A stretch of DNA of 35,119 nucleotides, from the NCBI GenBank assembly GCA_028284955.1, contig JANQQS010000031.1, forward strand, positions 1 to 35,119, written 5' to 3'. Each line of letters begins with the position of its first letter. Within the stretch, counting starts at the first letter, position 1. Below are positions 1 to 35,119 of this stretch, in pieces. The position numbers and the translations under genes are program-made. Origin of the DNA: Myxococcota bacterium. Its GTDB lineage: Bacteria > Myxococcota_A > Polyangia > Polyangiales > Houyiibacteriaceae. The notes beneath the pieces are model-generated. The model was given only the letters and a program-made list of their open reading frames with translations, had not been told where the DNA came from and made no database searches.

Positions 1-118
1 TGGAATTTTGGTCTGAGCGCGAGCGCCCCCACAGCGAACGACTGAGGAAGGCTCCGAGCCTTTCGCAGGGAGAGAGCGAGGAGGTAAGCCGCGATCAGGG
101 CAAAAGGCCGCTGCTCTA
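1..118 (-). repeat. Structured repeat A (MITE-like), downstream of the propeller lipoprotein
   Basis: This stretch is an inverted copy of the element at 32832-33004. Positions 19-46 match the reverse complement of 32903-32930 over all 28 bases, and 63-92 match that of 32858-32887 over all 30. Between these blocks the sequence is different but palindromic: 47-62 holds the stem AAGGCTC/GAGCCTT. Positions 2-19 match the right terminal repeat of the other copy at 17 of 18 bases, so the window begins inside the terminal repeat. On the minus strand the element starts at the stop codon TAG (116-118) of the lipoprotein gene. It could act as a terminator or be a non-autonomous mobile element; the sequence alone does not decide. 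Confidence 0.8.
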
Positions 119-1921
119 CAGCAGCTCGCCGACGGGACAACTATTGGCCACCCCAAAGCTGCGAACCCGCGGCGAGATGACTTCGGTGGTGCTTTCACGG
201 TCGGCTTCGAGCCGAACTTCCACGAGCAGAAATCGACCGGGGACAACGCCTTCGGCGGCGAGAACTTCGCTCAGCTGAATCGGTGAGCGGTCAGGGGGGT
301 CGCTGGCGACGAACACGGTCTGCGCCTGATTGAGTTCGTCTTGTGTATTCGCGGTACGTACCTGGAACGAGACGCGGGTGCGCGGTGGTAGCTCCGCTTC
401 CCACGCCAGGATGGTCCACGTGGTGAGATCGCCCTCAGGGCATCCCTCGAATACTTCTCGGTAGGTTCCGCCTGAGTTGGTAGCCAGCCGAAGCTGCAGA
501 CCGGTCATGTCGGAATAGGTGTAACGCCAAAGTCCCGTGCTCGCGATGTCTCGCTCGACGGTCGCTTCTTCGAGCGTAGCGCCTGGGGTAATGACGAACG
601 CTCCGCTGTTCGAGCGAGGAATCGACCAGATTTTGCCGTCCCCGTCGACCGCCACGCCTTTGTGCAAAAGCCCTGTTCCTTCGGTTCCGGAAACACGCGT
701 CCATTCCAGCGTTTCCCCGTCGATGCGAAACATGCCGGGGGTTCCGCCCGCCACCCACACCCAGCCCTCGCCGTCCGCCGCGATGCCGTGGGTCCGAGTA
801 ATCCCGTTTCGTTGCGGGATGAGATCCCACGTGCCTTGTTCGATGTCGTATCGACCAATGCCGCCGCGGCCGGCCGCCCATACCCGCTGCCGAAAATCGA
901 CGGTGATGCCGTAGGGCGCGTGCTGCGCAGGAATGCTTTCCGATTCGCACGAGTTGGCGTCGCACGCTGCGGTTTGCACGCGGCCGATGGCGCGCGCTTG
1001 GGAGTCCGTATTGGGCACGTCATCAGTCGTCGAGATCCATAAGTTCTGTCGGCGATCGAGCGCGAACCCGTAGGGACGCACCGGAGATTGAATCGCGAAC
1101 AGGACTTCTCCGGTTCGGCCATCGAGTTTGGCGATTCGACCTGACGACCATCCGCCGACCCATACGTATTCGCGAAGCTCGCCGTCGGGGCCCTCTACGT
1201 CTTGCGCTGCAACGGCTCGCAGCCTTGTTTCTCCTGGAAAATCCGCGCTGAGGTCCCGGCTCCACAGCACGCATTCGTCTTCACCCCACGGGAGCACGTC
1301 GCTGTTGGTGCTGGTGCTGACGTTGCCGTCGCCGTTCTGGTCTGGACACCCCGTGCCGAGCACGGAGATGCGCGCCACGGTATTGCCCTGCCGATTGGCG
1401 ACGTAGACGTCGCCCGACGTGTTGACCGACGTGCGGGAAGGATCGTTGCCGCTGCATACGTCGCCGCACTCGCTAGGCTCAGAGTTCGCTCCGTCCGGCC
1501 CGGTCATGAAGCGGCCTACTTCGCGGAACGGGGGACGAGTTTCGAAGCGAGAGACGCTCCCGCCGCCGGTGTTCGCAATCCAGATGAAGTCCGCCCGAAG
1601 CGACCCCGAGTCGAGCACCAAGGCGCCGTCGTCATCGAGCCCAACCCCGTTCGAGTTGGTCGGGTCTGGCATGAACGGTCGGTTGCCTCCAATGCCCACC
1701 GCATCGGTGGCGCAGTTAGGTCCCTGACACTCAAGCCCGCTCAGACCCGAACCGTCGGCGCCCGAACCTGGCGCGCGACAAAATCCCCCCATGCACATTT
1801 GCCCGGTCGGGCATTCTTCATCACTTCCGTTGCAAGGCGCCCCCGTCGCATCGTCACCGGAACAGCTGCAGCCCGCGAGACCAAGCGCGCATACAGCCCC
1901 AAACCAAACCATCAGCCGCAT
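116..1921 (-). CDS. Secreted lipoprotein, predicted beta-propeller (streptogramin lyase-like)
   Basis: The 601-residue product begins with a lipoprotein signal (GLAGC, Cys18), followed by a Cys-rich stretch up to about residue 50 (CPTGQMCMGGFC pattern) and a Gly/Ser-rich linker. From about residue 100 to 460 it has repeated motifs of the type 'GLAVD..GNVWV', such as YGFALDRRQNLWIS, YGITVDFRQRVWAA and HGIAADGEGWVWVA, spaced about 40-50 residues apart. This is the pattern of NHL/Vgb-like beta-propellers. The last 130 residues are of unknown fold. The start at 1921 is supported by AAGGA about 9 bases upstream. Such proteins are common in Myxococcota and usually have no assigned substrate; lyase activity should not be assumed. 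The stop codon lies inside repeat A. Confidence 0.85.
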   Translation of the reverse strand: MRLMVWFGAVCALGLAGCSCSGDDATGAPCNGSDEECPTGQMCMGGFCRAPGSGADGSGLSGLECQGPNCATDAVGIGGNRPFMPDPTNSNGVGLDDDGALVLDSGSLRADFIWIANTGGGSVSRFETRPPFREVGRFMTGPDGANSEPSECGDVCSGNDPSRTSVNTSGDVYVANRQGNTVARISVLGTGCPDQNGDGNVSTSTNSDVLPWGEDECVLWSRDLSADFPGETRLRAVAAQDVEGPDGELREYVWVGGWSSGRIAKLDGRTGEVLFAIQSPVRPYGFALDRRQNLWISTTDDVPNTDSQARAIGRVQTAACDANSCESESIPAQHAPYGITVDFRQRVWAAGRGGIGRYDIEQGTWDLIPQRNGITRTHGIAADGEGWVWVAGGTPGMFRIDGETLEWTRVSGTEGTGLLHKGVAVDGDGKIWSIPRSNSGAFVITPGATLEEATVERDIASTGLWRYTYSDMTGLQLRLATNSGGTYREVFEGCPEGDLTTWTILAWEAELPPRTRVSFQVRTANTQDELNQAQTVFVASDPPDRSPIQLSEVLAAEGVVPGRFLLVEVRLEADRESTTEVISPRVRSFGVANSCPVGELL

Positions 1922-2109
1922 GGGGCGATCCTTTCCATAGAAGCCACCAACAATAGTGACCTTATTCCCTGTGGCGCCAGCCCACAGTTTCGATCACGAA
2001 AAAATTTCTGGCCCATTTCTCGGGCAGCCGCGGCACTGCATGAGGGTGAACCGGGCGGCGATTCGACCGATGTCTAAATCCGCCCAGTAATTAACGAAAG
2101 CAGGAACTT
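1922..2109. promoter_or_regulatory. Divergent intergenic region
   Basis: This 188-base gap separates the divergent lipoprotein and protease genes, so it must hold both promoters. I see Shine-Dalgarno-like sequences for both starts (AAGGA before 1921 on the minus strand, CAGGA before 2110 on the plus strand) but no convincing -35/-10 pair or operator. Confidence 0.4.
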
Positions 2110-3243
2110 ATGCGCCCCCCGCAGTATCGACATATGCAGTACTGGACCATCACGTCGCTTCTTGTTGGTTGTTGCGCAATCACCCAGGCCGCATGCTCAT
2201 CGTACGAAGAAACCGCCAACAGAGAGTCCGTCGCTGAAGAATCCACAGAAAACGTTGCGAGACGAACCGAGGCGATCGTCAACGGTCGCGTTGGGGCGCT
2301 CGACGAACTCGCGGGCACGGTGGCGCTCGCCGATATCGATGGCGCGGTGTTCTGCACTGGCACGCTCATCGCGCCCACCGTTGTATTGACCGCGGCGCAC
2401 TGTCTCGTGGACGACTCGGGAGCGATTTCTTTCGCCGACGAAACGTTTGTATTTGATGGCATTTTGGATGTTGTAGACGCGACCGAAGACCAGCTGCTGG
2501 CGAGTCGCAAAATCATCCCGCACCCGGATTTCACACCCATCGAAGATTTCGACCCCGATATCGATTTGCCCATCCGCGCGGATCCCGGGTTCGCAAACAT
2601 TCCCGATATCGGCATCATTCTCCTTTCCTCGCCGCTACGAACCCAAACCCCAGTGCCCCTCGCCGACGCCGCCACGTTCGAGCGAACCGTGCGCTTTGGT
2701 TCGTTGCTCGAAATCGCCGGTTATGGAGTCACTGATTTCGAAACCTTCGAGGGAGACGGGCTGCTCCGCGTGGCCGAAGTGGGCTTCGAAGAAAAAGTGG
2801 ACAACGAAATCCTGCTCGTCGACCCCACCGGAAGCGACACCTGCTTCGGCGACTCGGGTGGCCCGGCGTATCAGATCATCGACGGCAAGCGCTATCTCGC
2901 CGGCGTGACCTCGCGAGGACGAGCAGACGTCGAAGATGGCTGCGGCCCGGGCTCCATCTACGTCTTCGCTCCCGCATTTGCTTCTTGGATCGAACAAGCC
3001 AGCGAAGGCGCATGGCCCGAGCGAATGACGCCCGAGACGGCCATGCCCGACGCGGGTCAACCGACCCCGATGCCGATAAGCGACGGGGGATTCGATGCCA
3101 GCATAAACGCGCCATCGTCAGACGGCGGATGCGGTTGCGTCGTGTCATCGCCGAAGCGTTCAGGTGGCTATTTCTTCGGATCGCTATGCGTGCTGGGGTT
3201 GCTTGTCTCTAGAAGGCGTTCGGGTTCTCGGCGGTGGTGTTGA
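2110..3243 (+). CDS. Trypsin-like serine protease (S1 family) with MYXO-CTERM-like tail
   Basis: The 377-residue secreted protease has a signal peptide (about residues 1-29), a short propeptide, and a mature N-terminus beginning IVNGR near residue 56, the usual trypsin activation site. The catalytic triad is visible: His97 in TAAHC, Asp166 in PDIGIILL and Ser249 in GDSGGP. The residue six before the serine is Asp243 (DTCFGDS), as in trypsin, which predicts cleavage after Arg or Lys. After the domain there is a Pro/Asp-rich linker and a C-terminal GCGC motif, a hydrophobic helix and an RRR cluster, which is the MYXO-CTERM layout for surface anchoring. The start at 2110 has CAGGA five bases upstream. 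The 3' end overlaps the convergent lipoprotein gene by 35 bases. Confidence 0.9.
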   Translation: MRPPQYRHMQYWTITSLLVGCCAITQAACSSYEETANRESVAEESTENVARRTEAIVNGRVGALDELAGTVALADIDGAVFCTGTLIAPTVVLTAAHCLVDDSGAISFADETFVFDGILDVVDATEDQLLASRKIIPHPDFTPIEDFDPDIDLPIRADPGFANIPDIGIILLSSPLRTQTPVPLADAATFERTVRFGSLLEIAGYGVTDFETFEGDGLLRVAEVGFEEKVDNEILLVDPTGSDTCFGDSGGPAYQIIDGKRYLAGVTSRGRADVEDGCGPGSIYVFAPAFASWIEQASEGAWPERMTPETAMPDAGQPTPMPISDGGFDASINAPSSDGGCGCVVSSPKRSGGYFFGSLCVLGLLVSRRRSGSRRWC

Positions 3244-4429
3244 AGCGAGCGTAGAACGGGTTCTGCAGCGTGATGGGTGATTCGCTTCCCGTAGATTCGA
3301 GCGCGCGGTCGCAGGTTCCGCGGACTTCGACGCTCACCAAAAACGACGATGGCACGGTCGGGCTTTGAGCCAACACCCGAACGCGTTCGACCACAACTCG
3401 ACACGCGCCGGAATCGCTTAGCCATGTGGCATTGTCGGCGAGTCGACCGATCTCCAGTTCGGTCGGCGATTCGGCCGAAAATCGAGCATCAAGGGGGTTG
3501 ATACGCAAAACCACTCGATACTCTCCGTCGTCCGCTCGGATGACGAACTCATTTTCATTTGTCCCGACCGTAGAGCCCCGCAGTCGAATCGGCGTCGCGA
3601 CATCTTCGATCTGAATGAACAATGAAAGTGGAAACCGTTCTGGATCGCTGAGAACATCATCGCTCTGTACGTCCACCCCATCCACGAACTCCGGCGGCAC
3701 TTCGCCGGATGCAATCCGATCTGGAGGATTGGTTTCATCGAAGTCACCAACCCGGCTTGGGTCGATGTACACTCCGCCTCCCTCAACAATCTGTCGCGCA
3801 GGCAAGATCCCCGTAGTGAGGCGCGAGCGGGCAGCTTCAGCGGCCCATGCGACCACGTCAAAACCGACCAGCAGCCCATCTTCTCCGGCGCCCAGCGCAA
3901 CGCCTCCAGAAACAATCGGTAAGAATATCTCGATATCCTCCGACTGAATCAACCGAAATGTCGGATCTTCGACATGCTCGCTGGGATCCGCATAGCGGCC
4001 GTGGAGAACCACTGACGAATCAGAAAAGGCTTCCGGCGCATCGCTCGGGGACTCGCCGCTGCCCGAGAGCACCACTTCGACGGCGCAGTAGCGTTGCGCG
4101 GGTATCTGCGAACGCAATACGATGCTCTCGGTTCCGTTCAGCTGAAACGATGCCGGCCCAGAGACATCGAAACGCTCGGCTTGTCGGTCTTCGCACGATT
4201 CACCAACCAATAAGGAGATCCTCGACACTCGAATCCACGCGTCGTCAATCCGAACCGGCGCGTTGGATAGGCCGCGAACATCTACATCGTCGGCCCTAGA
4301 CGACAGGAGACGAAGTGAGATCGTGGTTTCCTCGCTCTTTGTCTCGGCAAAAGGGTTGCCAAACTCAGTGCCGTGACACGCGCAAACGCAACTCATCAGC
4401 GCGATAAAGACACCTTTCCGCATCATCAT
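3209..4429 (-). CDS. Secreted lipoprotein, partner of a TIGR02147 regulator
   Basis: This 406-residue protein begins with three Met codons and a lipoprotein-type signal (SCVCAC). The body is mostly beta-rich. The N-terminal part around residues 55-120 (PVRIDDAWIRVSRISLL, then CAVEVVL) resembles DUF4382-like carbohydrate-binding-type lipoproteins, but I cannot confirm the family. The start codon overlaps the stop of the upstream TIGR02147 gene as ATGA (4426-4429), so the two are translationally coupled. TIGR02147 proteins are often found next to secreted proteins, which suggests the regulator controls this lipoprotein. The 3' end overlaps the convergent protease gene by 35 bases. Function is unknown. 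Confidence 0.8.
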   Translation of the reverse strand: MMMRKGVFIALMSCVCACHGTEFGNPFAETKSEETTISLRLLSSRADDVDVRGLSNAPVRIDDAWIRVSRISLLVGESCEDRQAERFDVSGPASFQLNGTESIVLRSQIPAQRYCAVEVVLSGSGESPSDAPEAFSDSSVVLHGRYADPSEHVEDPTFRLIQSEDIEIFLPIVSGGVALGAGEDGLLVGFDVVAWAAEAARSRLTTGILPARQIVEGGGVYIDPSRVGDFDETNPPDRIASGEVPPEFVDGVDVQSDDVLSDPERFPLSLFIQIEDVATPIRLRGSTVGTNENEFVIRADDGEYRVVLRINPLDARFSAESPTELEIGRLADNATWLSDSGACRVVVERVRVLAQSPTVPSSFLVSVEVRGTCDRALESTGSESPITLQNPFYARFNTTAENPNAF

Positions 4430-5328
4430 CTGGTGCCTGCCTTTCTTCTCGAGGCTGCTTTTTTCTTCGGCGCGCGCGGCGGCTCCCCGTCCGTTTCGTC
4501 CTCCCGCTCGTCGACTCGCGACAAAGGAAATAGCTGGAGATTCAGCTGAACGACTTGCTTCGGCTCAGCCTCGAGCTCCGAGAGCTCGAGTAGCTCACGC
4601 CGCAGACCATGAATTCGCTCCTTCATGCGCGCGAGGCCCGAGGCGCTTAAGCACACTGTGATCGACGAAATATCGCGCTCCTGGGATGGCACCAAATCGA
4701 TCGACTCCGAAGCACGATGCATCATCTCCCGGTGGTAACGCGCCACGTGCACCGAGGCTGTTTCCGGGCCCGTGCTCAGCAGAGACGAACCCTGGGTCGC
4801 ACGCCCGTTGCCCTCCTGAACCAGCAAGCCAAGCTCGAACAGAGTGTCGAGGGCTCGTTGCGCTTCGGTCTCCGAGATGCGCGGAAGCAATGTTCGCGCG
4901 ATCCATCGCGCATCTTGACGAAAATCGGGGCGCGCCGCGAGCTCTCGAATCGCCGGCAAATACCAATGACCCGCATATTCAGCGTGCCGGGCGTCGAGCC
5001 GCTGGGCGCGCCGATATCGTTTCGACCGGAGCAGCGTCTGATAGTGCGCCTCTCGCTCTACGCTGTTGCTCGCTTGGTTGAACGCCACCAAACGAACAAA
5101 ATACTCGCGCGCGCCGCCTTCCAAACCGCACGCTTCGCCGAATCGCTCCGCCATTTCGGGGCTGAGGTTGCGTTCTCCGTCTATCACGAGCTTCAGGTAG
5201 TTGGTGGACCGCAAACCGACGCGCTTGGAGAACGCGCGATACGAGTAGCCCGCGCGGCGCTGCTTGCGCCGCTGATAAAACGCGCGAAGGAATTCGCGAT
5301 AGTCGAGAAAGGAAAATACGGATTCCAT
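4426..5328 (-). CDS. TIGR02147 family protein (DUF4423), putative regulator
   Basis: The N-terminus (MESVFSFLDYREFLRAFY, then GYSYRAFSKRVGLRSTNYLK) is the hallmark of TIGR02147: a 'YR.FL...Y..RK' stretch followed by a helix-turn-helix that resembles Cro/XRE domains. The C-terminal half (residues about 90-270) fits DUF4423, with SITVCLSASGLARMKERIHGLRREL near the end, and the last 30 residues are Lys/Arg-rich. I chose the Met at 5328 because the family begins here; an upstream in-frame extension to 5427 lacks family similarity. The family is frequent in Bdellovibrio, Fibrobacter and Myxococcota and is thought to be regulatory. A small inverted repeat 12 bases upstream of the start could be its operator. 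Confidence 0.85.
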   Translation of the reverse strand: MESVFSFLDYREFLRAFYQRRKQRRAGYSYRAFSKRVGLRSTNYLKLVIDGERNLSPEMAERFGEACGLEGGAREYFVRLVAFNQASNSVEREAHYQTLLRSKRYRRAQRLDARHAEYAGHWYLPAIRELAARPDFRQDARWIARTLLPRISETEAQRALDTLFELGLLVQEGNGRATQGSSLLSTGPETASVHVARYHREMMHRASESIDLVPSQERDISSITVCLSASGLARMKERIHGLRRELLELSELEAEPKQVVQLNLQLFPLSRVDEREDETDGEPPRAPKKKAASRRKAGTR

Positions 5329-5339
5329 GGCGCCCCGAT

Positions 5340-5357
5340 GGATACCAACGAGTATCC
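5340..5357. promoter_or_regulatory. Inverted repeat upstream of TIGR02147 gene
   Basis: GGATAC-caacga-GTATCC is a perfect 6-bp inverted repeat with a 6-bp spacer, in the divergent region between the TIGR02147 gene (start 5328) and the lipoprotein at 5480. Its position suits an autoregulatory operator or a 5' leader hairpin. Function is inferred only from position. Confidence 0.35.
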
Positions 5358-5479
5358 AAAAATGCTCATTTCTTTCGAAATAGAGGAGGACAGCTGGAAA
5401 CTTGTCATTCAAAGTCCGTATACGCAATCACAAGATCCGAAAACGTGATGCGCCAGTTTCGGAACACATGGAGGACCCG

Positions 5480-6460
5480 ATGCAGCATGGACTACCGACG
5501 TACTTTTTCTGCTTACTCTGCGGGCTTGCCGCCGCTTGCACGAATGACACGACGGATCCGTCCGCGACGAAACCCATGGCTCATGGAAGCGACAACGATG
5601 CACCAGGAAGCGATGCGCAAAGCGGAAATAAGAACACAGAAGAAAACAATGTGGGCGACGCTGACGAAAGCGACGACGACGCAGTTGCGCTTTCGCAAAT
5701 CAACCCGGAAACGGTATTTCTTAATTGCAACGCTACGAACGCGGACGGGTACAAACCCCCAAGCGTCTATCGTTCGGCCTCGCAACCACCCGGGCCGCGC
5801 ATGCGCATCATCTCGATTTATGAGCCAAGCAACGACCCCTTCGGAAATTGGGTAGTCGGAAACGATGGACTCCCGGTGCTCGACGAGAACGGTCATCCTA
5901 TGCTGGCGCCACCTAGGCAGCTCGATGCCCGCGTTCGCTTGGATGACCCTGGAGAACAAGTATTGGTCCTGGCTTCGTACGCCAGCACGCATTGGCGTAT
6001 TGAGGTTGGCGACCAGAGCACGCTCCGCGAAGTGCATATTCTTTCGTTCGAAAAATCGGACGTCAGCGCACCCGAGGGTACTGAGGTGACGATCCACGAC
6101 CGATCTCGCCTGGTCCCTGGCTACGCCTGGAACTACTTCGCAGATTGGCCTCAAGAAGCAACGCACCACGAGCTCCCGCTGTGCACACACGGGGACATTC
6201 AAACGCAGGAATGGATATACGCCGAAATGCTCATGGGGGTCGACCACGACAGTTCCAGGTTCGCTGAGTTGGCGCTAGAGCGCCACGATTTCCTCAACGA
6301 CTGTTATGCAGCCGGACTCGTCGCGGCGGCCGAACAAGTCACCAGCTTCGAGCTGGCAGCGTTTGATAGTTGCTACGCGGCCGACGACATCCACATCACC
6401 GCCGCCCCAAAAGAACACCCGTCAAAAGACCCGGGAAGCGGGCCTACCCCCGCGTTCTGA
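5480..6460 (+). CDS. Hypothetical lipoprotein
   Basis: The 326-residue product has a lipoprotein signal ending LAAAC (Cys20), then an acidic, Asn/Asp-rich linker to about residue 75 and a folded part with several Cys (NCNAT, LPLC, NDCYAAG, DSCYAAD). I chose the ATG at 5480 because GGAGGA lies five bases upstream; an in-frame ATG at 5468 lies within this Shine-Dalgarno sequence. The segment around IISIYEPSNDPFGNW to VLVLASYASTHWRIEV resembles proteins of unknown function in which a hydrophobic 'vLvLsSYe.t.W.i' strand recurs. No enzymatic motif was recognised. It is divergent from the TIGR02147 gene and could be under its control. Confidence 0.75.
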   Translation: MQHGLPTYFFCLLCGLAAACTNDTTDPSATKPMAHGSDNDAPGSDAQSGNKNTEENNVGDADESDDDAVALSQINPETVFLNCNATNADGYKPPSVYRSASQPPGPRMRIISIYEPSNDPFGNWVVGNDGLPVLDENGHPMLAPPRQLDARVRLDDPGEQVLVLASYASTHWRIEVGDQSTLREVHILSFEKSDVSAPEGTEVTIHDRSRLVPGYAWNYFADWPQEATHHELPLCTHGDIQTQEWIYAEMLMGVDHDSSRFAELALERHDFLNDCYAAGLVAAAEQVTSFELAAFDSCYAADDIHITAAPKEHPSKDPGSGPTPAF

Positions 6461-6492
6461 GCATCCTACGCTGAGTCCACCTCGGTCTCGGG

Positions 6493-6897
6493 CTATTCGA
6501 GCTTCTCGAGTAGCTCGTCGATCACGACCTCGCGCTCGCGCCGAATGCGCTGGACGAACTTGGTTGGAACAGCGGTGTCTTCGTCGTGATCGTGGCTCCA
6601 CGCGACGAGCTCCAGCATCACGGGCGCAAGCGCCTTACCTTTGTCGGTCAGTCGATAGACGAAACGCTTTCCGTGCGTCTCGTCTTCGGCTTTGGATACC
6701 AGGCCAGCGCAGCAAAGTTTCGACAGTCGGTCCGCAAGAATATTGGTGGAAATGCCCTCGCCGGCATCGAGAAATTCCTGATAGTGGCGCCTGCCGCGAA
6801 ACATCAAATCGCGCACGATCAGGAGCGTCCAGCGGTCGCCGAGAATATCGAGCGCATGAACGATTGGGCAAGGCGATCGGCGGGTTCCAGCGGACAA
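6493..6897 (-). CDS. HxlR (DUF24) family transcriptional regulator
   Basis: The 134-residue protein matches the winged-helix HxlR family: CPIVHALDILGDRWTLLIVRDLMF near the N-terminus with the conserved Cys, then GISTNILADRLSKL (recognition helix region), GLV and the wing YRLTDKGKAL. In related regulators such as YodB and HypR the N-terminal Cys senses quinones or other electrophiles. It is the last gene of an apparent operon with a glutathione S-transferase and an unknown protein (gaps of 18 and 42 bases), so it probably controls that operon, perhaps through the paired palindromes at 8212-8226 and 8235-8249. The 3' end lies 32 bases from the convergent lipoprotein stop. Confidence 0.92.
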   Translation of the reverse strand: MSAGTRRSPCPIVHALDILGDRWTLLIVRDLMFRGRRHYQEFLDAGEGISTNILADRLSKLCCAGLVSKAEDETHGKRFVYRLTDKGKALAPVMLELVAWSHDHDEDTAVPTKFVQRIRREREVVIDELLEKLE

Positions 6898-6939
6898 TCT
6901 ATCCCTTATCTCCTCAACTCGTCATACCGACCGCAGTCA

Positions 6940-7557
6940 TCATTGAGCCAAATTCATCATGAGAAAACCACAAAACGCCGCGTTGCTGGGCGCCAAATCT
7001 TTGCTTGCCTTCGCTTTGAGCTCTTTCACGAGCTTGCGAAAATCGCGGTAGAACGCCCACGTTGGTATCGCCTGATACGCGAGATCGACTTCGAGCTCTT
7101 TGATGATGAGCTTGGCGGTCGTAGGTTTGATGAACACGTCTTTCTTCGGACGATAGTACGATTGAAATACCGTGCACAGCGTCCATTTGGCAAGCTTCCA
7201 CGGCATGAGTTCGTCCACCAGTGATTCAAACCCGGCTTTCTCTTTTCCATGCAGTAGCTCGTATAGACAGGAAGCAAGCCTTTCTTGGTCCTTCTTGGAC
7301 AAGTCGGCCATCGCGGATCGAAACTTCGGCTTTTCGAACATCGACACCATTGTGGATCGGCCGACAAGCCGAGTCATGTCTGCGACGACGTCCGCAGGTT
7401 TTTCAAATCGTTTTTTGGCAAAGCTTGCCTGAGCAAACGCGGTAAGCTGCTCCATTTTATGCTTCTTGCCAATCGCCACCATCTCGGGGTGTGCAAAGCC
7501 TCCCGGATACTGTTTCAAAAACTTCTTCTCAGCTTGTTCCAGCGCCTTGATATTCAT
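6940..7557 (-). CDS. Conserved hypothetical protein, GST/HxlR operon
   Basis: This protein of about 205 residues is lysine-rich and apparently cytoplasmic, with no signal peptide or membrane helix. It reads MNIKALEQAEKKFLKQYPGG, then HPEMVAIGKKHKMEQLTAFAQ and a conserved-looking middle (WKLAKWTLCTVFQSYYRP, residues about 130-147). I do not recognise a named domain. The ATG at 7557 was preferred; a TTG at 7569 in the same frame has AAGG just upstream and is a possible start. It sits between GST and HxlR genes and is very likely cotranscribed with them, so a role in the response to electrophiles or toxic organics is a reasonable guess only. Confidence 0.8.
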   Translation of the reverse strand: MNIKALEQAEKKFLKQYPGGFAHPEMVAIGKKHKMEQLTAFAQASFAKKRFEKPADVVADMTRLVGRSTMVSMFEKPKFRSAMADLSKKDQERLASCLYELLHGKEKAGFESLVDELMPWKLAKWTLCTVFQSYYRPKKDVFIKPTTAKLIIKELEVDLAYQAIPTWAFYRDFRKLVKELKAKASKDLAPSNAAFCGFLMMNLAQ

Positions 7558-7575
7558 GACTCGAATCAACCTTGT

Positions 7576-8166
7576 CTAGGCCCCAATCGCTTTTTGCCAC
7601 TCGGGCATCGCTTCAATGCGTTCAATCCATCGCGTAACGTGGGGATACTGCGCAAGCGGAATCTCGCAAGCCTTCCGGTGACTGAGAATGCCCGCGACTG
7701 AAATATCTGCAGCGGTCATTTGGTCGCCCGTAATCCATGTCCGCGCTTCCAGCTGGCCGTTGAGCACGCGCGCAAACGGCGCCAATTTCTCCGTTGCTTC
7801 ATCGAGGTTGATCGGTGCATCGAAAAACTTCTTGATGATGAACGGAGAGCACACCGGCGTCCAATGAGCCGCTTCCCAAAACTGCCATCGCAAAATATCG
7901 TAGCGCGCGTTGGATGGCGGCCAAAGCTCTGATTTCGTTTCCGCAGCCAGCCGATTGACGATTGCGTTCGATTCCCAAAGCGACGTGCCGTCGCTCAACG
8001 TCAGTACCGGCACCTTGCCGTTGGGGTTGAGCCCCAAAAACTCTGGCGTCTTGTGTTCCTTTTGGGAGAAATCGATCGGGAGCTCCTCGGCCGGCATTCC
8101 CAGCAGAGCATTGGCAAACCGAGCTTTTCTCGACATGGGCGAAAGCGAATTGACGTAGAGCTTCAT
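7576..8166 (-). CDS. Glutathione S-transferase family protein
   Basis: The 196-residue product has a thioredoxin-like N-terminal domain (MKLYVNSLSPMSRKARFA; NPNGKVPVLTLSDG; WESNAIVNRLA, the conserved cis-Pro and glutathione-binding ES motifs) and a helical C-terminal domain with the N-capping-like segment TAADISVAGIL (residues about 155-165). It should conjugate glutathione or a related thiol to electrophiles, or act as a thiol reductase. The ATG at 8166 is supported by AAGGAGA eight bases upstream; the longer in-frame extension has no such support. It is the first gene of the GST / unknown / HxlR operon and lies just downstream of two tandem palindromes. Confidence 0.92.
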   Translation of the reverse strand: MKLYVNSLSPMSRKARFANALLGMPAEELPIDFSQKEHKTPEFLGLNPNGKVPVLTLSDGTSLWESNAIVNRLAAETKSELWPPSNARYDILRWQFWEAAHWTPVCSPFIIKKFFDAPINLDEATEKLAPFARVLNGQLEARTWITGDQMTAADISVAGILSHRKACEIPLAQYPHVTRWIERIEAMPEWQKAIGA

Positions 8167-8207
8167 GATGTTTCTCCTTGTTTGGGCTGTGATCACAACC
8201 GGCAACT

Positions 8208-8250
8208 AATACTTGTGAAATGCAAGCATCAATACTTGCGAAATGCAAGC
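8208..8250. promoter_or_regulatory. Two tandem palindromic operator-like sites
   Basis: AATACTTGTGAAATGCAAGC (8208-8227) and AATACTTGCGAAATGCAAGC (8231-8250) are near-identical copies with a 23-bp period, about two helical turns. Each contains CTTGY-GAAAT-GCAAG, an inverted repeat with 5-bp arms. They lie 42-84 bases upstream of the GST start, where a promoter is expected. HxlR-family dimers bind short palindromes, and the operon encodes one, so autoregulation is the simplest reading. Confidence 0.65.
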
Positions 8251-8263
8251 TTAATAAGCGGCC

Positions 8264-9835
8264 CTAGCCTTCGTCGTCGCGAAATCGCCACGCGGGCTCG
8301 GCCGGCACATACGAGGAAAGCAGTTTTTCCGCAGATTCGAGCGTATTTTTTTGTTCGCGATCGTCCAGCCGATCCCAGTTCCGATAAAGCATCCGAAGCC
8401 TCGGGTTGGCTTCAAGCCGATCGCGATGCCGATGCATGAAGGACCAAAAAAGTGGGTTAAACGGGCAAGCGCCAGCACCGTGACGCGCTTTGACGTCGTA
8501 CGGACATCGGCCGCAGTAGTCGCTCATCCGCTGAATATATTTTCCAGACGCGGCATACGGTTTGGTTGTGAATGTGTCGTCTGCGAAGACCGCCATTCCA
8601 TGCACATTGGGAAGCTCGACCCATTCGTACGCATCGACAAACGCGGCCCAAAACCAATGAGAGATCTCAAGTGGATGCACGCCGGCGAGCAACGCAAAGT
8701 TTCCCTGGACCATGAGGCGCTGGATGTGATGCGCGTAGCCGGTTTCTTTGACTTGACCGATGCTTTCGCGAAGGCATGTCATGTCGGTCGCGTCTGGCTC
8801 CCAGAAGAAATCTGGCAAGGGTCGCTGGGCGTCAAGCAAGTTGGCCGCGCGAAGCTCGGGCATTCGCCGCCAGTAAACGCCTCGGATGAACTCACGCCAT
8901 CCAAGAATCTGCCGAAGCAGGCCCTCAGCGCTCGCCAGCGGGATTCGCCCCGACGCATATTCGTTCACGATTCGCTCGCATACCTCGCGGGGCGAAAGCA
9001 ATCCCACATTCATCGCCGGCGAGATCAGCGAATGCCACATGAACGGCTGCTCCGCGAGCATGGCATCCTGAAAACGGCCAAAACTCTCGGCTCGATGCTC
9101 GAAAAAGATGTCGAGATGGCGAAGCGCGTCTTGTCGCGTGACGGGCCAGGAAAACCCCTCGGCCTCGCCCCAGTGGCCTTTCCATTTCGCTACCCGGTCG
9201 ATTTGCTGTCGGGTCATCGCGTCGGGTTCGCAGCGCGGTATCTCCGGCGGAGAGTGGCCTCGCGCAGGCTTGCGGTTTTCGGCATCGAACGACCACTTTC
9301 CTCCCTCGGGCTTTTTGTTTTTCACGAGGTAGCCGGTACGAATGCGCATCCATTTGTAGAAATCGGCCATACGAAGCCGCGCGCGGTCTCCTGCCCAATC
9401 GCGAAATTCCGCGCGCGACAAAAGGAAATGTCCGCCGGGGCCGCCGTCGTCGTGACGATCGAGCGGTACGCCCCATCGGTTGTCGGCGACCGCTTGATCA
9501 AACGCGCGCGAAAGCCCCCATTCTCGGGGTTCAAGCGCGACAATGCACGTCGAACCATGCGACTCGACGTGCGAAGCGATGCCTTCGACATAGGTCGACG
9601 CGTTGACGATGTGCACGTCGAAGCCAGCCTCGCGCAGCTCGGCGGCAAAATGGTGCATCGCTGAAAGCACAAACACTAACTTCTTCCGGTGATACGGAAG
9701 CGCCTGACTTTTGGCTCGCGACTCCACAAGCACCACTGTACCGTCGGCGGGCCGCTGAGGTACGCACGACAAATCTCGATTCAGGTCCCAGGGCCCCACA
9801 AAATACGCAGGCCGCCCGCGTGCAGCAGAGGTCAT
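8264..9835 (-). CDS. phrB: Cryptochrome/photolyase, prokaryotic (6-4) photolyase type (FeS-BCP)
   Basis: The 523-residue protein belongs to the deoxyribodipyrimidine photolyase-related family (PF04244). Four cysteines sit at 354, 441, 444 and 457 (MTCLRE, YCGRC, GACPF), almost the same spacing as Cys350, 438, 441 and 454 that bind the 4Fe-4S cluster of Agrobacterium PhrB. The FAD region includes LGWREFIRGVYW and MVQGNFALLAGVHPLEISHWFW. The expected function is light-driven repair of (6-4) pyrimidine photoproducts. The start at 9835 has no clear Shine-Dalgarno sequence. The gene lies 35 bases downstream of a CorE-like sigma factor on the same strand, so cotranscription is likely. Confidence 0.93.
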   Translation of the reverse strand: MTSAARGRPAYFVGPWDLNRDLSCVPQRPADGTVVLVESRAKSQALPYHRKKLVFVLSAMHHFAAELREAGFDVHIVNASTYVEGIASHVESHGSTCIVALEPREWGLSRAFDQAVADNRWGVPLDRHDDGGPGGHFLLSRAEFRDWAGDRARLRMADFYKWMRIRTGYLVKNKKPEGGKWSFDAENRKPARGHSPPEIPRCEPDAMTRQQIDRVAKWKGHWGEAEGFSWPVTRQDALRHLDIFFEHRAESFGRFQDAMLAEQPFMWHSLISPAMNVGLLSPREVCERIVNEYASGRIPLASAEGLLRQILGWREFIRGVYWRRMPELRAANLLDAQRPLPDFFWEPDATDMTCLRESIGQVKETGYAHHIQRLMVQGNFALLAGVHPLEISHWFWAAFVDAYEWVELPNVHGMAVFADDTFTTKPYAASGKYIQRMSDYCGRCPYDVKARHGAGACPFNPLFWSFMHRHRDRLEANPRLRMLYRNWDRLDDREQKNTLESAEKLLSSYVPAEPAWRFRDDEG

Positions 9836-9870
9836 ATCGACCGGGAGGTTATGTCACCGCTGAGTTCGTG

Positions 9871-10428
9871 TCAGCACGCGCAGTCTGCGCACCCTGCCAC
9901 ACTGGTCGTCGCACAATGTTCTTCGAGCGCGCGGCGCAAACCGTTTCGAGCCCGATGCAGCCGTACGGAGGCGTTGTTTTCCGTGATGCCCAGCCGTTCT
10001 GCGGCTTCGCGAATCGTCTCGTCTGAGAGGTCGACCCCTTCGACCACCGCGCGTTGGGATTCCGGAATCCGATCCAGCAGTCCCAGCACGCAGCCGCATC
10101 CCGCGACTTCCTCGGGCGCTTCCACATCGACCTGGTCCATCAACGCCTGCCGTCGTTTTTCGTCGCGAGCGCGCGCGGCGTAGTGCTCGGCCAAGGTTCG
10201 ACGGAGCACGCGAAAGAACCACGCGTCTACCTGCGTGGGATCTCGGAGCGTCTGAATCTTCGCCGCCGCACGGCCCAGCGCAGTCTGCACCACGTCTTCA
10301 GCGGTCGCGGAATCGCAGCGCCGCGACAAAAACGCAAGCCATCGCGCTCGCTTTCGGGCCAGCTGAACCAACAACTCCTGCGAAGAGTCGCGTTCTGGGG
10401 CAGAAACGATGGCTCGAGCTTTCGTCAT
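9871..10428 (-). CDS. RNA polymerase ECF sigma factor, CorE-like (ECF44)
   Basis: This 185-residue factor has sigma region 2 (SATAEDVVQTALGRAA, then DAWFFRVLRRTLAEHYAAR) and region 4 (IPESQRAVV, REAAERLGITENNASVRLHRAR). A CxC motif (Cys111, Cys113) lies in the linker between them. The C-terminus is cysteine-rich: Cys172, Cys180, Cys183 and Cys185 in HCATTSVAGCADCAC. This is the layout described for CorE-type factors of Myxococcus xanthus, in which metal binding (copper, or cadmium and zinc in relatives) to the CxC motif and tail controls activity without an anti-sigma protein; none is encoded nearby. I chose ATG 10428; TTG 10440 is an alternative. The downstream photolyase is the likely operon partner. 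Confidence 0.9.
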   Translation of the reverse strand: MTKARAIVSAPERDSSQELLVQLARKRARWLAFLSRRCDSATAEDVVQTALGRAAAKIQTLRDPTQVDAWFFRVLRRTLAEHYAARARDEKRRQALMDQVDVEAPEEVAGCGCVLGLLDRIPESQRAVVEGVDLSDETIREAAERLGITENNASVRLHRARNGLRRALEEHCATTSVAGCADCAC

Positions 10429-10490
10429 ACTGTTCTTCAATCTAGAGCTTCGACGATTGGTTTGCTGCTTTTTCTAAGCCCATGGGCTGC

Positions 10491-10513
10491 CTCGTGAGTT
10501 GACGTGTCACGAG
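10491..10513. promoter_or_regulatory. Inverted repeat upstream of ECF sigma gene
   Basis: CTCGTGA and TCACGAG form a perfect 7-bp inverted repeat with a 9-bp spacer, centred about 74 bases upstream of the ECF start codon. It may be a regulator site in the sigma factor promoter. No -35/-10 pair is evident. Confidence 0.35.
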
Positions 10514-10888
10514 TGCCCAGGAAGACGGCATCGCCACAAGAAATATTACACCGGTCGACGCAGAGGTGCCCGGCCCGGTGCACGCGGTTTGGTTCGCTTT
10601 TTGCTTGGCGCTACGCGAATAGGCGTCGAAATCCGCTCTTCCCTCCACACCCTATATCAAACGCTGCTTGACAATCGTGGACTCGACGATCCGTGCGGGA
10701 TCGAGAAGCTGGGCCAGTCTATCCGGGAACTCGTTTGCCACTACATTGACAAAATTGCCGCCGCGGCAGCTTCGGACAAACGGGAATGGAAACGATTCGA
10801 ACGAACGCAAATCGCAGTGGCTATCAACAAAATGATGCGGAAGGTCGGCCTAGACGTCTGCCCGATCGGAGACGAGTTCCGTCCATAA
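10499..10888 (+). CDS. Doubtful small hypothetical protein
   Basis: The frame is open for 129 codons. The first 35 residues are Arg/Gly-rich and look non-coding, but from about residue 42 the product looks protein-like and helical (IRSSLHTLYQTLLDNRGLDD, CGIEKLGQSIRELVCHYIDK, WKRFERTQIAVAINKMMRKV). The true start is therefore probably internal (for example TTG 10589), with no clear Shine-Dalgarno sequence. There is no recognisable domain. It may be a real small gene or the remnant of a longer one. It occupies most of the otherwise gene-free 10441-10970 stretch. Confidence 0.35.
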   Translation: MTCHECPGRRHRHKKYYTGRRRGARPGARGLVRFLLGATRIGVEIRSSLHTLYQTLLDNRGLDDPCGIEKLGQSIRELVCHYIDKIAAAAASDKREWKRFERTQIAVAINKMMRKVGLDVCPIGDEFRP

Positions 10889-10940
10889 GCTCGTGCCGCC
10901 TCGTGCTCAAGTTGCCCCCCGCAACACACTCGCCCCAGCA

Positions 10941-10977
10941 ACTCAGTCACCCAAACTCAGTCACCCAAACTCAGTCA
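10941..10977. repeat. 14-bp tandem repeat at the 3' end of the AraC gene
   Basis: ACTCAGTCACCCAA occurs twice in tandem (10941-10954, 10955-10968) followed by a partial third copy that runs into the stop codon of the AraC-family gene. The 12-mer TCACCCAAACTC, created at the unit junctions, also occurs in the structured repeats at 13737 and 35044. Confidence 0.75.
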
Positions 10978-11846
10978 TTCAGCGGAATCGCATACTCCAT
11001 GATCGAGTCAGGCGAATCCTGGCGCCAGCGGTGGTCGTAGACTTCGATATCGGGCCCGTAGGTATGGCGTCGCCCCGACCGCACGAGCCAGCTCGAGTAG
11101 ACGTAGTTGACGGTCTGGTCGATTTCTTTTGGCTTGCCGCGATGCGTAAATGTCGCGTACGCGGCGGCGGGGACCACCCAGTGGGTCATCCCCGAGGGAA
11201 GTGACTGGGGTACGCGCGCGACTTCCATGGCGGCGGAGTATTCGAGCAGTTCGTGTTCGGGTTCTGCCTGGCGGATGATTCCGTAACACGTTCCCGGAAC
11301 CGCATCGTGAATCTCATCCATGCGGGGGAGAAAATCGTTCCACAGCCTGGGAAGAATCTCTCCCATGTTGTTGCGCTCCGATCCCGAGTCGTAGATCCGC
11401 GTGGCGAGCCCTACCATATGGCGCTCGGCGCACGCAGCGATGGTCGGTTCGAGCGATACTCCTCCGCCGACATGACGAATGTAGCCTTCGTCTATCCGCA
11501 GCTTCTGGAAGTGAACATGTTCGTTCTCTCGTGCTCGATACTCAGCCGGCGGCATGCCAAACGCCGCGCGAAATGCTCGGGTGAAACTCGCTTGCGATTC
11601 AAACCCTGCGCGCAACGCGATCGCGAGCACGCTGTCGGCTGACGTGAGCAGCTCGACGCGCGCCTCCGCAAGGCGCCGAGAGCGAATATACGATTTCAAC
11701 GTTTCTTTGGTGAGCGCTTTGAACATACGCAGAAAATGCCAATGGCTCACGCCTGCCGCGCGCGACACGTCGGCAAGCGTGATCGGTTCATGTAGGTGTT
11801 CCTCGACATAGTCGATTCCACGTTGAACTTGGTTGAGGTAGTTCAC
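10971..11846 (-). CDS. AraC-family regulator with GyrI-like effector-binding domain
   Basis: The 291-residue protein starts with two AraC helix-turn-helix motifs (residues 1-105: ITLADVSRAAGVSHWHFLRMFKA, then VLAIALRAGFESQASFTRAFRAAFGMPPAEYR). The C-terminal domain (about 130-290) is the GyrI-like / effector-binding fold seen in Rob and BmrR relatives (PTIAACAERHMVGLATR; WVVPAAAYATFTHRG; IEVYDHRW). This layout, DNA-binding domain first and small-molecule pocket second, is typical of Rob-like regulators of multidrug and stress responses. It lies 25 bases downstream of the SnoaL-like gene, so the two are probably cotranscribed. The ligand is unknown. Confidence 0.92.
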   Translation of the reverse strand: MNYLNQVQRGIDYVEEHLHEPITLADVSRAAGVSHWHFLRMFKALTKETLKSYIRSRRLAEARVELLTSADSVLAIALRAGFESQASFTRAFRAAFGMPPAEYRARENEHVHFQKLRIDEGYIRHVGGGVSLEPTIAACAERHMVGLATRIYDSGSERNNMGEILPRLWNDFLPRMDEIHDAVPGTCYGIIRQAEPEHELLEYSAAMEVARVPQSLPSGMTHWVVPAAAYATFTHRGKPKEIDQTVNYVYSSWLVRSGRRHTYGPDIEVYDHRWRQDSPDSIMEYAIPLND

Positions 11847-11871
11847 CGCTTGGAAATTACTACTCGGAAAC

Positions 11872-12228
11872 TCAGGCCTGAGGGTCGAAAAACCCGGTCA
11901 TTGCCACCAGCTTGCCGTCCTGATTGTATTCGCCATAGCTGATGCCGTGCCCCAAAACTTGCTCGTCACCGCCAAGCATATCCCAGCGCGCCACGCTGCG
12001 ACCATGATGCGCGAAGAACTCGGTGGTACGAAAATGACCACCGGGAATCTGCTGATGAAACTCGACCATATAAGCGACGAGGTCGTCCCAACCGCGGCGC
12101 TCGGTGAGCGGATCGGTATAGACACAATCTTCGGCGAGCGACTCTTTGTAGAGCGCGCGCTTTTCTTTTTCTGAGGGAGAGCGCCAAGACCGCGCATAGG
12201 TTTCCCAAGTCTTTCGAAAATCACTCAT
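11872..12228 (-). CDS. SnoaL-like / NTF2-like domain protein
   Basis: The 118-residue protein has the small cone-shaped NTF2-like pattern: WETYARSWRSPSEKEKRALYKESLAEDCVYTDPLTERRGWDDLVAYMVEFHQQ, then strands ending in VAMTGFFD. The motif 'CVYTDP....G.D.L..Y...F....PG..F' is typical of SnoaL-like proteins with roles from ester cyclisation to ligand binding. The ATG at 12228 is chosen because GGAGGAG lies a few bases upstream. It is followed by the AraC/GyrI-type regulator. The specific substrate cannot be told. Confidence 0.88.
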   Translation of the reverse strand: MSDFRKTWETYARSWRSPSEKEKRALYKESLAEDCVYTDPLTERRGWDDLVAYMVEFHQQIPGGHFRTTEFFAHHGRSVARWDMLGGDEQVLGHGISYGEYNQDGKLVAMTGFFDPQA

Positions 12229-12455
12229 GTTTGTTTCTCCTCCTCGGTCGACGAGACGACGTCGTCGTGTCTGTCGATCGATGAACGGCAAACTAGCCCT
12301 GCCAGACAGCTGAGTTTTGACCGTTTTTGCGCAAACCTCCTCGCGTCTCAGAAAGCTGGCGCGGGCACGCGCGAAAGGTGACCCAATTCACAGAGTCCGT
12401 GGGGGTCTAACGTAGTGCGCAAAACAAACGTGTCGCTTTCGGGAGGAACTCAGAT

Positions 12456-13730
12456 ATGTCGGATGTGGGTACATGTAAGGGATGGTACGCGCCAAGGCGG
12501 GCCCTGGTCTTCCGGACAGTCGGCTGCAAAACAATCGGCGCCAGAGCGACGGTCTACGGAGCGGCAGTTGTGGGCGCACTGGTCTACGGATCATCCATGT
12601 TCGGATGCGCATCGGGCGACGGGGCAAGCAATGGGCTCGATGGCAACAGTGCAATGGCTGACGGCGGAAACGCGATGGGATCAGGCAACGGTGGTTCAGG
12701 CAATGGCGGTTCAGGCAATGGCGGTTCGAGCAATGGAAGCTCGGGTGGCTCGGGCACCGCGCTGATACCCGGACAGGAATGCGCAGCGGACATTCGAGAA
12801 GGCGAGCTCACGCCAATCGACCTTCACGTGATGATGGACCGCTCGGTGTCGATGGGCGGCTCCGAAATGCGGTACTTGATCCCGAACGACGGAGGAACCA
12901 AGTGGGCCGCGGTGCGGCGAGGTTTTGAAGCGTTTGTCGATCTGCCGGAAGCCGAGGGCATCGGGATGAGCATCGATTTTTTTGGTACATCGCCAGAGAG
13001 TTGCGACGTCGCCTCGTACGCAACGCCCGAAGTAAACATCGCCGAGCTACCGGGAGTCGGTTCTGATATCTTGGCGTCCTACGATTCGTTTTCCCCGGGA
13101 GACAATACTCCGCTCACTCCCGCGCTCCGAGGGGCGATTCGCCAAGCCCGCGGATGGCAACGAAACAACGCGGATCGCCAAAGCGTTGTCGTACTCGTCA
13201 CCGATGGAAACCCCAACGGTTGCGACAGTTCATTCGAGAACCTTCGCCAAGCCGCGGAAGACGGCGTGACCGGCGATCCCAGTGTAAAAACTTTTGTCTT
13301 AGGCATCACCGGTCAAGAACTCAATCGAGACATGTTCCAGCAAGAAATGCGGAGGGTGGCCGAAGCGGGAGAGACCACCGCCGTGCTGATCGATGCCGAC
13401 AGCGACCTCGCCCAAGAGTTCTCGGCTGGCCTCGATGCGATACGAGAAGCGGCGCTGTTGCCGTGCAGCTACGGAATCCCCGAACCGCCGCCGGGGGAAA
13501 CTTTGGACTTCAATCGCGTCAACGTTCAGTTCACCGCGCCGGGCAGCGACGTCGATTTCATTTCTAAAGTGAGTGACGAAGCAAGCTGCAGCGACAACTC
13601 CGGATGGTACTACGACAACGACACCGCACCGACTTCGATCGAACTCTGCCCAAGCACCTGCACGACCGTAAGCGCCCAGCGCGGCGCAAAGATGGAAGTC
13701 TTGCTCGGCTGCGAAACCGTACTGCTCTGA
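12456..13730 (+). CDS. Secreted lipoprotein with von Willebrand factor A domain
   Basis: The 424-residue protein has a long N-terminal signal with a lipidation Cys at 51 (SMFGC), then a Gly/Ser/Asn linker built from an imperfect 15-bp repeat (GSGNG units, about residues 76-100). The VWA domain runs from about 118 to 340. Its metal-ion-dependent adhesion site is intact: Asp128, Ser130 and Ser132 (DRSVS), Thr218 (DNTPLT) and Asp250 (VTDGNPNG). A Cys-rich tail follows (CSDNSG, CPSTC, GC). VWA proteins of this type are surface ligand-binding proteins of Myxococcota. The start has GGGAGGA eight bases upstream. A structured repeat begins within a few bases of the stop codon. Confidence 0.9.
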   Translation: MSDVGTCKGWYAPRRALVFRTVGCKTIGARATVYGAAVVGALVYGSSMFGCASGDGASNGLDGNSAMADGGNAMGSGNGGSGNGGSGNGGSSNGSSGGSGTALIPGQECAADIREGELTPIDLHVMMDRSVSMGGSEMRYLIPNDGGTKWAAVRRGFEAFVDLPEAEGIGMSIDFFGTSPESCDVASYATPEVNIAELPGVGSDILASYDSFSPGDNTPLTPALRGAIRQARGWQRNNADRQSVVVLVTDGNPNGCDSSFENLRQAAEDGVTGDPSVKTFVLGITGQELNRDMFQQEMRRVAEAGETTAVLIDADSDLAQEFSAGLDAIREAALLPCSYGIPEPPPGETLDFNRVNVQFTAPGSDVDFISKVSDEASCSDNSGWYYDNDTAPTSIELCPSTCTTVSAQRGAKMEVLLGCETVLL

Positions 13731-13736
13731 TTTGTT

Positions 13737-13812
13737 TGAGGGTCTGGCACCCAGACCCTCTCGCTGGGATACGATCCCAGCGATTCACCCAAACTCCCCC
13801 GCCAGGAGGCAC
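13737..13812 (+). repeat. Structured repeat, family 2, copy 1
   Basis: This 76-bp sequence matches 35044-35119 at 73 of 76 positions. It contains GAGGGTCTGG-cac-CCAGACCCTC, a 10-bp-arm hairpin, then CGCTGGGAT-acg-ATCCCAGCG with perfect 9-bp arms. In the other copy a T-A pair of the second stem is replaced by C-G, a compensating change. The copy begins 7 bases after the VWA lipoprotein stop codon and ends in AGGAGGCAC. It could act as a terminator or be a dispersed REP-like element. Confidence 0.85.
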
Positions 13813-14183
13813 GTGACCTGGTTGCGTGAGGGTAATCTGCTGGGGGCCCCGCCGCTCCGCGGTGGGGCGGACGCGAAGCGGCCGGATAGGGGCCGAGTCA
13901 GTCCCTCCCGACGGTACGATTGGAGTGGTTCGATGGACGGGCGACGCCAAAGCAAACGCGACCAGCGCCGGGACCCAACAACCAGCTGATGACTTGTGTT
14001 CCCTGACAGGGAAGCACCATCTTCCCTAGTTGTTTCGCCGTTTGAGTGACCGCTCAGTTTCTACCGTTTCTTGCACGCAGACCGGATGTGCAACGGGGTC
14101 GCCTGCTGGCGCGAACCACTTGGCCTAGCACTTGCATCGTCCATGCGACATCAAGGACTTGTGGATCCGTTAGGAGATGTGCA
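13813..14183. other. 371-bp stretch with strong hairpins and a doubtful 58-codon frame
   Basis: Directly after the repeat (which ends AGGAGGCAC) a frame opens at GTG 13813 and runs to TGA at 13989. The predicted product is Arg/Pro-rich and matches nothing I know, so I do not call a gene. Hairpins include GCCCCGCCGC/GCGGTGGGGC (13846-13868, one mismatch) and a small TCCCTG/CAGGGA. The stretch may be the body of the repeat element, whose other copy is cut by the window end. The promoter of the lipoprotein at 14184 must also lie here, but I see no clear one. Confidence 0.4.
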
Positions 14184-14891
14184 ATGGGTGCTCCATACTC
14201 GCGCTCGCAAATAACAATGCAACGTCAGGCCACGCGCCACGTCGTAACCCAAGCGCTGTTGGCGATGTCAATCGGACTCGCGTTCGCAACCGGCTGCGTT
14301 AGTAGCGCTTCTGAACCGGAGCCCTACGACTCCAAGAACGCGAGCCTCGACCCCGATTTGTGTCTCGGGTTGATCACCGAATCCAGCCCGCTTGCGGTAA
14401 CGCTCACTAGCTCCGTGCCGTCCCCTAACAATGTGAAAGCAGCCGTCAGGGTACTTGAGGCAATTGAAAGTGGGAAGACCGTGCCCGCGGCCACCTTTGA
14501 ATACCTCGACAAAGTCGACAGCCACCTCTTTGTCGACAACGAAGCAAAGGAGTTGATCCACTTCGACCACCCCTTCAAAAATGGAGTTTCGCGCATGAAT
14601 ATCGCTAGGTGGTACTCGAGCGGCGAACACCTGATCAACATCACAAATTTGAACACAGTCATCGCGCTTACATCCAACGGTTCGCAAATCACCTCGATTC
14701 GAGTTTCATCCTCCGGTGCGAACTTCAGTACCCTCCCTCAGATTCATACTTCGTCTGACAATACGCTTCCTCTCGGGAGCCGACACCTGTCTCGCGCTCT
14801 CTATCCGAAGTTGCTCGCCTACGCAGGAGCAAACCTCACGACTCCCGTAAAGACGATCTGCGACAACAGCCTCGGAACCAACACGCGCTAG
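14184..14891 (+). CDS. Small hypothetical lipoprotein
   Basis: The 235-residue product has a lipoprotein signal ending LAFATGC (Cys35 when counted from the chosen start). No domain is recognised; the rest has a central segment rich in aromatic residues (LFVDNEAKELIHFDHPFKNG) and Ser/Thr-rich strands. The ATG at 14184 is chosen because TAGGAGA ends six bases upstream; ATG 14220 is possible and gives a shorter signal. The frame is open further upstream to 14046, but that part does not look coding. It converges with the DUF3626 gene, 21 bases between stops. Confidence 0.7.
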   Translation: MGAPYSRSQITMQRQATRHVVTQALLAMSIGLAFATGCVSSASEPEPYDSKNASLDPDLCLGLITESSPLAVTLTSSVPSPNNVKAAVRVLEAIESGKTVPAATFEYLDKVDSHLFVDNEAKELIHFDHPFKNGVSRMNIARWYSSGEHLINITNLNTVIALTSNGSQITSIRVSSSGANFSTLPQIHTSSDNTLPLGSRHLSRALYPKLLAYAGANLTTPVKTICDNSLGTNTR

Positions 14892-14912
14892 GCCGCACAC
14901 GACAAATTGAAC

Positions 14913-16067
14913 TCAAACAGAATGGCCAAACCTCAACACGCAGTGCCACAGCAGTTTTAGCTCTTGAAGAACTTCATCGTAGCTTCCTCGATCGGACCAA
15001 TCTTCGGGCCGACGGTGGAGCGCCTGGGCCGCTTCTCCTATCGCGCGGGCGTGGACCACGCCGTCCATCGCGATTTGCTTCGCGAGCGAAGGCATCGTCA
15101 CGCCACGAAAATCGCCCGGGACTTCATCCTCGGGCAATTCAAACCCGCAATGCCAATGCAAGGTGATGTCATAACGTGCGCAAAGCTCTTCGAGTTCTTC
15201 GCCGATTGCGCTTTCTTGAAACGATGGGTCGGCGATCAGCGCGTCGACGTGGTCCTCTAACGAAATCGGGCCGTGCACCTGTGCTTCGATGTAGTGGTCA
15301 AGGTTACGTGAAGGAAGGTTGCGTGAAGGTTCGCCGGAGAACCGTTCTTCGAGTGGAGCGACGACGCATTCTGAGATGCGCGCGATGAGCGGCCCAGGGC
15401 GCATTCCGATAGCGCCGAGTACGGAATCTCGGGTAAACGAATCTTTCAAAGCGGCTGCGATCACTTCATCAAGCTCGCGACAAGTACCCTGCTCTTCTGG
15501 AGCTCCATGCGAATCACCATAGGTGAAGGTGCATCGGGCAGATGCTTTAGGAGCCAAGAGAAAGTAGCACGCACCGAACCGCGGTGATGGGCCGTCCGGG
15601 AAGCCAAGCAAATCGAGCGCGCCGTATTTCGGCCTCCCCTCGCTCGTCGCACCTTCGTATGCGCCGCCGAAGAGCCGCTCTTCCCATTCATCGCGCACCC
15701 CGCCCGGGAACGCCGTCAGACTTCCATTCGAACGCCCGGTTTCAAACTGGCTTTTGTACACCCCTCCGCGCAGTAGCCCCGCCACCACCGTCTCGTCATT
15801 GGTTGTTCGGTCGGAGTCCGGCGGGTTGTGATGCTTCAGTCGATCGGGATGCCTCAGTCGATCGGGATGCCTCAGTCGATCCGGGTGAAAGTGAAGCGCC
15901 ACCCGCGCGTGCGTTTGAATCGCGGACATCATGGCATCGAACTCCACGACCGAGACGTTCGACATGCGCAGCACGTGGTCGAGCGTGGCCCGCGCTTCCT
16001 TTCGACGCGCCCGCGCACGCGCGGCTAAGTGTTCGATCGCCTTTGCCTGAGACCCCGAGAGAGACAT
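14913..16067 (-). CDS. DUF3626 domain protein
   Basis: The 384-residue protein shows the DUF3626 signature: VALHFHPDRL, GLLRGGVYKSQFETGRSNGSLTAFPGG, WEERLFGGAYEG, PKYGALDLLGFPDGPSPRFGACYF and FTYGDSH. As I recall, the family has been grouped with ADP-ribosyltransferase-like folds, but its activity is unproven. There is no signal peptide. A tandem 18-bp repeat expands the HPDR motif into RHPDRLRHPDRLKH (residues about 62-76), and a 15-bp repeat gives NLPSRNLPSRNL near residue 260. Both keep the frame. The expansion follows the conserved HFHPDR motif, so it could affect function. The gene is flanked by a small lipoprotein and vapB. Confidence 0.8.
   Translation of the reverse strand: MSLSGSQAKAIEHLAARARARRKEARATLDHVLRMSNVSVVEFDAMMSAIQTHARVALHFHPDRLRHPDRLRHPDRLKHHNPPDSDRTTNDETVVAGLLRGGVYKSQFETGRSNGSLTAFPGGVRDEWEERLFGGAYEGATSEGRPKYGALDLLGFPDGPSPRFGACYFLLAPKASARCTFTYGDSHGAPEEQGTCRELDEVIAAALKDSFTRDSVLGAIGMRPGPLIARISECVVAPLEERFSGEPSRNLPSRNLDHYIEAQVHGPISLEDHVDALIADPSFQESAIGEELEELCARYDITLHWHCGFELPEDEVPGDFRGVTMPSLAKQIAMDGVVHARAIGEAAQALHRRPEDWSDRGSYDEVLQELKLLWHCVLRFGHSV
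15831..15884. repeat. 18-bp tandem repeat, three copies, inside the DUF3626 gene
   Basis: The unit ATGCCTCAGTCGATCGGG occurs three times (15831-15848, 15849-15866, 15867-15884) with one or two changes. On the coding (minus) strand it encodes repeats of RHPDRL. The length is a multiple of three, so the frame is kept. Confidence 0.85.
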
Positions 16068-16153
16068 TGAGTATCGCGAAACGATAGACTCATCCCCTCA
16101 CCGGATCGACCTACGATCTCCATGTCTGAGAAGCCGCCGTCATCAGCCTAAAC

Positions 16154-16181
16154 TGTCATAAATTGACCACAATTTGTGACA
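16154..16181. promoter_or_regulatory. Operator-like inverted repeat upstream of vapB
   Basis: TGTCATAAATTG-acca-CAATTTGTGACA is a 12-bp inverted repeat with a single mismatch and a 4-bp spacer, 69 bases upstream of vapB. VapB-type antitoxins repress their own operon through palindromes, so this is a candidate operator. It also lies upstream of the divergent DUF3626 gene. Confidence 0.55.
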
Positions 16182-16212
16182 TAATCGCCCTACCGGGTTG
16201 TCTCGGAGGCGT

Positions 16213-16241
16213 TTGACACAATACTTCACACACTCTCTAGT
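16213..16241 (+). promoter_or_regulatory. vapB promoter, possibly leaderless transcript
   Basis: A perfect TTGACA (16213-16218), a 17-bp spacer and TCTAGT (16236-16241, 4 of 6 to TATAAT) precede the vapB ATG at 16250. Transcription would start at or within a few bases of the ATG, and no Shine-Dalgarno sequence is present, so the message may be leaderless. Confidence 0.5.
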
Positions 16242-16249
16242 TGTAGGCT

Positions 16250-16459
16250 ATGGTGACCAATCTTGCGCCCGACGACTCACTCATTGTTGAAGCTCAACAG
16301 CTCGGAAGTCACGCCACCAAAAAGGCAGCAGTGACCGCAGCGCTTGAAGAATACGTGCAGCGTCGCAAACAACGCGCGATTTTGGAAGCGTTTGGTACGC
16401 TCGAGTACCTCGACGGGTACGACCACAAAGCAGAACGAAACCGTTCATCCACGTCGTAA
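16250..16459 (+). CDS. vapB: VapB-family antitoxin
   Basis: The 69-residue protein matches the VapB antitoxin family (PF09957 type): an N-terminal ribbon-helix-helix (TNLAPDDSLIVEAQQLGSHA, TKKAAVTAALEEYVQRRKQ) and a C-terminal toxin-binding tail (ILEAFGTLEYLDGYDHKAER). Antitoxins of this group normally bind a PIN-domain VapC ribonuclease encoded immediately downstream. Here the downstream VapC is truncated to about 15 codons, so the antitoxin is an orphan unless it acts on a VapC elsewhere. The gene has a strong upstream palindrome and promoter. Its stop codon lies in the first unit of a 16-bp tandem repeat. Confidence 0.9.
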   Translation: MVTNLAPDDSLIVEAQQLGSHATKKAAVTAALEEYVQRRKQRAILEAFGTLEYLDGYDHKAERNRSSTS

Positions 16460-16500
16460 TGTTGATGGGTCGTAATGTTGATGGGTCATGATGTTGATGG
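16453..16500. repeat. 16-bp tandem repeat, three copies, across the vapC start
   Basis: GTCGTAATGTTGATGG occurs at 16453-16468 and 16469-16484 exactly and at 16485-16500 with two changes. The first unit contains the vapB stop codon and each unit contains an ATG for vapC. The third unit is the one in frame with the surviving vapC codons. Confidence 0.9.
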
Positions 16501-16541
16501 ACACAGCGGCTTGGTCGCTCGCGCGCGCCGAAGGCACGTTG
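16488..16541 (+). pseudogene. vapC: Truncated VapC toxin (PIN domain) remnant
   Basis: From ATG 16488 the frame reads MMLMDTAAWSLARAEG, the start of a VapC PIN domain (consensus 'vDTSvWSLal.r' with the first acidic residue, Asp5). Nothing PIN-like follows: none of the later acidic residues or the usual 'T.D.DF' motif is present, and within about 10 bases the 3' end of the oppositely oriented PaaK-like gene begins. Of a toxin of about 130 residues only the first 15 or so remain. Although the frame stays open to 16883, beyond this point it is antisense to the enzyme gene. Confidence 0.75.
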
Positions 16542-18080
16542 CTAGTCACGTTCGACGATATAGCGGCGCATCTTTCCGCACGAGACGGGCAAATTACGCA
16601 CTGGGACGACGGTCACGGAAACCTCGGTACCGACGATTCGCTGGATGCGTACGCGGATAGCCTGGCTCAGCTCTTGCGCTGGCTGCATGGAAGTCCACTC
16701 CACGCGGAGCTCGTCTCGCTTTTGCGTGATGGTGAAGTCCACCACGGGGAAGCTGGCGAGTATGGGGTCGAGCTGCGTGGTGAACACTGTGCGGTGGGAA
16801 AAGCAAAAACGGTCCGCCGAGCGGCCGTAGAGCTTTTCGATCACAAAGCGTGGCCGGTTTCGCTCATCGATGTCGCGACGTAGCTGCACGCGATCGCCGG
16901 TTCGATATCGAATCAGGGGCATATACGAAGAAAGCAGATTGGTGAGCAGGAGTTCGCCGAGACCTTCTTCGCGAATCACGCCGTCGTCGCATCGAACTTC
17001 GAGATGGTATGCGTCGGGGACGACGTGAAACTCTTCCGATTCCGGAGGCGCCAAGGCCATACGACCTCCTTCGGCGAGCGCGTAGATGTTGTACACGGGG
17101 CACTCGAACCAATTCGAAACGAGCGCTTTTTGGTCGGGATAGAGATTGCCCCCGCTCGCGCAAATGGCGTGCGGTCGAATGCGAGCCGATGCGGGCGGTA
17201 GCGCTTCGTCAAGCTGCGCCAGCAACACGAGCGACCAGGGCCGCGCATGGAGCAATGGCGGCGGGTGTCGACGCAAGCGGAGCACCAATGCCTCGTCTTC
17301 GGCGGGGCTCGGCAGTCGGTTGACGAAGGGTTCGTCGGTATGTCGTCGGGTGCCGCCGAATAGACCCACTTGATATACGGAAAGGTTGAGGCTGGGCACG
17401 GGCACAGACGGGCATGCCGAGCTGCCGCCGTCGTTGGCCATGAACACACCCAGCTGTCGCGGCTCCAGCGCATCACGAAACGCGCTCTCTCGAGCGGCGA
17501 TCTGTTCGTACACATCGAAATGCCGAACGTAGCGCTCGGCTCGACTGTAGCCGACCACGACCGGCGGCGTTCGTGTGCCAGATGGAGTCCAAAAAGTCGG
17601 GGTGCCGCGAAGCGCTTTTGGAATCACGAGTCGCTCCGCATTGGCCACCCAGACTTCGCGCGACATGATCGGCCAGTCGGTCAGAGAGACACTCGCCAGC
17701 GAGTCTTGAGCCCGCGACGCTTCGTTGCCACTCATAAGCTCGCGGTAGAACGGCGATCGTGTTGCGGCAAAGTGAAGAAACCGCTCGAGCGCATGTGGGC
17801 GGCGTAGGCTTTCCACAAGGGGACCGGCTTCCTTCCAGCCGGCCAATGCGTGCATGAATCCTTCTGCGAATTGGGCCTGAGGGGATATCGGACGTCGAAA
17901 GTCGACGAAGAGCTGGTCGCGCCAGAGGCGCAGGGGAAGATCGGGATCAGATTCAGGATTGGAATCGGGATCGGGATCGGGATCGGGTTCCGCGTCGGTG
18001 TCGGCGTCGGGTTCCGCGTCGGCGTCGGGTTCCGCGTCGGGTTCGGCGTCGAGTTCCGTTTCGTCGATCGGTCGCATCAT
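16542..18080 (-). CDS. PaaK-like adenylate-forming enzyme with acidic repeat N-terminus
   Basis: This protein has the layout of phenylacetate-CoA ligase / CapK-type enzymes: FLHFAATRSPFYRELM, DWPIMSREVW, a phosphate-binding loop TPSGTRTPPVVVGYS, the motif IYALAEGGRMA, LIRYRTGDRV, and a final catalytic-type lysine in CGKMRRY. It should activate a carboxylate as an AMP ester and pass it to CoA, a carrier or a peptide. Before the domain lie about 35 acidic residues made of DAEPDAD and DPDPDPD repeats. ATG 18080 is chosen for its GGAG upstream; the frame is open to TTG 18152, and that segment looks coding too. A 50-residue peptide gene precedes it on the same strand. The substrate is unknown. Confidence 0.8.
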   Translation of the reverse strand: MMRPIDETELDAEPDAEPDADAEPDADTDAEPDPDPDPDSNPESDPDLPLRLWRDQLFVDFRRPISPQAQFAEGFMHALAGWKEAGPLVESLRRPHALERFLHFAATRSPFYRELMSGNEASRAQDSLASVSLTDWPIMSREVWVANAERLVIPKALRGTPTFWTPSGTRTPPVVVGYSRAERYVRHFDVYEQIAARESAFRDALEPRQLGVFMANDGGSSACPSVPVPSLNLSVYQVGLFGGTRRHTDEPFVNRLPSPAEDEALVLRLRRHPPPLLHARPWSLVLLAQLDEALPPASARIRPHAICASGGNLYPDQKALVSNWFECPVYNIYALAEGGRMALAPPESEEFHVVPDAYHLEVRCDDGVIREEGLGELLLTNLLSSYMPLIRYRTGDRVQLRRDIDERNRPRFVIEKLYGRSADRFCFSHRTVFTTQLDPILASFPVVDFTITQKRDELRVEWTSMQPAQELSQAIRVRIQRIVGTEVSVTVVPVRNLPVSCGKMRRYIVERD

Positions 18081-18154
18081 GCCTCGCTCCACAATCTCTT
18101 TCGCAACGGGCTCGAGCGCCACGCCGACCCATTCGACGTCAGTCGTCGACAATG

Positions 18155-18184
18155 CTCATGAAACAACTACTCATGAAACAACTA
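18155..18184. repeat. 15-bp tandem duplication upstream of the PaaK-like gene
   Basis: CTCATGAAACAACTA occurs twice in tandem (18155-18169, 18170-18184). It lies between the peptide stop codon and the enzyme start, just upstream of the alternative TTG start at 18152. Confidence 0.9.
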
Positions 18185-18217
18185 CAGGAGCAGCGCAGCG
18201 CTCGAAAACGCCACCAA

Positions 18218-18370
18218 CTACGCGCCGTCTCCCGCAGCAGGCTGAGACATACCGCCATGAATCTGGCGCAGCTCTTCCGCGCTAAGACGTCCTTCGATTT
18301 CTTTCATCCACGACTGCGCGCGCTCGGCAATCTCTCGCTGTCGGCGTTGTTCTCCGAGATTTTTCTTCAT
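18218..18370 (-). CDS. Small peptide with double-glycine-type leader; candidate RiPP precursor
   Basis: This 50-codon gene starts at ATG 18370 behind a strong AGGAGAG Shine-Dalgarno sequence and stops at TAG 18218-18220. The product has a charged helical N-terminus (MKKNLGEQRRQREIAERAQS), then LSAEELRQIHGG and a C-terminal stretch MSQPAAGDGA. 'LS.EEL..I.GG' is the classic double-glycine leader ending of bacteriocin and RiPP precursors, which would leave a 10-residue core. It lies upstream of, and on the same strand as, the PaaK-like enzyme, and is divergent from a LysR regulator. No transporter/peptidase or cyclase is seen in the window. Alternatively it may be an unrelated small regulatory protein. 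Confidence 0.6.
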   Translation of the reverse strand: MKKNLGEQRRQREIAERAQSWMKEIEGRLSAEELRQIHGGMSQPAAGDGA

Positions 18371-18388
18371 TCCATCTCTCCTGGTCGG

Positions 18389-18406
18389 CGACGCGACATT
18401 GCGTCG
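18389..18406. promoter_or_regulatory. Palindrome between the peptide gene and the LysR gene
   Basis: CGACGC-gacatt-GCGTCG is a perfect 6-bp inverted repeat with a 6-bp spacer in the 110-base divergent region. LysR proteins usually bind such dyads between their own gene and a divergent target, so this is a candidate site controlling the peptide/enzyme pair. Confidence 0.45.
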
Positions 18407-18480
18407 AGGTGTTTGCTAACGAGGCATGTGGCCGGGTTCCAATCAGAAATTTCAGGAGGCACCCCAAGAAGAACTGATGA

Positions 18481-19530
18481 ATGCCTCGCTTGGTGAACCG
18501 CAATGAAAACTGGTACGCTGCGCGGCTCGTGCTGGTGGATTACGACCTCTTGAAGAGCTTCGCCGTGGTGGGCCGGTCGGCAAGTTTTGCGGCCGCCGCC
18601 CGTGCCCGCAGCGTCAGCCAGCCAGCCATCAGCGCGCAAATGAAAACGCTCGAAGGCCAGCTGGGTCTTTCGCTTTTCGATCGTTCGGGCCGACGCGCAA
18701 CGCTCACCTCCGTCGGAGAAACGTTGCTCGAAGCGGTGCTCGCGGCCTACGATCGCATCGACCAAACCATCGACAAGCTCGTCGCAGAGCAATCCGAAGT
18801 TCGCGGAGTAGTCCAAATCGGCGGAGCAGGCCCTTTTGCTCGGCTATGGCTCCAGCGCGGCGTCCGCCAGCTCGCAGAGTCGTACCCCGATCTCGAAATT
18901 CGCGTGCGCTACTGCGATGGCGCAGAAGTCGAAGATGAAGTTCGCGAGCGACGCCTCGATTTCGGAATTTCCACGGGCGCAGCAGCTCCCGCCGACCTGA
19001 GATCCGCCCACATCACAGACGAAGAGACGCTGGCAGTCGCGTCCTCGAGCTATTTTGCAACGCGTTATCCCCCGACTTCCGCCGCGGATTTTCGCGCGCT
19101 CGATTGGATCGCGACCGAACAACAAGAACGGTTGATTAGGCCCTGGTGGAAACATGTATTCGGCGCCAAGGGGCTCCCTCCGGCCCGCTTCGCGTACGAA
19201 GTCTCCGACCTCAATCAAGTCTTGGAGATGGTGAAGAGTGGTCTCGGGGTAAGCGTGCTCCCCCGCTACTTGGCGCAGGCGAGCCTAGACTGCGGCCAGC
19301 TGACGATGCTCGAAGCAAAAGAAGGTCGTTCTCCCTCCGTCAAGACCAGACCGGTATTCTTGGTCTGGCGAAACGACACAGACGAGTCGGCTCGCTTCTG
19401 CGCGGCGCGCGAGGCGCTGCTCGAAGCCTCGTTCGACGCGCAGGCCCGATCTACACAACCGAAACCACCACGTACTGCTTTTTCTGACGCGCTACCTGCA
19501 ACTCGAAGTCGTCTCCCGTCTCGCGATTGA
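18481..19530 (+). CDS. LysR-family transcriptional regulator
   Basis: The N-terminal winged helix is standard LysR (YDLLKSFAVVGRSASFAAAARARSVSQPAISAQMKTLEGQLGLSLFDRSGRRATLTSVGE), followed by the two-lobed effector domain (GVVQIGGAGPFARLWLQRGVRQL; FGISTGAA; VLEMVKSGLGVSVLPRYLA). The true start is uncertain: ATG 18481 has AGGAGG 21 bases upstream, while GTG 18529 would match the usual family start better. The last 25 or so residues have no family similarity and are encoded in the 80-base overlap with the convergent Gre gene. Divergence from the peptide and PaaK-like genes suggests it regulates them. Confidence 0.9.
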   Translation: MPRLVNRNENWYAARLVLVDYDLLKSFAVVGRSASFAAAARARSVSQPAISAQMKTLEGQLGLSLFDRSGRRATLTSVGETLLEAVLAAYDRIDQTIDKLVAEQSEVRGVVQIGGAGPFARLWLQRGVRQLAESYPDLEIRVRYCDGAEVEDEVRERRLDFGISTGAAAPADLRSAHITDEETLAVASSSYFATRYPPTSAADFRALDWIATEQQERLIRPWWKHVFGAKGLPPARFAYEVSDLNQVLEMVKSGLGVSVLPRYLAQASLDCGQLTMLEAKEGRSPSVKTRPVFLVWRNDTDESARFCAAREALLEASFDAQARSTQPKPPRTAFSDALPATRSRLPSRD

Positions 19531-19930
19531 GCAGCGCACGACCGAGTGGCGCCGCAGGCGTGACCACGCGCACGGTATGACCTTCGAACTCTACTCGCGA
19601 ACCGCCACCTACGGGCAACAAGAACACGTGGAACGTTTCGTCTTCCGCTTCGAGCTCGACGAGCGCCGTCATATCGATCGGTTCTTCAGCCGTGAATGTC
19701 TTCAGCGACAGAAAACGTAGTCGAGTGATGGTTTCGTTGCTTTCTTCCACCCGCTTGGCTTGCCCGCGCGCCAAGTAGGAAGCCTCAAGCGCTCGGGTGT
19801 CCTTGTCGTTCTCGGGGCGCGCTTCTTCGTGCGTCGCCGCCTGGCGCGTCCGCTCGGCAGACTTGAGCAGGGCATCGCGTTCCTCTTCGAGGCAGGCGAC
19901 AAGTGTCTGGAGCAGTTGTGTTTTGTTCAT
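19451..19930 (-). CDS. GreA/GreB family transcript-cleavage-like factor
   Basis: The 159-residue protein has an N-terminal coiled coil (LLQTLVACLEEERDALLKSAERTRQAATHEEARPENDKDTRALEASYLARGQAKRVEE) and a C-terminal FKBP-like domain (VVTPAAPLGRALLNRETGDDFEL, close to the Gre 'iSp.SPlGraLlGk.vGDev' motif). The tip of the coiled coil carries acidic residues (EEARPENDKD), as needed for transcript cleavage, but the segment between domains departs from housekeeping GreA, so this looks like a Gre paralogue that may act on stalled RNA polymerase or have another role. It lies 14 bases downstream of a MITE-like element. Confidence 0.85.
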   Translation of the reverse strand: MNKTQLLQTLVACLEEERDALLKSAERTRQAATHEEARPENDKDTRALEASYLARGQAKRVEESNETITRLRFLSLKTFTAEEPIDMTALVELEAEDETFHVFLLPVGGGSRVEFEGHTVRVVTPAAPLGRALLNRETGDDFELQVARQKKQYVVVSVV

Positions 19931-19944
19931 GAGCTATCAGCGCG

Positions 19945-20113
19945 CTAGGAGACTGGTGTCAAATGCGGATCGAGGATCGCGCAGCGCCGGTAGGCCCGTC
20001 GTCGCGTCCGCGAACCGAGGAAATGCCGAAGCATGTTCGAGCGTGAGGGGATGGCGGCGACTGGCCTGCCGCCGCAAGCGAGCCGACGGGAGCGTTTGAC
20101 ACCAGTCTCCTAG
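19945..20113. mobile_element. 169-bp MITE-like element with 19-bp perfect terminal inverted repeats
   Basis: The left end CTAGGAGACTGGTGTCAAA (19945-19963) is repeated exactly in inverted orientation at 20095-20113. There is no reading frame inside. Both ends finish in CTAG, a preferred target of IS630-type elements (which duplicate TA), so this may be a non-autonomous derivative. The right end supplies the TAG stop codon of the upstream lipoprotein gene. It fills the gap between that gene and the Gre gene, both transcribed leftwards, and could fold into a long stem in the transcript. Confidence 0.75.
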
Positions 20114-21930
20114 GGGTTGCATTGCGCAGTGCACGCACCAAGGCGCTGCGCCATCTCGATATCGGGCGCGGCTCCAAGGAAGAAACAGGCAGCGCCTTCG
20201 TTTTCCACAATGCAGTTCGACAAACATTCGACTTCGCCCGCGCACGGGCCACTAAGGACTTCGGTGGCTGAATCCAGACCCGAGTCTTCGCACTGCTCGA
20301 AGATGACCGAGGCGCGGTCGCACACATTAGGAAGCGCATCGGGGCCAGGAAGATTCGCGTCTGCTTGAGTCTCAACATCTCGAACGCGAACGATGCCGCT
20401 GAGCACACCCTGATAAAAGCTTCCGTCAGGCCCGATTGCTCCCGGCATAAAGAGCTGTTTGTAGAAAAAGCCTGCGCCGATCAGCGTTTGATTGACCGTT
20501 TCTCCGGAATCAAAATCGATCGCCGTGAGGTACCACGCATCGACAATAGGAACGGACGTGTCTTGCGCAACGACGTAGATCAAACCGCTCCCCGTGGATA
20601 GCCGCACGGTGTTCGTGGAGCGAATGTCTCGATTGGACCATGCAACATCGCAGCCGCTTTCGTCTTCGCGAATGTCTACGCGCACGAGACCGGGAGGTTG
20701 AAGATCACGAAAATCGCCGAGCGGACCTTGAGCGCCGGCCCAGTTCTGCACGATCATGCTGCGATCATATCCGACCACGGAGTTTTCGTTGGCGCTCGCG
20801 CCACTCTCAAATAGAGGCAGCTTACACACCTCGTCTCCGGTTTCGCGCCGGTACACGAGCAGATGAATCTGCGGCTGCGCCACGTCGGTGATGGCCACCC
20901 AATCACTCCCCAGCACCGTGGGCGCGCTTCCCGATCCGAAGGAAAGCGTATCGGCACGCTTTTCGGGAGCGCGATCGTACGCTCTTCGCCATGCCTCGCC
21001 AACTTGGGTCGCGCCCGCGTCGCAGGTAAATCGATAGAGCGCGCGGTCGGTGACGACGTAGAGCCCGTCTTCGGCGATGGCGAAGTTGTTTTCGATCGCT
21101 TCATCGTCGAGCGCTCGGTTCGCGCCTTGCCCCGAGGAGGCATCAAAACACCCCACCAACGCCGACTCGGTCACTGTACCTTCTGCGTCAAGCCCTCCGA
21201 AATCGACAAACCAATAGTTGCCGTCGTGATCGCGCACCACTGATTCGATTTGCCGTCCTTGCGGGACTTGTGCGCCGATTTGGATAGTTTCCTCAACCGA
21301 AAACGAACCGTCCGACACGCCGACCAGGTCGGCGTTGTTTTCTTCATTGGCAAGCATCGCGCGGCCCCGGTTGTCCAGAGTGATGGCGCCAAACGAAATC
21401 AAAGATTCGAAATTTCCGAGCGACGAAACTGGAACGCGAACCACGTCGTACGTAGCGCGTTTGGCCATGGTGTCCGAATCGAGCGCGGAAAGTTGGCCCA
21501 CAAGATCGAGACCCTGCACGGAAGCACAAAGCGCATACACGTTGCCGTCTGGACCATTCTGGCCGCTACCGTTGCCAAACGCGCTAGCGTCCCAAAGCAA
21601 GGGCGAGCAAAAACCGATGAGCCCAAAAAACCGCGAAGTGACTTGAGGATTGCGTCCGAACGGGCCCGCAATATCCGAAACCCCTGTCTGGCGACCGTCC
21701 ACATGAAGCGTTCCCTGCGTCGCGAGAAAAGGATGCGCGGGAGCATCTTTGTCCGGAAGCCCGTTGACGTCTGCGGGCTCGCCGATGAATCGCGGGAGGA
21801 ACCTAGGATCTTTGACTGAAGCATCGCTAGATTTTTTCGAGGAGTCACCGCAGCTCATCACCACTAAGCTGCTGGCTACCACAAAGCCAACTACATTTCT
21901 CAACCGAGCGCGTTTTGCAAAATGATTCAT
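20110..21930 (-). CDS. Secreted lipoprotein, probable beta-propeller
   Basis: This roughly 606-residue protein has a lipoprotein signal (MNHFAKRARLRNVVGFVVAS, lipidation near VVMSC) and a body rich in beta-strand repeats of the type 'GAITLDNRGRAML', 'NNFAIAEDGLYVVTDRALYRF' and 'GLIYVVAQDTSVPIVDAWYLTAIDFDSG', suggesting a six- to eight-bladed propeller. The C-terminal 60 residues are Cys-rich (CDRA, EQCED, PCAGEVECLSNC, CTAQC). Its length and layout resemble the first gene in the window but the sequences are not obviously paralogous. I chose ATG 21930 over the upstream in-frame start. The stop codon TAG is provided by the end of the adjacent MITE-like element, so the original C-terminus may have been changed. 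Confidence 0.8.
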   Translation of the reverse strand: MNHFAKRARLRNVVGFVVASSLVVMSCGDSSKKSSDASVKDPRFLPRFIGEPADVNGLPDKDAPAHPFLATQGTLHVDGRQTGVSDIAGPFGRNPQVTSRFFGLIGFCSPLLWDASAFGNGSGQNGPDGNVYALCASVQGLDLVGQLSALDSDTMAKRATYDVVRVPVSSLGNFESLISFGAITLDNRGRAMLANEENNADLVGVSDGSFSVEETIQIGAQVPQGRQIESVVRDHDGNYWFVDFGGLDAEGTVTESALVGCFDASSGQGANRALDDEAIENNFAIAEDGLYVVTDRALYRFTCDAGATQVGEAWRRAYDRAPEKRADTLSFGSGSAPTVLGSDWVAITDVAQPQIHLLVYRRETGDEVCKLPLFESGASANENSVVGYDRSMIVQNWAGAQGPLGDFRDLQPPGLVRVDIREDESGCDVAWSNRDIRSTNTVRLSTGSGLIYVVAQDTSVPIVDAWYLTAIDFDSGETVNQTLIGAGFFYKQLFMPGAIGPDGSFYQGVLSGIVRVRDVETQADANLPGPDALPNVCDRASVIFEQCEDSGLDSATEVLSGPCAGEVECLSNCIVENEGAACFFLGAAPDIEMAQRLGACTAQCNP

Positions 21931-21984
21931 CACCTGATTGGTTAGGACACTTTGTCGAGGCACGCCAATCGCGATGCTCGCGAG

Positions 21985-22710
21985 CTACCGCAAGTGTTTT
22001 TCCATCCAGCGAACCGCAAACGGCACGAAGCGCCGTGCCTCAAAGAGCTCCGCTACACAGTGACCCACGGGACCTGTTTTCGCGTTTCCGGCGTTCAAGA
22101 AGTCGATCAAGATTTGAGAGAAGTAGTCTCCTTCGAGCCAATCCACGATACCGTTCGTATCATCGAGGCTCTCCACGTACTGCTCGCCAATGTCGGCACG
22201 AAGCAGTCGTCGGCGCACTCGCCGCTTTTCGGGAAGCTGCGCGAGGTATTCGGCGTAGTGGGTAAGCGTGACCGTATCGATATCCGCGCCGAGGCGAAGC
22301 ACCGATCCTTCAAGCTGCGTGAAGCGCTCGAAAATCGACGACGGGCCGAAGTAATCGTGCAAGGGAATCGGATCGAGGAGCTCCTTCGCTTGGGGACCGA
22401 GCGCTGCGAAGCGCGCAGCCACGTGGTCGTTCACAATCGCACCCGGGGTATTGCGAAAAAGTTCCGCGAGGACCCCCATATCTTCCACGTCGACAGGTGT
22501 GGTCAGCGCATCAAAAGGTTTATCCGGGTCGGCGTCGAGCACCATCAGCATGGTGCCGCGAGCCCCGAGCACTTCGAGGAGAGCCTGGATCAGCGTATCG
22601 CCGCCCCCTTCGATCGCGCCCACTTCGCGAAGGCTCGCGTGCACCATCAACGGTTTTGGCACCACGCCGAGTTCGCAGAGCTCTTGAACAAGCTTAGATC
22701 TCGAAACCAT
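21985..22710 (-). CDS. Aminoglycoside N(3)-acetyltransferase family protein (AAC(3)-like)
   Basis: The 241-residue protein matches the AAC(3) family (PF02522): LMVHASLREVGAIEGGGDTLIQALLEVLGARGTMLMV near the N-terminus, then FERFTQLEGSVLRLGADIDTVTLTHYAEYLA (the family's 'H.aE' motif) and a conserved end VGHCVAELFEARRFVPFAV. Members acetylate the 3-amino group of 2-deoxystreptamine aminoglycosides using acetyl-CoA, although chromosomal relatives like YokD may have other substrates. ATG 22710 matches the family start; an open extension to 23010 is antisense to the antitoxin. It is divergent from the RelBE-like pair. Resistance cannot be claimed from sequence alone. Confidence 0.88.
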   Translation of the reverse strand: MVSRSKLVQELCELGVVPKPLMVHASLREVGAIEGGGDTLIQALLEVLGARGTMLMVLDADPDKPFDALTTPVDVEDMGVLAELFRNTPGAIVNDHVAARFAALGPQAKELLDPIPLHDYFGPSSIFERFTQLEGSVLRLGADIDTVTLTHYAEYLAQLPEKRRVRRRLLRADIGEQYVESLDDTNGIVDWLEGDYFSQILIDFLNAGNAKTGPVGHCVAELFEARRFVPFAVRWMEKHLR

Positions 22711-22744
22711 TTTTTGTACGGTACCATCGCGCAAAACGAGGCGC

Positions 22745-22772
22745 TTGCTTTTGTTTTCTTTCGCTTTATTAT
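22745..22772 (+). promoter_or_regulatory. Promoter-like sequence at the antitoxin start
   Basis: TTGCTT (22745-22750), a 16-bp spacer and TATTAT (22767-22772) lie in a T-rich stretch. The -10 overlaps ATG 22771, so a transcript from it would start near GTG 22780 and be leaderless. There is no Shine-Dalgarno sequence in this region. Confidence 0.4.
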
Positions 22773-22998
22773 GAAAACAGTGAAAACAGTGATCATCAAT
22801 GCACGGATTCCGATTGGACTCAAGCGTGCGGTCAACGCTTTCTGCGACGCTCGGGGATTGAAGGTTCAATCGTTTATCGAAAACTTGATTCAAGAACGAC
22901 TCGAAGACGAGCTCGACCATGCGCTGATCGACGAACGTGCTGACGAACCCACCGTCTCCTTTGCCGCTGTCCGAAAAGAACTCGAACTCGATCACTAA
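22771..22998 (+). CDS. RHH-type antitoxin of a RelBE/ParDE-like module
   Basis: The 75-residue protein begins MKTVKTVIINARIPIGLKRAVNAFCDARGLKVQSFIENLIQ, which reads as a ribbon-helix-helix antitoxin (strand, then two helices), followed by an acidic tail (ERLEDELDH, DERADE) that would bind the toxin. A nine-base tandem repeat (ATGAAAACA GTGAAAACA) sits at the start, so GTG 22780 or 22789 are alternative starts. The RelE-like toxin gene begins 57 bases after its stop, and three copies of ACATYGATCG lie between. The AAC(3)-like gene is divergent. Confidence 0.8.
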   Translation: MKTVKTVIINARIPIGLKRAVNAFCDARGLKVQSFIENLIQERLEDELDHALIDERADEPTVSFAAVRKELELDH

Positions 22999-23006
22999 CC
23001 GGTCGA

Positions 23007-23045
23007 ACATTGATCGAAAACATCGATCGAATGCAACATTGATCG
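23007..23045. repeat. Three ACATYGATCG repeats between antitoxin and toxin
   Basis: ACATTGATCG, ACATCGATCG and ACATTGATCG occur at 23007-23016, 23020-23029 and 23036-23045. They fall between antitoxin and toxin genes, where they could be an operator or simply a local duplication. Confidence 0.6.
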
Positions 23046-23054
23046 GATGGAACC

Positions 23055-23348
23055 TTGAAAAAGTACCGCGTCGTGTTCAAGAAATCTGCGCGCAAAGAAC
23101 TGGCGGGCCTCCCGAGGGGCACTCAGCGAAAGGTTGTCGAAGCTGTAGAGCTTCTGGAGGTCAATCCGTTTAGCTCGCTCCTTCCGATTCGAAAAATGGC
23201 CGGTCGAGACGACGACAACCGATTTCGACTTCGCCTCGGAGATTATCGCTTCGTCTACACAGACTATCGCTTCGTCTACACAGTGGAGAAGAAGGTCGTC
23301 ACAGTGCACATTGTCCGAATCGGACATCGAAAGGACGTGTACCGCTAG
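23055..23348 (+). CDS. RelE/ParE-family toxin with in-frame duplication
   Basis: The 97-residue protein fits the RelE fold: KKYRVVFKKSARKELAGLPRGTQRKVVEAVELLE, then KMAGRDDDNRFRLRLGDYRFVYT and HIVRIGHRKDVYR. The ending 'GHR.dvYr' contains residues important for mRNA cleavage in RelE homologues, so the toxin may still be active. However, the strand DYRFVYT is duplicated exactly in tandem (23241-23261, 23262-23282, one base different), which adds seven residues to a core beta-strand. A TTG start at 23055 is the best fit. The preceding antitoxin completes the module. Confidence 0.85.
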   Translation: MKKYRVVFKKSARKELAGLPRGTQRKVVEAVELLEVNPFSSLLPIRKMAGRDDDNRFRLRLGDYRFVYTDYRFVYTVEKKVVTVHIVRIGHRKDVYR

Positions 23349-23399
23349 CCCACATCAGACGAGGGGCGAGATGGTCACGGGTACGCTACCTTCGGCGCC

Positions 23400-25277
23400 A
23401 TGTTTGGCGTTTCTTTCTATGACATCGTGAGCCACGGAGGGCCTGCGCTCTCGGTGGCGCTCGCGCTTGCGTTCGGCATGGTGGGGCAAACCATTGCCGC
23501 CCACGCGCGAGTTCCCGGCATCTTGGTGCTGTTGGCGTTCGGCGTATTGCTCGGCCCCGATGTCGCGAACGTGGTTCGGCCGGAAACCCTCGGCGGCGGG
23601 CTGATGGATCTCGTGGGGTTCGCCGTCGCGATTATTCTGTTCGAAGGCGGAATGACCCTCGAGCTTCGGCAACTAAAGCGAAGCGGGCGGGCCATCCAGC
23701 AGCTGATCAGCGTGGGCGCGATCGTGAGCTTGGTCGCTGGCGCAACCATTGCCGGGCTCGTCATGGGTTGGGGCTGGCGCCTCGCGGTGCTCTTCGGAAC
23801 GCTCGTGGTGGTCACCGGCCCCACCGTGGTGACGCCTCTTCTGCGTCGCTTTCGAGTGCACAAAACAGTATCCACCGTGCTGGAGGCAGAAGGGGTGCTC
23901 ATCGACGCGGTGGGCGCGATCACCGCTGCGGTGGCGCTCGAGCTCGTGCTTTCGCCGAGCGGCTCGAGCGCGGCCCTGGTGCTTCCGACCATCTTGGGGC
24001 GCTTGTTGTTCGGCACCGGGGTCGGGGCGGCGATGGGCGGAGTCCTCGGCTTGCTGCTGCGTGTTCGCCATGTGATCCCAGAGCGGCTCGTCAATACATT
24101 TACGTTCGGGTGGGCCTTGCTTACGTTTCAGGTTGCCAATGCCGTGGTGCACGAGACGGGCATCGCGGCAGTGACCGCGGCAGGTATGATCGTCGGCAAC
24201 ATGCATGTGTACGGCCATCGGTCGCTTCATAGTTTTAAGGAACAGCTGACCACGATGCTGATCGCGATGCTGTTCGTGCTTCTCGTGGCCGATGTTCGGG
24301 TCGCCGACGTACTCGCACTGGGCACGCCGGGCCTCGCGGTCGCGATCGCCACGATCGTTACCGTGCGGCCGCTCAGCGTGCTGCTGGGCACTTGGGGGAC
24401 ATCACTGCGCCGCAACGAACGAATCTTTCTCGCGTGGATTGGGCCGCGCGGGATTGTCGCCGCGGCGGTCGCGTCGCTCTTTGGGCACGAGCTATCACAA
24501 GCCGGCGTCGACGGCGCGGTCGAGCTCCGCGCGCTCGTATTCTTGGTCATTGCGGTCACCGTCGTGTGGTCGGCAGCAACCGGAAGCCTCGCCGCGGGCT
24601 GGCTGAATCTCCGCCGGGCATCGGACGCTGGATGGGCGATTTTCGGCGCCAATCCGCTGGCGCGACGGCTCGCGCAAGAACTCCAACACGAAGGCAGCGA
24701 AGTGGTGGTGATCGATGACAATACCTCGGCGCTCTCCGAAGCGGAACGAGCCGGCCTGCGATGTCTTCATCGCGACGTGTTTGAAGAATCGACCTTTGAC
24801 ATCGCCCAGCTGGATACGCGTTTGGGAGGCATCGGCGCCATGCTCTCCGAAGAATCGAACTACCTATTCGGCGAACGCGCTCGCCTCGCGGTACGCAACA
24901 TTCGCTACCCGCTCGCCCTCACCAGTCGAGACCGCCGCGTTACCCAAAGCATGGTCGAAGACGTTGGCGGCGAAGTCTTGTTCGGCGCAGAGCTCGACCT
25001 CGACCAATGGGCCACTGCGATCTCAAAAAATCAGGTTCAGACGAGTCGCTGGAAACGAGGCGTGCGGCAAAAATGCACACTGAATTCGATAGTCGACGCG
25101 TCAGCGATTCCGCTGGTTCACGGGCAAGGAAAAAAAGCCGAGCCTTGTACGAATCGTACAGGGTTCAAGAAAGGCTCGGTCCTTCGCGTGATGCATCTTA
25201 GTGACGACGCCGACCGCGTCTGCGCCTTCATGTCCTCAAACGGGTGGAAACCCACACCGTCGGGTAACGAGGGTTAG
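23400..25277 (+). CDS. Cation:proton antiporter (CPA family) with TrkA/RCK domain
   Basis: The 625-residue protein has about 12 membrane segments in the first 400 residues, with CPA1/CPA2 hallmarks: GGMTLELRQL, VVTGPTVVTPLLRRF, LEAEGVLIDAVGAITA and IGPRGIVAAAVASLFG. The region from about 408 is a TrkA_N nucleotide-binding domain (WAIFGANPLARRLAQELQHEGSEVVVIDDN) and from about 550 an RCK_C-like domain (ASAIPLVHGQGKK, FKKGSVLRV). It should exchange Na+ or K+ for protons, gated by a nucleotide. No Shine-Dalgarno sequence is clear at ATG 23400. The RCK_C coding sequence carries a terminator for the opposite strand at 25130-25179. Confidence 0.9.
   Translation: MFGVSFYDIVSHGGPALSVALALAFGMVGQTIAAHARVPGILVLLAFGVLLGPDVANVVRPETLGGGLMDLVGFAVAIILFEGGMTLELRQLKRSGRAIQQLISVGAIVSLVAGATIAGLVMGWGWRLAVLFGTLVVVTGPTVVTPLLRRFRVHKTVSTVLEAEGVLIDAVGAITAAVALELVLSPSGSSAALVLPTILGRLLFGTGVGAAMGGVLGLLLRVRHVIPERLVNTFTFGWALLTFQVANAVVHETGIAAVTAAGMIVGNMHVYGHRSLHSFKEQLTTMLIAMLFVLLVADVRVADVLALGTPGLAVAIATIVTVRPLSVLLGTWGTSLRRNERIFLAWIGPRGIVAAAVASLFGHELSQAGVDGAVELRALVFLVIAVTVVWSAATGSLAAGWLNLRRASDAGWAIFGANPLARRLAQELQHEGSEVVVIDDNTSALSEAERAGLRCLHRDVFEESTFDIAQLDTRLGGIGAMLSEESNYLFGERARLAVRNIRYPLALTSRDRRVTQSMVEDVGGEVLFGAELDLDQWATAISKNQVQTSRWKRGVRQKCTLNSIVDASAIPLVHGQGKKAEPCTNRTGFKKGSVLRVMHLSDDADRVCAFMSSNGWKPTPSGNEG
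25130..25179 (-). terminator. Rho-independent terminator for the lipoprotein operon, inside the antiporter gene
   Basis: Read on the minus strand, CCGAGCCTT (25179-25171) pairs perfectly with AAGGCTCGG (25146-25138), with an inner TGTACG/CGTACA stem, followed by C and seven T residues (25136-25130). That is a textbook terminator and it lies 134 bases beyond the stop of the last gene of the minus-strand lipoprotein operon. The same bases encode part of the antiporter RCK_C domain on the plus strand. Confidence 0.85.
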
Positions 25278-25313
25278 TGTTGCACCGCGCCGTTCGCTCC
25301 CATTGGACGAGAT

Positions 25314-26453
25314 CTACAGGCACTGCAAACGAGCGTAATGAACTTCGAAGTGGCCGGCTCCAGGCGTCGGCCGGTGGTTGAGCCAAAGCCCGCGTTCGTC
25401 CCACGGGAACTTGAATATCTCGATGTTTTTTTCTTTGTTTCGCCAAGTCAAGCCTTGCCCTACGCCGGCTCCGAGCGTGCCCAAGAATCCTCGGTCGCGC
25501 TTCATCAGGATGCCTCGTGACGTGTGCAATGTTCGATGATTCGTCCGCCGGTCGTGGGTCCACAGCTCAAGCTCAAAACTCTGGTCGCCCCACAGCCGAG
25601 TGATGTTGCGACGAAAATTCACGTAGGGAACTTTGTAGTACCCGTCTCGTCGGGCGCTGAAGTTGGGCACAAGACCATCGCAAGACACTTCGTCGCGCTC
25701 TTCACAAAACGGCGTAAGCCGCTCGCAGGTCAGGTTGGCTACGAACTGGGCGGCGCCTTGAAGGGGAAGATGGAGAATCCACGCTTGAATCGCCAGAAGA
25801 ACCACGGTGCACGCTTTTGCGACAAACTTTACTCCGATGACCGTCGGGGCTGACGCGGCAAGCGCTTTGGCGCACGCGAACGACGCTGGGCCGTAGCCGA
25901 CACCCGAGGCGATGAGCTCGAGCACAAACTTATACACCGAGGCGCTCCACGCCAAACACTGCTCGCACGAACTAAACGCTGCGCCCGTCGAAAGCGCCTG
26001 GATCTCCGCCACGCCGCCATCTTCGAATAACTTGAAGTGCATGATCCGCGGCGGTGCATTGTCGTCGGGCCACATCAGGGTGAGCTCGCCGTCCACGAAG
26101 GCGCGGTTTACAGGCGACAGTCGAACGATCGCGGTCCGCCTTTTCCCGTCGCCCGCGTCCACTACATAGGTCAGAGACACTATGCGCTCGTCGTAAATGT
26201 CCTTCGAAAACGACGGGCGCGCGCGAGCAAACGCATCGCGAAAAAAAAGGGTGCGCACCTTTCCAAGGATGCCGCGTGCTCTCTGGTCAAGATGGTGACG
26301 TTGTTCTTCGCTTAGCGAAGGATTCGATTTGCGAACGAGCTGCTTGGTCTGTTCAGCCTCGCTGCTTGTGTCTTCCATCTGGGCTGCGCATCCCATTCCA
26401 GCGACGACCGTCGCGATGACCCAAGGCATTCGATACAACTGCCGATTCATCAT
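25314..26453 (-). CDS. Lipoprotein with cysteine-rich hydrophobic segment
   Basis: The 379-residue product has a lipoprotein signal ending VAGMGC (Cys22). Residues about 60-150 are soluble. Residues about 165-260 are strongly hydrophobic and helical with a regular Cys pattern: CEQC, then FACAK, KACTV, LTCER and FCEE. This resembles halocin C8-type domains, which are hydrophobic, Cys-rich and secreted, but I could not verify that. A beta-rich tail follows (YYKVPYVNF, WGDQSFELELWTHDRRTNHRTL, NIEIFKFPWDERGLWLN). It is the last gene of a three-lipoprotein operon (gaps 45 and 47 bases). Confidence 0.75.
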   Translation of the reverse strand: MMNRQLYRMPWVIATVVAGMGCAAQMEDTSSEAEQTKQLVRKSNPSLSEEQRHHLDQRARGILGKVRTLFFRDAFARARPSFSKDIYDERIVSLTYVVDAGDGKRRTAIVRLSPVNRAFVDGELTLMWPDDNAPPRIMHFKLFEDGGVAEIQALSTGAAFSSCEQCLAWSASVYKFVLELIASGVGYGPASFACAKALAASAPTVIGVKFVAKACTVVLLAIQAWILHLPLQGAAQFVANLTCERLTPFCEERDEVSCDGLVPNFSARRDGYYKVPYVNFRRNITRLWGDQSFELELWTHDRRTNHRTLHTSRGILMKRDRGFLGTLGAGVGQGLTWRNKEKNIEIFKFPWDERGLWLNHRPTPGAGHFEVHYARLQCL

Positions 26454-26500
26454 CGTGTCTACCTGCTACATCAGAAGAACTACACACCCCGGTTCGCCGA

Positions 26501-27568
26501 TCAACGACCGAGGCAAACCACCGGGACATCGCGAACAACATCACGCCCATGCGCCCGATGAGAGAGACGCAGCGTATGCTCGCCTGACCACGCCACTCGG
26601 ATTCCGGATGTCGGCGCGCCGTGCATGGAGTGATGGGGGTTCCACGTCAGAGCGCTTTGATGCCAAAGCGAATAGGGAGTTCGAGCTGGTTCCACTGGAC
26701 GCCCGGCGACGCGCGGTATGGGCAACGCATCTTTGTTGCGCCCCCACAGTTTGACATGGGCAGGCGCTCCCCTTCCGCGATGACGTATGTCGTACGTTAC
26801 GATGCTGCGACCCGGCCGCGCAGGGTCAGGTCGCCATAGCACTTCGCCGGTGGAACAGAGATCGCTCCGTTCCGGAGCGCATGCTTCGAGCGCGGCCTGT
26901 CGGCCGATGACTTGACCGGTGTAGTGGTGAAAAGCTTTCCAACCGCCAGCGATCGTGACCTCGCAGATCTTGCGTTTTGGGCCAGAGAAAGGCCGGCACG
27001 CGCCTTTGGCAATGGGCACTCCGACGGGCTCGATGATCTCGGAGTAGCCAGAGATGCCCGCGGTCGTGAGCTCGTTGCAGAGCCTCTGCTCCGAGTTCCG
27101 AACGTCGTAAGAAATGACCTTTCCTCGCCGCGGATCGATTTCGTAAAGCCGGTAGCGTGTTCGCATCCCCCGAGGTCGCCGAAGACCGATCGCGATCCAC
27201 CCAGCCTCCACGAACGCGTCAGCCCGACGCACTACAAGCAGGCTTTCGTCGTAGCCCGCTTTCGCGTAGGTGATCGCGTAGGAGCCATCGAGCGAACCGA
27301 TAGCAACGACGTTGCCCGGAACGAAACGATGAGCGAACCGAGCGTCGTATTGGCCGATGCGCTGGACATGAAGCTGGCGCAACCTCTGTGCTTCTCGCTC
27401 TGAAACTCCGAAGCGCGAAGACGATTTTTCTTCGCTCTCGGCGGTCTCAAGCTCTGCGGTCGCCATGCATCCTGCAGCCAGATATCCAACCGCCAGATAT
27501 CCAGCCATCGAACGTCCGATGGCCTGCCCTGCAACAAGCCCGCGACCGATTCTTTCCAACAACGACAT
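26501..27568 (-). CDS. Hypothetical lipoprotein, second of three in operon
   Basis: The 355-residue product has a signal peptide built on a duplicated 15-bp unit (GYLAV GYLAA, before lipidation Cys34). No domain was recognised. Residues about 75-140 (FVPGNVVAIGSLDGSYAITYAKAGYDESLLVVRRADAFVEAGWIAIGL) and 240-355 (VTYDIRHRGRGAPAHVKLWG, WSGEHTLRLSHRAHGRDV) look like beta-sandwich units. ATG 27568 is preceded by GGGAG five bases upstream. It is cotranscribed with the neighbouring lipoproteins. Confidence 0.7.
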   Translation of the reverse strand: MSLLERIGRGLVAGQAIGRSMAGYLAVGYLAAGCMATAELETAESEEKSSSRFGVSEREAQRLRQLHVQRIGQYDARFAHRFVPGNVVAIGSLDGSYAITYAKAGYDESLLVVRRADAFVEAGWIAIGLRRPRGMRTRYRLYEIDPRRGKVISYDVRNSEQRLCNELTTAGISGYSEIIEPVGVPIAKGACRPFSGPKRKICEVTIAGGWKAFHHYTGQVIGRQAALEACAPERSDLCSTGEVLWRPDPARPGRSIVTYDIRHRGRGAPAHVKLWGRNKDALPIPRVAGRPVEPARTPYSLWHQSALTWNPHHSMHGAPTSGIRVAWSGEHTLRLSHRAHGRDVVRDVPVVCLGR

Positions 27569-27613
27569 CGATACTCCCAATTTCTAGACTTCCGTGCGGA
27601 ACGCTCGCGTTCG

Positions 27614-28288
27614 CTACTTCCCGTTGAGTAAGGCGACCGAGCAGTCCACGGGGTCTTGACCGCCAAGTCGAATCGCGTTGAGTTCCTCATCGATGGCGGT
27701 GATATCCACATGAGCACAGGGGTACCGCTCCACGCGTTGCCCTCCGCGCCAAAGCACCAAGGTCGCCGGCCCTGTGCTGTATGAGCCATCGGTTCTCTGT
27801 TGCGGCTGGGTATGCCGCTGGTGGCATGTCGCGGCGCCTGTGGCTAGCGGTTTGATAAACGCGAAACGATGTACGTAGTCCGGATGTGGAGGGCGGGAGA
27901 TGCCTCGTGGTAATTGGCCGCCACGCTCGTAGTCGATTGCGTTGTACCGCTTGACGAAACGAATATTGTCGTAGTCGACGTACTCCGTCGCGTAGCTCAC
28001 GTATTGAACCCGGTAGTCGAGGTTCACGGCTTTGAGCCCTTGACTGCAGCGCACGCAGCGGTCGAGCACGCCGAGATTTAGAAACTCTCGTTGGCCTTGC
28101 TTGTTCACGAAGCCATAGCCGAATAGCGACGAACCGTGGAGCCGGAGCGTTCCCTTCGAGCACGAACCCACCCAGCGACCGAGCTGACCATGTTGCTTCG
28201 TCGTGCGGGTTTCGGCGGGCGCCTCGCCGACGTTCGCAGCGCATGAACACAGACCAAAAAGAAGAAACAAGAACAGCCGCACACGCAT
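27614..28288 (-). CDS. Hypothetical lipoprotein, first of three in operon
   Basis: The 224-residue product begins with a short lipoprotein signal (MRVRLFLFLLFGLCSC, lipidation Cys16). Cys residues are spread through the body (VGSCSKG, DRCVRCSQG, TCHQRH, YPCAH, VDCSVA), so disulfides are likely outside the cell. No domain was recognised. The gene begins the lipoprotein operon and its promoter lies in the 218-base divergent region with Fur-box-like sites, so expression may be iron-dependent. Confidence 0.7.
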   Translation of the reverse strand: MRVRLFLFLLFGLCSCAANVGEAPAETRTTKQHGQLGRWVGSCSKGTLRLHGSSLFGYGFVNKQGQREFLNLGVLDRCVRCSQGLKAVNLDYRVQYVSYATEYVDYDNIRFVKRYNAIDYERGGQLPRGISRPPHPDYVHRFAFIKPLATGAATCHQRHTQPQQRTDGSYSTGPATLVLWRGGQRVERYPCAHVDITAIDEELNAIRLGGQDPVDCSVALLNGK

Positions 28289-28309
28289 ATCGAAATACTT
28301 TCATCAGAC

Positions 28310-28328
28310 GAAATTGATATTGATTTGC
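28310..28328. promoter_or_regulatory. Fur-box-like site 1
   Basis: GAAATTGATATTGATTTGC matches the 19-bp Fur consensus at 13 of 19 positions. It lies 22 bases upstream of the first lipoprotein of the divergent operon, so it may repress that promoter. Confidence 0.5.
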
Positions 28329-28433
28329 AATTTCAATTACTAGCAAAGTTCCTGTTGTCAATCAGGAAAGCGAACATTCTGACGGGCCATTCACTTCGTG
28401 AAGCTAGCCAGTTGACTCATCGCGGAGTTTGTA

Positions 28434-28462
28434 TTGACAGAACGAACCTATCGGCTTATTCA
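28434..28462 (+). promoter_or_regulatory. Promoter-like sequence upstream of the iron locus
   Basis: TTGACA (28434-28439), a 17-bp spacer and TATTCA (28457-28462) precede the small CxCG gene. The -10 is weak (3 of 6). The Fur-box-like site 2 begins just after it, where bound Fur would block polymerase. Confidence 0.45.
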
Positions 28463-28468
28463 CTTGAT

Positions 28469-28487
28469 GAAATTGACTTTCATTAAC
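28469..28487. promoter_or_regulatory. Fur-box-like site 2
   Basis: GAAATTGACTTTCATTAAC matches the Fur consensus at 13 of 19 positions and lies 20 bases upstream of the ATG of the small CxCG protein, at or just downstream of the predicted transcription start. Confidence 0.6.
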
Positions 28488-28506
28488 AATACGAAAGGAT
28501 CATCTC

Positions 28507-28731
28507 ATGCGCGCTAACCCTCATACCCATAGAATCATTTCGAAAAGCGAACATGGCCGCATCGAAAAATGTTGCTGCGGAGCCGTGCGCCTTCACTTCG
28601 GTGCGCTCACTCTGCGCCTTCAAGCCGACGCGTTTTTTGAACTCTCGACGCTCCTGGCTCAAGGCGCCGAGCAATACGCGCAGCCTCAACTCACCCTCAA
28701 TGCCCACACTCCCGCGCTTGGCGAAGCGTGA
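28507..28731 (+). CDS. Small CxCG protein at Fur-regulated locus (DUF6686-like)
   Basis: The 74-residue protein has a Cys cluster and a compact domain (RIEKCCCGAVRLHFGALTLRLQADAFFELSTLLAQG). Similar small proteins, with 'C.CG.vHL.fgn.tl.l....F..l', are often found beside iron-uptake genes, and DUF6686 has been used for some of them; the assignment here is from memory. AAGGA precedes the ATG. The Cys residues suggest metal or iron-sulfur binding. It is the first gene of the iron locus and precedes an imelysin. Confidence 0.75.
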   Translation: MRANPHTHRIISKSEHGRIEKCCCGAVRLHFGALTLRLQADAFFELSTLLAQGAEQYAQPQLTLNAHTPALGEA

Positions 28732-28769
28732 TCGATGGACAACCCCAAGCCGTCATGCTAGCTGATTTC

Positions 28770-28788
28770 GAAATTGATTTTCATATTC
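28770..28788. promoter_or_regulatory. Fur-box-like site 3
   Basis: GAAATTGATTTTCATATTC matches the Fur consensus at 13 of 19 positions, lying in the gap between the small CxCG gene and the imelysin gene. It suggests a second iron-controlled promoter directly upstream of the imelysin. Confidence 0.6.
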
Positions 28789-28854
28789 TTTATTGACCTT
28801 CTTCAAACCAAGACTCCCTCTCGAATGGGACCTCCTCGAACAGGACACAGTGCA

Positions 28855-30105
28855 ATGAATAGAAGCTTTTTGTGGTGGGCAGCGGCGGCCATTGGCTTGG
28901 CGGCGTGCGGAGACGACGACTCGACTAGCTCGGCGGATTCGGGGGTGGGTTCCGACTCGGCGGCCGCGGATGGCCAAACGGGTTCATTTACTCCTCCCGC
29001 CAATCTGAGCGCAGCGATCGAGACCTACGCGAATATCGTTCGGGCGAGCTATGAAGACTCACTGGAAGCTGCCGAAGCGCTCGACACCGCGATCGATGCG
29101 TTCTTGGCTAGCCCCACCGAACAAACACTGATCGCTGCGCGCACGGCGTGGCTTGCATCGCGCGAGCCATATCTTCAGACCGAGGTCTACCGGTTTTACG
29201 ATGGCCCCATCGACAACCCAACTGACGGCCCTGAAGGCTTGCTCAACGCTTGGCCGATGGACGAAGCGTTTGTTGATTATGTGGAAGGCGACGCAAGCGC
29301 GGGCGTGATCAATGCCATCACGAGTGTGCCCAACATTGATGCGTCTACGCTCGAAGGGCTCAACGAGGCAGAAGGAAATGAAGCCAACGTCGCCACCGGG
29401 TACCACCCCATCGAATTTCTTCTCTGGGGGCAAGACCTCAGCGAAACGGGCCCCGGAGAGCGCGCGCATACCGACTACGTTGAAGGGCCCGGAGGCACCG
29501 TTGGCGTCGAAAATGAGGATCGCCGCGGCGATTATCTTGCCACGGTTAGCGACTTGCTGCGCACGCATCTGACCCAGGTGCGCGACGCGTGGGCCGCGGA
29601 CACGACGGGCAATTTTCGGGAGAGCTTCGAATCAGCCGATCCGCTTGAATCGTTCGAGCAGATTCTTACGGGCATGATTGTGCTTTCGGGATTTGAGACG
29701 GCTGGCGAACGCCTGCAGACCGCACTCGACTCTGGCGACCAGGAAGACGAGCATTCCTGCTTCAGCGACAACACCCATCGCGACATGGTGGGCGATGCAC
29801 TGGGCATTCAGAACGTCTATGAAGGTCGCTACACGCGGCTCGACGACTCCGAAGTCACGGGCACCAGCGTCTACGACGTCGTGGCGGAGGTGAACAAAGA
29901 TCTCGCCGACCAGCTACGGACACAGATCAATGCCAGCGTCGCTGCGGCCGAAGCCTTGCAGCCGCCGTTTGACCAGGAGATCGCGCCAAGCAACAGCGCG
30001 GGCAACGAACGAGTTCGTGTGTTGATCACCGCGCTGCGGGCGCAGGAAATGACACTGTTCGAGGTCTTCAATGCATTTGCTTTGAGCGTAGAAATCCCCG
30101 AATAA
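28855..30105 (+). CDS. irpA: Imelysin family iron-regulated lipoprotein (IrpA-like)
   Basis: The 416-residue lipoprotein has a signal ending LAAC (Cys18), an acidic Ser-rich linker, then a helical imelysin domain. The conserved motif GYHPIEFLLWGQD (residues about 182-194) gives the imelysin GxHxxE signature (His184, Glu187). A second half repeats the fold (SCFSDNTHRDMVGDALGIQNVYEGRY). Such proteins bind iron or haem at the cell surface in iron-starved bacteria. ATG 28855 is chosen because it gives a normal signal; an open extension to 28774 has none. It is followed by a di-haem oxidoreductase and a second imelysin, an arrangement known from other proteobacteria. Confidence 0.92.
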   Translation: MNRSFLWWAAAAIGLAACGDDDSTSSADSGVGSDSAAADGQTGSFTPPANLSAAIETYANIVRASYEDSLEAAEALDTAIDAFLASPTEQTLIAARTAWLASREPYLQTEVYRFYDGPIDNPTDGPEGLLNAWPMDEAFVDYVEGDASAGVINAITSVPNIDASTLEGLNEAEGNEANVATGYHPIEFLLWGQDLSETGPGERAHTDYVEGPGGTVGVENEDRRGDYLATVSDLLRTHLTQVRDAWAADTTGNFRESFESADPLESFEQILTGMIVLSGFETAGERLQTALDSGDQEDEHSCFSDNTHRDMVGDALGIQNVYEGRYTRLDDSEVTGTSVYDVVAEVNKDLADQLRTQINASVAAAEALQPPFDQEIAPSNSAGNERVRVLITALRAQEMTLFEVFNAFALSVEIPE

Positions 30106-30150
30106 CTGATATCTCCCAGAACAAGAGGACGAGCGAACGCAGCCCCATGC

Positions 30151-31638
30151 ATGCAGCCCAGTGATTGCAGCCCAGTGAATCCACCAACTAGGACAGCACT
30201 CTTCGCGTTCTGGCTCGCGCTTTCCGGCGGGTGCGGAGATTCAGCACATATCCGGATCGAAGCATCGGATGGAGGAAACGCATCCGATGCTTCGATGGAC
30301 TCCGCCGCGCCAATGGGCCTGCGTGCGGAAGTCGAGGACGGCGAGTGGCTCGCAGGCGGCGAAACCACCGTCACCTTATTGCTCGGCCGCAACGCATTTT
30401 CCTTTCCGGCAAGCAACTTGACGGATCGAGAGACGTTCTCGCTGGGCGACAGCTTCTTCACCCGCAACTGGATCACCGCACCAGCACGCAACGAAAAGCT
30501 CGATGGGCTCGGGCCCACGTTTAATTCCCGCGGATGCGCGGGCTGCCACGCGCGAGATGGGAGAGGCCAACCTCCAGCACCTGGCGAAACCGCGGTTAGC
30601 GTGCTCATTCGATTGAGCATTCCGGGGACAGATGAACGAGGCGGCCCGCTTCCTGACCCAAACTACGGTGGACAGATTCAACCCTTTGCGCTGGTCGGCG
30701 TCACACCGGAAGCCAACGTGGTCGTCTCAACCCGTGCGGTCAAAGGAGCATACGCCAACGGAACTTCCTACGAGCTGCTTGAGCCCACGTATGAGTTTCC
30801 AGGACTCGCGTTCGGTCCGCTGCATGAAAACATTCACGTGTCGCCGCGGGTCGCGCCAGCGATGATTGGCCTCGGGCTGCTCGAGGCGATTCCGGAGTCG
30901 CGCCTCGTCGAGCTCGCCGATGAACACGACGAAGATGGCGACGGTATTTCAGGGCGGGTCAATCGCGTGTACGACGTCACCGAAGAACGAATGCGCACCG
31001 GGCGTTTTGGCTGGAAGGCTGAGCAGCCCTCGCTCTTGCAGCAAAACGCGGCCGCGTTCTTGGGAGATATCGGCATTACTTCTCGAGTATTTCCGGACGA
31101 AAACTGCCCTGCGCCACAGGTCGAATGCGAAGCGAGCATCGACGGTGGGTCGCCGGAAATCGAGGACGCCCTGCTCGACGCGGTGACCTTTTATTCTCGG
31201 ACTCTGGCCGTTCCCGTCCGCCGAGACTGGGAAGACCCTGAGGTATTGCGCGGAAAGTTTCTATTTCAGCAAGCGGGCTGCGACAGCTGCCACGTGCCTC
31301 GGCATGTAACCAGCGCATCGGCGTCGCTTGATGAACTCTCCGAACAAACGATTTGGCCTTACACCGACCTATTGCTTCACGACATGGGTGACGCGCTATC
31401 TGACGACCGCCCTGTATTTTCTGCGTCAGGACGCGAATGGCGCACGCCGCCACTTTGGGGCGCGGGCCTGATCGAGCAAGTCAACGGTCACCTGCGCTTG
31501 CTGCACGACGGCCGCGCGCGAGGCTTCGCGGAAGCGATTCTTTGGCACGGGGGAGAGGCCGAAGACGCCCGCGAAACGTTTCGGGCCCTATCCGCCGGCG
31601 ATCGGTCTGCGCTCATTCGTTTCTTGGAGTCGTTATGA
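30151..31638 (+). CDS. Di-haem oxidoreductase (DUF1111/DHOR family) lipoprotein
   Basis: The protein of up to 495 residues has a lipoprotein signal (LSGGC, Cys28) and two haem c sites: CAGCH (129-133) and CDSCH (377-381). Family motifs include FTRNWITAPA, LGPTFNSRGCAGCH, and the ending EWRTPPLWGAGLIEQVNGHLRLLHDGRARGFAEAILWHGGEAE. DHOR proteins (PF06537) are predicted peroxidase-like redox enzymes and often sit between imelysins in iron loci. A 15-bp tandem repeat at the start (TGCAGCCCAGTGA) makes ATG 30151 and in-frame GTG 30175 both possible. The stop overlaps the next start as ATGA. Confidence 0.92.
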   Translation: MQPSDCSPVNPPTRTALFAFWLALSGGCGDSAHIRIEASDGGNASDASMDSAAPMGLRAEVEDGEWLAGGETTVTLLLGRNAFSFPASNLTDRETFSLGDSFFTRNWITAPARNEKLDGLGPTFNSRGCAGCHARDGRGQPPAPGETAVSVLIRLSIPGTDERGGPLPDPNYGGQIQPFALVGVTPEANVVVSTRAVKGAYANGTSYELLEPTYEFPGLAFGPLHENIHVSPRVAPAMIGLGLLEAIPESRLVELADEHDEDGDGISGRVNRVYDVTEERMRTGRFGWKAEQPSLLQQNAAAFLGDIGITSRVFPDENCPAPQVECEASIDGGSPEIEDALLDAVTFYSRTLAVPVRRDWEDPEVLRGKFLFQQAGCDSCHVPRHVTSASASLDELSEQTIWPYTDLLLHDMGDALSDDRPVFSASGREWRTPPLWGAGLIEQVNGHLRLLHDGRARGFAEAILWHGGEAEDARETFRALSAGDRSALIRFLESL

Positions 31639-32828
31639 ATCACCGAACAACACCCCGTACGCGAATGTCAAACGCTCGATGGGCCGCGCTTCTGACAACC
31701 CTGCCAGGATTCATCGCACATTCCGGATGTTCGGATAGCGCGCCTCAAGATGAAAACGCGCTGGGCGAAGTCACCGACGATCGGAGACGAGAGGCGCTGA
31801 CCACGCTCGCCGAAAACATCGCCCTGCCCACCTATCGCGAGTTTGCTGCGCGTGCCGGTGACCTTCGCGAGCAAGCTGCTTCGTTCTGCGCAAATCCGAC
31901 CTTGGAATCGCTTACGTCGACGCAAGAGGCGTGGTCCGATGCGCGAGCCCCATGGAAACGAAGCGAAGCGTTTGCGCTCGGGCCCTACCAAGACGACCCT
32001 CCTCGTCTCGGACCGAAGATTGATTTTTGGCCGGCTCGAACGCGAGACATCGAGCGAGTGTTGGCCGACACCAAATCCATCGACCAAGCGTTTCTGGATG
32101 GCCAGGGGGTGACCAAGAAAGGGCTCCCAGTCATTGAGTATGTGCTCTTCGACGCCGAAGCCGACGAAGCCGCCGAACTCGAACGGTTTCAAACAGACGG
32201 GGGAGACCGGCGCTGCGCATACCTCGTCGCGCTCACCGAAGACCTCGCAGCTCGCGCCGAAGAGATGGTTCAGGCGTGGGACCCCGGCGACGGCGACTTC
32301 GCGGGGGAAATCGTCCGCGCCGGAGAAGGCAGCGAATACTTCGTGACGCTTCAGATCGCCGTCAACGAGCTCTTCAACCAGCTCACCTTCACCGCAGAGA
32401 ATATTCGCGAGCTCAAGATCGGAAAGCCTCAGGGCAAACGCAATGGAGGCAACCCCCAACCGGACAGCGTAGAATCGCGCTTCAGCCACCGCTCGGCCCA
32501 AGACATTGTCAATACGCTCGAAGGACTTCGCGCGGCGTATACCGGCGATTTGAACGACCAGGAAGGTGTCGGATTCGAGGAAGTGCTCGCCGAACGCATT
32601 CGAGGCACGGACCGCGAATCATTGAGCGCGAAGCTCGAGGATCAATTTGAGCGCGCGATTTCCGCGACCGAAACGATCGAGGGAACCTTCGTCGACGCAG
32701 TCGAAGCGCAGCCCGAGCAAGTCGAAGCGGCGTATCAAGAAGTGAAAACGCTACACCGGCTGCTCGGCGCTGACGCGTCCAACGTGCTGGGGGTTACGGT
32801 GATGTTTAACAACACAGACGCTGACTAG
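31635..32828 (+). CDS. Imelysin family lipoprotein, second copy
   Basis: The 397-residue lipoprotein (signal ends IAHSGC, Cys32) has a helical imelysin domain with KGLPVIEYVLFD (the equivalent of the GxHxxE motif without His), followed by AYLVALTEDLAARAEEMVQAW and IAVNELFNQLTFTAENIRELKIGKP. It starts at ATG 31635, overlapping the DHOR stop by four bases, so the two are translationally coupled. Together with IrpA and DHOR it forms a surface iron-acquisition unit. It ends at TAG just before a structured repeat. Confidence 0.9.
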   Translation: MNHRTTPRTRMSNARWAALLTTLPGFIAHSGCSDSAPQDENALGEVTDDRRREALTTLAENIALPTYREFAARAGDLREQAASFCANPTLESLTSTQEAWSDARAPWKRSEAFALGPYQDDPPRLGPKIDFWPARTRDIERVLADTKSIDQAFLDGQGVTKKGLPVIEYVLFDAEADEAAELERFQTDGGDRRCAYLVALTEDLAARAEEMVQAWDPGDGDFAGEIVRAGEGSEYFVTLQIAVNELFNQLTFTAENIRELKIGKPQGKRNGGNPQPDSVESRFSHRSAQDIVNTLEGLRAAYTGDLNDQEGVGFEEVLAERIRGTDRESLSAKLEDQFERAISATETIEGTFVDAVEAQPEQVEAAYQEVKTLHRLLGADASNVLGVTVMFNNTDAD

Positions 32829-32831
32829 AAC

Positions 32832-33004
32832 TAGAGTACTGATCTTTTGGCCTGCTTGCGGCTTACCTCCTCGCTCTCTCCCTGCGAGGTACGTTTGTAC
32901 CTCTCAGTCGTTCGCTGTGGGGGCGCTCGCAATCAGACTCAAAATCTCAGCACTCTGTGGCACGTGGCTCGAGCTCACGCTCAGGCCAAAATTCCGCTGC
33001 TCTA
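32832..33004 (+). repeat. Structured repeat B (MITE-like), downstream of the second imelysin
   Basis: This is the other copy of repeat A. Its left end (32832-32854, TAGAG...TTTTGGCCTG) and inverted right end (32978-33004) match at 17 of 23 positions. The central blocks 32858-32887 and 32903-32930 are identical to copy A in inverse orientation, flanking a different hairpin (GAGGTAC-gttt-GTACCTC, 32886-32903). Unlike copy A, it has an extra segment of about 47 bases before the right end. It begins three bases after the imelysin stop. Confidence 0.82.
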
Positions 33005-33066
33005 TGGAATGTTACTGGACTTGCAATGAACGAATTCGACAGTTGCGTTAGACTACGAGAAGCTCC

Positions 33067-33864
33067 TTGATCGCCTGGGGGAAGAATGCGCGATTGGCGA
33101 TGCGGGCGACCGGTGCGGCGGCGTATGCGTCGGGGGTGCTCGGGGTATATGAGCTGCAGCGGCCGCATGTGAGTGCGGAAACCGATGAGGCGATGCGTGA
33201 GCGTTACAAACGGCACGTGTGTCGAACGCTCATGCGCGTGCTCGGGGTTCGCTATCGCATCGACGCGGTTCCGCTTGGGGCCCAGTCCGAGACGCGTGGT
33301 CGGCTCGTGGTGGCGAACCACCGTTCGGCGCTTGATATCGGAATCCTGCTGGGACATTTCGGAGGCCATATTCTGAGCCGTGGCGACGTCGCAGGCTGGC
33401 CTTTGGTGGGCCGGCTCGCGGACCGAGCGGGAACGATTTTTGTCGATCGCAAAAGCCGCCGCAGCGGAGCACGGGCCATTCGCGAAATTCGGCGCCATCT
33501 CGAAGCAGGACGCACCGTCACGGTGTTCCCGGAGGGAACGACCTTCCTTGGCGACGAAGTACGACCCTTTCAAAGCGGTGCATTTGCCGCGGCGCGCGGG
33601 CTGAACGTCGAAGTCATCCCGGTTGGGTTCGCGTACGAACACGGAACCGAATATTACCGATGCTCGTTCGGCACCCACCTCTCGCGCGTCGCACAACGCA
33701 AACGAACGCAGGTCGTCGGCTGCGTGGGCGCGCCACTTGAGAGCTCCAGCTTTAGAGACACCGCCCAGCTCGCGGAGGCGGCGCGAGAGGCTGTCCAGCG
33801 AATGGTTGACCGAGCACGACCGCAGCTCGAGAAGGCCCTCGGAGCAAGCCCCGAATCGTCGTGA
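33067..33864 (+). CDS. plsC: 1-acyl-sn-glycerol-3-phosphate acyltransferase (PlsC family)
   Basis: The 265-residue protein has the PlsC acyltransferase motifs: NHRSALD (84-90, the NHX4D catalytic site), SRGDVAGWPLVG, GTIFVDR and FPEGTTF (154-160). It should acylate lysophosphatidate in membrane lipid synthesis, though members can act on other lipids. The start is uncertain: TTG 33067, TTG 33094 and ATG 33100 are in frame. It has no obvious partner; the imelysin and repeat B lie upstream. Confidence 0.92.
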   Translation: MIAWGKNARLAMRATGAAAYASGVLGVYELQRPHVSAETDEAMRERYKRHVCRTLMRVLGVRYRIDAVPLGAQSETRGRLVVANHRSALDIGILLGHFGGHILSRGDVAGWPLVGRLADRAGTIFVDRKSRRSGARAIREIRRHLEAGRTVTVFPEGTTFLGDEVRPFQSGAFAAARGLNVEVIPVGFAYEHGTEYYRCSFGTHLSRVAQRKRTQVVGCVGAPLESSSFRDTAQLAEAAREAVQRMVDRARPQLEKALGASPESS

Positions 33865-33988
33865 TTCCATGGAGAACCTTGAAACTACGTGTGAATTCGG
33901 ATAGCTCAAGCGCTCGTAGGCGAGCTGAGGGGTGAATACTCCGCCCCGCGGTCGCGTACAAGCCGATGGCCGCGAAAGGAATGTGCAG

Positions 33989-35020
33989 ATGACCCTGATC
34001 CGATTGACCCTGGTCCGATTGACCTTGATCGCAATGACCGCGATCGCGACCGGTTGTTCGTTTTCCGCCAGCTACTCCGCCCACGCGTCAACCGGCACGG
34101 GACAATCTTTCGTCGAAGTGCCGACCGCTCCACCCGCATTGCGGCCCGCGGTCGCCACGCGACCTCCACGACCAAACGACAACTCGGTGTGGGTTTCCGG
34201 TCATTGGTCGTGGAACGGCAGCTGGGTGTGGGTCGACGGCCACTGGCAAGTGGCATCCCGCGGCCGGATTTGGCAGCCGCCCGTGTGTGTTCCCGACGGG
34301 AACCAATATCGCTACTACCCCGGCTATTTTCGTCCAGAAACGTTTCGCCCTCGCCACGCCTATCGCAACCCGGAAAGCTCGGTTCCTGTGAGCGTCACCA
34401 CGCCGGAGACGCGTGCCGCAAACCGCGTCGTCGTTCGTCGTCCTCCGCCGCGCCGCGCCGCGCAAGCCAGCAATAGCGGCAATGGCGGCAGCGCGAACAA
34501 CGACAGCAGTGGTGGAGGCAGCAACGCTGAAGCGTCCAACCAAAACGAAACACGCCCGACGAGCACCGTGCGACCGGCAGTCGTTCGACAAGGCACCACG
34601 AAAGTGACGCCAGCCGCCGGTTCGACAAATGCATCCAACACCAACACGACCCAAGGCAGCGGCTCAACCGGATCGACCCCGCGCGTGTCGACTGCGGGCG
34701 GTAGCAACGTCGCCAAACCTGGAACCGCCGTGCCCACCAGCACAGTGCGCCCCGGCGTCGCGCGGCAAGGAACCACCAGTGTGACCCCGCGCATCACCTG
34801 CGCCACCGAACCTCGAGGCCGTCGCGGTCAGCGCTTCGAAGTCAAAGGAAGCGGCTTCGGCCCCGGCGCCCGGGTAGCGATTGGAACCGTTTCCGCCAAA
34901 GTCGTTCGCGTCGAAGAACGACGACTCGAAGCAGAACTGCCCCGCGGCGCGGTCACCGGCGAAGTCACCGTGAAGTTCAACGGTCAGACGGCTAGATGTG
35001 GCCAAATCCGCATCCAGTAG
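33989..35020 (+). CDS. W-rich (YXWGXW-like) lipoprotein with IPT/TIG-like C-terminus
   Basis: The 343-residue protein has a signal peptide whose hydrophobic core is a tandem 15-bp repeat (TLIRL TLVRL TLIAM, lipidation at TGC). It is followed by a W-rich repeat (SVWVSGHWSWNGSWVWVDGHW), a Ser/Asn/Gly-rich linker with two TSTVRP..VRQGTT..TP units (residues about 186 and 248), and a terminal domain that looks like IPT/TIG (RRGQRFEVKGSGFGPGARVAIG). ATG 33989 has AAGGA eight bases upstream; the open extension to 33932 is not supported. It is a likely outer-membrane surface protein. A structured repeat follows. Confidence 0.85.
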   Translation: MTLIRLTLVRLTLIAMTAIATGCSFSASYSAHASTGTGQSFVEVPTAPPALRPAVATRPPRPNDNSVWVSGHWSWNGSWVWVDGHWQVASRGRIWQPPVCVPDGNQYRYYPGYFRPETFRPRHAYRNPESSVPVSVTTPETRAANRVVVRRPPPRRAAQASNSGNGGSANNDSSGGGSNAEASNQNETRPTSTVRPAVVRQGTTKVTPAAGSTNASNTNTTQGSGSTGSTPRVSTAGGSNVAKPGTAVPTSTVRPGVARQGTTSVTPRITCATEPRGRRGQRFEVKGSGFGPGARVAIGTVSAKVVRVEERRLEAELPRGAVTGEVTVKFNGQTARCGQIRIQ

Positions 35021-35043
35021 ACTAGAGCAGTGATCAGTTTACC

Positions 35044-35119
35044 TGAGGGTCTGGCACCCAGACCCTCTCGCCGGGATACGATCCCGTCGATTCACCCAAA
35101 CTCCCCCGCCAGGAGGCAC
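35044..35119 (+). repeat. Structured repeat, family 2, copy 2 (reaches window end)
   Basis: This copy matches 13737-13812 at 73 of 76 positions. It begins 24 bases after the stop of the W-rich lipoprotein and runs to the last base of the window, so its right end is not seen. The first hairpin (GAGGGTCTGG/CCAGACCCTC) is identical. The second (CGCCGGGAT/ATCCCGTCG) has a compensating C-G pair in place of T-A, and one mismatch. Confidence 0.85.

What the first reader, a model, noticed from the sequence alone, without database searches (positions are those of the whole stretch)
16542..18406. Unrecorded peptide with double-Gly leader paired with a PaaK-like enzyme and a divergent LysR
A 50-codon gene (18218-18370, strong AGGAGAG before the ATG) encodes LSAEELRQIHGG then a 10-residue MSQPAAGDGA. 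The first part is the classic leader ending of bacteriocin and RiPP precursors. It is followed on the same strand by an adenylate-forming enzyme, which could activate a carboxylate on or for the core peptide. A palindrome and a LysR gene are divergent. Known peptide-modifying partners (lanthionine, radical SAM, cyclodehydratase, C39 peptidase) are absent in the window, so a new class of RiPP modification is possible. Leader and enzyme recognition are from motifs; the link between them is inferred.
Basis: partly seen in the sequence, partly recalled or inferred. Interest (0 to 1): 0.8.

Follow-up and report, generated by a model that had tools for sequence, protein, structure and literature searches.

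The report
Secreted-peptide and ligase pairs, eleven-fold
A bacterium, probably a myxobacterium, carries eleven copies of a two-gene unit, each pairing a tiny secretion-type peptide with its own ATP-using ligase; this looks like a new way of making modified peptides, although the chemistry is still unproven.

Summary
The small gene is real and belongs to a larger pattern. The window's genome holds 12 PaaK-like ligases that form one clade. Eleven have a 49-68-aa ORF with a ribosome-binding site just upstream, and a profile of these peptides hits the genome at exactly those 11 places. The peptides share a conserved leader (z = 38 against shuffles) ending in double glycine. It has the hydrophobic -12/-7/-4 positions that C39 exporters (PCATs) read. 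The short tails are not conserved at all (z = 0.15). This is the architecture of a RiPP precursor family. The genome has one C39 exporter, with HlyD- and TolC-like partners, on another contig. The ligases keep ANL catalytic motifs and fold like PaaK, NatL2 and ClxA. None of the flanking proteins scanned matches a known RiPP maturase. A LysR subfamily (5 of 8 members) and SSF symporters (4 of 6) sit beside the units. Hundreds of genomes of the same order, class and phylum lack the family. Best reading: a candidate new RiPP-like system whose maturation enzyme is a PaaK-type adenylate-forming ligase. The pairing is shown; that the ligase acts on the peptide is inferred. The palindrome is unremarkable.

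The parts
18218..18370 (-). Precursor-like peptide gene, 50 codons; leader 18251-18370 (40 aa, ends IHGG), variable core 18221-18250 (MSQPAAGDGA), stop 18218-18220
   Evidence: ORF and SD; profile E 2e-18, member of an 11-copy family; leader conserved, core not
18376..18382 (-). Shine-Dalgarno-like AGGAGAG
   Evidence: sequence
16542..18152 (-). PaaK-like adenylate-forming ligase, 536 aa from a TTG start (start uncertain; residues about 29-69 are a low-complexity D/E/P/A insert)
   Evidence: AlphaFold2 model and Foldseek match to PaaK1, BT_0428, NatL2, ClxA; PDB profile search; invariant YRTGD and C-terminal Lys
18481..19530 (+). Divergent LysR-type regulator
   Evidence: Pfam LysR_substrate 1.7e-39 and HTH_1 1.7e-17; 5 of the 8 genome members of its subfamily lie beside such units
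18389..18406 (.). Inverted repeat CGACGC-N6-GCGTCG in the leader region of the operon; probably incidental
   Evidence: no counterpart in other units

Best explanation
Each unit is a minimal two-gene peptide-maturation system. The small gene encodes a precursor with a conserved helical double-glycine leader and a short variable core. The PaaK-type ligase encoded just downstream uses ATP to form an acyl-adenylate and joins it to the core by an ester or amide bond. Most likely it activates a small carboxylic acid and transfers it to a core Ser/Thr or amine, as NatL2 and ClxA do between small molecules. The genome's single C39 exporter (PCAT, with HlyD- and TolC-like partners) then cuts after GG and secretes the core. 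The unit has multiplied to 11-12 divergent copies in this lineage, several with a LysR-subfamily regulator or an SSF symporter that may supply or sense the substrate. Shown: the peptide family, its leader/core architecture, the 11-fold pairing, intact ligase motifs, the presence of a PCAT. Inferred: that the ligase acts on the peptide, which acid it uses, and export by this PCAT.
For: 11 of 12 ligases have the peptide directly upstream, and the peptide occurs nowhere else in the genome. Leader z = 38, core z = 0.15. 8 of 11 leaders meet the -4/-7/-12 hydrophobic rule against 0.26 expected in shuffles; -12 11/11, acidic -8 11/11, -4 10/11, last residue G 11/11 (rule from PMC10885120). Sub-threshold matches of single members go to double-glycine families: TIGR04149, lichenicidin A2, lactobin A/cerein 7B, CTB bacteriocin, Mersacidin, ComC. 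One PCAT with HlyD- and TolC-like neighbours in the genome. Ligases keep YRTGD and the C-terminal Lys and fold like PaaK, NatL2 and ClxA. NatL2 and ClxA make esters or amides from the adenylate (PMC7204872, PMC12519233). One clade, SH-aLRT 99. In a read-through peptide-ligase fusion the leader hairpin is predicted at pLDDT about 90 while the linker is below 50 (suggestive only, no control).
Against: No sequence co-variation between leader and ligase (Mantel r 0.21, p 0.12). No RiPP recognition domain found in the ligase. PCAT not clustered with any unit. Found in a single genome, so no orthologue test. Ligase C198b has no separate peptide. Neighbouring SSF and regulator genes also fit a metabolic role. 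No published ANL-type RiPP maturase found.
Confidence: 0.5

Rival explanations
1. The ligase adenylates the peptide itself, most plausibly the C-terminal carboxylate of the core (the one carboxylate all cores share), and closes a macrocycle or attaches an amine, as the unrelated ThiF-like enzymes do in microcin C, GRC and enterofaecin pathways.
For: Same pairing data. Two cores (C198a, C72) have no Asp or Glu, so only the C terminus is a common carboxylate. ThiF-like precedents (PMC12250964).
Against: PaaK-type enzymes with solved structures use small acids; no peptide-binding domain found.
Confidence: 0.2
2. The peptide is a secreted double-glycine signal or bacteriocin-like peptide that stays unmodified; the ligase makes a separate small molecule or a CoA thioester and is only co-regulated.
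For: PCAT rule met; CoA ligation is the usual PaaK reaction (PMC7204872); SSF symporters beside 4 units could import a carboxylate.
Against: Strict 1:1 pairing in 11 diverged copies and no unpaired peptide. The linked SSF proteins resemble different subfamilies (sugar- and proline-type).
Confidence: 0.15
3. The small protein is not secreted but is a helical accessory or regulatory subunit of the ligase or of a neighbouring symporter, in a carboxylate-uptake module controlled by LysR.
For: SSF 4 of 6 and LysR subfamily 5 of 8 beside units, p about 1e-8 to 1e-10.
Against: Specific PCAT motif with double glycine, tails of no conservation; 8 of 12 units have no SSF next to them.
Confidence: 0.12
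4. Chance ORF or translational attenuator.
For: It lies just upstream of the ligase, and its codon score alone is weak (3.9).
Against: The leader's amino-acid sequence is conserved across 11 copies whose ligases are only about 26-33% identical to the window's. No Rfam match in the region.
Confidence: 0.03

Closest known systems
Double-glycine-leader RiPP precursor families exported by C39 PCATs (e.g. LahA/LahT lanthipeptides, TIGR04149 rSAM-modified RiPPs)
   Same: Conserved helical leader with hydrophobic -12/-7/-4 and GG, very diverse cores, many paralogous precursors (PMC10885120)
   Different: No LanM, radical SAM or other known maturase beside the units; each peptide has its own PaaK-like ligase; PCAT is encoded elsewhere
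PaaK-family AMP ligases that form esters or amides without CoA: NatL2/BomJ, ClxA
   Same: Fold and catalytic motifs
   Different: About 18-19% identity in the fold alignments; those act on small aromatic acids, no peptide partner
Phenylacetate-CoA ligase PaaK / polysaccharide-cluster PaaK-like (CapK-type) ligases
   Same: Overall fold; best profile match outside this genome is a PaaK-like gene next to a glycosyltransferase
   Different: TIGR02155 39 bits against a cut-off of 646; no peptide gene upstream
ThiF-like RiPP adenylyltransferases (MccB, PaaA, GrcB, EnfB)
   Same: Adenylation of a ribosomal peptide as the key step, if the first rival holds
   Different: Different enzyme superfamily, with RRE domains (PMC12250964)

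Membership tests
RiPP precursor with double-glycine leader | Conserved leader with variable core across paralogues | tested here: met
   leader z 38, core z 0.15
RiPP precursor with double-glycine leader | GG/GA/GS before the core and hydrophobic -4, -7, -12 | tested here: met
   GG in 10/11 and AG in 1; -12 11/11, -7 9/11, -4 10/11; all three in 8/11 against 0.26 in shuffles (rule)
RiPP precursor with double-glycine leader | Peptidase-containing exporter available | tested here: met
   one C39 match, 123 bits, in a 774-aa frame with HlyD- and TolC-like neighbours, but on another contig
RiPP precursor with double-glycine leader | Dedicated gene for a core-modifying enzyme next to it, proven to modify the core | not testable with these tools
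   PaaK-like gene adjacent in 11 of 11; chemistry unknown
Known RiPP classes (LanM, rSAM/SPASM, YcaO, ATP-grasp, ThiF) | Class-defining maturase beside the precursor | tested here: not met
   Pfam scans of the immediate flanking proteins of the units
Known RiPP classes | RiPP recognition element in the maturase | tested here: not met
   no such domain in Pfam/NCBIfam scans; a divergent one cannot be excluded
ANL superfamily, PaaK-like | Fold and adenylation motifs (YRTGD, C-terminal Lys) | tested here: met
   invariant in 12 copies; Foldseek E 2e-22 to PaaK1; PF00501 in 7 of 12
Phenylacetate-CoA ligase PaaK (TIGR02155) | Equivalog score above 646 bits | tested here: not met
   39 bits

The most novel reading that the evidence does not exclude
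A new RiPP class: a PaaK-type ANL ligase, guided by a double-glycine leader, forms an ester or amide bond on the core, and one genome runs 11 parallel enzyme-peptide pairs with different cores, perhaps a set of distinct secreted signals or toxins.
Probability: 0.5. Interest if true: 0.85.

Novelty: new variant of a known kind. Interest (0 to 1): 0.7.

Why it matters
If true, it adds the ANL adenylating superfamily, best known from NRPS and acyl-CoA chemistry, to the enzymes that mature ribosomal peptides. The pairing rule (double-glycine ORF directly before a PaaK-like gene) would be a simple genome-mining hook. Eleven natural enzyme-peptide pairs with short cores are a ready set for testing leader guidance and core tolerance, and a possible biocatalyst for acylating peptides. 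The multiplication of the pairs in one lineage also raises the question of what they are for.

Tried and rejected
Spurious ORF or attenuator: rejected by leader conservation in 11 copies. Widespread family: the peptide profile is absent from 184 order, 318 class and 379 phylum genomes except chance hits (two in release factor 2) and from 80 genome-contig loci; a lone GG match in G008 has no ligase in the 14 kb around it. Palindrome as operator: no counterpart elsewhere. Co-variation of leader and ligase: not significant. The LysR-subfamily genes without a unit (C99, C89, C213) and the other SSF genes (C16, C58) have no peptide or ligase nearby. C198b's RpiR gene ends ...AEKTLAHIEAQLRTAGGPREQAQPQSFAMS, leader-like by eye, but the profile score is insignificant. 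Literature searches found no ANL ligase as RiPP maturase, but many journals are not held.

Full report
WHAT WAS CHECKED. The 50-codon ORF, its SD, the GG ending, the downstream PaaK-like gene and the divergent LysR are all as described. The inverted repeat at 18389-18406 exists, but no matching element is seen upstream of the other units.

THE UNIT IS REPEATED. The window lies in a 6.07-Mb draft genome of 223 contigs, 96.55% complete. Searching it with the ligase gave 12 full-length paralogues, of which the 11 others are about 26-33% identical to the window's. Genomes of the same family and order gave only weak, mostly partial matches. Searching the genome with the 50-aa peptide alone gave as next hits C26, C188 and C72 (E 0.001-0.02), each just upstream of a ligase paralogue. 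Inspection of all 12 ligases found a short ORF with SD upstream in 11. Their endings are: window RQIHGG|MSQPAAGDGA; C108 AQTFGG|ATAINMMDDLK; C166 AAMNGG|AAVLTDSDMPNG; C198a RALNGG|LSNAGLSPISGTTA; C198c KSVLGG|EAMPARIDEISG; C188 RFVQGG|VAYGHETQPGLTDA; C146 RAIRAG|DGLAEVVELQAVEGPSPIGA; C211 RQVVGG|EGTLQKCDLLAVDA; C26 RSMFGG|QSETNTGDTHA; C72 AKVTGG|QSQMGAPL; C112 KSMFGG|RHVHAAASQEDM. A profile of these peptides finds only these 11 places in the genome; the next match has E 0.28. G+C of all the loci is 0.58-0.61, which argues against contamination.

PRECURSOR ARCHITECTURE. The leaders align far beyond shuffles (z = 38) and the tails not at all (z = 0.15). Position by position, the leaders satisfy the rule published for PCAT substrates (hydrophobic -4, -7, -12 and double glycine; PMC10885120): -12 in 11/11, -4 in 10/11, -7 in 9/11, with an invariant acidic -8; 8 of 11 meet all three positions against 0.26 in shuffles. 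Weak independent matches to double-glycine families agree. The genome has one C39 PCAT gene, next to HlyD-like and TolC-like genes on contig C97 (the HlyD and TolC naming is by eye from the translations).

THE LIGASE. The 12 ligases form one clade (SH-aLRT 99) among 102 PaaK-like sequences, so the unit expanded within this lineage. Catalytic motifs are invariant. The AlphaFold2 model (pLDDT 79) matches PaaK1, BT_0428, NatL2, AjiA1 and ClxA, and a profile search of the PDB agrees. NatL2 and ClxA are PaaK-type enzymes that pass the acyl-adenylate directly to a hydroxyl or amine (PMC7204872, PMC12519233), so ester or amide formation on a peptide would fit the fold. In a read-through fusion of the C198a peptide and ligase (one stop codon read as Gln), the leader hairpin reached pLDDT of about 90 while the linker stayed below 50. 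This suggests docking or a self-standing hairpin; there was no control and no contact map.

NEIGHBOURHOOD. Of the 8 genes of the window's LysR subfamily in the genome, 5 lie beside units. Of the 6 SSF symporters in the genome, 4 do. Both are far beyond chance if about 24 flanking genes of some 5000 are counted. The linked SSF proteins are of different kinds. This suggests substrate supply or sensing and keeps the rival 'metabolic subunit' reading alive.

DISTRIBUTION. The peptide family was not found in the other genomes searched in the same order (184), class (318) or phylum (379), nor near 80 relatives of the ligase from the species-wide collection. The organism is probably a member of Myxococcota, order Polyangiales; this is inferred from a 14.6-Mb single-contig relative and was not tested.

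VERDICT. The pairing is real and recurrent, and no precedent was found in the literature that could be searched. That the ligase modifies the peptide is the best explanation (0.5) and is directly testable. Filed as a new variant of the RiPP kind, not as a proven class.

Noticed in passing
Genome contigs C211, C146, C166, C112 (L043, L042, L038, L046): Four of the only six SSF sodium:solute symporters in the genome sit beside the peptide-ligase units, though they resemble different SSF subfamilies. No firm explanation.
   Followed up: partly
L183 about 5377-5427 (C205:28376), L184 about 5636-5698 (C179:26635), L182 about 5722-5865 (C164:14721): Three further short ORFs with double-glycine leader endings but unrelated otherwise (e.g. 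...EELTTEELKKIAGGQQQETGGCGKGCTGLSL); the one on C179 is followed by a 422-aa protein without any Pfam or NCBIfam match.
   Followed up: partly
L039:7540-8643 (C198): RpiR-SIS regulator directly upstream of the one ligase without a peptide gene ends in a leader-like tail AEKTLAHIEAQLRTAGGPREQAQPQSFAMS; profile score not significant.
   Followed up: partly
L085 (Halopseudomonas pachastrellae) 4715-6624; L167: PaaK-like ligases of the neighbouring branch of the tree (support 85, long branches) follow a gene ending in a conserved helical tail (...EEAAAKVSRE / ...REAADKYTRE); in L085 the operon looks like a MoxR-AAA/vWA operon.
   Followed up: no
L043:7643-9733 (C211): One long frame (696 aa) joins a sucrose-6F-phosphate-phosphatase-like domain to a LysR regulator beside a unit.
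   Followed up: no
window 15830-15890; window 17950-18060; L046 ligase: Short in-frame tandem repeats inside genes (HPDRLR in the DUF3626 gene, D/E/P/A repeats in the ligase, QRPNT in a paralogue).
   Followed up: no
L181 (G008:C2:430872-430955): In a genome of the same family, a single leader-like match (EAEELLFALAERMSEGEIRQTRGG) lies inside a longer frame (182 aa), without a ligase nearby.
   Followed up: partly
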